The position numbers and the translations under genes were made by a program. Source: Singulisphaera sp. (lineage in GTDB: Bacteria > Planctomycetota > Planctomycetia > Isosphaerales > Isosphaeraceae). From it: a stretch of DNA of 33,780 bases. Location: NCBI GenBank assembly GCA_027451445.1, contig DAIDJG010000052.1:1-33780 (forward strand), read 5' to 3'. The notes under the pieces were generated by a model. That model ran no database searches. It was given only the letters and a program-made list of their open reading frames with translations, and was not told where the DNA came from. This document shows, piece after piece, positions 1-33,780 of this stretch; the stretch's first letter is position 1, and every line of letters begins with the position of its first letter.

Positions 1-285
1 GTCACGTCGATCGCGCCGACGTTCGAGGTCCACGTCAACGATCCGTTGAATCACCGGGGCGCGTTCAACATCCGCGACCCAGCCGCTTCGCCTGACGTTG
101 TCGACTTCACCTACGGCCTCAATCTCGGGTTCGGCCAGAGCACGTTCCTGACGCTCGGCGTCGTCACTCCGGTGAGCAGCCCGAGGCCGTTTAATCTCGA
201 GGCGCTCGCGCTCTTGAACGTCTTCTTCGGACGTTCCGCGCGGCGCGCGGCGACGATGCCGCCCATCGTGGGCGGGGGCTATTGA
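1..285 (+). CDS. C-terminus of a probable outer-membrane protein (5' partial)
   Basis: The reading frame is open from the first base of the window and ends at a TGA at 283-285, so only the last 94 residues are present. They alternate polar and hydrophobic residues in strand-like stretches (for example FTYGLNLGFGQ, TFLTLGVVTPV and LALLNVFFG), as the last strands of an outer-membrane beta-barrel would. The segment around 'TPVSSPRPFNLEALALLNV' resembles the ends of uncharacterised planctomycete envelope proteins I have seen, but I cannot name a family. The last ten or so residues are a flexible Gly/Ala/Arg tail. An ATG at 46 is internal to the frame and is probably not the start. Coding is likely; the barrel assignment is inference. 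Confidence 0.6.
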   Translation, partial: VTSIAPTFEVHVNDPLNHRGAFNIRDPAASPDVVDFTYGLNLGFGQSTFLTLGVVTPVSSPRPFNLEALALLNVFFGRSARRAATMPPIVGGGY

Positions 286-697
286 GGCGCCGTCCTTGTG
301 CGCTCAAAGCGGCCAACGCTCGAATGGCGCACGACAAGGCCGTGCGTCATTTTCGGGTTTGCAGGGGAGCTACGTACAACTCCACCCCTCCCAGGTACTG
401 GTTCTACAGAGCGGTTTTTGCCGCGAACCGAAGCGGATCTCCCTCGTTCCCACGGTCCTCCGTGGGAATGCCGTCCCCGACCCTCTGCGTCTCTTCGAGC
501 CGAAGAAATGCGGCCGCAGAGCGACCAAGACGGCATTCCCACGGAGGACCGTGGGAACGAGGAATTGCCTCCTGTTCCGCCAAACTGCCTCCCGGGGGAA
601 GTTGTATGTTTCCGTCCCATAGACAAAACGGGTGCGCGCGCCGGGGCGACCATACTTGCGCAAATGAATCATTACCCACTCAAGTCGAGCGAGGCTC
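286..697. other. Intergenic region carrying a palindromic repeat
   Basis: This 412-bp stretch lies between the end of the outer-membrane-like gene and the stop of the giant minus-strand gene. Several overlapping open frames cross it on both strands, but all of them run through the palindrome at 442-562 and yield peptides that are simply translations of the repeat. I see no convincing gene. The flanks of the palindrome (286-441 and 563-697) show no other clear signal. Confidence 0.7.
442..562. repeat. REP/MITE-like palindromic element with nested hairpins
   Basis: Two perfect 34-bp inverted arms (442-475 and 529-562) flank a 53-bp centre. Each arm is itself a hairpin: TTCCCACGG (447-455) pairs with CCGTGGGAA (460-468) around a 4-nt loop. 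The centre holds a further inverted pair, CTCTGCG (483-489) with CGCAGAG (515-521), enclosing a small CTTCG/CGAAG hairpin at about 493-505. The architecture is that of a bipartite REP/BIME or non-autonomous MITE. From memory, translations of this arm (peptides like VPTVLRGNA) recur in spurious small proteins annotated in planctomycete genomes, which would fit a dispersed repeat family. No T-tract follows, so it is not a typical intrinsic terminator. Confidence 0.8.
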
Positions 698-3600
698 TCA
701 TCCATGAGGATGCTTCTTCGCGGCTCGATGCGCGGGATGCTTTTTCGTCACCTGATGGATCACCGTCCGAGTCGCTGAGAGCGGTCCGGTGAACACCCGA
801 ATGTTCGCGACGCCGTTGCGGTAGAACGCGTTCGCCGCGGCTCCGCTCTGGACCACCTGGTTGTTGCTTGCGTTAAACAGGAGAACCCCATACCCGGCGT
901 TTCCAGGCCCGGGTGCGCCGCCTTGCCCCGCACCGAGGATGTTGCTTTGAATCACGTTCCCGGCAGCCGTGCTCGAGGAACTCAGCACGTAGACGCCCGC
1001 GAGCTCGTTGCCCGAGATCGTGTTGCCGGCGCCCGGTTCTCCGATCGCATTTCCGGACGCGTCCTGTACGAAGACGCCGGTCTGCTGGAGGAACGTTCCG
1101 TTCGACGCGCGGAACGCGGTCAACCCGTCCGCCGCCACGCCGATCAGGTTGCCCTGGACGATGTTGGCCGTGGACGGACTCCCCACGATCTCGACGCCGA
1201 CGGAGGTGTTCCCCGAGATGACGTTCGCCAATCCTGGTGCTCCGATCACATTCCCGGAGGCTCCATTGACGTAGACGCCGACAATGTTGCTCAGCGGTCT
1301 CATACCGGAGCTGTCCGTGCCAATCCAGTTGCCGAGGAGCTGGTTCGGATTCACGGGAGACGTATTCACGAACGTGACGCCGACATAGTTCCCCGAGATC
1401 AGGTTGCGCATGGCGGCGCTGGTGCCGCCGATCATATTCGCTTGCGCTCCGACGATGACGATCCCCGTATTCTGAAGCGCCTGTACGGGATTGGAGATGC
1501 CTGGCTGAACGATGGCCGAGTTCCCCAACGCGTTCGTGCCGATGTTGTTTCCTTCGATCCGTGTCCCCGACGAGGCGAGCCCATTGATATAGATACCCGC
1601 GGTCCGGTTTCCGGAGATCGCGTTGCCCGCACCGGCCGAGGTTCCGCCGATCGTCGAAACGAATGCGCCGTCGATAAGGATCCCCACACCGTTCGGGAAC
1701 GCGTTCAGCCCCGAGGCGTCCGTGCCGATTTCGCTATTTTGGATGAGGTCGCCGCTCCCCGCAGCAAGGTGGATCCCCGCGCCCGAGAAGCCCCCCACGT
1801 CGAGCCCCTTCACGGTGCTGTTGCCGACGTTGAAGGTGAGTCCGTCGCCTTGAGTCGCTGAACCGTCCAGCGCGACAATCGGCCGGCCCTGATAGCCAGG
1901 CTGAGTCGTGGCATCGATCACCACGGAATCGGTGACGGCCGGTAGCGTTGCGTTGAGCTTGATATCCTCGACCGCGGTCTGCGGCACAATGTCGAAGATG
2001 ATCGTATCCGGACCCGGGAGTGCATTGGCCTCGAGGATCGCCGCGCGGAGCGATCCCTTGGCCGGTGCTCCGTTGACGAGATCAGCCGTCGTCGTCACGA
2101 CGATCGGGCCCCTCGGGTTGATGACCGTGCCGGGGTCGACGATCGTCGCGGTCTGGCCTCCCTTGTCCGTGAACGTCGTCGGTACGCCGTCGATGCTCTG
2201 GGTGCCGCTGCTGCCGTTGTCGACGACATTGACCGTGACCGTGTACACGCCCGCAAAGGCGTAGGTGTGGGATCCCTGGATCTGGAAGCTGTTGCCGGAC
2301 GCGCTGGTCTGCGCCTGGATCTGCCCTGTCGATGGCAACGTGCCGTCGCCCCAGTTGATCGTGGCGGTGAAATCGCCGGCCTTGCCGAACGAGTCGCTAT
2401 CAGTGAATGCACCAACGACTATGTTGTTCAGCGCAAAGCCCGCCGTTCCCGAAGGGATCGAGACGGGCGTGCCGCTGAGCGGGAGGTCGGCCCTGGTGAT
2501 GGTCACAGGCTGCGCGGGCGCGATCGCCACGGGCGGGTCCGCGATCGTCGCCGACTGGCCGCCTGTGTCCGTGATCGTGGTCGGTACGCCGTTGATGTTT
2601 TGCGTGCCCGTGCTGCCGTGATCCTGGACCGTCACGCTGACCGCGAAGTTGCCCGAAACGACGTAAAGATGCGAGCCGAGGATCTCAAAGCCATTCCCGG
2701 ACAACGCACTATCCGCCTGGACCACGCCCGTGGAGGCGGGCGTGCCGTCGCCCCAGTTGATGGTGGCGGTGAAGTCGCCCGCCTTGCCGAAGGGATCGGA
2801 ATCGGTAAACGTACCGACGACGATGTTGCTCAACGCGGTGCCGACGGTCCCATCGGGGAGGGTGACCGGTGTGGGCGTCAACGCAAGGTCTGACCTCGTG
2901 ATGGTCACGGGCTGCGCCGGCGCGATCGTCGTGGCGGGATCTGTGATCGTCGCGCTTTGTCCGCCGGTATCAATGAAGGTGGTGGGCACGCCGTTGATGT
3001 TTTGCGTGCCGCTGCTGCCGTTGTCGAGGACAGTCACCGTGATGGCGAAGTTCCCCGACACGACATAGAGGTGGGTACCGAGCACCTCGAAGCCGTTGCC
3101 GGACAAGGCGCTGTCCGCCTGGACCACGCCCGTCGATGAAGGTGTGCCGTCTCCCCAGTTGATGGTGGCCGTGAAGTCGCCGGCCTTCCCGAAGGGGTCG
3201 GAATCGGTAAACGTGCCCACCAAGGTATTGGTCAGCGGCGTGCCCACTGTACCCCCCGCGAGCGTCACGGGCGTCGGGGTCAACGGCAGGTCGGTCCTGG
3301 TGGTCGTAACCGGGGTCGCGGGAACGATGGTAATCGCCGGGTCCGAGATGGTGGTGGATTGTCCGCCGGTGTCCGTGAACGTGGTGGGGACTCCGTTGAT
3401 GGTCTGCGTGCCACTGCTGCCGTTGTCCTGGACGGTCACGGTGATCGGGAAGGCGCCCGAGACCACATAGAGGTGCGAACCGAGCACCTCGAAACTGTTC
3501 CCCGCGAGTGCGCTGTCCGGCTGGATTTGTCCGGTTGTCGTCGCGGTGCCGTCGCCCCAGTTGATCGTGGCGGTGAAGTCGGTCGCCACACCGAACGGAT

Positions 3601-6600
3601 CGGTATCGGTAAACGTGCCGACCACGACGTTGTTCAGCGGTGTTCCGACGGTCCCATTCGCCAGGGTGACCGGTGTCGGCGTCAGTGCGAGGTCCGTTCG
3701 ATTGATCGTAACGGGGGTCGCGGGTGCGATGGTCGTGGGAGGGTCCAGGATCGTCGCGGACTGTCCGCCCGTGTCGGTGAATGTGGTGGGAACGCCGTTG
3801 ATCACCGTGGTGCCGCTACTTCCGTTGTCGTGCACGGTGACCATGATGAGGAATGTCCCGGACTTAACGTAGAGGTGCGAGCCGAGAACATCGAAACTGT
3901 TGCCGGCCAGTGCGCTGTCCGCCTGGATTACGCCCGTCGACGTCGTGGTACCGTCTCCCCAGTTGATCGTGGCCGAGAAGTCGCCGGCTTTCCCGAACGT
4001 GTCGGAATCGGTGAATGAGCCGACGACCACGTTGGTCAAGGGCGTGCCGACGGTGCCACCGGGGAGCGTCACTGGCATCGGGGTCAACGGAAGGTCGGAC
4101 CTCGTCACGGTGACTGGAGTGGCGGGAGCGATTGTTGTGGGCGGATCGACGATCGTCGTGGATTGTCCGCCGGTGTCCGTAAACGTGGTCGGTACACCGT
4201 TGATTGATTCCGTACCGCTGCTGCCGTGATCCGTCACGGTGACGGTGATGGGATAGTTGCCCGAGACGACATACAGGTGCGAGCCGAAGACGTCGAAACC
4301 GTTGCCGGGGAGGTTGCTGTCCGCCTGGATCACGCCGGCCGATGTTGGCGAGCCGTCGCCCCAGTTGATCGTGGCCGTGAAGTCACCAGCCTTGCCAAAC
4401 GGGTCGGTGTCGGTAAACGACCCGACGAGCACGTTGGTGAGTGGTGTGCCCACAGTCCCACCGGCGAGCGTCACCGGCGTGGGGGTCAGGGGAAGGTCCG
4501 CCCTTGTAATGGTGACGGGCTGCGCCGGGGCGATTGCTGTGGGCGGATCGGTGATTGTCGTCGATTGTCCGCCGGTGTCCGTGAACGTGGTCGGTACCCC
4601 GTTGATCGAGACGGTTCCGCTACTGCCGTTGTCCTTGATGGTGACGGTGATCGTGAAGTTGCCCGAGATGACGTAAAGGTGCGAACCGAGCACATCGAAG
4701 CTGTTGCCGGGAAGCGAGGTGTCCGCCTGGATCACGCCGGTGGATGTTGGAGAGCCATCGCCCCAGTTGATTGTGGCCGTGAAGTCGCCAACGACTCCGA
4801 ACGTGTCGGTATCCGTAAAGCTACCAAGTGTGACGTTGTTCAACGGTGTGCCGACGGTCCCGCCGGCAGGCATCGCGGGGGTCGAGGTTAACGGGAGGTC
4901 GGTCCTGTTGACGGTCACTGGGGTCGCGGGGACGATCGTTGTGGGCGGGTCGGTGATGGTCGTGGTCTGACCGCCAGTGTCCGTGAATGTGGTCGGCACC
5001 CCGTTGATCAATATGGTGCCGCTGCTGCCGTGGTCGACGACGGTCGCCGTGATTGTGAAGTTACCGGACGTTACATAGAGGTGCGAACCCAGGACCTCGA
5101 AACTGTTCCCCGGTACCGATGAGTCGGCCTGGATCACGCCCGACGACGCCGGTGTCCCGTCGCCCCAGTTGATCGTGGCGGTGAAGTCGCTGGCGACGCC
5201 GAACGTGTCCGAATCGGTGAACGTGCCGACCGAGACATTATTGATCGTGGTGCCGACGGTTCCGCTCGCCACCGTGACCGGACTCGAGGTCAACGGGAGG
5301 TCAGGCCTCGTGACGGTGACCGGGGTTGCGGGCGCGATCGTTGTGGCCGGATCGTTGATCGTCGCCGTCTGCCCCCCCGTATCCTCGAACGTTGTCAGGA
5401 CGCCGCGGTTCAGCGTGGTACCACTACTTCCGTGGTCGAGGACCGTCACCGTGATCCGGAAGCGGCCGGACGTGACGTAGAGGTGCGAGCCGAGCACGTC
5501 GAAACCGTTGCCGGACAATGCGCTGTCGGCCTGGATCACGCCCGACGACGCCGGAGTGCCATCGCCCCAGTTGATCGTGGCGGTGAAGTCGGTCGCCACG
5601 CCGAACGTATCGGAATCGGTGAACTTACCGACGACAACGTTGGTCAGCGGTGTGCCGACTGTGCCGCCGGCCAGAGTGACGGGAGTCCCGCTCAGCGGTA
5701 GGTCTGGCCTGATGACGATCACCGGAGAGCCCGGGGAGATGTTGGCCGGGGGGTCGACGATCGTGGCGGACTGCCCTCCCTTGTCCGAGGTCGTGACGGA
5801 AACGCTGTTGATCGTCTGCGTGCCCGAACTGCCGTTGTCGTGGACTGTCACGGTGATGGTGTAGTTGCCGCCGTTCAAGTACGTATGGGAACCCACAACC
5901 TGGAAGCCATTGCCGGGGACCCCGCTGTCCGCCTGCACCTGGCCCACGGACGCTGGCGTCCCATCCCCCCAATCGATCGTCGCCGAGAAATCGGCGGCCT
6001 TGCCAATGGGGTCGGAATCGGTGAACGTGCCGACCGGAACATTGTTGAGGGGAATGCCCGCAGTTCCCTGGACGTTGGCGGTCGCCGTCGAGAGCGATTG
6101 ATCGGGCAAATTGATAATATCGACCGGGTCGAACCCGATCGAACTCACCGGTATCGCGCCGTTGACCCCATAGGTCAACCTGCCCGGAGCATCGCTGCTG
6201 CTCGCCTGGAAGTCTGCGCCTCCGGCGTCCAGGGTGAACGTACTTCCCCCCCCACTGAAGAGATTGAGCGTTGATGTCGACGGGACGCCCAAACCCGTCA
6301 GGTTCACGGAATCCTGCGCTCCGCTCACCTGTACGGTCGCCGATTGGCTGGCGGCGATTCCATTGATGTCCACCACATCGGTGCCACTGTTTTCGCGGAG
6401 GTCCACAGACAACGAAGCGATGCCGGTATAGGTCAGGCCTCCAAATCCGCTCGCGGTCAGTGTCGTTGGGCCAAGCGTGTACGTGTTTCCCGTCACGCCA
6501 GGGTCCGCGACCGAAAGACTGTCGGTGCCGCCGCCTCCATCGATGCTCAGTGGTCCGGGCAGCGCCTGGAGGCCAGAATTGGTGCCGACAAGGAACGTAT

Positions 6601-7573
6601 CGTTGTTCACGTTCCCCTGAATGGTCGTGGCGGTGCCGGCTGATGTGCCATCGATTTGATAGGTTGCGCCGGTGCCGGGGAAATCGCTGTTACCCAACGC
6701 CCCCTTGATCTCAAGCGCAACCACTCCGTCGCCGCCGGGCGCTGTTGCCCCCGTGTAATTGATCGGTGCAAGCGAGAATCCCGTGAAGGACGACGCGGTG
6801 AGAGTCGACGTTCCGGCCCCGCCGTCCGTGGAGTCGTCGAGCGTGAGCGTGGCCTTCCCCGTCGGATCGGAGATCGAGAGCGCGGAGCTGATGTTGACCA
6901 GGTTTCCGGCATCGCCCACGTTGATCTGGCTCGTTCCCCCTCCTGCAACCACGTTCACGGGCGAATCGGTGCCGGTTGTCAGGATGTTGTAGGTCGAGCT
7001 GCCCGAACCGCCATCGATCGTGATTCCACCGTCTTCGGCCGTTTGGGCGCTAATCGCGACGGAGTTCCCTCCGGGACCGTGGAACGACAGACCGTCGAAT
7101 TGATAGGTCGCGCCGGTGAGCTTCGCGGCGCTATCATCGATCGTGAGTGTACTCCCAGCGGCCGGAGTTCCACTCACGTTGAACTGAGCCTTCAGGGTGC
7201 TCTCCGGACCGGCCGCGGTTCCGAGCGTAATCGATTCGACTCCGTTCCCCTCAATAAGATTGACCGTTGAGGTCGAACTGGCCGCGAGCGTGCCTGGAGG
7301 ACCGCCGCTCGCGTTCCAGTTCGTCGAGAATGCGCTCCCGTTGACGCTGTACTCGAGCAACCCTCCGCTCTGGTCGATCACCAGGGTGTCATTGCTTTTA
7401 TTGCCCGTCACCGTCGCCGTGTTACCAGTAAGCGCGAACGTGTAAGAGAGCAGCGTGCGCGACTCCAGGCCCTCAAACACCGCCACCCAGCGCCGAGACT
7501 GACTACGACGTGCCGCTAGCCGCTGCGCGCGCGGTTTGGTCTCGGGACGCTTATCTTGCGAGTGGGCGCTCAT
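698..7573 (-). CDS. Giant secreted repeat protein with PKD-like tandem repeats and a beta-helix
   Basis: This 2291-residue protein starts at an ATG preceded by AGAGGA at good spacing. The basic N-terminus ends in 'GLESRTLLS' (about residues 35-43), like the LEPR-XLL motif at the start of many planctomycete exported proteins; there is no classical hydrophobic signal peptide. Residues about 44-527 are Gly/Thr/Ser-rich beta repeats. Ten tandem units of 134 residues begin at residue 528, each opening with a DFTATINWGDG-type PKD-like motif; the last begins at 1734. Next come a CSLREA-like segment (SLRAAILEANALPGPDTI, about 1840-1857) and parallel beta-helix repeats (GNxISGN patterns, about 1870-2260). 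The protein ends in a basic His/Lys-rich tail. It is probably a cell-surface or secreted adhesin-like or carbohydrate-interacting protein; its ligand is unknown. Confidence 0.9.
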   Translation of the reverse strand: MSAHSQDKRPETKPRAQRLAARRSQSRRWVAVFEGLESRTLLSYTFALTGNTATVTGNKSNDTLVIDQSGGLLEYSVNGSAFSTNWNASGGPPGTLAASSTSTVNLIEGNGVESITLGTAAGPESTLKAQFNVSGTPAAGSTLTIDDSAAKLTGATYQFDGLSFHGPGGNSVAISAQTAEDGGITIDGGSGSSTYNILTTGTDSPVNVVAGGGTSQINVGDAGNLVNISSALSISDPTGKATLTLDDSTDGGAGTSTLTASSFTGFSLAPINYTGATAPGGDGVVALEIKGALGNSDFPGTGATYQIDGTSAGTATTIQGNVNNDTFLVGTNSGLQALPGPLSIDGGGGTDSLSVADPGVTGNTYTLGPTTLTASGFGGLTYTGIASLSVDLRENSGTDVVDINGIAASQSATVQVSGAQDSVNLTGLGVPSTSTLNLFSGGGSTFTLDAGGADFQASSSDAPGRLTYGVNGAIPVSSIGFDPVDIINLPDQSLSTATANVQGTAGIPLNNVPVGTFTDSDPIGKAADFSATIDWGDGTPASVGQVQADSGVPGNGFQVVGSHTYLNGGNYTITVTVHDNGSSGTQTINSVSVTTSDKGGQSATIVDPPANISPGSPVIVIRPDLPLSGTPVTLAGGTVGTPLTNVVVGKFTDSDTFGVATDFTATINWGDGTPASSGVIQADSALSGNGFDVLGSHLYVTSGRFRITVTVLDHGSSGTTLNRGVLTTFEDTGGQTATINDPATTIAPATPVTVTRPDLPLTSSPVTVASGTVGTTINNVSVGTFTDSDTFGVASDFTATINWGDGTPASSGVIQADSSVPGNSFEVLGSHLYVTSGNFTITATVVDHGSSGTILINGVPTTFTDTGGQTTTITDPPTTIVPATPVTVNRTDLPLTSTPAMPAGGTVGTPLNNVTLGSFTDTDTFGVVGDFTATINWGDGSPTSTGVIQADTSLPGNSFDVLGSHLYVISGNFTITVTIKDNGSSGTVSINGVPTTFTDTGGQSTTITDPPTAIAPAQPVTITRADLPLTPTPVTLAGGTVGTPLTNVLVGSFTDTDPFGKAGDFTATINWGDGSPTSAGVIQADSNLPGNGFDVFGSHLYVVSGNYPITVTVTDHGSSGTESINGVPTTFTDTGGQSTTIVDPPTTIAPATPVTVTRSDLPLTPMPVTLPGGTVGTPLTNVVVGSFTDSDTFGKAGDFSATINWGDGTTTSTGVIQADSALAGNSFDVLGSHLYVKSGTFLIMVTVHDNGSSGTTVINGVPTTFTDTGGQSATILDPPTTIAPATPVTINRTDLALTPTPVTLANGTVGTPLNNVVVGTFTDTDPFGVATDFTATINWGDGTATTTGQIQPDSALAGNSFEVLGSHLYVVSGAFPITVTVQDNGSSGTQTINGVPTTFTDTGGQSTTISDPAITIVPATPVTTTRTDLPLTPTPVTLAGGTVGTPLTNTLVGTFTDSDPFGKAGDFTATINWGDGTPSSTGVVQADSALSGNGFEVLGTHLYVVSGNFAITVTVLDNGSSGTQNINGVPTTFIDTGGQSATITDPATTIAPAQPVTITRSDLALTPTPVTLPDGTVGTALSNIVVGTFTDSDPFGKAGDFTATINWGDGTPASTGVVQADSALSGNGFEILGSHLYVVSGNFAVSVTVQDHGSTGTQNINGVPTTITDTGGQSATIADPPVAIAPAQPVTITRADLPLSGTPVSIPSGTAGFALNNIVVGAFTDSDSFGKAGDFTATINWGDGTLPSTGQIQAQTSASGNSFQIQGSHTYAFAGVYTVTVNVVDNGSSGTQSIDGVPTTFTDKGGQTATIVDPGTVINPRGPIVVTTTADLVNGAPAKGSLRAAILEANALPGPDTIIFDIVPQTAVEDIKLNATLPAVTDSVVIDATTQPGYQGRPIVALDGSATQGDGLTFNVGNSTVKGLDVGGFSGAGIHLAAGSGDLIQNSEIGTDASGLNAFPNGVGILIDGAFVSTIGGTSAGAGNAISGNRTAGIYINGLASSGTRIEGNNIGTNALGNSAIVQPGISNPVQALQNTGIVIVGAQANMIGGTSAAMRNLISGNYVGVTFVNTSPVNPNQLLGNWIGTDSSGMRPLSNIVGVYVNGASGNVIGAPGLANVISGNTSVGVEIVGSPSTANIVQGNLIGVAADGLTAFRASNGTFLQQTGVFVQDASGNAIGEPGAGNTISGNELAGVYVLSSSSTAAGNVIQSNILGAGQGGAPGPGNAGYGVLLFNASNNQVVQSGAAANAFYRNGVANIRVFTGPLSATRTVIHQVTKKHPAHRAAKKHPHG
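2100..5992 (-). repeat. Ten 402-bp tandem repeats inside the giant gene
   Basis: The DNA for the conserved 'NWGDG' segment recurs with exact 402-bp spacing: the block CCCCAGTTGAT or a close variant starts at 2349, 2751, 3153, 3555, 3957 and onward to about 5967. Unit 1 begins at 5992 on the minus strand and unit 10 at 2374. Unit 10 runs into the CSLREA-like segment near 2100. Length is invariant with no indels between units, and the central units are near-identical in protein, suggesting recent duplication or ongoing gene conversion. Confidence 0.9.
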
Positions 7574-8002
7574 GGCGGGTCCTCTTGTACGCGGGCGGCA
7601 ATCGCTTCGTATTCTTAAAGGTTAACTTTCGTCAACTTCGCAGGGAACCGATCTTCGGCTCAGAATCTGAGAGTGATGACCGTTTCGCCGCCGTCGGGAA
7701 ACGCGGACATTCGATGACCGCAAGCTCCGCGCAGCCGACAGCCGTGGAGCGCGGGCCATTGGATGATTATTCGTCACGATCGCGCCAAACCGTTACGAAT
7801 TCTCGAACCGAACCCTACACTGGCATTTCGGACACGATGGAATCCGGCACATCGAAGTCCGCGCCGATCGCGAGTTCAATCCGTAGGAACGACCCCGTAG
7901 TCTTGTCTGGCGCCCGCCGTCCATTAAGATGGACGACCTGTCGGCTCGGTCCTTTTCCGTTCGATCAGTTTCGGATCGCGGACGGCCCGGCTCCGAGGTG
8001 GG
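7574..8002. promoter_or_regulatory. Divergent intergenic region between giant gene and AIM24-like gene
   Basis: These 429 bp separate two divergently transcribed genes and should hold both promoters. On the minus strand a TTGACG (7635-7630) is a possible -35, but the hexamer 17 nt downstream (ATACGA) is a poor -10, so the assignment is weak. The giant gene's ribosome-binding site AGAGGA lies just outside its ATG. On the plus strand GAGGTG precedes the ATG at 8003. A frame that runs through this region on the plus strand is not convincing as a gene. Confidence 0.4.
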
Positions 8003-9091
8003 ATGATGGTGGCCGAATGGTACTACCGAGCCGGCGACGCTGAGCGCGGCCCGCTGACTGTGAGCGAACTGGTTCAACACGTCGCGGAGAACAAGATCAC
8101 CCGCGAGACCGAGGTCCGGAAGGGCGACGGTGCGTGGGTTGCCGCGCGGAAGGTGGCGGGACTGTTTGATCGGGCTGAAGCCCTCAAAGCCGCTCCGCCG
8201 CCGATCCCGCCGACGCCTCCGCCATTGCCCGAACCTGAACCGGTGATCCTGGACCCGATCGTTCCGGAAGTCGCCTCGAGCCCCTTCGAGGTGCTCGAAA
8301 GTGCGGTACACCACGGGTTCAAGGTCGAGGTGCTGGCCTATCCGCGGCTCGGCGGAGCGAAAGACCACCACCTGGCCTCGACGATTTTTTTTGCCAACCA
8401 GGCGGGCATTCGGCTCAAGCAGGTCCGCATTACCTTGAACAATGATGAGGCCATTGCCGAGTCCGGTGCGCTTCATTTCAAGCGCGGGCACATCGAGCTG
8501 GAAAGCAAGATCGGAGGCGTGTCCGGCCTGGGCCGGGCGATGATGAACAAGTTCGTCACCAGGGAGGCCGCAGTCATCCCTCGCTATCGAGGGACGGGCG
8601 AAATCTACCTGGAACCGTCATTCAGTCACTTCCTCCTCTATCAACTGCGCGGCGAGGAGCTCATCTGCGACAAAGGGATGTTCTACTGCGGTCAAGGGTC
8701 GCTCGAAGTCGGGGTCGCCATGCAGAGGAACGTCTCCTCGGCGCTCTTCGGCGGCGAGGGCCTGTTCCAGACCCGCATCTCCGGCACCGGTGTCTGCGTC
8801 TTCGAGTCGCCGGTCCCCGCGTCGGAGGTCCTACGGATCGATTTGAAGGACGAAACGCTACAAGTCGACGGCAACTTCGCCTTGATGCGCACCGGCCGAA
8901 TCGAGTTCTCCGTCGAAAAGTCGACCAAAAGCCTGATCGGCACCATCACCAGCGGTGAGGGTCTCCTCCAAACGTTCCGGGGAACCGGCGCTGTGTGGCT
9001 CGCTCCAACGCAGGACATCTACCACAAGCTCGCAGCCAGCGGACTGGCCTCGCTGGCGGTCGCTTCCCGGGCGACCAATACCAAGACGTAA
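8003..9091 (+). CDS. GYF_2 domain fused to AIM24-family protein
   Basis: The protein is 362 residues. Residues about 5-55 (EWYYRAGDAERGPLTVSEL through AWVAARK) match the GYF_2 domain often found at the N-terminus of bacterial membrane-associated or signalling proteins. A proline-rich linker follows (about 64-80: APPPIPPTPPPLPEPEP). Residues about 95-350 are a beta-rich, Gly-repeating domain of the AIM24 (DUF124) type, recognisable by FKVEVLAYPRLGG and repeated 'GEGLFQTRISGTG' and 'GEGLLQTFRGTG' segments. AIM24 is named after a yeast mitochondrial protein; the bacterial role is unclear, possibly a scaffold. The start is the first of two adjacent ATGs, preceded by GAGGTGG; the second (8006) is equally possible. 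No membrane segment is evident. Confidence 0.88.
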   Translation: MMVAEWYYRAGDAERGPLTVSELVQHVAENKITRETEVRKGDGAWVAARKVAGLFDRAEALKAAPPPIPPTPPPLPEPEPVILDPIVPEVASSPFEVLESAVHHGFKVEVLAYPRLGGAKDHHLASTIFFANQAGIRLKQVRITLNNDEAIAESGALHFKRGHIELESKIGGVSGLGRAMMNKFVTREAAVIPRYRGTGEIYLEPSFSHFLLYQLRGEELICDKGMFYCGQGSLEVGVAMQRNVSSALFGGEGLFQTRISGTGVCVFESPVPASEVLRIDLKDETLQVDGNFALMRTGRIEFSVEKSTKSLIGTITSGEGLLQTFRGTGAVWLAPTQDIYHKLAASGLASLAVASRATNTKT

Positions 9092-9196
9092 CAAGGCCCC
9101 ATTCGTTCGCCTTCGAAACTTTCCGGACCGACGCGCGACGAGCGATTGAGGACGGGAATCGCGGGTCTTGAAACGACGAATGGAGAGAAATCGCGG

Positions 9197-9215
9197 AAAA
9201 ACGCTTCGTTTTTTT
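9197..9215 (+). terminator. Possible intrinsic terminator after the AIM24-like gene
   Basis: AAAAACG (9197-9203) and CGTTTTT (9207-9213) can pair around a 3-nt loop, and the T-run extends to 9215. It lies about 105 nt after the AIM24-like stop codon. The stem is A/T-rich and therefore weak, so this is a tentative call. Confidence 0.3.
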
Positions 9216-9243
9216 GGCCTTGGGTCACGAGAGTGCATAGAAT
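9214..9243 (+). promoter_or_regulatory. Candidate promoter for the small gene at 9328
   Basis: TTGGCC (9214-9219) and TAGAAT (9238-9243) are spaced by 18 nt and resemble sigma70-type -35 and -10 boxes (four and five matches of six). The local sequence is markedly more A/T-rich than its surroundings. The predicted transcript would begin near 9250, about 80 nt before the ATG of the small gene. Confidence 0.38.
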
Positions 9244-9327
9244 TAGTAAGAACTTAGTAGACGCTGGAATCTTCCGGCAGTGGGGCGATGAGGCCCGCAT
9301 GTCGCGAATCTTGAGAGAGGCTTGGCG

Positions 9328-9582
9328 ATGAAGCCGCGCGTTTCGAATAGACCAACCTTGACTAATACTCCGGTAGGAAACGGTCACCGTCCGCCTTCAA
9401 AGCTCCCATCGATTTCAAATGAGTGGGAATGCCTGGAAGCGGACTCGGACCGAGAAGAGGTCCAAGAAATCCTAAGGCGCTTAATTCAAGAAGGTGTGAT
9501 TCGCGTGGCGCCGAAGCCCGGAGATGATAAGCGGGTTCGAGTCATTCCTCAAAGACCGGATTCAGCCGGTATGGCAAAATGA
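9328..9582 (+). CDS. Small hypothetical protein (84 aa)
   Basis: The frame opens with an ATG at 9328, placed 7 nt after a strong GAGAGAGG ribosome-binding site; this favours it over an in-frame TTG six bases upstream. The first 30 residues are Pro/Asn/Ser-rich and probably disordered. Residues about 38-70 form a charged helix (REEVQEILRRLIQEGVI) followed by a basic strand-turn-strand (VAPKPGDDKRVRVIPQ), which is vaguely like the end of a winged-helix DNA-binding domain, though far too short to be one alone. I do not recognise a family. The good start signals and the promoter-like sequence upstream support a real gene; function is unknown. Confidence 0.5.
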   Translation: MKPRVSNRPTLTNTPVGNGHRPPSKLPSISNEWECLEADSDREEVQEILRRLIQEGVIRVAPKPGDDKRVRVIPQRPDSAGMAK

Positions 9583-9589
9583 TGGAAGC

Positions 9590-9691
9590 GACCCGTCTTG
9601 CGACGGGTCGGATGGATCTCCGGTAAGCAACCACGCCTCGGCCTCTCGTAGCAAAGAGGGCGAGGCGTTGTCTTCCTGCAAGGTTTACCGG
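9590..9691. other. Strongly structured intergenic element (nested hairpins)
   Basis: Just after the small gene's stop codon lies GACCCGTC-TTGC-GACGGGTC (9590-9609), a perfect 8-bp stem with a 4-nt loop. Next comes a larger nested structure: CCGGTAA (9620-9626) pairs with TTACCGG (9685-9691), and inside it 9634-9646 pairs with 9655-9667 (12 of 13 bases). The tail may serve both the small gene and the convergent minus-strand gene ending at 9701. There is no T-tract, so it is either a Rho-independent-like stabilising structure or a structured RNA or repeat of unknown type. Confidence 0.5.
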
Positions 9692-9700
9692 CCGGGGCCG

Positions 9701-10300
9701 TTACGCGACGCCCGACCCTTCGTTGACCGGTTCGATGTCATCGACCCACGTCTTACGCCGTTCTTTCTGCCAGGTTCCGTTCTGGTCTTTCCAGAGCTTC
9801 TCGTTGCAGGAGGCGCACCAGCGGGTCCGTGCCGTCCGCTTCTCGATTCGCGTGAGCCGGAACAGCGGAATCAACGAGCGTGAATGACACTTCGGGCAAC
9901 GCTGAGGATACGCGCGGCTGAGGTAAACGCCGTATCCGCCGAGCACGATTGTGTTGAGGAGTAGCAAGGTGGTCCACATTGGCGGCACGCCGGAGCGAGC
10001 CCATTTGAGTGCGATCTCCCAGTCGTACCAGAGTGCGACGTACGGGGCACAGAGGGACACCACCAGCGGAGCGGCCCAGTTCCGGACGGGTCCCGGTCGG
10101 TCGATGAGGATCGTCAGCACACCGAGTAGCCAAATGGAAAACATGAAGGCCAGGGGCAGAACGTTCACTGTGGCGGAGGCACGGTGGGCGATTAGAAGCG
10201 TAATCAGCGCGGCGACCGTTAAGAGAACGTAAATGCCGAGGATCAGTGCGTATCGCGCGGCTGGGCGAAGACCGCTTGCAAGTCTCAAGGGCCTATCCAT
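9701..10300 (-). CDS. Membrane protein with four TM helices and a C-terminal zinc ribbon
   Basis: The protein is 199 residues, starting at the ATG at 10300, which follows GTGGAG at suitable spacing. A longer frame upstream adds 46 residues that look non-coding. Four hydrophobic segments are visible: YALILGIYVLLTVAALITLL, NVLPLAFMFSIWLLGVLTIL, WAAPLVVSLCAPYVALWY and WTTLLLLNTIVLGGYGVYL. They are followed by a cytoplasmic tail with a CPKC and CASC pair about 30 residues apart (CPKCHSRSLIPL ... RWCASCNEKLW), which should bind one zinc ion. The tail is highly basic and Trp-rich (KDQNGTWQKERRKTW). I do not recognise a named family. The gene converges on the small gene before it. Confidence 0.72.
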   Translation of the reverse strand: MDRPLRLASGLRPAARYALILGIYVLLTVAALITLLIAHRASATVNVLPLAFMFSIWLLGVLTILIDRPGPVRNWAAPLVVSLCAPYVALWYDWEIALKWARSGVPPMWTTLLLLNTIVLGGYGVYLSRAYPQRCPKCHSRSLIPLFRLTRIEKRTARTRWCASCNEKLWKDQNGTWQKERRKTWVDDIEPVNEGSGVA

Positions 10301-10651
10301 CGTCCGACTCCACTCAGTGAAGAAACTGATCGGCGGGCTGGTCGACGCGGTTCGTTGCGTCGCCCAAGCGAAGGATAGATCGATTCCGGACAGTGTGCGC
10401 GTCGAGATCGTGGGTGCTGTGATGCGTCGAGTCAACATCCGCCGAGTCCCACCTGGAAGCGCGAGAGGTTCGACGCAAAGGGGGTCGATCTATCGAGTTG
10501 GCGAGGAATTCACACAGCCTTTGCATCTGGGCAACATGCCTTGAGGTATTAAGGCAACTCAATACCTCGACGAAGGGTGGAGTCCTTTAAGATTCTCCGA
10601 AGTGAGGCGGCTTACGATCCAACGCCAAGGCCCTCTTCAGGCGAAGTTGCC
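10301..10651. other. Divergent intergenic region
   Basis: This 351-bp stretch separates the minus-strand membrane protein gene from the plus-strand PilZ-like gene. Short frames cross it on both strands, but none has convincing start signals or protein-like composition. Its only evident structure is the hairpin at 10541-10570. If the PilZ-like gene starts at the GTG at 10577, the region ends there instead. Confidence 0.5.
10541..10570. promoter_or_regulatory. Inverted repeat upstream of PilZ-like gene
   Basis: GAGGTATT (10543-10550) and AATACCTC (10561-10568) form a perfect 8-bp inverted repeat around a 10-nt spacer, extended by a TT/GA pair. The arm spacing of about 18 nt centre to centre (close to two helical turns) would suit a dimeric DNA-binding protein. 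It could equally be a hairpin in the leader of the downstream mRNA. No known regulator motif is recognised. Confidence 0.4.
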
Positions 10652-11155
10652 ATGCAGTACATAACAAGCTCGCAGCGAACGATCGGCAAGAGGACGATTC
10701 GATGGGATCCCGGCCCGGTGCCACAGGGGGTCGACGTCACCGCGGAGCGCCGAGGAATCTTGGAGTTATTCCGCGCCTGGATCCGTGCGACCCCCCCATC
10801 GGAACGGCGTCAGACGTCGCGTCATGAGGCGTCGGGTGGGCGTTTGTGGCTTGGGTGGTGGGATCGGAATCAGGTGTTCACAGCGGTCAGCGCGGAGTTG
10901 ATCAACATCAGCCGGGGAGGCGCATTGCTGCGGGCGATCGAGCCGCCCCAAGAATTGCGCGAAATCTGGATCTGCCTGGACGCGAGCGACACCGGCGAGT
11001 GTGTTCCGGCGTCGGTACTCGAGGTCGAGCCGGTCCGTCGAGGGGCATGGTCGGTACGCATCGAGTTCAGCGAACCTTGTCCGCAGGGCTTCCTCGCCGA
11101 GACACTCGTCCGCGCGGAATCGCGCCCGAGCGAGGACGCCTTGAGCCAGCCATAA
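10652..11155 (+). CDS. PilZ-like domain protein
   Basis: The protein is 167 residues from the ATG at 10652; an in-frame GTG at 10577 would give 192 residues, and neither has a strong ribosome-binding site. The C-terminal part has a PilZ-like plan: an arginine-rich entry (SERRQTSRHEA), a beta-strand (RLWLGWWDR), then 'ELINISRGGALLRA', matching the [DN]xSxxG signature, and a final strand 'WSVRIEFSEPCPQGFL'. PilZ domains bind cyclic di-GMP through RxxxR and [DN]xSxxG; here RQTSR and NISRGG could fill those roles. If so, the protein is a cytoplasmic c-di-GMP effector. The N-terminal 60 residues are not recognised. The PilZ assignment is by motif only. Confidence 0.65.
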   Translation: MQYITSSQRTIGKRTIRWDPGPVPQGVDVTAERRGILELFRAWIRATPPSERRQTSRHEASGGRLWLGWWDRNQVFTAVSAELINISRGGALLRAIEPPQELREIWICLDASDTGECVPASVLEVEPVRRGAWSVRIEFSEPCPQGFLAETLVRAESRPSEDALSQP

Positions 11156-11224
11156 ACGCCGTTCGCGGAATCGGGTTGAGGAAACGTTCGAGCGGCCGAC
11201 GGCCTCACTGAGCGTGGGCCGTAA

Positions 11225-11689
11225 TCACTGCTGCGCCACGGTCTTGGTTTTCGACGTGGGCCGCTCAAAGGTCACCACTTCGGCGAGGAGACCATCGCCA
11301 GGCTTGAATTCCGTGGGGCGATCGTTGTCGGGACCACCGTTGCAGACGCGGAACGTATCGCCCTTCAACTCGTAGATCGCCAGGACGTCCGGCAACTCCT
11401 GGGCATTGACGCCGCGGAAACCGACCCAATCGAGCGCGTGCGGCGAAGCCGTTTCGTCGATCTTCACCTCGCCTTTCGCCCGGATCACAATGCCTTTGGG
11501 CGTGACGATCTTGAACCTCGCCGCATGCCCGTCGATCTCGAGTGAAACCTGAAAATCGCGCTTCGGGCCCGCCTTCGCCGTCCAAGCCCCTTGGATTCGA
11601 GCGAGGTCCCCCGTGCACTCCTTCTCGCGCTCTGGAGCGGCTCCGAGCAGCAGGGCGGATGCGAACAAGATGGCGATGGACCGACTCAT
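11225..11689 (-). CDS. TIGR03067-like secreted planctomycete protein
   Basis: The protein is 154 residues from the ATG at 11689, which is preceded by AAGGTGAG; an in-frame GTG 21 bases upstream is less likely. A short signal peptide is visible (MSRSIAILFASALLLGAA). The mature part has the pattern of TIGR03067, a lipocalin-like family expanded in planctomycetes: 'GDLARIQGAWTAK', a 'SPHALDWVGFRG' segment in place of the usual PKxxD motif, then 'LAIYELKGDTFRVCNGG' and 'RPTEFKPGDG' near the end. The molecular role of the family is not known. It lies 55 bp downstream of the sulfatase on the same strand and probably shares its transcript. Confidence 0.8.
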   Translation of the reverse strand: MSRSIAILFASALLLGAAPEREKECTGDLARIQGAWTAKAGPKRDFQVSLEIDGHAARFKIVTPKGIVIRAKGEVKIDETASPHALDWVGFRGVNAQELPDVLAIYELKGDTFRVCNGGPDNDRPTEFKPGDGLLAEVVTFERPTSKTKTVAQQ

Positions 11690-11744
11690 GACGAAACTCA
11701 CCTTTCTCACCTCAGCGCAACGTAAGGCGTCCTCTTGAAATTCC

Positions 11745-13106
11745 TCAGGGTTGAACTTCCGTTTTCAGCCAGGACTGTAGAGCTGCATTCAAATCCTGAA
11801 CCACATCCGGATACTGCGGGGCGAGGTCCCTGCGCTCGGCAGGGTCCTTCACGACATCATACAACTCAGCCCGCCCTCCGCGCGTGATCACGAGCTTGAG
11901 ATCACCGCGCAGCGCGGCGAGCTGGTCGAGTCCCTCGCTGCGCCATTCCCAGAACAGCGTCCGGGCCGGAACAGCCGACTTCCCCGTCCAGGCCGGCAAA
12001 ACGTCGAGACCGTCAACTTTCCACGCGGGGTCGGGAACCGCCCCGGCCGCCGCGAGCAACGTCGGGAACAGGTCGGTCATGTGCATGACCTCGCACGACA
12101 CACGTCCAGCCGGCACGTGACCGGGCCAGCAAACGAGCGCGGGGACACGGACACCCCCTTCCCAAAGGGTCCGTTTCTGGCCGCGGAACGGATGGTTGCT
12201 GTCGAGAGCGTTGCTCGCCCCCCGGTTCCCTTGCTCGAACGTGGCGCCATGGTCGCTCGTGAAGACGACAAGGGTGTTGTCCGAGAGCCCGAGCTCGTCG
12301 ATCGTGCGGATAATCCGGCCTACGGACTTGTCGAGGCGCGTCACGAGCGCCGCGTACGTCGCGTTGACCGGCTCCGCGGGGTCTTTCTCCGGAAGTTTAC
12401 CACGGTGCAGCGCGATTTCCTCCTCAGGCGCCTCAACATGGAAATGTGTCGCGATAAACGGCACATAAAGGAAGAAGGAGCGGTCGCGGTTCCGCTTCAG
12501 GAAATCGACCGCGTGCGCGGTGAAAAGATCGTCAGCGTACCCCGTGACGGACACTCGCTGGCGGCCGTTCCATAAACTTTCGGGAAACTTCTCCCAGGCG
12601 TGGGTCGCGTCGGTAAATCCGAAGAACTCGTCGAAACCTTGATCCATCGGATGCACGTAGCTCGTTGCGCCCGTGTGCTTCTTGGATTTTTCGCTCGCAG
12701 CGGCCGTACGGGGTTTGCCGTGGTGCCATTTCCCGAACAGTGCGGTGGTATAACCTTCCCGTTTCAGCGCCTCAGCGATGGTGACCTCACTGCTGGGGAG
12801 GTCATCGTTATTGCGACTGACGCCGTTGTGGATCGTGTACTTTCCCGTAAGCATCGCCGCGCGGCTCGGGGCGCAGACCACGGCCGCGGTGTAGAAGCGG
12901 GTAAATCTCGTGCCTCGCGAGGCGAGCGCGTCCAGATTTGGGGTCGCCCATTCCCGGCGACCGTTAAACCCAACGTCACCCCACCCGAGGTCATCCGCGT
13001 AAATCAGAACGATGTTGGGCTTCCGTTCCGCTCCCTGCACGGTCACAGACGCCGTTCCGAGGAGAAACGCTGCCGCGAGGATCAGAACGACCTTGCGCTG
13101 TCCCAT
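11745..13106 (-). CDS. Secreted type I sulfatase (formylglycine-dependent)
   Basis: The protein is 453 residues, beginning at the ATG at 13106 (a GTG two codons upstream is also in frame). A signal peptide (VVLILAAAFLLGTASVTVQGA) precedes the mature enzyme. Catalytic features of S1-family sulfatases are all present: metal ligands D38 and D39 in YADDLGWGD, the maturation motif CAPSR at 78-82 (C78 becomes formylglycine), GKWHHG (K126, H128), H221 in THFHVEAP, SDHG (D285, H286), and K311 in FRGQKRTLWEGG. It should hydrolyse sulfate esters, most likely on polysaccharides, outside the cytoplasm; the exact substrate cannot be read from sequence. Planctomycetes typically carry many such genes. Maturation would need a formylglycine-generating enzyme, which is not in this window. 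Confidence 0.93.
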   Translation of the reverse strand: MGQRKVVLILAAAFLLGTASVTVQGAERKPNIVLIYADDLGWGDVGFNGRREWATPNLDALASRGTRFTRFYTAAVVCAPSRAAMLTGKYTIHNGVSRNNDDLPSSEVTIAEALKREGYTTALFGKWHHGKPRTAAASEKSKKHTGATSYVHPMDQGFDEFFGFTDATHAWEKFPESLWNGRQRVSVTGYADDLFTAHAVDFLKRNRDRSFFLYVPFIATHFHVEAPEEEIALHRGKLPEKDPAEPVNATYAALVTRLDKSVGRIIRTIDELGLSDNTLVVFTSDHGATFEQGNRGASNALDSNHPFRGQKRTLWEGGVRVPALVCWPGHVPAGRVSCEVMHMTDLFPTLLAAAGAVPDPAWKVDGLDVLPAWTGKSAVPARTLFWEWRSEGLDQLAALRGDLKLVITRGGRAELYDVVKDPAERRDLAPQYPDVVQDLNAALQSWLKTEVQP

Positions 13107-13559
13107 AACCACAAACTCTCGCGAAACCTTCGCCGTGCCCGCGCGGACGTCCGTGCGCGGGGTCTTCTATCAGACGCAAACAATGTTACGTTCGCAAGCT
13201 CCGACTGCAACAGGCCTGATGCGATGGCAACCTCGTTCGACCGAGAAATGGCTTCCCCATGGGGCATATCGTCCAGTCTACGACACGATGTGCGTAAAAC
13301 TGATTAATTCGACCGTATTTGTCGGGATTATATCGGGGGGGTAGCGTGATCGGTAGGCGTGCGTCCTTTGGGTCGCTCGAGACAGTCGGGGGTGGAGTCT
13401 TTGATTGACTTGAAAGATTAGGTTATCATGCAACCTGTCCCCCTGTTTGAGCGAAGTGCGAACCCCCCGCTGCCGGCCCGTCTCCGTTGCCAGGCCACGG
13501 ACCGACACCGTTCCCACCACATCGGTTTGTTTGGACCTTACGAGGTCGGGAAGGGTTTT
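13107..13559. promoter_or_regulatory. Divergent intergenic region between sulfatase and FHA gene
   Basis: The region holds promoters for the minus-strand sulfatase and the plus-strand FHA gene. On the minus strand TATAAT (13332-13327) is a perfect -10 hexamer, but the -35 position is poor; it would give a leader of about 215 nt. On the plus strand TTGACT (13405-13410) is a candidate -35 with no well-spaced -10. An ATG at 13428 opens a frame into the FHA gene, but its first 44 residues look non-coding. Confidence 0.4.
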
Positions 13560-14210
13560 GTGGACGTCCAGTTGATCGTTGTTCAGGGCAAGCATCAAGG
13601 GAAGACGATCCCATTACGGGGACCAGTCTTTCGGATTGGTCGCGGAGAGACGTGTCATCTGCGTCCCAATAGCGCTCAGGTCAGCCGCGAACATGCCGAG
13701 TTCGTGCTCACTGGCCAAACGCTGTCGGTGCGCGATCTGGGTAGCCGCAACGGTACGCTCGTCAACGGCAAGGCGTTGACATCCCCTTGCGCGCTGAAAG
13801 ACCGCGACGTGGTGACCGTTGGTCCTCTCACCTTCGCGGTCTCGCTGGGAGGCCCCGCGGTAACCCCTGACCCGGACGTTTCATCGCGAGCCGCGGCGCA
13901 GAGCGATGCAGGGCACAGGCCGGATTCCGACGCGTGGATGCTCACCGAGACGGGTCAGGGATCGAGTCCGAAGAGCGGTGATACCGTCCTGATCCCGGCG
14001 TTCACGGGCGCGGTCGTCAACGACGATCTCGGCGACGAGGCGAACGACGAATCGTACGAGCGCCAGGGCGCTAACGAGGGTGATACCCGCGATAAGAAAG
14101 GCGCACGCGTGGATGCGCCCGCAGCTCAGCGGTCGGGACCTGCTGGCGAACACGACCCTGGCGCGGATATTATCCGCAAGATCATGTCGTTCCGGCGGCC
14201 CTCGAATTGA
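13560..14210 (+). CDS. FHA domain protein
   Basis: The protein is 216 residues from a GTG at 13560 that follows GGGAAGGG. An in-frame ATG at 13428 would add 44 residues of low-complexity, non-homologous-looking sequence, so the GTG is preferred. Residues about 3-100 form a forkhead-associated domain with every key element: FRIGRGETCHLRP (phosphopeptide-binding Arg in GRG), 'VSREHAEF' (Ser and His of the SxxH motif) and 'DLGSRNGTLVNGK' (Asn in the NG pair). FHA domains bind phosphothreonine, so this is likely a reader of Ser/Thr kinase signals. The rest is acidic and probably disordered, ending in a basic 'IIRKIMSFRRPSN'. The kinase partner is not identified; one kinase gene lies at 30191. Confidence 0.88.
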   Translation: MDVQLIVVQGKHQGKTIPLRGPVFRIGRGETCHLRPNSAQVSREHAEFVLTGQTLSVRDLGSRNGTLVNGKALTSPCALKDRDVVTVGPLTFAVSLGGPAVTPDPDVSSRAAAQSDAGHRPDSDAWMLTETGQGSSPKSGDTVLIPAFTGAVVNDDLGDEANDESYERQGANEGDTRDKKGARVDAPAAQRSGPAGEHDPGADIIRKIMSFRRPSN

Positions 14211-14305
14211 GGTCGCGGAAGGGGCACACCGGTGGATAGCGACTTTCGATAAGATCCCATGTACTTATCAGCAGAGCAGTCACCTCTCAAAGCCGGGATG
14301 ACCCC

Positions 14306-14758
14306 TTAGCTTTGCAGCGGCTTCCGTGTCGGTCGAAGCGCGGTCTCGTGCCAGTATTGGCGCAGGGTCCGCACGAGATCGCGGTACCGGGGGTATTCGG
14401 CAGGTTTCGGGATGTAGGTGTTCGCCCCGGCTTGATAAGTCTCGCGCACGTCTTCCTCGCGCTGGGATGTGGTGAGTATGACCACGGGGATCATGCGCAA
14501 GATGGGGTCGCTCTTGATGCGGGTCAGGACCTCACAGCCATCGAGGCCCGGCAGGTTCAGGTCGAGCAGAACCAGGTCGGGAGCATCGGGCTCCGGAGCG
14601 TCGGGCTGATTCAAGCGGGTCAGGTAATCAAGTGCCTGCTGTCCGTCGGGAATGACGGTCAAGCGGTGCTCGACGTTCCCCTCGCGGAGCGCACGCTCGA
14701 TAATCTTGGCGTCGGTCCGACTGTCTTCGATAAGCAGAATATGAAAATCAGATTGCAT
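14306..14758 (-). CDS. Rcp1-like response regulator (single receiver domain)
   Basis: The protein is 150 residues, starting at the ATG at 14758 inside the end of the upstream kinase gene (11-nt overlap, ATGCAATCTGA). This tight coupling indicates one operon and argues against a longer upstream start. It is a lone receiver domain: acidic pair E11/D12 in LLIEDSRTDA, phosphoacceptor D66 in LVLLDLNLPGLDG, T96/T97 in VILTTSQRE, and K118 in YIPKP. The 'LNLPGLDGCEVL' and 'AGANTYIPKP' segments are typical of the Rcp1 subfamily, which pairs with phytochrome-like or PAS-type histidine kinases. With no output domain, it probably passes phosphate on or acts by protein contact. The adjacent double-PAS kinase is its likely partner. 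Confidence 0.92.
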   Translation of the reverse strand: MQSDFHILLIEDSRTDAKIIERALREGNVEHRLTVIPDGQQALDYLTRLNQPDAPEPDAPDLVLLDLNLPGLDGCEVLTRIKSDPILRMIPVVILTTSQREEDVRETYQAGANTYIPKPAEYPRYRDLVRTLRQYWHETALRPTRKPLQS

Positions 14759-16787
14759 GCGACAATTGTTCTTCCGGCTCGTGGGTGGTCGCAGGGGCCC
14801 GGGGCAGGCGAATGAAGAACGTTGAGCCCTGGCCCGGCTGGCTCTCGACCCAAATGCGGCCACCGTGGGCCTGGACGATCTTGACGCAAATCGCGAGCCC
14901 GGCGCCGGTTCCTTCGTACTCTTCGGGCGTGTGGAGGCGCCGGAAAAGCTGGAAAATCTTGTCGTGGAACCGAGGATCGATGCCGATCCCGTTATCGCGA
15001 ACGTAAAACGTCGCCCAGGAAGTATCGGTCTCCGGGGCACCCCCGACCTCGACCCAGGGCGCCTCCGAGCGGTTGTACTTCAGGGCGTTGCTGATAAGGT
15101 TCACGACCAACTGCCCCACCCGGCCCCGGTCGCCCCAGAGCACCGGAAGAGGCGCCACGACCCGAATCTCGGCCCGTCGGCTTCGCACCAGCTCGGCAAG
15201 GTCGGCCTTTACTACCTCTACTACCTCTTCCAGATTAACGGAAGTGAGTTCCCCTGTCACCTGACCCGCGCGCGAAAGTGTAAGCAAGCCGTGGATCAAC
15301 GTGCGCATTCTGCGCGAGGCGTCGACCAGGTAGCGGATGTGTTCCTGGCCGTTGGCGTCGAGCCGGTCGCCACAATCCTGGACGAGGAAATCGGAGAAGG
15401 CGATCAAGGTCCGTAATGGCTCCTGCAAGTCGTGCGAAACGACGTACGTGAACTCGTCCATTTCCTTGTTCTTGCGGGACAGCTCCTCATTGGTCTTCGC
15501 GAGACGCTCGTTCTTCTCCTTGAGCTCGGCTTCCAGGCGGTGACGCGCGGTGATGTCCTGAGCTACGCTCCGGGAGTACGAGGGCTTGCCGTCGCGGCCA
15601 AGGACGGTGGTGCCCGAGACCCAGACGTCGATGGTCTCGCCGCTGGACTTGACCCACTCGCTCTCGATCTCGATCGAACCTTGTTGCATATACTCGGCGA
15701 ACCGTTCGGCGAAGGCTGCCCGTCGCGGCTCCGGAATCAGGCGCCGCAAGGAATGGCCGATCAACTCATCGCGGCGGTAGCCCAGGGTGTGGAGCAGGGT
15801 GTCGTTGCAATCGAGAAAACGCCCGTTCACATCGAGGCTGAAGTACATCGCGGGCGCGTTCTGGTAGAGATCGCGGTAGCGGTCTTTCAAATCTTCCAGC
15901 TCTCGGTTGATCGTGCGGAGCTGCTCGTTCACCTGCATGAGCTCGCGTGTGCGCAGCTTCAGCTCTCGCTCCGCGCGCAGCTTGTTGGTCACGTCGGTGA
16001 CGTGGCATCGCAGGTGCGAAACTGACAGGTCGGAGGCGTATCGGACGCCCACGTTCATCTCAATCGCCTTGAGCTTGCCGGCGGCCGTCTTGATCCGCAG
16101 GATCAAGCCGTGGAGCTCTCCCTTGGCGAGTGACTCGCGCAACTGGTCGCGGGCACGTTTGTAGTCGTCCGGGTGGACGATTTCGAGAAACGATTTCTCG
16201 CGGAGGTCCGGTAAGCGCCAGCCGAGAAAGTCCTGTTCCGCGGGACTCGATTCCAGCCAGCGCAAAGTCCTCGGATCGAGCCGGCTGACCATGTCGTTGG
16301 TGGTGTAAAACTCGCCCGAGAGGTTGGTTTCCTTGGACACTCCCTCAGCCGGAAGAGCCGCCAGCATCCCGCTTCGGCTCATCTGGCCGTTCAGGTCAGG
16401 GTCGCTCGAACCCGGGCATGCGGGGCTTGCGATGGGAATGCCCAGGGTGGGCAGAGTCTGCCATGAGAGCTTGAGCGTACGCAAGGCCTCCGTCAGCTCC
16501 GCGAGTTCGCGGGAGCGCGGAGAGTCGAGCGGCTGTTTCGGCTCTTCGGCGAGTGCAAGCAACTGCAAAGCAAGGTGATGCGTCGGTTCGACCCAGCGAC
16601 GGCGCTCGTCCCAGGAGCGGGCGACGAGGGCCAAGATCAGAAGGCCGAGCGAGACCAGGGCCGCCACCAGACCGAGCGGTGGCTTGAGAGTGAACGCGAT
16701 CGGAACGAGGACGACCCAGGCCAGCCCCATCAGGAACGGCGAAAGCCAGCGCGACGGGTGCGGGCCTTGGGCACGATGGTTCGTCAT
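14748..16787 (-). CDS. Double-PAS membrane histidine kinase
   Basis: The protein is 679 residues. Two N-terminal hydrophobic helices (about 15-57: FLMGLAWVVLVPIAFTL, then PLGLVAALVSLGLLILALVA) anchor it in the membrane. Two PAS domains follow (about 160-270 and 305-415; the second has 'LDVNGRFLDCNDTLLHTLGY' and ends with a PAC 'SVAQDITARHRLEAEL'), separated by coiled coil. The kinase core has H452 in VVSHDLQEPLRTL (HisKA), the N-box 'NLISNALKYN' (N567), G1 'RDNGIGID' (D598) and G2 'GTGAGLAI' (about 626-633). The 'SHDLQEPLR' H-box is the phytochrome-type subclass. It autophosphorylates on H452, probably donating to D66 of the overlapping response regulator. Its signal is unknown; no cofactor-binding residue is evident. 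Confidence 0.93.
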   Translation of the reverse strand: MTNHRAQGPHPSRWLSPFLMGLAWVVLVPIAFTLKPPLGLVAALVSLGLLILALVARSWDERRRWVEPTHHLALQLLALAEEPKQPLDSPRSRELAELTEALRTLKLSWQTLPTLGIPIASPACPGSSDPDLNGQMSRSGMLAALPAEGVSKETNLSGEFYTTNDMVSRLDPRTLRWLESSPAEQDFLGWRLPDLREKSFLEIVHPDDYKRARDQLRESLAKGELHGLILRIKTAAGKLKAIEMNVGVRYASDLSVSHLRCHVTDVTNKLRAERELKLRTRELMQVNEQLRTINRELEDLKDRYRDLYQNAPAMYFSLDVNGRFLDCNDTLLHTLGYRRDELIGHSLRRLIPEPRRAAFAERFAEYMQQGSIEIESEWVKSSGETIDVWVSGTTVLGRDGKPSYSRSVAQDITARHRLEAELKEKNERLAKTNEELSRKNKEMDEFTYVVSHDLQEPLRTLIAFSDFLVQDCGDRLDANGQEHIRYLVDASRRMRTLIHGLLTLSRAGQVTGELTSVNLEEVVEVVKADLAELVRSRRAEIRVVAPLPVLWGDRGRVGQLVVNLISNALKYNRSEAPWVEVGGAPETDTSWATFYVRDNGIGIDPRFHDKIFQLFRRLHTPEEYEGTGAGLAICVKIVQAHGGRIWVESQPGQGSTFFIRLPRAPATTHEPEEQLSHAI

Positions 16788-16838
16788 GAATCCCCTCGGG
16801 GCGGGCCGGAAAAGCAGCCAGGGGCGAACGTGCTGTCG

Positions 16839-17942
16839 TTACGCGACGCCCACTCCAACGGGCTCACGATTCTGAGGCAGCCAGATGGAGAAACACGCAC
16901 CTCCGTTGGGGTTGTTCTCGACCGTCAATCGGCCCCCTTGCTCGCGCAGGATCTCCGACGCCATGTAGAGACCGTAGCCTGTGCCCTTCGCTTTTGTGGT
17001 GAAGAAGGGCTCAAAGATCCGCGACCGAAACTCGTCAGGCACGCCCGGCCCGTTGTCGACGACGTCGAGAACGGCCCATTCCTTACCCTCGTGCTGACAG
17101 AGCCGGGTTTGAACAGAAATCTTCCCGCCTTCGGGCCGCGCATCCAGGATCGCTTCGTGTGCATTTCCGAGCAGGCTGAGCAACACCTGGATCAATCGGC
17201 CCGGGTCCACGATAACCCTCGCTTCAGGCAGTGACCGAGTTTCGATTCCCACTTGCGCGGAGCGAGGGTCCGTCCCTTTCCGAAAGAGCTCAGTCGCCTC
17301 GTGGATCAAGGGATCGAGCTGCGCGGTCTGGACTTGACCGGAGCTGCTCCGGACCGTCGCCATCAGATGCTCGAGCCGCACCTGAAGTAACTGGGCGTTG
17401 CGCAGGATCGGGTCAAGCCACTGCATTTTCGGGTCGTCGTCCGGCACTTGCAGCCGCAGCAACTCGGCGCTGCCGCGGATGACCGCAAGCGGGCCGCGGA
17501 TCTCGTGCACGATTCCCGCCAGCAGCCGCCCAATCTGCACGAGTTGCTCGTTGAGGACAGCCATGGTGGCAAGCTGGCGGAACTGGATCAGCCGGCGCAC
17601 CCTGGCCAGCACGATCGCGGGCGCTGAGTCCTTCGCGACATAATCGTCCGCCCCTGCCTCCAACCCGGCGAGGACGTCGACGTCGTTGTCCCGAACCGTC
17701 AGCATCAGGACGGGCAGGCCAGTCAGCTCCGCATCAGCGCGGATCGCGCGGCAGACGGAATGTCCATCAAGGTCCGGAAGGTTGACGTCGAGGACAACGG
17801 CGTGCGGCCGGATGTCCCGGGCCTTGACCAGTGCCTCGCTCCCGCGCGAGACCTCGTGGACGACATAACCAGCCCGACTGAGGACCGTTCGAAACAAGGC
17901 CCGATCGGAAGGACTATCATCGACGATCAGGACACTTTCCAT
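16839..17942 (-). CDS. Hybrid protein: N-terminal receiver plus histidine kinase
   Basis: The protein is 367 residues from the ATG at 17942; a longer frame adds 24 non-coding-looking residues. The receiver domain (1-118) has D8/D9 (VLIVDDSPSD), phosphoacceptor D52 in VVLDVNLPDLDG, T82 in LMLTVRDND, and K104 in YVAKD. The kinase half has H146 in IVHEIRGPLAVI, N260 in LLGNAHEA, DNGPG at 296-300, 'FEPFFTTKAKGTGYGL' (about 310-325) and a closing 'FSIWLP'. The order REC-HisKA-HATPase, with the receiver first, suits a kinase switched by phosphorylation from another kinase. It is soluble, with no membrane helix. It is the first gene of a three-gene minus-strand operon, 51 bp upstream of the double-PAS kinase. 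Confidence 0.92.
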   Translation of the reverse strand: MESVLIVDDSPSDRALFRTVLSRAGYVVHEVSRGSEALVKARDIRPHAVVLDVNLPDLDGHSVCRAIRADAELTGLPVLMLTVRDNDVDVLAGLEAGADDYVAKDSAPAIVLARVRRLIQFRQLATMAVLNEQLVQIGRLLAGIVHEIRGPLAVIRGSAELLRLQVPDDDPKMQWLDPILRNAQLLQVRLEHLMATVRSSSGQVQTAQLDPLIHEATELFRKGTDPRSAQVGIETRSLPEARVIVDPGRLIQVLLSLLGNAHEAILDARPEGGKISVQTRLCQHEGKEWAVLDVVDNGPGVPDEFRSRIFEPFFTTKAKGTGYGLYMASEILREQGGRLTVENNPNGGACFSIWLPQNREPVGVGVA

Positions 17943-18074
17943 CGGCCATACGCTCCGGAACCACGATCGACGCTCGTCTCGACGTCTCTGGCACCGCACT
18001 CCCCGCTGGGACAACCGCTACCCCCGCACCCGCCGGAGCGTGTCGACCTCATTCCTCGGGGACTCTCCAGATCG

Positions 18075-18080
18075 TATAAT
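18075..18080 (+). promoter_or_regulatory. Consensus -10 hexamer upstream of nadA
   Basis: TATAAT at 18075-18080 is a perfect -10 box and lies 127 nt before the nadA start, in the divergent region between nadA and the kinase operon. No good -35 is present at 16-18 nt upstream (TTCCTC at about 18052). It may work with an activator; the call is tentative. Confidence 0.4.
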
Positions 18081-18206
18081 ACGCTGAATTGCAAGCCGTC
18101 GAACACACCCCGCCGCTGCTTTAGCAAGTGACGGGTTTGCGCGGCTGTCGGGGGGTCTTTCTAACTGCTGGATCTGCAAAGACTTCCGGCGAGGAATTCG
18201 TTTCTT

Positions 18207-19322
18207 ATGGTCAGTGCCATAGTCCCGGCGTCCGATCTCCATCCTCTGCCGTTTGCTCCCTATCGTGATGTTCCGACGGTCGAGCTCGAAGAGCGAATCC
18301 GCGCGATCAAGGGCGAGTGGAGTGATCGGCTTCTCATCCTGGGCCACCATTATCAGCAGGACGAGGTGATTCAGTTTGCCGACCTGCGGGGCGACAGCTA
18401 CAAGCTGAGCCAGCTCGCCGCCCAGAGCCAGACTTGCCGCGCCATCGTGTTTTGCGGCGTGCATTTCATGGCCGAGACCGCCGATATCCTGACCCGTCCC
18501 GAAGTCGATGTCATCCTGCCTGACATGGCGGCGGGGTGCAGCATGGCCGACATGGCGGATCTGGACGCCGTTGAGGCGGCCTGGTCGGACCTCGGCGAGT
18601 ATATTGATACCGACGACCTGATGCCGGTCACTTACATCAACTCGACGGCCGATCTCAAAGGCTTCTGCGGGCGGCACGGGGGCATCGTGTGCACGAGCTC
18701 GAATGCCCGCGCGGTGCTCGAGTGGGCGTTCGCCCAGCGCCGGCGGGTCCTGTTCTTCCCCGACCAGCACCTTGGCCGCAACACGGCCCGAACCATGGGC
18801 GTCTCACTGAGCCAGATGCCGGTCTGGGACCCTCGCGAGCCGCTCGGCGGCAACTCGCCTGATGCACTCCGCGCGAGTCGGGTCCTGCTCTGGAAAGGGC
18901 ATTGCTCGGTTCACCAGATGTTCCGGCCCGAGCACGTCGCCCAGTTCCGCCAGCGGTTCCCGGGAATCCAGGTGCTCGTCCATCCCGAGTGCACGATGTC
19001 CGTGGTCGACGCCGCGGATCTTGTCGGCTCGACCGAGTTCATCCTCAAGACGGTCGCCGAGGCGCCGGCCGGCTCGACCTGGGCGGTTGGCACGGAACTG
19101 CATCTGGTGAACCGGCTCGCACAGGAGCATCCCGACAAGGCGATTCACTTCCTCTCGCCCATGGTTTGCATGTGCGCGACCATGTACCGCATCGACGTGC
19201 CGCACCTTGCGTGGTCGCTCGAGAACCTCGCTCAGGGGACGCCGGTGAATATTATCAAGGTCCCCGAGGACACGGCGAACTGGGCACGCGTGGCGCTCAA
19301 GCGAATGCTGGAAGTGAAATGA
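18207..19322 (+). CDS. nadA: Quinolinate synthase NadA
   Basis: The enzyme is 371 residues and makes quinolinate from iminoaspartate and dihydroxyacetone phosphate in de novo NAD synthesis. It is the long, Bacillus-type form. Substrate-binding 'ILGHHYQQDEV' (H47, H48, Y49) is near the N-terminus. Cysteines matching the [4Fe-4S] ligands of that type are present: C111 in AAGCSMADM, C233 in WKGHCSVHQMF and C323 in VCMCATM. C262 (HPECTM) and C321 are extra conserved cysteines. The start ATG follows GAGGAA with a rather long 10-nt spacer. No nadB or nadC is adjacent. The gene diverges from the kinase operon. Confidence 0.96.
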   Translation: MVSAIVPASDLHPLPFAPYRDVPTVELEERIRAIKGEWSDRLLILGHHYQQDEVIQFADLRGDSYKLSQLAAQSQTCRAIVFCGVHFMAETADILTRPEVDVILPDMAAGCSMADMADLDAVEAAWSDLGEYIDTDDLMPVTYINSTADLKGFCGRHGGIVCTSSNARAVLEWAFAQRRRVLFFPDQHLGRNTARTMGVSLSQMPVWDPREPLGGNSPDALRASRVLLWKGHCSVHQMFRPEHVAQFRQRFPGIQVLVHPECTMSVVDAADLVGSTEFILKTVAEAPAGSTWAVGTELHLVNRLAQEHPDKAIHFLSPMVCMCATMYRIDVPHLAWSLENLAQGTPVNIIKVPEDTANWARVALKRMLEVK

Positions 19323-19527
19323 GCAGCGGCTCGGTTTGTGCCGGTCACCGTTGGATTGCGCCTTTCGTGAAACCGAGTTTCCGGCGTCGACCTATGTAGG
19401 TGGTGGATCGCGCCTGCGGTAGAGTAGAACCGATCTGACATCGAGACCGGCGCGCTACCGTGGCCGTGGATCTGCGTGTGTGGCCCGCCTCGTCGCGCGC
19501 AAGTTACCCAACGGAATTGAGGCCGAC

Positions 19528-20400
19528 ATGCATCCCCGCGATGAAGGCGACAATCCGCTGCGCAGCCTGGACGAGTGGGAGGATTTCGTCGCCGAGCGCT
19601 ATCCGCAGCCAGGGCAGAAGGCGAAGGCGGACTACCGCAACTACGAAAACCCCGGCCGCGAGTCGGTACGCGAGTTCTACCGCCTGAACCATCGTTACCA
19701 GACCTACGACTTCGTACAGCAGAAGCGGCGGGAGTTTTTGACCTTCAACCATCGCGAGATGACTGTGCTCGAGGCGCTCGATTACCTCGACACACTCGTC
19801 GACGACTCCGACCCCGACATCGACCTTTCCCAAAAAGAGCATCTGCTTCAGACTTCCGAAGCGATCCGTGCCGACGGGCACGAGGACTGGTTTGTGCTCA
19901 CCGGGTTTATTCACGACCTCGGGAAGATCCTCTGCCTTTTCGGCGAGCCCCAGTGGGCTGTGGTCGGCGATACGTTCCCTGTCGGCTGTCGCTTTAGTGA
20001 CCGGATCGTTTACCCCGAGTTCCTGGCCGACAATCCGGACCACGCCGATCCGCGCTTCAATTCACCGCTGGGCGTGTACGAGCGAGGTTGCGGGCTACGG
20101 AACGTTCAGCTTTCGTGGGGCCACGACGAGTATTTGTATCACGTCGTCTCACAAGCGGGTTGCGCCCTGCCGGAACCGGCCCTGTACATGATCCGTTATC
20201 ACTCGTTCTACCCCTGGCATCGTGAGGAGGAGTACGGCGATCTCCTCGACGAGCACGACCGCGCGATGCTCCCGTGGGTGCGGAAGTTCAATCCCTACGA
20301 CCTGTATTCGAAGAGCCCCGAGCGGCCCGACTGGAACACGCTCGCGCCCTATTACACCTCGCTGATCGACGCGTATCTGCCTGGCTCCTTGCGGTGGTAG
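19528..20400 (+). CDS. Myo-inositol oxygenase (MIOX family)
   Basis: The protein is 290 residues from the ATG at 19528, preceded by TTGAGG; an in-frame GTG at 19480 would add 16 residues and is less likely. It is a di-iron HD-like oxygenase converting myo-inositol plus oxygen to D-glucuronate. All six expected metal ligands are visible with spacing almost equal to the human enzyme: H105 (KEHLLQTSEAIR), H129 and D130 (GFIHDLGK), H199 (LSWGHDEYLYHV), H225 (IRYHSFYPWH) and D258 (KFNPYDLYSK). The length matches the animal and plant family. The next gene follows after 17 nt and is probably co-transcribed. The product is cytosolic. Bacterial MIOX is known but not common; the match to the eukaryotic-type active site is striking. 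Confidence 0.95.
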   Translation: MHPRDEGDNPLRSLDEWEDFVAERYPQPGQKAKADYRNYENPGRESVREFYRLNHRYQTYDFVQQKRREFLTFNHREMTVLEALDYLDTLVDDSDPDIDLSQKEHLLQTSEAIRADGHEDWFVLTGFIHDLGKILCLFGEPQWAVVGDTFPVGCRFSDRIVYPEFLADNPDHADPRFNSPLGVYERGCGLRNVQLSWGHDEYLYHVVSQAGCALPEPALYMIRYHSFYPWHREEEYGDLLDEHDRAMLPWVRKFNPYDLYSKSPERPDWNTLAPYYTSLIDAYLPGSLRW

Positions 20401-20417
20401 GAGGAAAGGAACGTCAC

Positions 20418-21200
20418 GTGAAGGAAACTCCCTCGCAGGTCGCGATCATCACGGGCAGTACGCAAGGCCTCGGCGAAGCAATCGCCCGGCATCTTGTTGC
20501 ATCGAGGATGATCGGTGGCCTCGTCCTGTGTGGACGAAATGCGGCGAACGGCGAGCGCCTGGCGCGTGAACAGGCAGAGCAGGGCTGTCGCACAGAGTTC
20601 GTCGAGGCCGACCTCACGCGCGTCGGCGACTGCCAAAACGTGATCGCTTCGGCCGAGCGCACATTCGGTCGCCTCGATTATCTCGTCAATAGCGCGGGGA
20701 CGTCGGAACGGGGCACGATCCTGGATTCAAGTCCGGAACTGTTCGACCGGATCTTCGCGCTCAACGTACGAGCGCCGTTTTTCCTGATGCAAGGCGCGCT
20801 GCGATTGATGATCGACAAGGGAATCCGCGGCGCGATCGTCAATATCATCAGCATGTCGAGCCACGGCGGGCAGCCGTTCTTGACGCCCTATTCGACGTCG
20901 AAAGGCGCGTTGGTGACGCTGACCAAGAACGTCGCGAATTCCATGCTCAAGAACCGCATCCGGGTCAACGGGCTGAATATCGGCTGGATGAACACGCCCG
21001 GTGAGGATGCCATCCAAAAACGCGCGCACCAGGCGCCGGCCGACTGGCTTCAGAAAGCCGAAGAGGCCCAGCCGTTCGGTAGGCTGCTCAAGCCGGAGGA
21101 AGTTGCGCGGGTGGTGGCGTTCTTGCTGTCGGACGAGTCGGGGATGATGACGGGGTCTATCGTGGATTTCGATCAGAGTGTCGCGGGTACGTATTCGTGA
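20418..21200 (+). CDS. SDR-family dehydrogenase in operon with MIOX
   Basis: The protein is 260 residues from a GTG preceded by GGAGGAAAGGA; this strong site fixes the start although the frame extends further upstream. It is a classical short-chain dehydrogenase/reductase: cofactor motif TGSTQGLG (12-19), NSAG (91-94), catalytic N116, a serine near 145-148 (IISMSS), and Y158/K162 in 'YSTSK'. There is no acidic residue directly after the second strand in the usual NAD-specific place; 'LCGRNAANGERL' with its Arg suggests NADP(H). Its place 17 nt after the inositol oxygenase suggests a role in inositol or glucuronate metabolism, such as oxidation or reduction of a sugar acid, but the substrate cannot be read from sequence. 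Confidence 0.9.
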   Translation: MKETPSQVAIITGSTQGLGEAIARHLVASRMIGGLVLCGRNAANGERLAREQAEQGCRTEFVEADLTRVGDCQNVIASAERTFGRLDYLVNSAGTSERGTILDSSPELFDRIFALNVRAPFFLMQGALRLMIDKGIRGAIVNIISMSSHGGQPFLTPYSTSKGALVTLTKNVANSMLKNRIRVNGLNIGWMNTPGEDAIQKRAHQAPADWLQKAEEAQPFGRLLKPEEVARVVAFLLSDESGMMTGSIVDFDQSVAGTYS

Positions 21201-21527
21201 GTTCAGGCGATCCCTGCTCCATCGTGTTGATCGCAAACTCGCGTACGGTTCCGTGTCTCAACCGTCGTTTCGCGCGAAAGCCAGGGCCTCCGTTGCCTTT
21301 CGTCGGCGTTCGCGTTGTGGGATTCGGCGCATGAATCGCCCTGCGGGGGTATCCGAATCGAAAGTGTCCCAATTAAGCTCTCAGTCGCGTGGGCTCGATG
21401 ATTGCCAAACGCGATTCAGGTGAGTATTATTCGTTCCATATTGCCATGGAGAAGCGACAAAAAAAAGACACTTCACCCCTGGCCGACACTCTTCGTTGCG
21501 AGACGTACCGGGAGGAGAGCCGCCCAG
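21201..21527. other. Intergenic region with a strong promoter
   Basis: This 327-bp gap follows the SDR gene. The first 200 bp hold nothing I recognise and no clear terminator. A good promoter lies at 21402-21430, and the last 20 bp carry the ribosome-binding site GGAGGAGA of the next gene. A longer frame opening at about 21402 overlaps the promoter and should not be taken as the protein start. Confidence 0.6.
21402..21430 (+). promoter_or_regulatory. Sigma70-type promoter for the PilT-like/KaiC-like operon
   Basis: TTGCCA (21402-21407) and TATTAT (21425-21430) are separated by exactly 17 nt, each with five of six consensus matches. The predicted start of transcription is near 21437, giving a leader of about 90 nt before the ATG at 21528. 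It is the best-matching promoter seen in the window. Confidence 0.6.
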
Positions 21528-23321
21528 ATGAGCGCCTTGAACAGTGCATCCGGGAATGCGGAGGAGGGCCTGCTTCTACCGGGATGGTATTTGGATGTCG
21601 ACGACTACACGTACTATGTCAGTCGAAACACGGCAACGACAATCGTCGATCTCTCGTCTCATGTTTCCAAGTACGAGATATTGCTGGGCGATCCTGCGTT
21701 TTCGACGGATAAGTATTCCGCCTCGTCCGGGGGTGGAGTCCATTGTCCCGACAATCCAGTGCCTAAGCTGGAGTCTTGCAACAGTTGCCGGCTATTGATC
21801 TGTAAGGCGTATGCAGGCGAAGAGATCGCAGTCACCGCGCGGCGACTTGCGAAGCCTCAACACCCGGGATCGTTCGAGAAGCGCAAGGACCCCGAGTCAT
21901 GGGAGGTTGGGGCAACCGGGTTCGTGAAGGCTCCGGACTCGGCCGATGTACCGTTTCCCGTGCCGATCTCAGCCGTTTGTGAAGAGCTCGACAAGCTTTT
22001 TCTCAACACACCGAAGCCGTCAGGGCTGATTCTTGTCTCGGGCGCCACAAACAGCGCGAAAAGCGAGCTTACGCGCGGTCTGATCGCACGGCTGATCAAA
22101 CGCCAGGTCGACGTCAAAGGTGAACGTTGGCCGCACCTGGTGACCTATGAGGACCCGATTGAGAAACGGTTTTTCCCCGATAGCAAAACGGCATTGACCC
22201 ACGGGGTGGAATATACCCCCCGACAAAAGGGTGTCGATGTCGGCTCCCTGGAATCGGCGTTCAACGACGCTCTCCGCCAAACGCCATCCGTCTTTTACGT
22301 TGGCGAAGTTCGTGAAGATGCGGATTGGAAGGAACTGATGCGGTTTGCCGGCACGGGGCACCTCATCGTCGCCACGGCGCATGCCGGCTCGCTGGTCGAG
22401 GCAATGGAGCGAGTGTTCCGTGGCATGCAGGCCAAGACCGCAGCCGACCGTGGGCAAATCGCCGCGCGCGTCCTTGCTGTAATCCATCAACGCAAGTTTG
22501 ACCTCTCGGACGACCTGCGCAAGAAGCTCCACTCTCCCAAGTTTGAATTCGAACTCTCGGACGACCAGCGCACGAGGCTCATGTCACCCAAGTTTGAATT
22601 CGAACTCTCCGACAGGTTTCAGTTCGATGTTCTCTTGCCGACCATTTGGCGCCGCACTTCGGCGGGCGTTGCGGCCTTGGTGGGCGACGGACTTGGCTCA
22701 GTGCTGCCGAACCGCCCAGGCGTTCATCAGTCCCAGGGGGGGCCAAGCAGCCTTGGGCGCCAATATTTCGCGGCGGCTCTCAGGAACCCGAACGCCTGGC
22801 AGGACCTTTTCATCGTTGATCTCCTCGGCACCATGCTCGAAAAACGCCTGCGTGCGGATATCGGCAAACTTGATAGCGAGGCGCAGAAGGTCTGGAGTTC
22901 AGCGGCCGGTGGTGATCGAAAGCAGTGGAAGGCCTGTGTTTCGCTCGCTTACCTGATCGTTCGCCTGTGGCGTGATGTGCTCCGGACCGCAGGCACGACG
23001 CGGGGCAGAAATGCGGCTTTCAAGGAGGTCGCGTCGCGCCTGCGCGACAACGGCCCTGGACTCGACGGTTCGTCGAAGGTCACACATAGCATCTGGAAGG
23101 GCCTCGCGGCCGCGAAAGTGAGGTTCGAACGGCCCGACATACCGGGTGAATCGGCGCACAATGCCGACGTCGTGGATTGGCTGCGCCTGATCATGCTGGC
23201 GGTCGCCGAGGATCGCCCGCAGATGGAGAAGCTCGCCGCGACGGCGGAGTTGGCCGAGGAGCAAGGTGCCTGGGCGCTTTTCCAAGCCGAAGCGATCCGG
23301 CTTGATCTCATGGGAGAATAA
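21528..23321 (+). CDS. PilT/VirB11-like secretion-type ATPase with Cys motif and C-terminal extension
   Basis: The protein is 597 residues from the ATG at 21528, preceded by GGAGGAGA. An N-terminal region of about 160 residues is not recognised but holds four cysteines (C73, C84, C87, C92; C-x10-C-x2-C-x4-C), a possible metal site. The ATPase core follows: Walker A 'GATNSAKS' (172-179, with Ala where Gly is usual), Asp box 'VTYEDPIEKRF' (about 205-215), 'PRQKGVDVGSLESAFNDALRQTPSVFYVGEVRE' positions 231-263 with Walker B glutamate E260, and His box 'GTGHLIVATAHAGS' (H278, H285). These match PilT and its relatives. An insertion of 17-residue repeats (322-363) follows the core. The last 190 residues are helical and unrecognised. 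No pilus genes are nearby; it heads an operon with the KaiC-like gene 6 nt downstream. Confidence 0.85.
   Translation: MSALNSASGNAEEGLLLPGWYLDVDDYTYYVSRNTATTIVDLSSHVSKYEILLGDPAFSTDKYSASSGGGVHCPDNPVPKLESCNSCRLLICKAYAGEEIAVTARRLAKPQHPGSFEKRKDPESWEVGATGFVKAPDSADVPFPVPISAVCEELDKLFLNTPKPSGLILVSGATNSAKSELTRGLIARLIKRQVDVKGERWPHLVTYEDPIEKRFFPDSKTALTHGVEYTPRQKGVDVGSLESAFNDALRQTPSVFYVGEVREDADWKELMRFAGTGHLIVATAHAGSLVEAMERVFRGMQAKTAADRGQIAARVLAVIHQRKFDLSDDLRKKLHSPKFEFELSDDQRTRLMSPKFEFELSDRFQFDVLLPTIWRRTSAGVAALVGDGLGSVLPNRPGVHQSQGGPSSLGRQYFAAALRNPNAWQDLFIVDLLGTMLEKRLRADIGKLDSEAQKVWSSAAGGDRKQWKACVSLAYLIVRLWRDVLRTAGTTRGRNAAFKEVASRLRDNGPGLDGSSKVTHSIWKGLAAAKVRFERPDIPGESAHNADVVDWLRLIMLAVAEDRPQMEKLAATAELAEEQGAWALFQAEAIRLDLMGE
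22491..22616 (+). repeat. Short tandem repeats within the PilT-like gene
   Basis: A 51-bp unit beginning CCCAAGTTTGAATTCGAAC starts at 22536 and again at 22587. A related 45-bp copy starts at 22491 and lacks 6 bp. In protein this gives KFDLSDDLRKKLHSP, KFEFELSDDQRTRLMSP and KFEFELSDRFQFD. It sits where PilT has a short loop after its Gln-rich strand, so the loop has probably grown by local duplication, keeping the frame. Confidence 0.85.
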
Positions 23322-23327
23322 CCGGCC

Positions 23328-24713
23328 GTGTCGACTCTTTCCGCTTCCGGGCCGTCGCCGAACTTACCGGTACAAGACCAATTCATTACGTTCGGCATCC
23401 CCTCGCTCGACGAGCTCCTGGGACGGCCGACGACGGCTCTCGATCCTACGTCGAAGGGGAACTTCGGACTCTATCTCGACAACTGCAATCAGTCGACAAG
23501 CATTTGCATTGTCGGTCCCGACGGCACCGGGAAGTCTGTGCTGGCGCTCCACCTGGCTGCGCAGTACGCAGCGATGGGAAACGAGAACACGCGCGTCTTT
23601 TACGCGTCGTCTGACTTATCGTTCACCAAGACGGTCGCTACATGGGTGAACTTCGCTCTCGGACTGCCCGCGACCCGGCTTTCCGAACCGGCCAAGATCC
23701 AACCTTTCGGCAGGGTCGACTACGGAGCCTTGAACGCGACGCTCCGCGTTTGGCTGGAGCGTTACCTGCCGCTCATTCCCGGTGATGTCTCGTTCGACCG
23801 TCGTGGATCTGACGACGCTTCGCCCGCCGGGAGACCACTTCCCGCGTATCTCATCGACAAGCCTCGGCGGACCTACACGCAGGACGGGCTGAAGGAAGAA
23901 CGGCACTACGTCGGGTTTATCGACCTCGAATCATCCACCGCAGGGGACGATTGGGGCCTCATCAACCGAATGCTTGCCACGATCGACGTCCCCAGCGCGA
24001 ACAGCGCCCGCCATATGCTGATCATTGACGCCGTCGAAGGGCTTCAGGCCTTCGGTGGCGACAGCGACGCCTTCGGACACGGACGCGACCGACGGTCCCG
24101 GATCGCCCAGGTCCTCCGTGCCGCCAAAGAAAAGTGTCACGTCGTCTTCGTCGTCGAAGAGCCTCGGGATCAGGAGCGTCTGCCCGAACAATTCGTGAGT
24201 GACGCCGTCATCCGGCTGCGCGTGGAACGCTCGCATGGATACGCGAGACGGACAGTCGAGATTGAGAAGCAGCGCGGACAAGGGTTCGTCCGAGGCCGGC
24301 ACGATTGCCTGATCCGCCGAGGCACCGGCTCGAGTACCGGCACGCACACGACCTGCTACAACCCGGACGACAAACCTTACAACGTGCCGGGAATCGTTCC
24401 GGTCGGCGCGAACGTGCCTCCCGAGAAGCCCTGCGCCAAAGCCTACTTTGTCGTCGTCCCCTCACTCCACTTCCTGAGCCGCGAGCTCATGGAAGCGCCC
24501 GGTGCGAAGAACGCGGACTCCCGGCTCAACCGGAACGAAAACAACTCCGACGGATTCTGCGGCACGGGCATCCCTTATCTCGACGACATGCTGGGTGACC
24601 AGGGTCGCCGCGCCCGATGCGTCCGCGACGCGGCAGCCGTCCGCGCCCTCGACACCGCAAGCGACGCCGAAGGTTTCCCATGGGGATCGATTTCATCACT
24701 CATCGGTGACTAA
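23328..24713 (+). CDS. KaiC-like ATPase, N-terminal part, ending at a stop inside the second P-loop
   Basis: This 461-residue frame begins at a GTG six bases after the PilT-like stop codon. It holds a complete KaiC/RecA-type domain: Walker A 'GPDGTGKS' (63-70), Walker B 'HMLIIDAVEGL' (229-239), and the KaiC-style end 'VIRLRVERSHGYARRTVEIEKQRGQGF'. A second domain then opens (GFCGTGIPYLDDMLG, 409-423) and reaches 'WGSISSLIGD' (452-461), where a TAA ends the frame. The next codons, in the same frame, continue 'GTHKSRVGRAF', completing a degenerate P-loop. The stop therefore falls inside a motif and the gene is most simply one 1278-codon unit running to 27164. Nonsense mutation, sequencing error and readthrough are all possible. 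Confidence 0.85.
   Translation: MSTLSASGPSPNLPVQDQFITFGIPSLDELLGRPTTALDPTSKGNFGLYLDNCNQSTSICIVGPDGTGKSVLALHLAAQYAAMGNENTRVFYASSDLSFTKTVATWVNFALGLPATRLSEPAKIQPFGRVDYGALNATLRVWLERYLPLIPGDVSFDRRGSDDASPAGRPLPAYLIDKPRRTYTQDGLKEERHYVGFIDLESSTAGDDWGLINRMLATIDVPSANSARHMLIIDAVEGLQAFGGDSDAFGHGRDRRSRIAQVLRAAKEKCHVVFVVEEPRDQERLPEQFVSDAVIRLRVERSHGYARRTVEIEKQRGQGFVRGRHDCLIRRGTGSSTGTHTTCYNPDDKPYNVPGIVPVGANVPPEKPCAKAYFVVVPSLHFLSRELMEAPGAKNADSRLNRNENNSDGFCGTGIPYLDDMLGDQGRRARCVRDAAAVRALDTASDAEGFPWGSISSLIGD
24711..24713 (+). other. In-frame TAA within the second P-loop
   Basis: Aligning the two P-loops, GPDGTGKS (63-70) matches G-D-stop-G-T-H-K-S, so the TAA takes the third position of the second loop. A single base change from codons for Lys, Gln, Glu, Ser, Leu or Tyr would create it. 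Frames on both sides are the same, and coding character continues without interruption. Confidence 0.85.
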
Positions 24714-27164
24714 GGGACCCACAAGAGCCGGGTCGGTCGCGCGTTCCTCGCCCAGGGGTTCCGCCACGAGGACGGCCGTATCGACCCCAATCGAGGCGTT
24801 GCGCTGCTGTTGACCACCCACGACCTCGACTCCGACCGGCTCGCCAAACACTTTGCCCGGCATTACGGTTGCTCCCCCTCGACCCTTAACTTCGGGGACC
24901 GAATCCTTTGCCGCCGCGTCGAGATCCACCACCTCACCGCGGCCGAGCTCTTTCGCATCGTGGCGTTGCTCGTCGAGGAAGGTCTGAAGATCCTGGCTGG
25001 TATCTCCCCGGACTCTACCGCCTGGAACGACCCCTCGAATCCCGGCCGCGTCCGGCTCGTCATCGACGACTGGAGCACGCTACGCGACTCTCACCCCGAG
25101 GTTCGCGAGGATCCCCTCTTCCTTCCTTTTGTGCTCTTTTACCTAAGGCGGCGTGGCGTCACGGTGCTGCTCATCGACACCCAGCCGGGACGGCTGAGCC
25201 ACATCCTCTCCGATGAAAGCGACCGCGAACTTAGAGCGCTTGTGGATCATCATGTCTATACATGGTATGTTACATTCTTCGGGGAAAAGCGAGTCGCGAT
25301 CTCCGCACTTCCGCCGGTGGACAATACCAAGCGAGTCGTCGTCCGCGAGCTCGCTCCCGCTGAGGGGGACAACGAGGCACTCCTCGTCGACCCGAGTTTC
25401 GAGCTTTATCAAGGCTTTGAGGATGACAAGGCGCCGACCCTCGTTCCGCTCAAGGTTCACCTATGCCGCGCGGAAGGCGCGACAGACGCGTATCACCAGG
25501 AGGTGTTTGCCGTCTTCCGCGCGGTCTTCGGCGAAGACGCCAAGGTCGAGTGGAACGACGGCGCGAAGTCCCCTGACGGCGTGCCTCGGGCTGACTACGA
25601 TCAACTCCGCAGCCAAACCTACCTTCGTGGCCGGTCGGCTCTCGAGCACACCCAGGTGCTCCAGGTCGATGAATTCTGGTCGGGTGAGAAGGATTCGGGC
25701 GAAAGTGAGACGCTCGAAGATCTGGCCGACTACCTCGAGGCACCCGTCGTCGACGCGCAGGGTCGCCCAAACCTGATTGAAGATCCCGGCAGATTGTTCC
25801 AGCCACCGCGGAATCGCGACTCCGTCCCTTCGGAACGATTCACACGGTTCTCGACAATCGGGTACAACCTGGGCGATTTCGGGGCGCCGCGGGACCGCGT
25901 TCCGTACTTTGTCGATTTCGGGTTCCTGCTCGCTCGGGAGGATCTCTGGCTCCGTGCCATCGAGAAGGGTGGTGCCGCGAGCCAAAAGATCGCAACGGTC
26001 TGGGACTCGCTGGCCGGATACCCAAAGCCGACAAATCACCGCGACCTCGCGTCCGGGATCGTGACGATCGTATCGTGGCGAGACTTCCTTGAGGCCTGCT
26101 TGGCTGTTGTCGCCTCGAGCGCATCCCCTCCCGGCACCACTGCCCCTGTCGCGTTCGACATCGACCTCACAACCATCGAAAGTCTCTCCTGCCTAGCGCT
26201 CGAAATCCTTGCCAGTGAACTCTACACGTTGGGCGCCGGAGGTGCCGACATATTCCCGAGGCATCGCCACGACGCGATTGGTCCGGGTCTGCTCGACCTC
26301 GCCGGGTCGACGGATCACACCAAGCCCCTTGCGACGGAACGGCGGCGCGCCTTCTACCGGGCTTGGCTGCTCTTGGCGGCGGCCTTCCGTTCGAACGAGC
26401 GATTCACTCGCGAGGGGTTCGAACTGAAGCCCAGGCCCGCGTCTCCACAGGCGGTGGCCTGCCGACACTGGTATTCCACCGCATGCCCAGGGTTTCAACC
26501 TGAGCTCACCCCCATACGACTCCCGGGACACTTTACCGTTCGGGGCGATTGGTTCCTGGCGGTTGCGTCCGGAAGCCGGAGTCGCCGTCTCGGAGAGCGC
26601 GCTATCGACATTTTGACGTCGCGTCGCGCCAATATAAGCCGCATGCAGCTCGGCATCGGACTCCCAACCCGAGGTTTCGACGATCGGGAAACTGCCACAT
26701 GGGAGGACGTCGAGTTCCGCTCTCCCTTAACGTTCTCCTTCGGATTGGATGGTGGTCGTCCCCGGCCCGGTGAGAATTCTGGTCGGCGCCGTTTGCTTTT
26801 CCACGACGTGCTGCGCCTCGGGGGCCAGCCGAGCGTTCCCAAGGTCTTCCTCGGCCAAGAGCCCGCGTTCTTCTGGCTGTGGCGCTCTCGACTCGAATCC
26901 TATGAGCGACACTCGCGAACGTGGCGGAAATGGCTGCTCTACGCCCTCGATGACAGTCTGAACAGTTCCAACAACACGGAGTATCCGGAATTCGCGGACC
27001 TTCAGGGTCCTGAGGCTTTCCTCGCCCTGTACGACCAAGATTTGTCGCCCGGAGCCGTGTTTGAGGGGCCGGTCGTCGACGGCTTCGAACGCCTTCGCGC
27101 CATCTTGAGCGTCGCCCTTGAACGGGCCACATTTCGGATCGGGGAGCGCGTAGGCGGCAAGTGA
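24714..27164 (+). pseudogene. KaiC-like second domain plus solute-binding-protein-like C-terminus (same gene as 23328, after the stop)
   Basis: The frame continues from the TAA for 816 residues. The first possible restart is a TTG at 24810 (784 residues), which would lose the P-loop, and no ribosome-binding site supports it. The second RecA-like domain shows 'ALLLTTHDLDSDRLAKHF' and a Walker B-like 'GRVRLVIDDWSTL'. The next 550 residues resemble family-1 extracellular solute-binding proteins: 'YHQEVFAVFRAVFG', 'TQVLQVDEFWSGE ... LEDLADYLEA', 'STIGYNLGDFGAP' and 'GDWFLAVASGSRSRRLGERA'. There is no signal peptide, so this would be a cytoplasmic binding module. That resemblance is by eye only. 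It is called a pseudogene part because translation needs readthrough or restart; if the TAA is an error, this is an intact enzyme. Confidence 0.6.
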
Positions 27165-27384
27165 GGCGCCGACCCGCCCCGATGCCGAGCGCGATCCCGT
27201 CCAGGTCCGTCGCCGTGACGCCAAATACAATGGCGCTTCTCTGCCGTTTCGAAAAACCCTGCGTCCTCATCCAGCAACGTGAGAGACGCCAGGGACTTGA
27301 TTTTGCCGCCGCAGGCCTCGATAATTCGATTCGTCAGGATCATCTAGATGATTTGATGAGCCTTTTTTCCGTCCGTCCGCTCGC

Positions 27385-27412
27385 TTGACTCGGGCGCGTT
27401 GCTGGCTAAAAT
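27385..27412 (+). promoter_or_regulatory. Promoter for the small gene at 27448
   Basis: TTGACT (27385-27390) and TAAAAT (27407-27412) are spaced by 16 nt, each with five of six consensus matches. The following 40 bp are A/T-rich. Transcription would start near 27419, so the downstream small gene can be expressed apart from the operon before it. Confidence 0.5.
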
Positions 27413-27447
27413 GGTGCTGTTTGTTTTCTCAAAGTTAAATTCGGCGA

Positions 27448-27918
27448 TTGTGGCGGGTTGGTGAAATCGTGGTAAACCGGGGTAGATATTACGGAGTTGT
27501 ACGGCGGTCAGCGGCACCTCAGGCCTGTCCGAGTTCCGCTCAGTTGTTTGAGTGTGCGCAGCGTCGGGCCACGGAGGTCGAGAGGGGACTGATCCCTCTC
27601 TTTGTGAAGTTCGTTGAGACGCGTTATCAGCTTAACACGCTCGACTTTCCGCCGGAAGGCGACCGGGACAAAGCGAAGTCGTCGATTTTGCACGAACTTG
27701 GCGACCTTGGGTCGCTTCTGATTCAAATCGCTCAGGGTCAATCGATTCCCGCTGATGAATTGCAGCGTCGGTATCACAAGCTGACGTTCACGTGTCAACA
27801 CGGTGGTCTGCGACTCGACCGCCCCGACACGATGGGGGAGTATTTGGGACGTCGCCTCGGAGATGAGTTGAATCGTCTCGGAGAGTATCTTAAAGCGCCC
27901 TCTCCTGCCGCCCCTTGA
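27448..27918 (+). CDS. Small helical hypothetical protein (156 aa)
   Basis: The frame opens with TTG at 27448; a GTG at 27469, preceded by GGTGA, is an alternative. I do not recognise the protein. It is mostly amphipathic helix: 'ECAQRRATEVERGLIPLFVKFVETRY', 'KAKSSILHELGDLGSLLIQIAQG', 'ADELQRRYHKLTF' and 'MGEYLGRRLGDELNRLGEYL'. It has two cysteines near the N-terminus and one in 'FTCQHGG', with no clear metal motif. No signal peptide or membrane helix is seen. It follows the PilT-like/KaiC-like pair by 283 bp and appears to have its own promoter, so a functional tie to that pair is possible but unproven. Confidence 0.55.
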   Translation: MWRVGEIVVNRGRYYGVVRRSAAPQACPSSAQLFECAQRRATEVERGLIPLFVKFVETRYQLNTLDFPPEGDRDKAKSSILHELGDLGSLLIQIAQGQSIPADELQRRYHKLTFTCQHGGLRLDRPDTMGEYLGRRLGDELNRLGEYLKAPSPAAP

Positions 27919-28274
27919 ACCACCTCCGACCGGCACTGGTTTCCGGCGCAGCTCGGTCGCTCTCACGTCGCGTTACGTTTCTGTGCTACGAACGAGACCG
28001 CGCCGGGTTGACCGCCGGCGTCTGTCTCGAGTGTCTACGGTAGCGTCTTTCTTGCCGTCGACGCCGGGCGCGGAACGATTCAAGGTTCCGGTCCCATCGA
28101 TTCTGCCGGCGTCGTGGTCAACACTGGCCGTAACCGCTGTGTGGTTGAAATCCCAATCCAGCGGCCGGATAATCGCATCCCTTACGGCGGTTTGCACTCG
28201 GTCGTGGCTTGTCATCGACGTACTGTTCGATTCGCAATTCGATGCCCACGACAAATCAACCAGGAGTCCTCCTC
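27919..28274. other. Intergenic region before the NHL gene
   Basis: This 356-bp gap contains short frames on both strands with no good start signals. A candidate promoter lies at 28145-28174 and a ribosome-binding site CAGGAG just before the next gene. Nothing else is recognised. Confidence 0.5.
28145..28174 (+). promoter_or_regulatory. Candidate promoter for the NHL-repeat gene
   Basis: TTGAAA (28145-28150) and GATAAT (28169-28174) are spaced by 18 nt. The hexamers match consensus at four and five of six positions. The start of transcription would be near 28181, giving a leader of about 95 nt. Confidence 0.4.
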
Positions 28275-29288
28275 ATGAAGACCCGTTTCACTCCCGTCGC
28301 AGTCGCCCTCGTTTTCGGCTTCGCGTTGCCGGTGGTCGCCGCTGAGAAGACGGAACCCGTGCGCATGGGCTGCGGCGCGATGACGTTTGACACCGTGCCC
28401 GGCTGGGGCCTTGGCGACGACGGCAAGTCCGTCATCGGGCCGTGCCACGGGAGCGTCGTTGTCGACAAGGAAGGCAACATCTACACGAGCTCCCATGCCG
28501 GAGTCTTCGTCTTCTCGCCCGACGGCAAGAAAATTCGCAGCTACCTCGGGGACAAGTACTCCGACATTCATGACATGAAGATTCGCGAGGAAGACGAGGG
28601 CGAGTTTATCTACGGGGCCCGGAACAACAACCGGGAAGGGTTCAAGTTCAACGCCCAAACCGGCGAGATTGTACTGAAGCTGCCCTTCCCAGAGTCGTCC
28701 GGCTTGAACTTGAAGCAGTTCAACCCCACCGCGATCACCGTGGCGCCCAACGGCGATATCTTCCTGTCGGACGGTTATGCGAGCAACCATATCTTCAAGT
28801 TCGACAAGACGGGTAAATACTTGATGCACTTCGGGACCAAGGGAAACGGTCTCAAGGAGTTCAGCACCGCCCACGGCATGACGCTCGACACGCGTTACAA
28901 CCCGCCCCGACTGTTGATCTGCGACCGCAATCACCAGCCCAAGGGCCGCCTCTTGCATTACTCGCTCGAAGGTGAGTTCATCGAGGAAGTGGTCACCGGC
29001 CTCGGAATGCCCACGTCGGCCGTGGTTCAGGGCGACTTCGTCTCCGTCCCCGACCTGCACGGGCGGCTCGTGATCCTGAACAAGAACAACACCATCATCT
29101 CGGTCCTCGGCAACAACCCCGACCCCGCGAAAGGCGGCAATTACAACATTCCGCAAGCGAAGTGGATCGAGGGCATCTTCAGCGGTACGCACGGCTCGTC
29201 GTGGGACAAGGACGGGAATCTGTACGTCCAGGATTGGAACGTCTCGGGACGTATCATGAAGCTGGTGAGGGTGAAGATCACGCCGTGA
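28275..29288 (+). CDS. Secreted NHL-repeat beta-propeller protein
   Basis: The protein is 337 residues from the ATG at 28275, after CAGGAG; a frame running further upstream is not needed. A signal peptide (MKTRFTPVAVALVFGFALPV, cleaved after VAA) sends it out of the cytoplasm. The mature protein shows NHL-type blades: 'GSVVVDKEGNIYTSSHAGVFVFSPDGKK', positions about 55-82, 'ITVAPNGDIFLSDGYASNHI', 'GMTLDTRYNPPRLLICDR' and 'GSSWDKDGNLYVQDW'. This predicts a six-bladed propeller related to the peptidyl-alpha-hydroxyglycine lyase-like NHL proteins abundant in planctomycetes. No catalytic assignment can be made with certainty; the conserved 'GPCHGS' and 'DIHDMKI' could be metal-binding. It stands alone, 72 bp before the sigma factor gene. 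Confidence 0.85.
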   Translation: MKTRFTPVAVALVFGFALPVVAAEKTEPVRMGCGAMTFDTVPGWGLGDDGKSVIGPCHGSVVVDKEGNIYTSSHAGVFVFSPDGKKIRSYLGDKYSDIHDMKIREEDEGEFIYGARNNNREGFKFNAQTGEIVLKLPFPESSGLNLKQFNPTAITVAPNGDIFLSDGYASNHIFKFDKTGKYLMHFGTKGNGLKEFSTAHGMTLDTRYNPPRLLICDRNHQPKGRLLHYSLEGEFIEEVVTGLGMPTSAVVQGDFVSVPDLHGRLVILNKNNTIISVLGNNPDPAKGGNYNIPQAKWIEGIFSGTHGSSWDKDGNLYVQDWNVSGRIMKLVRVKITP

Positions 29289-29360
29289 GCGCACAACGGC
29301 ACGAAACAATTCCTGGCTGATTAAGAGCACACTTCGCTTCGCATTCGGAGCTGCTGGCCG

Positions 29361-30104
29361 ATGGAGAACTCGTCGGTTCATCCGTCGGCCGGCCCCTTTC
29401 CGACGACGTGCTGGAGCAATGTTGCCCGGGCAGGCGATCCCGACAACCCGGCGACGCGCGACGGGTTGGCAGCGCTTTGCGCGGCGTACTGGTTTCCGCT
29501 CTATTGTTTCATTCGACGCAAAGGACACAACGCCGAGGTCGCTCTTGACCTTACACAGGAGTACTTTGCCCGTTTCCTCGAGAAAGGAATCCTTGGGTCT
29601 GCCGATCGACATAAGGGTCGCTTTCGTTCCTTCCTTTTTGCCGACTGCAACCATTTCCTCGCGCATTATCATGATCACAATGCAGCGCAAAAGCGCGGGG
29701 GAGGCCGGACGCCCATTTCCATTGATGCCCGCGACGCCGAGGGGCGCTACCGCGCGGAACCATCTCATAACGTTACCGCAGAGCAACTCTTCGCTCGAGA
29801 TTGGGCTCTCACACTGCTTGCCGACGTGCTCAACCGTCTTCGCTGTGAGTACGAAGCATCGGGCCGGTCCAGGATTTTTGAAGCGCTCAAGGAAGTTCTC
29901 AGCGATGGCTCGCCACGAGCGCCTCACGCTGAGCTTGCCGCGGCCATTGGTAGCACGCCGCGAGCCGTGCAGGTCGCCGTTCACAGGCTGCGTAAGCGCT
30001 ATCGAGAATTGATCCGGGAAGTAATCCTCACAACCGTCGCTGATCCCGGCGACGTCGAGGCCGAGATCCGTGACCTGTTTGTTGCACTGGGCGGCCCGTT
30101 TTGA
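29361..30104 (+). CDS. ECF-type RNA polymerase sigma factor
   Basis: The protein is 247 residues. Region 2 is visible as 'LCAAYWFPLYCFIRRKGHNAEVALDLTQEYFARFLEKG' (about residues 33-70), the core-binding and -10-recognition part. Region 4 is 'AELAAAIGSTPRAVQVAVHRLRKRYRELIREVI' (about 193-225), a helix-turn-helix for the -35 element. The long spacer and the C-terminal extension (DPGDVEAEIRDLFVALGG) fit planctomycete ECF groups that are encoded beside Ser/Thr kinases. No anti-sigma factor is adjacent; the kinase gene starts 86 bp downstream and is the probable regulator. The promoter it recognises is unknown. Confidence 0.9.
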   Translation: MENSSVHPSAGPFPTTCWSNVARAGDPDNPATRDGLAALCAAYWFPLYCFIRRKGHNAEVALDLTQEYFARFLEKGILGSADRHKGRFRSFLFADCNHFLAHYHDHNAAQKRGGGRTPISIDARDAEGRYRAEPSHNVTAEQLFARDWALTLLADVLNRLRCEYEASGRSRIFEALKEVLSDGSPRAPHAELAAAIGSTPRAVQVAVHRLRKRYRELIREVILTTVADPGDVEAEIRDLFVALGGPF

Positions 30105-30190
30105 GGATTTCCACGCGCCGGTCTGTATCATTGGAAAACGGATCGGGTACTTGTAATCAGTGCCCCCATCCTCCTCGTGGAGATCCGTCC

Positions 30191-32215
30191 ATGGCTGATA
30201 ACCATCGCTGCCCAAATTGCGGCGCCGAGCGTCTTGATCAGGCCCCCGAAGGGCTCTGCCCCAAGTGCCTACTGGAAAACGCGCTCGGGCGCCAGACCGG
30301 ACAATCGGCTGACGTCACTTTTGCCTTTGAGTCGACACACGCGGGAGCCGTGCTCGAATCACTGGCTCGATCCGTCGGTCCAATCCCGCGAATCCTTTTG
30401 CCGGACACTCACCCGGACGATCGCGGAACTCATGTCGTCAAACCGTCCTCGCCAGAAATGCCCGCACTCGAAACGCGCGGCGACCGGTACATCCTCTTCG
30501 GCGAGATCGCCCGCGGTGGGATGGGAGCGATCCTCAAAGGTCGCGACGCGGACCTCGGCCGCGACCTGGCCGTCAAAGTGCTCCTCGAAAGCCATAGGGG
30601 CAAGCCCGATCTGGTTCGGAGGTTTGTCGAGGAGGCGCAGATTGGGGGCCAACTCCAACATCCCGGAATCGTTCCGGTGTACGAGTTGGGAACGTTCGCG
30701 GACCAGCGTCCGTTTTTCACCATGAAACTTATCAAGGGCCGCACTCTTGGTGCTCTTCTGAACGAGCGCAAGGAACCGGAAGAAGGATTCGCTCGCTTCG
30801 TTGATATTTTTGAGAGAGTTTGCCAGACGGTCGCCTATTCCCATGCCCGCGGAGTGATTCATCGCGACCTGAAACCCGCCAACATCATGGTCGGTGGGTT
30901 CGGCGAGGTGCAGGTGATGGACTGGGGACTGGCGAAAGTCCTCAAGGAGGGAGGTGTCGCGGACGAGCCGGAGGTACCGCCAGCGGGCAGCGTAAGTGTC
31001 ATCCGCACGGTACGGAGTGACTCGGATGGTGATGAGTCGCAAGCGGGCAGCGTGCTCGGTACGCCGGCTTACATGGCTCCGGAGCAGGCCAACGGGGACA
31101 TCGAGCAAGTCGACCGGCGTGCGGATGTCTTTGGCCTGGGGTCGGTCCTTTGCGAGATCCTTACTGGCCAGCCCGCGTACACCGGGAAAACACCTTCCGA
31201 AGTCCTGCGAAAGGCGGCTCGTGGCGATACGGCCGAGGCACTTTCGAGGCTCGATGCCTGCCATGCTGATGCTGAGTTGATGGCCCTCGCCAAGGAATGC
31301 CTCGCCGCGGAAGCAGACCAGCGTCCGAACGACGCGGGCATCGTGGCTGATCGTATCAGCGCGTACCGCGCGAGCGTCGCCGAGAGGCTTCGCGCAGCGG
31401 AACTGGCAAGGGTTGAGGCGCAGGCGAGGGCCGAAGAAGAAGTCAAGCGGCGCGCACTTGCGGATCAGCTCACGGTTGCTGCGGAGGCACGCGTGAAAGA
31501 GGAACGCCGCCGCCGAAAGCTTCAGGTCGGCCTGGCTGCGTCATTGCTCGCGCTGGTGGTCGTGGGCGGCCTGGGGACGACGTATTTCGTCCAGCAACGG
31601 CAACAGCGCTCTGACGCGGTCCTGCGAGCGCTCACTGAAGCCACGACCCTCCGCGATCAGGCTCGCGAACACCCCGACGATCCGGCTCGCTGGCGAGTGG
31701 CCCTGGGAACGATCCGACAGGTCGAGCGTGTTTTGAGCCCGAGTGCGAATCGCGACGCGTGGGTGCAATTCATCAGGCTGCGCGACGAGGTCGAATCCGA
31801 AACCGCTACAACGGAGCGCGATCGCGAGCTACTCGAGCGCTTGGCCGATCTTCGAAGTTCCGGGGCCGCCGAGGGGGCAAATTACGCCGCTCGTTACACC
31901 GACGCACTCCGCCGGGCCGGCTACGATGTCGAAGGGCACTCGCCGGCCGAAGTAGGAACGAAGATCGGAAAACGCCCGAAGCCTGTGGCGCAGTTCATCG
32001 CAGCCGTACTGGATGAGGCCGCTGCAGCGTGGACGACCTTTTCTCTTGACATCGAGACGGCTCGTGCACGCGCACTCCGTCTGACCGAGGTTGCCCAGTT
32101 GGCGGACGCGAATCCCTGGCGCCACGCACTCCGCAAAGCCCTGGTTCAACCCGATCAGACGGCAAGATTGGCTGCGCTCCGGGATGTGTCAAATCGGCGC
32201 GGTTCGACGAGCTGA
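30191..32215 (+). CDS. Zinc-ribbon Ser/Thr protein kinase with TM segment, separated from its TPR half
   Basis: The protein is 674 residues from the ATG at 30191, after GTGGAG. The N-terminus is a zinc ribbon, CPNC (7-10) and CPKC (23-26), common in planctomycete kinases. The kinase domain (about 100-395) is complete: Gly loop GEIARGGMG (104-112), K129, E148, HRDLKPAN (224-231), DWG (244-246, a DFG variant), APE (296-298). A charged coiled coil leads to a TM helix (about 447-467), then an outer region with 'ANPWRHALRKALVQPD'. In relatives this continues into TPRs in the same chain. Here the frame ends at a TGA while the TPR sequence goes on in another frame from the same spot, so the gene looks frameshifted near 32185-32200. 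Confidence 0.9.
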   Translation: MADNHRCPNCGAERLDQAPEGLCPKCLLENALGRQTGQSADVTFAFESTHAGAVLESLARSVGPIPRILLPDTHPDDRGTHVVKPSSPEMPALETRGDRYILFGEIARGGMGAILKGRDADLGRDLAVKVLLESHRGKPDLVRRFVEEAQIGGQLQHPGIVPVYELGTFADQRPFFTMKLIKGRTLGALLNERKEPEEGFARFVDIFERVCQTVAYSHARGVIHRDLKPANIMVGGFGEVQVMDWGLAKVLKEGGVADEPEVPPAGSVSVIRTVRSDSDGDESQAGSVLGTPAYMAPEQANGDIEQVDRRADVFGLGSVLCEILTGQPAYTGKTPSEVLRKAARGDTAEALSRLDACHADAELMALAKECLAAEADQRPNDAGIVADRISAYRASVAERLRAAELARVEAQARAEEEVKRRALADQLTVAAEARVKEERRRRKLQVGLAASLLALVVVGGLGTTYFVQQRQQRSDAVLRALTEATTLRDQAREHPDDPARWRVALGTIRQVERVLSPSANRDAWVQFIRLRDEVESETATTERDRELLERLADLRSSGAAEGANYAARYTDALRRAGYDVEGHSPAEVGTKIGKRPKPVAQFIAAVLDEAAAAWTTFSLDIETARARALRLTEVAQLADANPWRHALRKALVQPDQTARLAALRDVSNRRGSTS

Positions 32216-32226
32216 CCGCGAACAGT

Positions 32227-33645
32227 TTGGATTTGTTAGGCAACGCCTTGTCGCTCAACGGAGACAACGACTCGGCCGAGAAGGTCCTCCGCGAGGCACA
32301 GAGGCGCTATCCGGGGGACATCTGGGTCAATGAACATCTGGCTGATCTTCTGAATGGAAAAGGAAGGGTCGATGAGGCAATCCGGTACTACACCGTCGTA
32401 CGCTCGATCAGACCGGCTGCGGGGTACAGTTTAGGCATGGCACTTAAAAGCCGGAGCGAATACGACGAGGCGATCGTGGTACTCAAGGATGTCGCCCGGC
32501 TGGGGCCGAGCTTCATCGGCAGTCACAGCCTGCACGAGATCGCCCGCACGCTCGAGTACCAGGGCCGTACGGCGGAGGCCGCTACGGCACGCGAACGGGC
32601 AATAGCCGCCTTCAGGGACGAGATGAAGTCCGGCGACAACTATTGGGCCGCTGCCTTTACGCTTGGCCTTACGTTGCTGGAACATGGGAAACCCAAAGAG
32701 GCCGCCGACGCCTTTCGTGATGCCATTCGGGCCGATCCGGCCGTTTGGGTCTTACACGAGCAACTTGGTGGAGCGTTGAATCAATGCGGGGAATGGGAGA
32801 AAGCGGCCGCCGAGGCCCGCGAAGCGATTCGACTCAATCCGAGCACCGGGGTATCGCGAGCGACGTTAGGATTTGCTCTGGCACAGCAAGGAAAGATCGA
32901 CGAGGCCATCGCCGAATACCGTGAAGCCGTTCGTCTTTTTCCCGGCTACTCAACGGCACACGCAGGCCTGGGGTATGTGCTGAACGAGCAGCGAAAAATC
33001 GACGAGGCCATTGCCGAGTTCCGTACGGCTGTGAGCCTGGATAGTAACAACGCGGCCTTCCACGACGTCCTCGGACAACTGTTAGCCAGTCAGATGAAGC
33101 TGAGCGAAGCCTGTTCCGAATTCCGCGAGGTTGTTCGGCTCAAACCGACTGATGCCGAAGCACACACGAGGCTCGGCGGGATGCTCATGAACATGGGTAA
33201 CCATGACGAGTCGATAGCAGCTCAGCGTGAGGCAGTCCGACTGCAACCCGCGACGGCTAGGTTTCATGTGAATCTCGGTGCTCCACTGCTGATGCTGCGG
33301 AAATATGACGAGGCCATCGCCGAGTGGCGCGAAGCGCTCAAACTGGAGCCGGAGGATGCCAACACGCATTTGAATATGGCAACGGCGTTCTTCGCGCAGG
33401 GGAAAACCGAGGAAGCCACGACGGCGTATCGAGCGGCTATCCGCTTTGCGCCCATCAACCCTCTTTATCACGTTGAATTCGGTAATTGCGTGGAGACCCA
33501 GGGAAAGCTTGAAGACGCATTGAGCGAATACCGCGAAGCCCTTCGCCTCGATCCCGACAATTTGGACGCCCACGCGAAGGTCGCGAACATGCTGGTCGTT
33601 CAGGGCAAATCCGAAGCAGCGATGTCGATCGCGGCCAGAAACTGA
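32227..33645 (+). CDS. TPR domain, downstream half of the kinase gene in a shifted frame
   Basis: This 472-residue frame is nearly all tetratricopeptide repeats, at least ten, with typical 34-residue periodicity (for example 'GKIDEAIAEYREAVRLFPGY' and 'KYDEAIAEWREALKLEPEDA'). The first available start is TTG with no ribosome-binding site. Coding sense extends upstream of it: 'SARFDELTANSLDLLGNAL' reads on smoothly in this frame from about 32192, overlapping the kinase frame. It is therefore most likely the C-terminal half of the kinase at 30191, put out of frame by loss of one base. TPRs would bind partner proteins. The last residues (MSIAARN) derive from a duplicated ~22-mer at the gene end. 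Confidence 0.85.
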   Translation: MDLLGNALSLNGDNDSAEKVLREAQRRYPGDIWVNEHLADLLNGKGRVDEAIRYYTVVRSIRPAAGYSLGMALKSRSEYDEAIVVLKDVARLGPSFIGSHSLHEIARTLEYQGRTAEAATARERAIAAFRDEMKSGDNYWAAAFTLGLTLLEHGKPKEAADAFRDAIRADPAVWVLHEQLGGALNQCGEWEKAAAEAREAIRLNPSTGVSRATLGFALAQQGKIDEAIAEYREAVRLFPGYSTAHAGLGYVLNEQRKIDEAIAEFRTAVSLDSNNAAFHDVLGQLLASQMKLSEACSEFREVVRLKPTDAEAHTRLGGMLMNMGNHDESIAAQREAVRLQPATARFHVNLGAPLLMLRKYDEAIAEWREALKLEPEDANTHLNMATAFFAQGKTEEATTAYRAAIRFAPINPLYHVEFGNCVETQGKLEDALSEYREALRLDPDNLDAHAKVANMLVVQGKSEAAMSIAARN

Positions 33646-33672
33646 GCCATTATCGCGGCCAGAACTGAGCCA
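33628..33672 (+). repeat. Tandem ~22-bp direct repeat over the TPR gene's stop codon
   Basis: ATCGCGGCCAGAAACTGAGC (start of copy 1, 33628-33649) is repeated at 33652-33672 with one A fewer. The first copy contains the TGA stop. It directly precedes a perfect 31-bp inverted repeat, so it may be a target duplication or part of an element end. Confidence 0.8.
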
Positions 33673-33677
33673 CCCGA

Positions 33678-33752
33678 TTTCGCACTTGTGTCTCGCCCCA
33701 AGTGCCCTTCACTTTAGGCTGAGGGCACTTGGGGCGAGACACAAGTGCGAAA
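33678..33752. repeat. Perfect 31-bp inverted repeat with 13-nt loop
   Basis: The arms 33678-33708 and 33722-33752 are exact reverse complements around a 13-nt loop. Each arm also contains CACTTG-type subrepeats (GCACTTGTG and CAAGTGCCC). There is no T-tract, so it is unlike an intrinsic terminator; a palindromic REP/MITE element or the end of an insertion sequence is more likely. The remainder to the window end (33753-33780) shows nothing further. Confidence 0.8.
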
Positions 33753-33780
33753 CCCCTCGGAAAGGTGGATCTCTGAGGCC

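Follow-up and report, generated by a model that had tools for sequence, protein, structure and literature searches.

The locus studied here raises the question of whether a gene encoding a PilT-type ATPase and the KaiC-like gene directly downstream of it form a unit, and, if so, whether this unit is part of a known system. Both genes are located in a window of 33,780 nucleotides, by which we mean the whole stretch of DNA that was analyzed. A preliminary description had assigned positions 21402-27918 of the window to a single unit, which would combine a PilT-type ATPase with a protein in which two KaiC domains are joined to a solute-binding-protein fold.

The first gene (21528-23321, + strand) encodes a protein of 597 aa when translated from its probable start codon, the ATG at position 21528, with the Shine-Dalgarno-like sequence GGGAGGAGAG located 9 nt before it. 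An in-frame TTG at position 21402, which would result in a longer gene, is a less likely start; it falls on the -35 box of a promoter-like site (TTGCCA-17 nt-TATTAT, 21402-21430, + strand) located 5' of the pair. This site was detected in a consensus scan (10 of 12 matches), which is weak evidence, as the region contained five such sites where 1.2 would be expected. Screening against Pfam and NCBIfam models revealed that the gene 1 product is a member of the type II/IV secretion ATPase superfamily, its score against the T2SSE model PF00437 (E-value 3e-16, 59.4 bits) being above the gathering cut-off of 24.9. It is not a member of the PilT/PilU family proper, because the score obtained with TIGR01420 (9e-22, 77.7 bits) is below the curated cut-off of 319.1. 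The latter alignment covers model positions 120-268 of 343, which correspond to the ATPase core, and leaves the N-terminal PilT region unmatched. Like the PilT and PilU retraction ATPases, the core contains a P-loop (GATNSAKS), an Asp box (TYEDPIE), a Walker B motif with its Glu (VFYVGEVRED) and a His box (GHLIVATAHA); unlike them, the protein has long private extensions at both the N- and C-terminal sides of this core, and there are no pilus genes near. Alignments showed that the four motifs are conserved in all four orthologues described below, and when the PDB was searched with a profile of the first three of them, PilT structures were the closest (4e-19). Weaker matches were obtained with models for plasmid TraJ (1e-13), DotB (1e-10) and VirB11 (9e-6), and also with ComGA. 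A repeat search detected a 51-nt tandem duplication inside gene 1 (22497-22598, + strand), the copies of which are 82% alike and give rise to a repeated LSDDxRxxLxSPKFE stretch in the protein; the insertion corresponds to a gap in the alignment with the relatives, from which it is absent.

The second gene starts with the GTG at position 23328, located 6 nt after gene 1. Up to a premature stop codon, which is preceded by 461 codons (23328-24713, + strand), it encodes a KaiC-like domain, D1, and the start of a second one, D2, and this part matches PF06745 with an E-value of 2.5e-10. The preliminary description was thus right that a PilT-type ATPase gene is followed at this short distance by a KaiC-type gene. 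The remainder of D2 is encoded beyond the stop, in the same frame, by positions 24714-25349 (+ strand). Membership of the KaiC domain family (PF06745, gathering cut-off 26.6) is due to D1 in all cases, with scores of 40.5 bits for the window and 28.1 and 45.0 bits for the orthologues in genomes G448 and G838, respectively. D1 retains a full P-loop and a Walker B motif, which in the window read GPDGTGKS and IIDAVEGL. The P-loop of D2 is degenerate (...GTHKS in the window, where it is accompanied by the Walker B sequence LVIDDW), and what is retained of it is [TG]T[HF]KS. That gene 2 encodes two KaiC domains was borne out by profile-profile comparisons with stand-alone double-KaiC proteins found in Planctomycetota, which are 508-990 aa long at the loci studied. 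These comparisons gave scores of 147.7 for D1 and 86.0 for D2, against at most ~21 for shuffled columns (at most 20.4 for the D2 shuffles). D1 is collinear with the first (CI) and D2 with the second (CII) KaiC domain of these proteins, with which gene 2 therefore shares its two-domain layout; D1 and D2 compared with each other scored 61.5.

A Glu-Glu pair constitutes the catalytic residues of KaiC. As read from the alignment, this position is occupied by S[TS]D in D1 and contains no Glu in D2 in any of the four proteins, and because the catalytic glutamates are missing, the tandem-KaiC protein is probably not hydrolytic. It is also not a KaiC circadian clock protein, since it scored 12 bits against the clock model TIGR02655, for which the curated cut-off is 546, and neither kaiA nor kaiB was recognized within the window. 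Hydropathy analysis did not reveal a signal-like stretch at its N-terminus.

The preliminary description had treated gene 2 as encoding one intact protein, having read across, and missed, an in-frame TAA (24711-24713, + strand) that is evident from the sequence and its translation and interrupts the P-loop of D2 (LIGD*GTHKS). TAA is a normal stop codon here, because it also terminates other genes in the window. Beyond it, a further 816 codons can be read in this frame without interruption, to position 27164, and the identity to the relatives is 34-39% after the stop versus 39-40% before it. Given this uninterrupted and about equally conserved continuation, the TAA reflects either a nonsense mutation that arose very recently or an error in the assembly of the window genome, which is a draft of 622 contigs containing the locus as a single copy; gene 2 is either broken or misread. 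In all three relatives, gene 2 is open across the stop position and consists of one intact frame of 1238-1403 aa. For the window genome only, the chances that gene 2 is a recent pseudogene, with the module dead there and alive in the relatives, are a little under even: the position of the TAA at the P-loop and its regular use as a stop in the window speak for this, but the long and conserved frame that follows speaks against it.

Beyond D2, the frame encodes a C-terminal region of ~600 aa (25350-27164, + strand) that is conserved in four genomes and private to the system. The strongest conserved block in the four proteins, LPGxFxxRGDWFLxxxxGSRS...GxGLPxR, looks by eye like the hinge region found in solute-binding proteins. 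Nevertheless, the solute-binding-protein fold proposed previously did not receive significant support. Pfam searches that listed hits with E-values up to 10 gave no significant match of the region, SBP_bac_1 (PF01547) included, and no PDB entry was matched. For profile-profile comparison with hhalign, a 10-member planctomycete solute-binding family and shuffled controls were used; the best alignment was positioned on the hinge motif and scored 19.9, against a 95th percentile of 20.4 for the shuffles. Motif-block searches for solute-binding similarity remained at noise level, and AlphaFold produced no confident fold, either with one sequence (pLDDT 35) or with three (pLDDT 32.5). The comparison profile was derived from a family of lipoprotein-like solute-binding proteins of ~520-615 aa that is present in Gemmataceae (loci L036, L043, L047, L050 and L058-L061).

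According to the preliminary description, the unit should be given up if the two genes were not adjacent in any other genome. A survey revealed the same adjacency and order in three other Planctomycetota genomes, named G448, G675 and G838, which represent two further families. Among 397 Planctomycetia genomes, the fusion (that is, gene 2 read through its stop) yielded two strong matches, in G448 and G675, each of which is one open frame with a PilT-like ORF upstream of it. A profile of three PilT-like proteins gave scores of 787, 775 and 681 bits in only three of these 397 genomes, namely those with the fusion; no other genome exceeded 86 bits. A profile of the fusion then identified the fourth pair in G838 (737.6 bits; locus L112, 7230-8621 and 8625-12341), which belongs to a second class of the phylum, so that the pair is present in four genomes of two classes. 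The PilT-like gene comes first in 4/4 pairs, and the intergenic spacing is +6 nt in the window, +4 in G448, -1 in G675 and +3 in G838. The four fusions are 33-39% identical to one another, and the four PilT-like proteins 30-38%. Draft assembly does not account for the pair, because G448 is a finished single-contig genome. We conclude that the pair is a real, conserved two-gene module of Planctomycetota and, as had been suggested, a genuine unit; it is undescribed as judged from family libraries and open-access papers, which are a part of the literature.

The module is rare. It is absent from 59 genomes of close relatives and from all 45 genomes examined of the same family, and it was not found in 392 genomes sampled across the phylum. 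The fusion had no match in 72,556 plasmids or in phages or viral contigs, and the PilT-like protein had no match in the same plasmids that spanned most of its length. Genome and viral collections scanned for octapeptides gave no match; the relatives are too divergent for such scans. An initial match of the locus in genome G014 proved to be a chance antisense match. The stand-alone double-KaiC proteins differ from the fusion in that they lack the C-terminal domain and a PilT-like neighbour: a relative of gene 1 was present in 0/12 of their loci, within flanks of 7-19 kb per locus, which implies that the PilT-like partner is tied to the fused form. A tree of the four pairs has a short inner branch that separates G448 and G675 from G838 and the window, a split recovered in 52/60 resamplings for the fusion and without support from the PilT-like gene alone. 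This tree does not demonstrate horizontal transfer, nor does it argue against it, and vertical descent with loss would also fit.

As stated in the preliminary description, no pilus, secretion or clock gene is present among the annotated neighbours in the window, which encode a PKD protein, a sulfatase, an FHA protein, two histidine kinases, NadA, myo-inositol oxygenase, an SDR, a beta-propeller protein, an ECF sigma factor, a protein kinase and a TPR protein. Close relatives have only the myo-inositol oxygenase gene in common with the window, and not the neighbourhood. Downstream of the pair, an orphan ORF of 156 aa (27448-27918) has a GC3 of 0.59, below that of its neighbours. It is preceded by a promoter-like site of its own (27385-27412), matches no family and lacks a counterpart next to the other three pairs; for these reasons it was left out of the unit. 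Of the extent proposed originally, the pair is therefore retained, but the start at 21402 (likely the ATG at 21528) and the last ORF are not.

The neighbours are different at the other loci. The G448 pair, whose GC content is 0.43 versus 0.50-0.53 for its flanks, is located ~2.3 kb downstream of a VirD4/TraG coupling-protein gene, with a ParB-like gene near. These ParB-like and VirD4/TraG genes (L076, 3479-6209) are followed by an ORF for a small DNA-binding-protein-like product (~7186-7472), and probably represent an integrated conjugative or plasmid-like element. The G675 contig begins with a tyrosine recombinase gene, and a large lipoprotein-like ORF of 1183 aa without a Pfam match (L078, 6815-10366) is present immediately 5' of the pair. 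The G838 neighbours are ordinary (RsgA, a subtilase, DUF2752 and a Mur ligase). Within the stretches examined, no third gene is common to the four loci, and neither a platform gene (ArlJ/TadC/PilC-like) nor a pilin gene was found beside the pair. Thus, the neighbours differ and do not make up any complete known pilus, secretion or defence system, which agrees with the earlier placement of the pair outside known systems.

The earlier statement that no described system joins a secretion ATPase with KaiC is not supported. In the archaellum, which is also present in some Chloroflexota bacteria (PMC12488501), the secretion-type ATPase ArlI is stimulated by ArlH, a KaiC-like protein to which ATP binds without being hydrolysed (PMC8978795), and archaeal type IV pilus operons contain KaiC-family genes that are predicted to regulate these pili (PMC4858521). 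The planctomycete pair resembles ArlI-ArlH (FlaI-FlaH) in that a secretion-type hexameric ATPase is encoded together with a KaiC-like protein, and this protein, like ArlH, is probably non-hydrolytic. However, ArlH has one KaiC domain, whereas the planctomycete protein has two and ~600 additional aa, and, unlike in archaellum loci, there are no ArlJ platform, archaellin or ArlF/G genes near the pair. The scores against the archaellum models are 14.4 for ArlH (NF052589, cut-off 215) and 16.8 for ArlI (NF058587, cut-off 550). Because these scores are far below the cut-offs and ArlJ and filament genes are lacking, the pair is not a member of the archaellum ArlI-ArlH system. The archaeal type IV pilus operons likewise encode a KaiC-like ATPase together with a secretion-type ATPase, but there the KaiC-family genes belong to pilus loci, in which TadC and pilin genes are also present.

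By analogy with ArlH and ArlI, we favour, with a probability of roughly 45%, the reading that the module is an ATPase machine made of two proteins, a PilT-like hexamer and a KaiC-like ATP sensor that governs it. Gene 1 would encode a soluble motor of the hexamer type, belonging to the PilT/secretion-ATPase class, and gene 2 a large cytoplasmic protein consisting of two KaiC-like domains, equivalent to CI and CII, and the private C-terminal domain. The two proteins would form one complex, with the tandem-KaiC protein stacked on the motor ring, binding ATP and hydrolysing little or none of it, given that the catalytic Glu-Glu pair is replaced. A ligand of the C-terminal domain may then decide, via the tandem-KaiC protein, whether the motor is on or off, for which ArlH-ArlI provides the precedent. 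A filament-motor job like that of ArlI is not indicated, because no membrane platform or pilin gene was found beside the pair. The rarity, divergence and changing neighbourhoods of the module suggest an optional accessory job rather than housekeeping.

These same features, namely sparse and patchy occurrence, strong sequence divergence despite a fixed gene order and different neighbours in every genome, also speak for the leading rival, a conflict (anti-phage or anti-plasmid) system in which the tandem-KaiC protein would sense an intruder via its C-terminal domain and the PilT-like motor would act as the effector or its loader. The ParB-/VirD4-like genes adjoining one locus, the tyrosine recombinase gene at the start of another contig and the low GC content of the G448 pair are consistent with it. 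EAD-type conflict systems of multicellular bacteria are defined by an effector-associated domain (eLife 2020;9:e52696), but the EAD1 match in our case is weak (E-value 0.097, 13.6 bits versus a cut-off of 24.2) and confined to a C-terminal fragment in a stretch specific to the window, and no nuclease, protease or toxin domain was found. Moreover, PADLOC 2.0.0 gave only marginal P-loop matches for the pair (E-value 0.007 or worse), no defence model being satisfied, and the sole match among the tested neighbours was a weak one of VirD4 to mad8. We consider a conflict system unlikely, at about one chance in four.

It is less probable still that the pair serves transport or DNA handling in integrated conjugative or plasmid-like elements, with a VirB11/TraJ-type ATPase regulated by the KaiC-like protein. 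The TraJ, DotB and VirB11 matches of gene 1 and the coupling-protein, ParB-like and small DNA-binding protein genes near the G448 pair point in this direction, but such genes are missing beside the pair in the window and in G838, and, as described above, the fusion had no match in plasmids, phages or viral contigs and the PilT-like protein none in plasmids that spanned most of its length. The least probable alternative is that the pair regulates the type IV pilus or type II secretion machinery of the cell itself, the PilT-like protein being an accessory retraction-type ATPase under KaiC-like control. This would be in line with the regulatory role predicted for KaiC-family genes in archaeal type IV pili (PMC4858521) and with the presence of other PilT-type genes in all genomes surveyed, but the universality of those genes contrasts with the rarity of the pair, no pilus gene was found near it at any locus, and PilT models align to the core only.

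A partnership between a KaiC-like protein and a secretion-type ATPase is known from archaeal surface motors. The planctomycete partnership seems to work without a filament, platform or pilin gene, its KaiC module is doubled, and it includes a domain that matches no known family. Should this be confirmed, ATP-sensing control of a secretion-type motor would have been reused for another purpose in bacteria. It is conceivable, though we would not bet on it, that the ATPase machine favoured here represents a new bacterial class, in which a catalytically muted tandem-KaiC ring with a new recognition domain of ~600 aa commands a secretion-type hexamer, most likely against mobile elements. Compact intact pairs, one of them in the finished G448 genome, are available for expression and testing.

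Two of the stand-alone double-KaiC proteins (L114, 9232-11016, and L115, 8982-10694) have a degenerate second P-loop (AEPGTRATF), and their second Walker B region, FDNIYRLQDRFP, resembles the sequence DDWxxxQDxFP in D2 of the fusion. Judging from these similarities, they are possibly the nearest relatives of the KaiC part of the fusion.

Follow-up and report, generated by a model that had tools for sequence, protein, structure and literature searches.

A KaiC-like gene of Singulisphaera sp. carries a single in-frame TAA within the second P-loop of its product, at a site where its relatives in other assemblies have a sense codon. The stop is private to this genome; it is therefore probably a nonsense mutation of recent date, with a base error as the less likely cause, in a normally continuous double-KaiC-like gene that shares an operon with a PilT-like ATPase.

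Results

An in-frame stop in a KaiC-like gene

The window, meaning the whole 33,780-nucleotide stretch that was analysed, is the entire contig 52 of an assembly of 10.9 Mb in 622 contigs (96.4% complete, 4.8% contaminated). In the NadA region it shares 82% identity with the one other genome of its genus, so that the contig fits the genome. The KaiC-like frame starts with GTG at 23328 and ends with TGA at 27162-27164; its features are:

23328-27164, + strand: whole KaiC-like gene, 461 codons, the stop and 816 codons (1278 positions)
23328..24713, + strand: gene before the stop, 461 aa, with the first KaiC-like domain and the start of the second (translation; PF06745, E 2.5e-10)
23514..23537, + strand: first P-loop GPDGTGKS, canonical (GP[DE]G[TS]GKS in six of the six sequences covering it)
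24018..24041, + strand: Walker B of the first domain, LIIDAVEG (family alignment)
24705..24728, + strand: second P-loop, degenerate, GD(stop)GTHKS (family alignment; TIGR03880 profile match)
24711..24713, + strand: in-frame TAA stop (sequence reading)
24714..27164, + strand: continuation past the TAA, in frame for 816 codons (codon signal, homology, tblastn)
24810..24812, + strand: earliest in-frame restart candidate, TTG, 32 codons past the stop and beyond the P-loop
25056..25070, + strand: Walker B-like LVIDD of the second domain (family alignment)
25650..27161, + strand: C-terminal region of about 500 aa, conserved among the relatives; no known family matches it

A first-pass annotation of this DNA had read SSLIGD, a stop and GTHKSRVGRAF in one frame, and translation from the GTG at 23328 confirms it. 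Its further claim, that coding continues in the same frame for 816 residues, is backed by codon signal and homology. The other two forward frames contain 14 and 21 stops within 24714-27164, and an open frame of 816 codons would arise by chance, at random composition, with p about 2e-11. GC3 of the gene is 0.74 before the stop and 0.73 after it, and the codon log-odds of its frame are 0.216 and 0.187 bits per codon, respectively, with negative values for the other two forward frames. Just past the stop the antisense mirror frame scores about equally by codon usage (0.34 vs 0.32 for the KaiC-like frame), hence strand and frame of the gene rest on homology. In tblastn, the proteins of three relatives (L156, G912 and G1094) each cross the TAA in a single one-frame alignment, and that of a fourth (L157) gives two alignments flanking it, both in the same frame. 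Throughout the 1278 codons the TAA is the sole internal stop and no frameshift was seen: the gene is otherwise intact, as annotated.

Domains of the KaiC-like protein

Residues 1-461 match PF06745 with 40.5 bits against a curated cut-off of 26.6 (E 2.5e-10); by the same cut-off P0004, P0005, L168 and L167 score 51.9, 51.4, 46.4 and 28.1 bits. Just before the stop, the onset of the second domain, DGFCGTGIPYLDDMLG, is identical to that of the first, DQFITFGIPSLDELLG, at 9 of 16 positions. The TIGR03880 KaiC profile spans the stop (residues 449-480, E 3.7e-4), and downstream of it come LVIDD and then about 700 more residues. All PDB profile matches of the protein are to KaiC, the best with E 1.9e-7.

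The protein thus resembles KaiC (PF06745; cyanobacterial KaiC) in its tandem RecA-like segments, canonical first P-loop and Walker B, and it also has the KaiC strand motif E.FVSD...R.....RRTVE..K.RG. It differs from KaiC by its degenerate second P-loop, by insertions and by the extra C-terminal region of about 500 residues. A circadian-type two-domain KaiC requires two canonical P-loops, whereas the family described here has only the first; far under the equivalog cut-offs, the protein scores 12 bits with circ_KaiC (cut-off 546.25) and 27.3 with PRK09302 (cut-off 408). The NCBIfam ArlH model gives 16.6 bits against a cut-off of 215, and the PADLOC defence models gave no convincing match, mad8 (8.5e-5) being confined to a P-loop region.

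The C-terminal 500 or so residues matched no family in Pfam (best E 0.55 over 6 members), and in a profile search of the PDB only two tRNA ligases (E 0.35-0.36). By eye, residues from about 1040 to 1120 had looked like an extracellular solute-binding protein, which neither the Pfam nor the PDB profile search supports. Structure prediction of the KaiC-like protein reached a mean pLDDT of 34.6 with one sequence and 30.5 with three.

Relatives are few and distant

Relatives were sought by whole-protein search, then by P-loop motif search and then with a three-sequence profile. The whole-protein search, over 45 genomes of the same family and 392 of the phylum, returned only the window itself and weak matches (E 1e-4 to 1e-3). 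Among the latter, the match in G014 is antisense to another gene, and those in G011 and G175 fall over the KaiC strand region. No relative was found in the plasmids and phages searched, in the viral contigs scanned, or in the genome contigs scanned with exact 8-mers.

The P-loop motif search led to four loci, two of them true relatives: L156, from a Fimbriiglobus MAG (JANYHV010000373.1), and L157, from a Terriglobia MAG (JANYJA010000155.1), whose identities to the window protein are 40% and 41%, respectively. The other two, L158 and L159, were dropped after reading of their ORFs, having just a P-loop in common. With the three-sequence profile, matches came from 2 of 102 genomes in the order of L156 and 4 of 257 in that of L157, own genomes included. 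In the phylum of L157 it was 1 of 396, namely the genome of L157 itself; as this set samples the phylum in part, there is no conflict with the count in the order. The profile added G912, G1094, G1091 and G1153, of which G1091 is a C-terminal fragment at a contig start and does not cover the stop site. None of the closest relatives found exceeds 45% identity.

The stop site in relatives

Five relatives in other assemblies cover the site (L156, L157, G912, G1094 and G1153). A comparison with orthologues had been suggested as a check on the stop: in each of these five the aligned position holds a sense codon. It encodes five different residues, the second P-loops reading GEQGTFKS, GDSETQKT, GPLTTHKS, GDPHTHKI and GDANTSKT against GD(stop)GTHKS in the window. 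Each relative having a different residue, the position is not under tight constraint.

In all six sequences the second P-loop lacks the glycine before the lysine. The first-pass annotation had placed the stop in an ATP-binding motif whose two flanks align with the first P-loop. The location holds, insofar as this is the second P-loop, and five of seven comparable positions agree (GDxGTHKS vs GPDGTGKS); however, position 6 is H and not G, and the loop is degenerate family-wide. As judged from sequence, it is a relic or a modified nucleotide site and not a canonical ATP site.

The gene is a single ORF of 1403 aa in L156, and of 1269 and 1287 aa in G912 and G1094. In L157 it is open over 1127 aa to the contig end, the remainder being on another contig. 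With three single ORFs and a fourth open to its contig end, the two halves are not separate genes in the orthologues, the finding that had been named as able to overturn the annotation. In G1153 an ORF of 730 aa ends after the second P-loop in a repeated element; the same genome contains at least 40 identical copies of this element, many of them located at the ends of contigs. The gene in G1153 has thus probably been disrupted as well, downstream of the second P-loop, and since it is cut by a repeated element, loss of the KaiC-like gene is probably not unique to the window.

This cut by the repeated element lies at the end of contig 205 of the G1153 genome (L170, 8320-8452). The short ORF that ends L170, in the reverse frame, presumably resembles a transposase tail; it had no match in Pfam or in plasmids.

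Age of the lesion

Identity to L156 is 38.6% before the stop and 41.2% after it; against L157 the values are 44.4% and 39.5%. The window has 50 changes of its own before the stop and 69 after it, L156 has 60 and 67 (Fisher p 0.44) and L157 has 35 and 76 (p 0.10 vs the window). By identity and unique-change counts against these two relatives, constraint shows no relaxation beyond the stop. The lesion, if real, would then be young, as the window-unique changes are not in excess beyond it; a moderately old lesion would also leave no trace at about 40% identity.

Background of split genes in the assembly

From the same assembly we sampled 80 stretches (1,075,023 bases), where 76 same-frame pairs of open stretches passed the filters. 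Of the pairs whose first start lies at least 25 codons past the stop, all but four were covered by a positive-scoring competing frame. Those four (L104, L142, L151 and L144) were judged on reading by eye to be real gene ends, L142 being what we take to be a complete Rho-like protein. No comparable split gene was thus confirmed in this small sample of 1.075 Mb, with a 95% upper limit of about 3 per Mb, so lesions of this kind do not abound in the assembly. Among the PF06745 matches listed for the family, none has an internal stop.

Among the 444 long ORFs sampled, 80 terminate at TAA, which makes it an ordinary stop in this genome. Around the stop, no structured RNA was found beyond that of shuffles (z 0.44, -0.64 and 1.27), and a scan of the window detected no tRNA genes.

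Explanations of the stop

The stop itself is ordinary, one more broken or mis-assembled gene, though a clean case, as recoding, two genes and a private lesion can be told apart by means of homologues. Of the options raised at first pass, a fresh nonsense mutation and a base-call error both survive; recoding into a one-domain and a two-domain form does not gain support, with the stop in none of the five relatives and no structured RNA beside it. A nonsense mutation, which we regard as the probable explanation, would end translation at 24711 and leave a product of 461 aa that has just the first KaiC domain. Because the earliest restart lies beyond the P-loop, the second KaiC domain and the C-terminal region would be lost, and the gene pair would probably be inactive or impaired in this strain. 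Its main competitor, to which we give an appreciable yet distinctly smaller chance, is a base-call or consensus error: the gene would be intact in the organism and the stop present only in the assembly. A single-codon lesion in a frame otherwise intact, with no relaxation beyond it and in a fragmented assembly of 622 contigs, would be expected of such an error, and false internal stops are known from assembly errors, which inflate internal-stop pseudogenes according to PMC11017572. The sample of the same assembly speaks against it, having yielded no comparable confirmed stop, as do the PF06745 matches listed for the family, free of internal stops.

The unrelaxed constraint past the TAA could alternatively mean that the stop is tolerated, basal readthrough giving a little full-length protein, through which selection on the gene would persist for some time. 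A part of PMC7918605 describes in-frame stops with low dN/dS as widespread in bacteria and frequently short-lived; TAA is absent from the leaky or recoded codons named there (TGA, TAG). No relative has a stop at the site, RNA structure there is no greater than in shuffles, and we consider a tolerated stop improbable. The bacterial genes with in-frame stops of PMC7918605 and the assembly-made pseudogenes of PMC11017572 resemble our case by a single internal stop within a frame that is conserved elsewhere, and differ from it in that the stop position of the present gene is not kept in homologues.

Two further readings are very improbable. Programmed recoding, or regulated readthrough of TAA, would produce one-domain and two-domain forms, of which the short one could fold, since a KaiC-like domain is already encoded ahead of the stop. 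Against it count the absence of the stop from all five relatives, of a structured element, and of any tRNA gene in the window, and the ordinary use of TAA in the sampled ORFs. TAA is neither the selenocysteine nor the pyrrolysine codon. Equally hard to credit are two genes, the second starting from the TTG at 24810, 32 codons past the stop and in frame: these first 32 codons, half of the P-loop among them, show homology to the family and would be missing from such a gene, and four relatives read through the site as one ORF. As an ancestral state, a two-gene arrangement is refuted by the uninterrupted homologues.

A PilT-like partner gene

Directly upstream of the KaiC-like gene lies a second ATPase gene, with the following features:

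21402..23321, + strand: PilT-like (T2SSE) ATPase, 639 aa from its earliest candidate start (Pfam T2SSE, 3.1e-16)
22041..22064, + strand: P-loop of the partner, GATNSAKS (translation, alignment)
22503..22613, + strand: in-frame tandem repeat of 51 bp in the partner, 2.2 copies, 17 residues, absent from the two aligned homologues

It ends 6 nt before the KaiC-like gene. In six of the six loci that contain the gene start (the window, L156, L157, G912, G1094 and G1153) a PilT-like gene is directly upstream, at spacings from a 31-nt overlap to a 6-nt gap by first possible starts. Loci noted for the pair are L156 (6858-11069), L157 (7878-11258), L167 (9041-12850) and L168 (7771-11634). When the neighbourhoods of the homologous loci were read by eye, no third shared gene stood out.

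The core of the partner is like that of the PilT/PilU retraction ATPases: it matches NCBIfam pilT_fam with 9e-22 and is nearest to PilT, not ArlI, by PDB profile (4e-19). The likeness is nevertheless limited to this ATPase core, the 77.7 bits being below the curated cut-off of 319.1. In that a KaiC-like protein is encoded with a secretion-type ATPase, the pair also recalls ArlH-ArlI, and weak model matches exist for both (ArlH, 0.005, for the KaiC-like protein; archaellum FlaI, 0.0022, for the partner). A single KaiC domain is found in ArlH, however, and the partner is nearer to PilT than to ArlI, so that the pair shares the layout of ArlH-ArlI without belonging to that system. The scanned neighbours in the window (NadA, MIOX, SDR, NHL, kinase, TPR) form no archaellum cluster, and no platform protein or pilin gene was seen among them.

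KaiC-like proteins are timers or switches and PilT-like ATPases are motors, which makes the pair a testable motor-and-switch candidate. In the intact pair, the PilT-like protein would serve as a ring motor and the KaiC-like protein as its ATP-binding partner or switch. We advance only tentatively, as a possibility that we doubt more than we believe, that the two genes constitute an undescribed motor-and-switch module scattered among Planctomycetes and Acidobacteria, a bacterial counterpart of ArlI-ArlH in its logic, and that this genome is a natural mutant left with the first KaiC domain alone. According to PMC8978795, ArlH, itself KaiC-like, binds ATP and autophosphorylates, and it modulates ArlI. 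By title or abstract start, no description of the gene pair was found in open-licence PMC papers. We find the pair of more interest than the stop: it is rare, sporadic and tightly coupled in distant phyla, and has a C-terminal region without a Pfam or PDB family.

Other observations in the window

Downstream of the KaiC-like gene, an ORF of 156 aa (27448-27918, + strand) has no Pfam match. Finally, a 667-aa open frame on the - strand (28212-30215) lies opposite the NHL-repeat gene and its neighbour, and is probably a shadow frame of GC-rich coding DNA.
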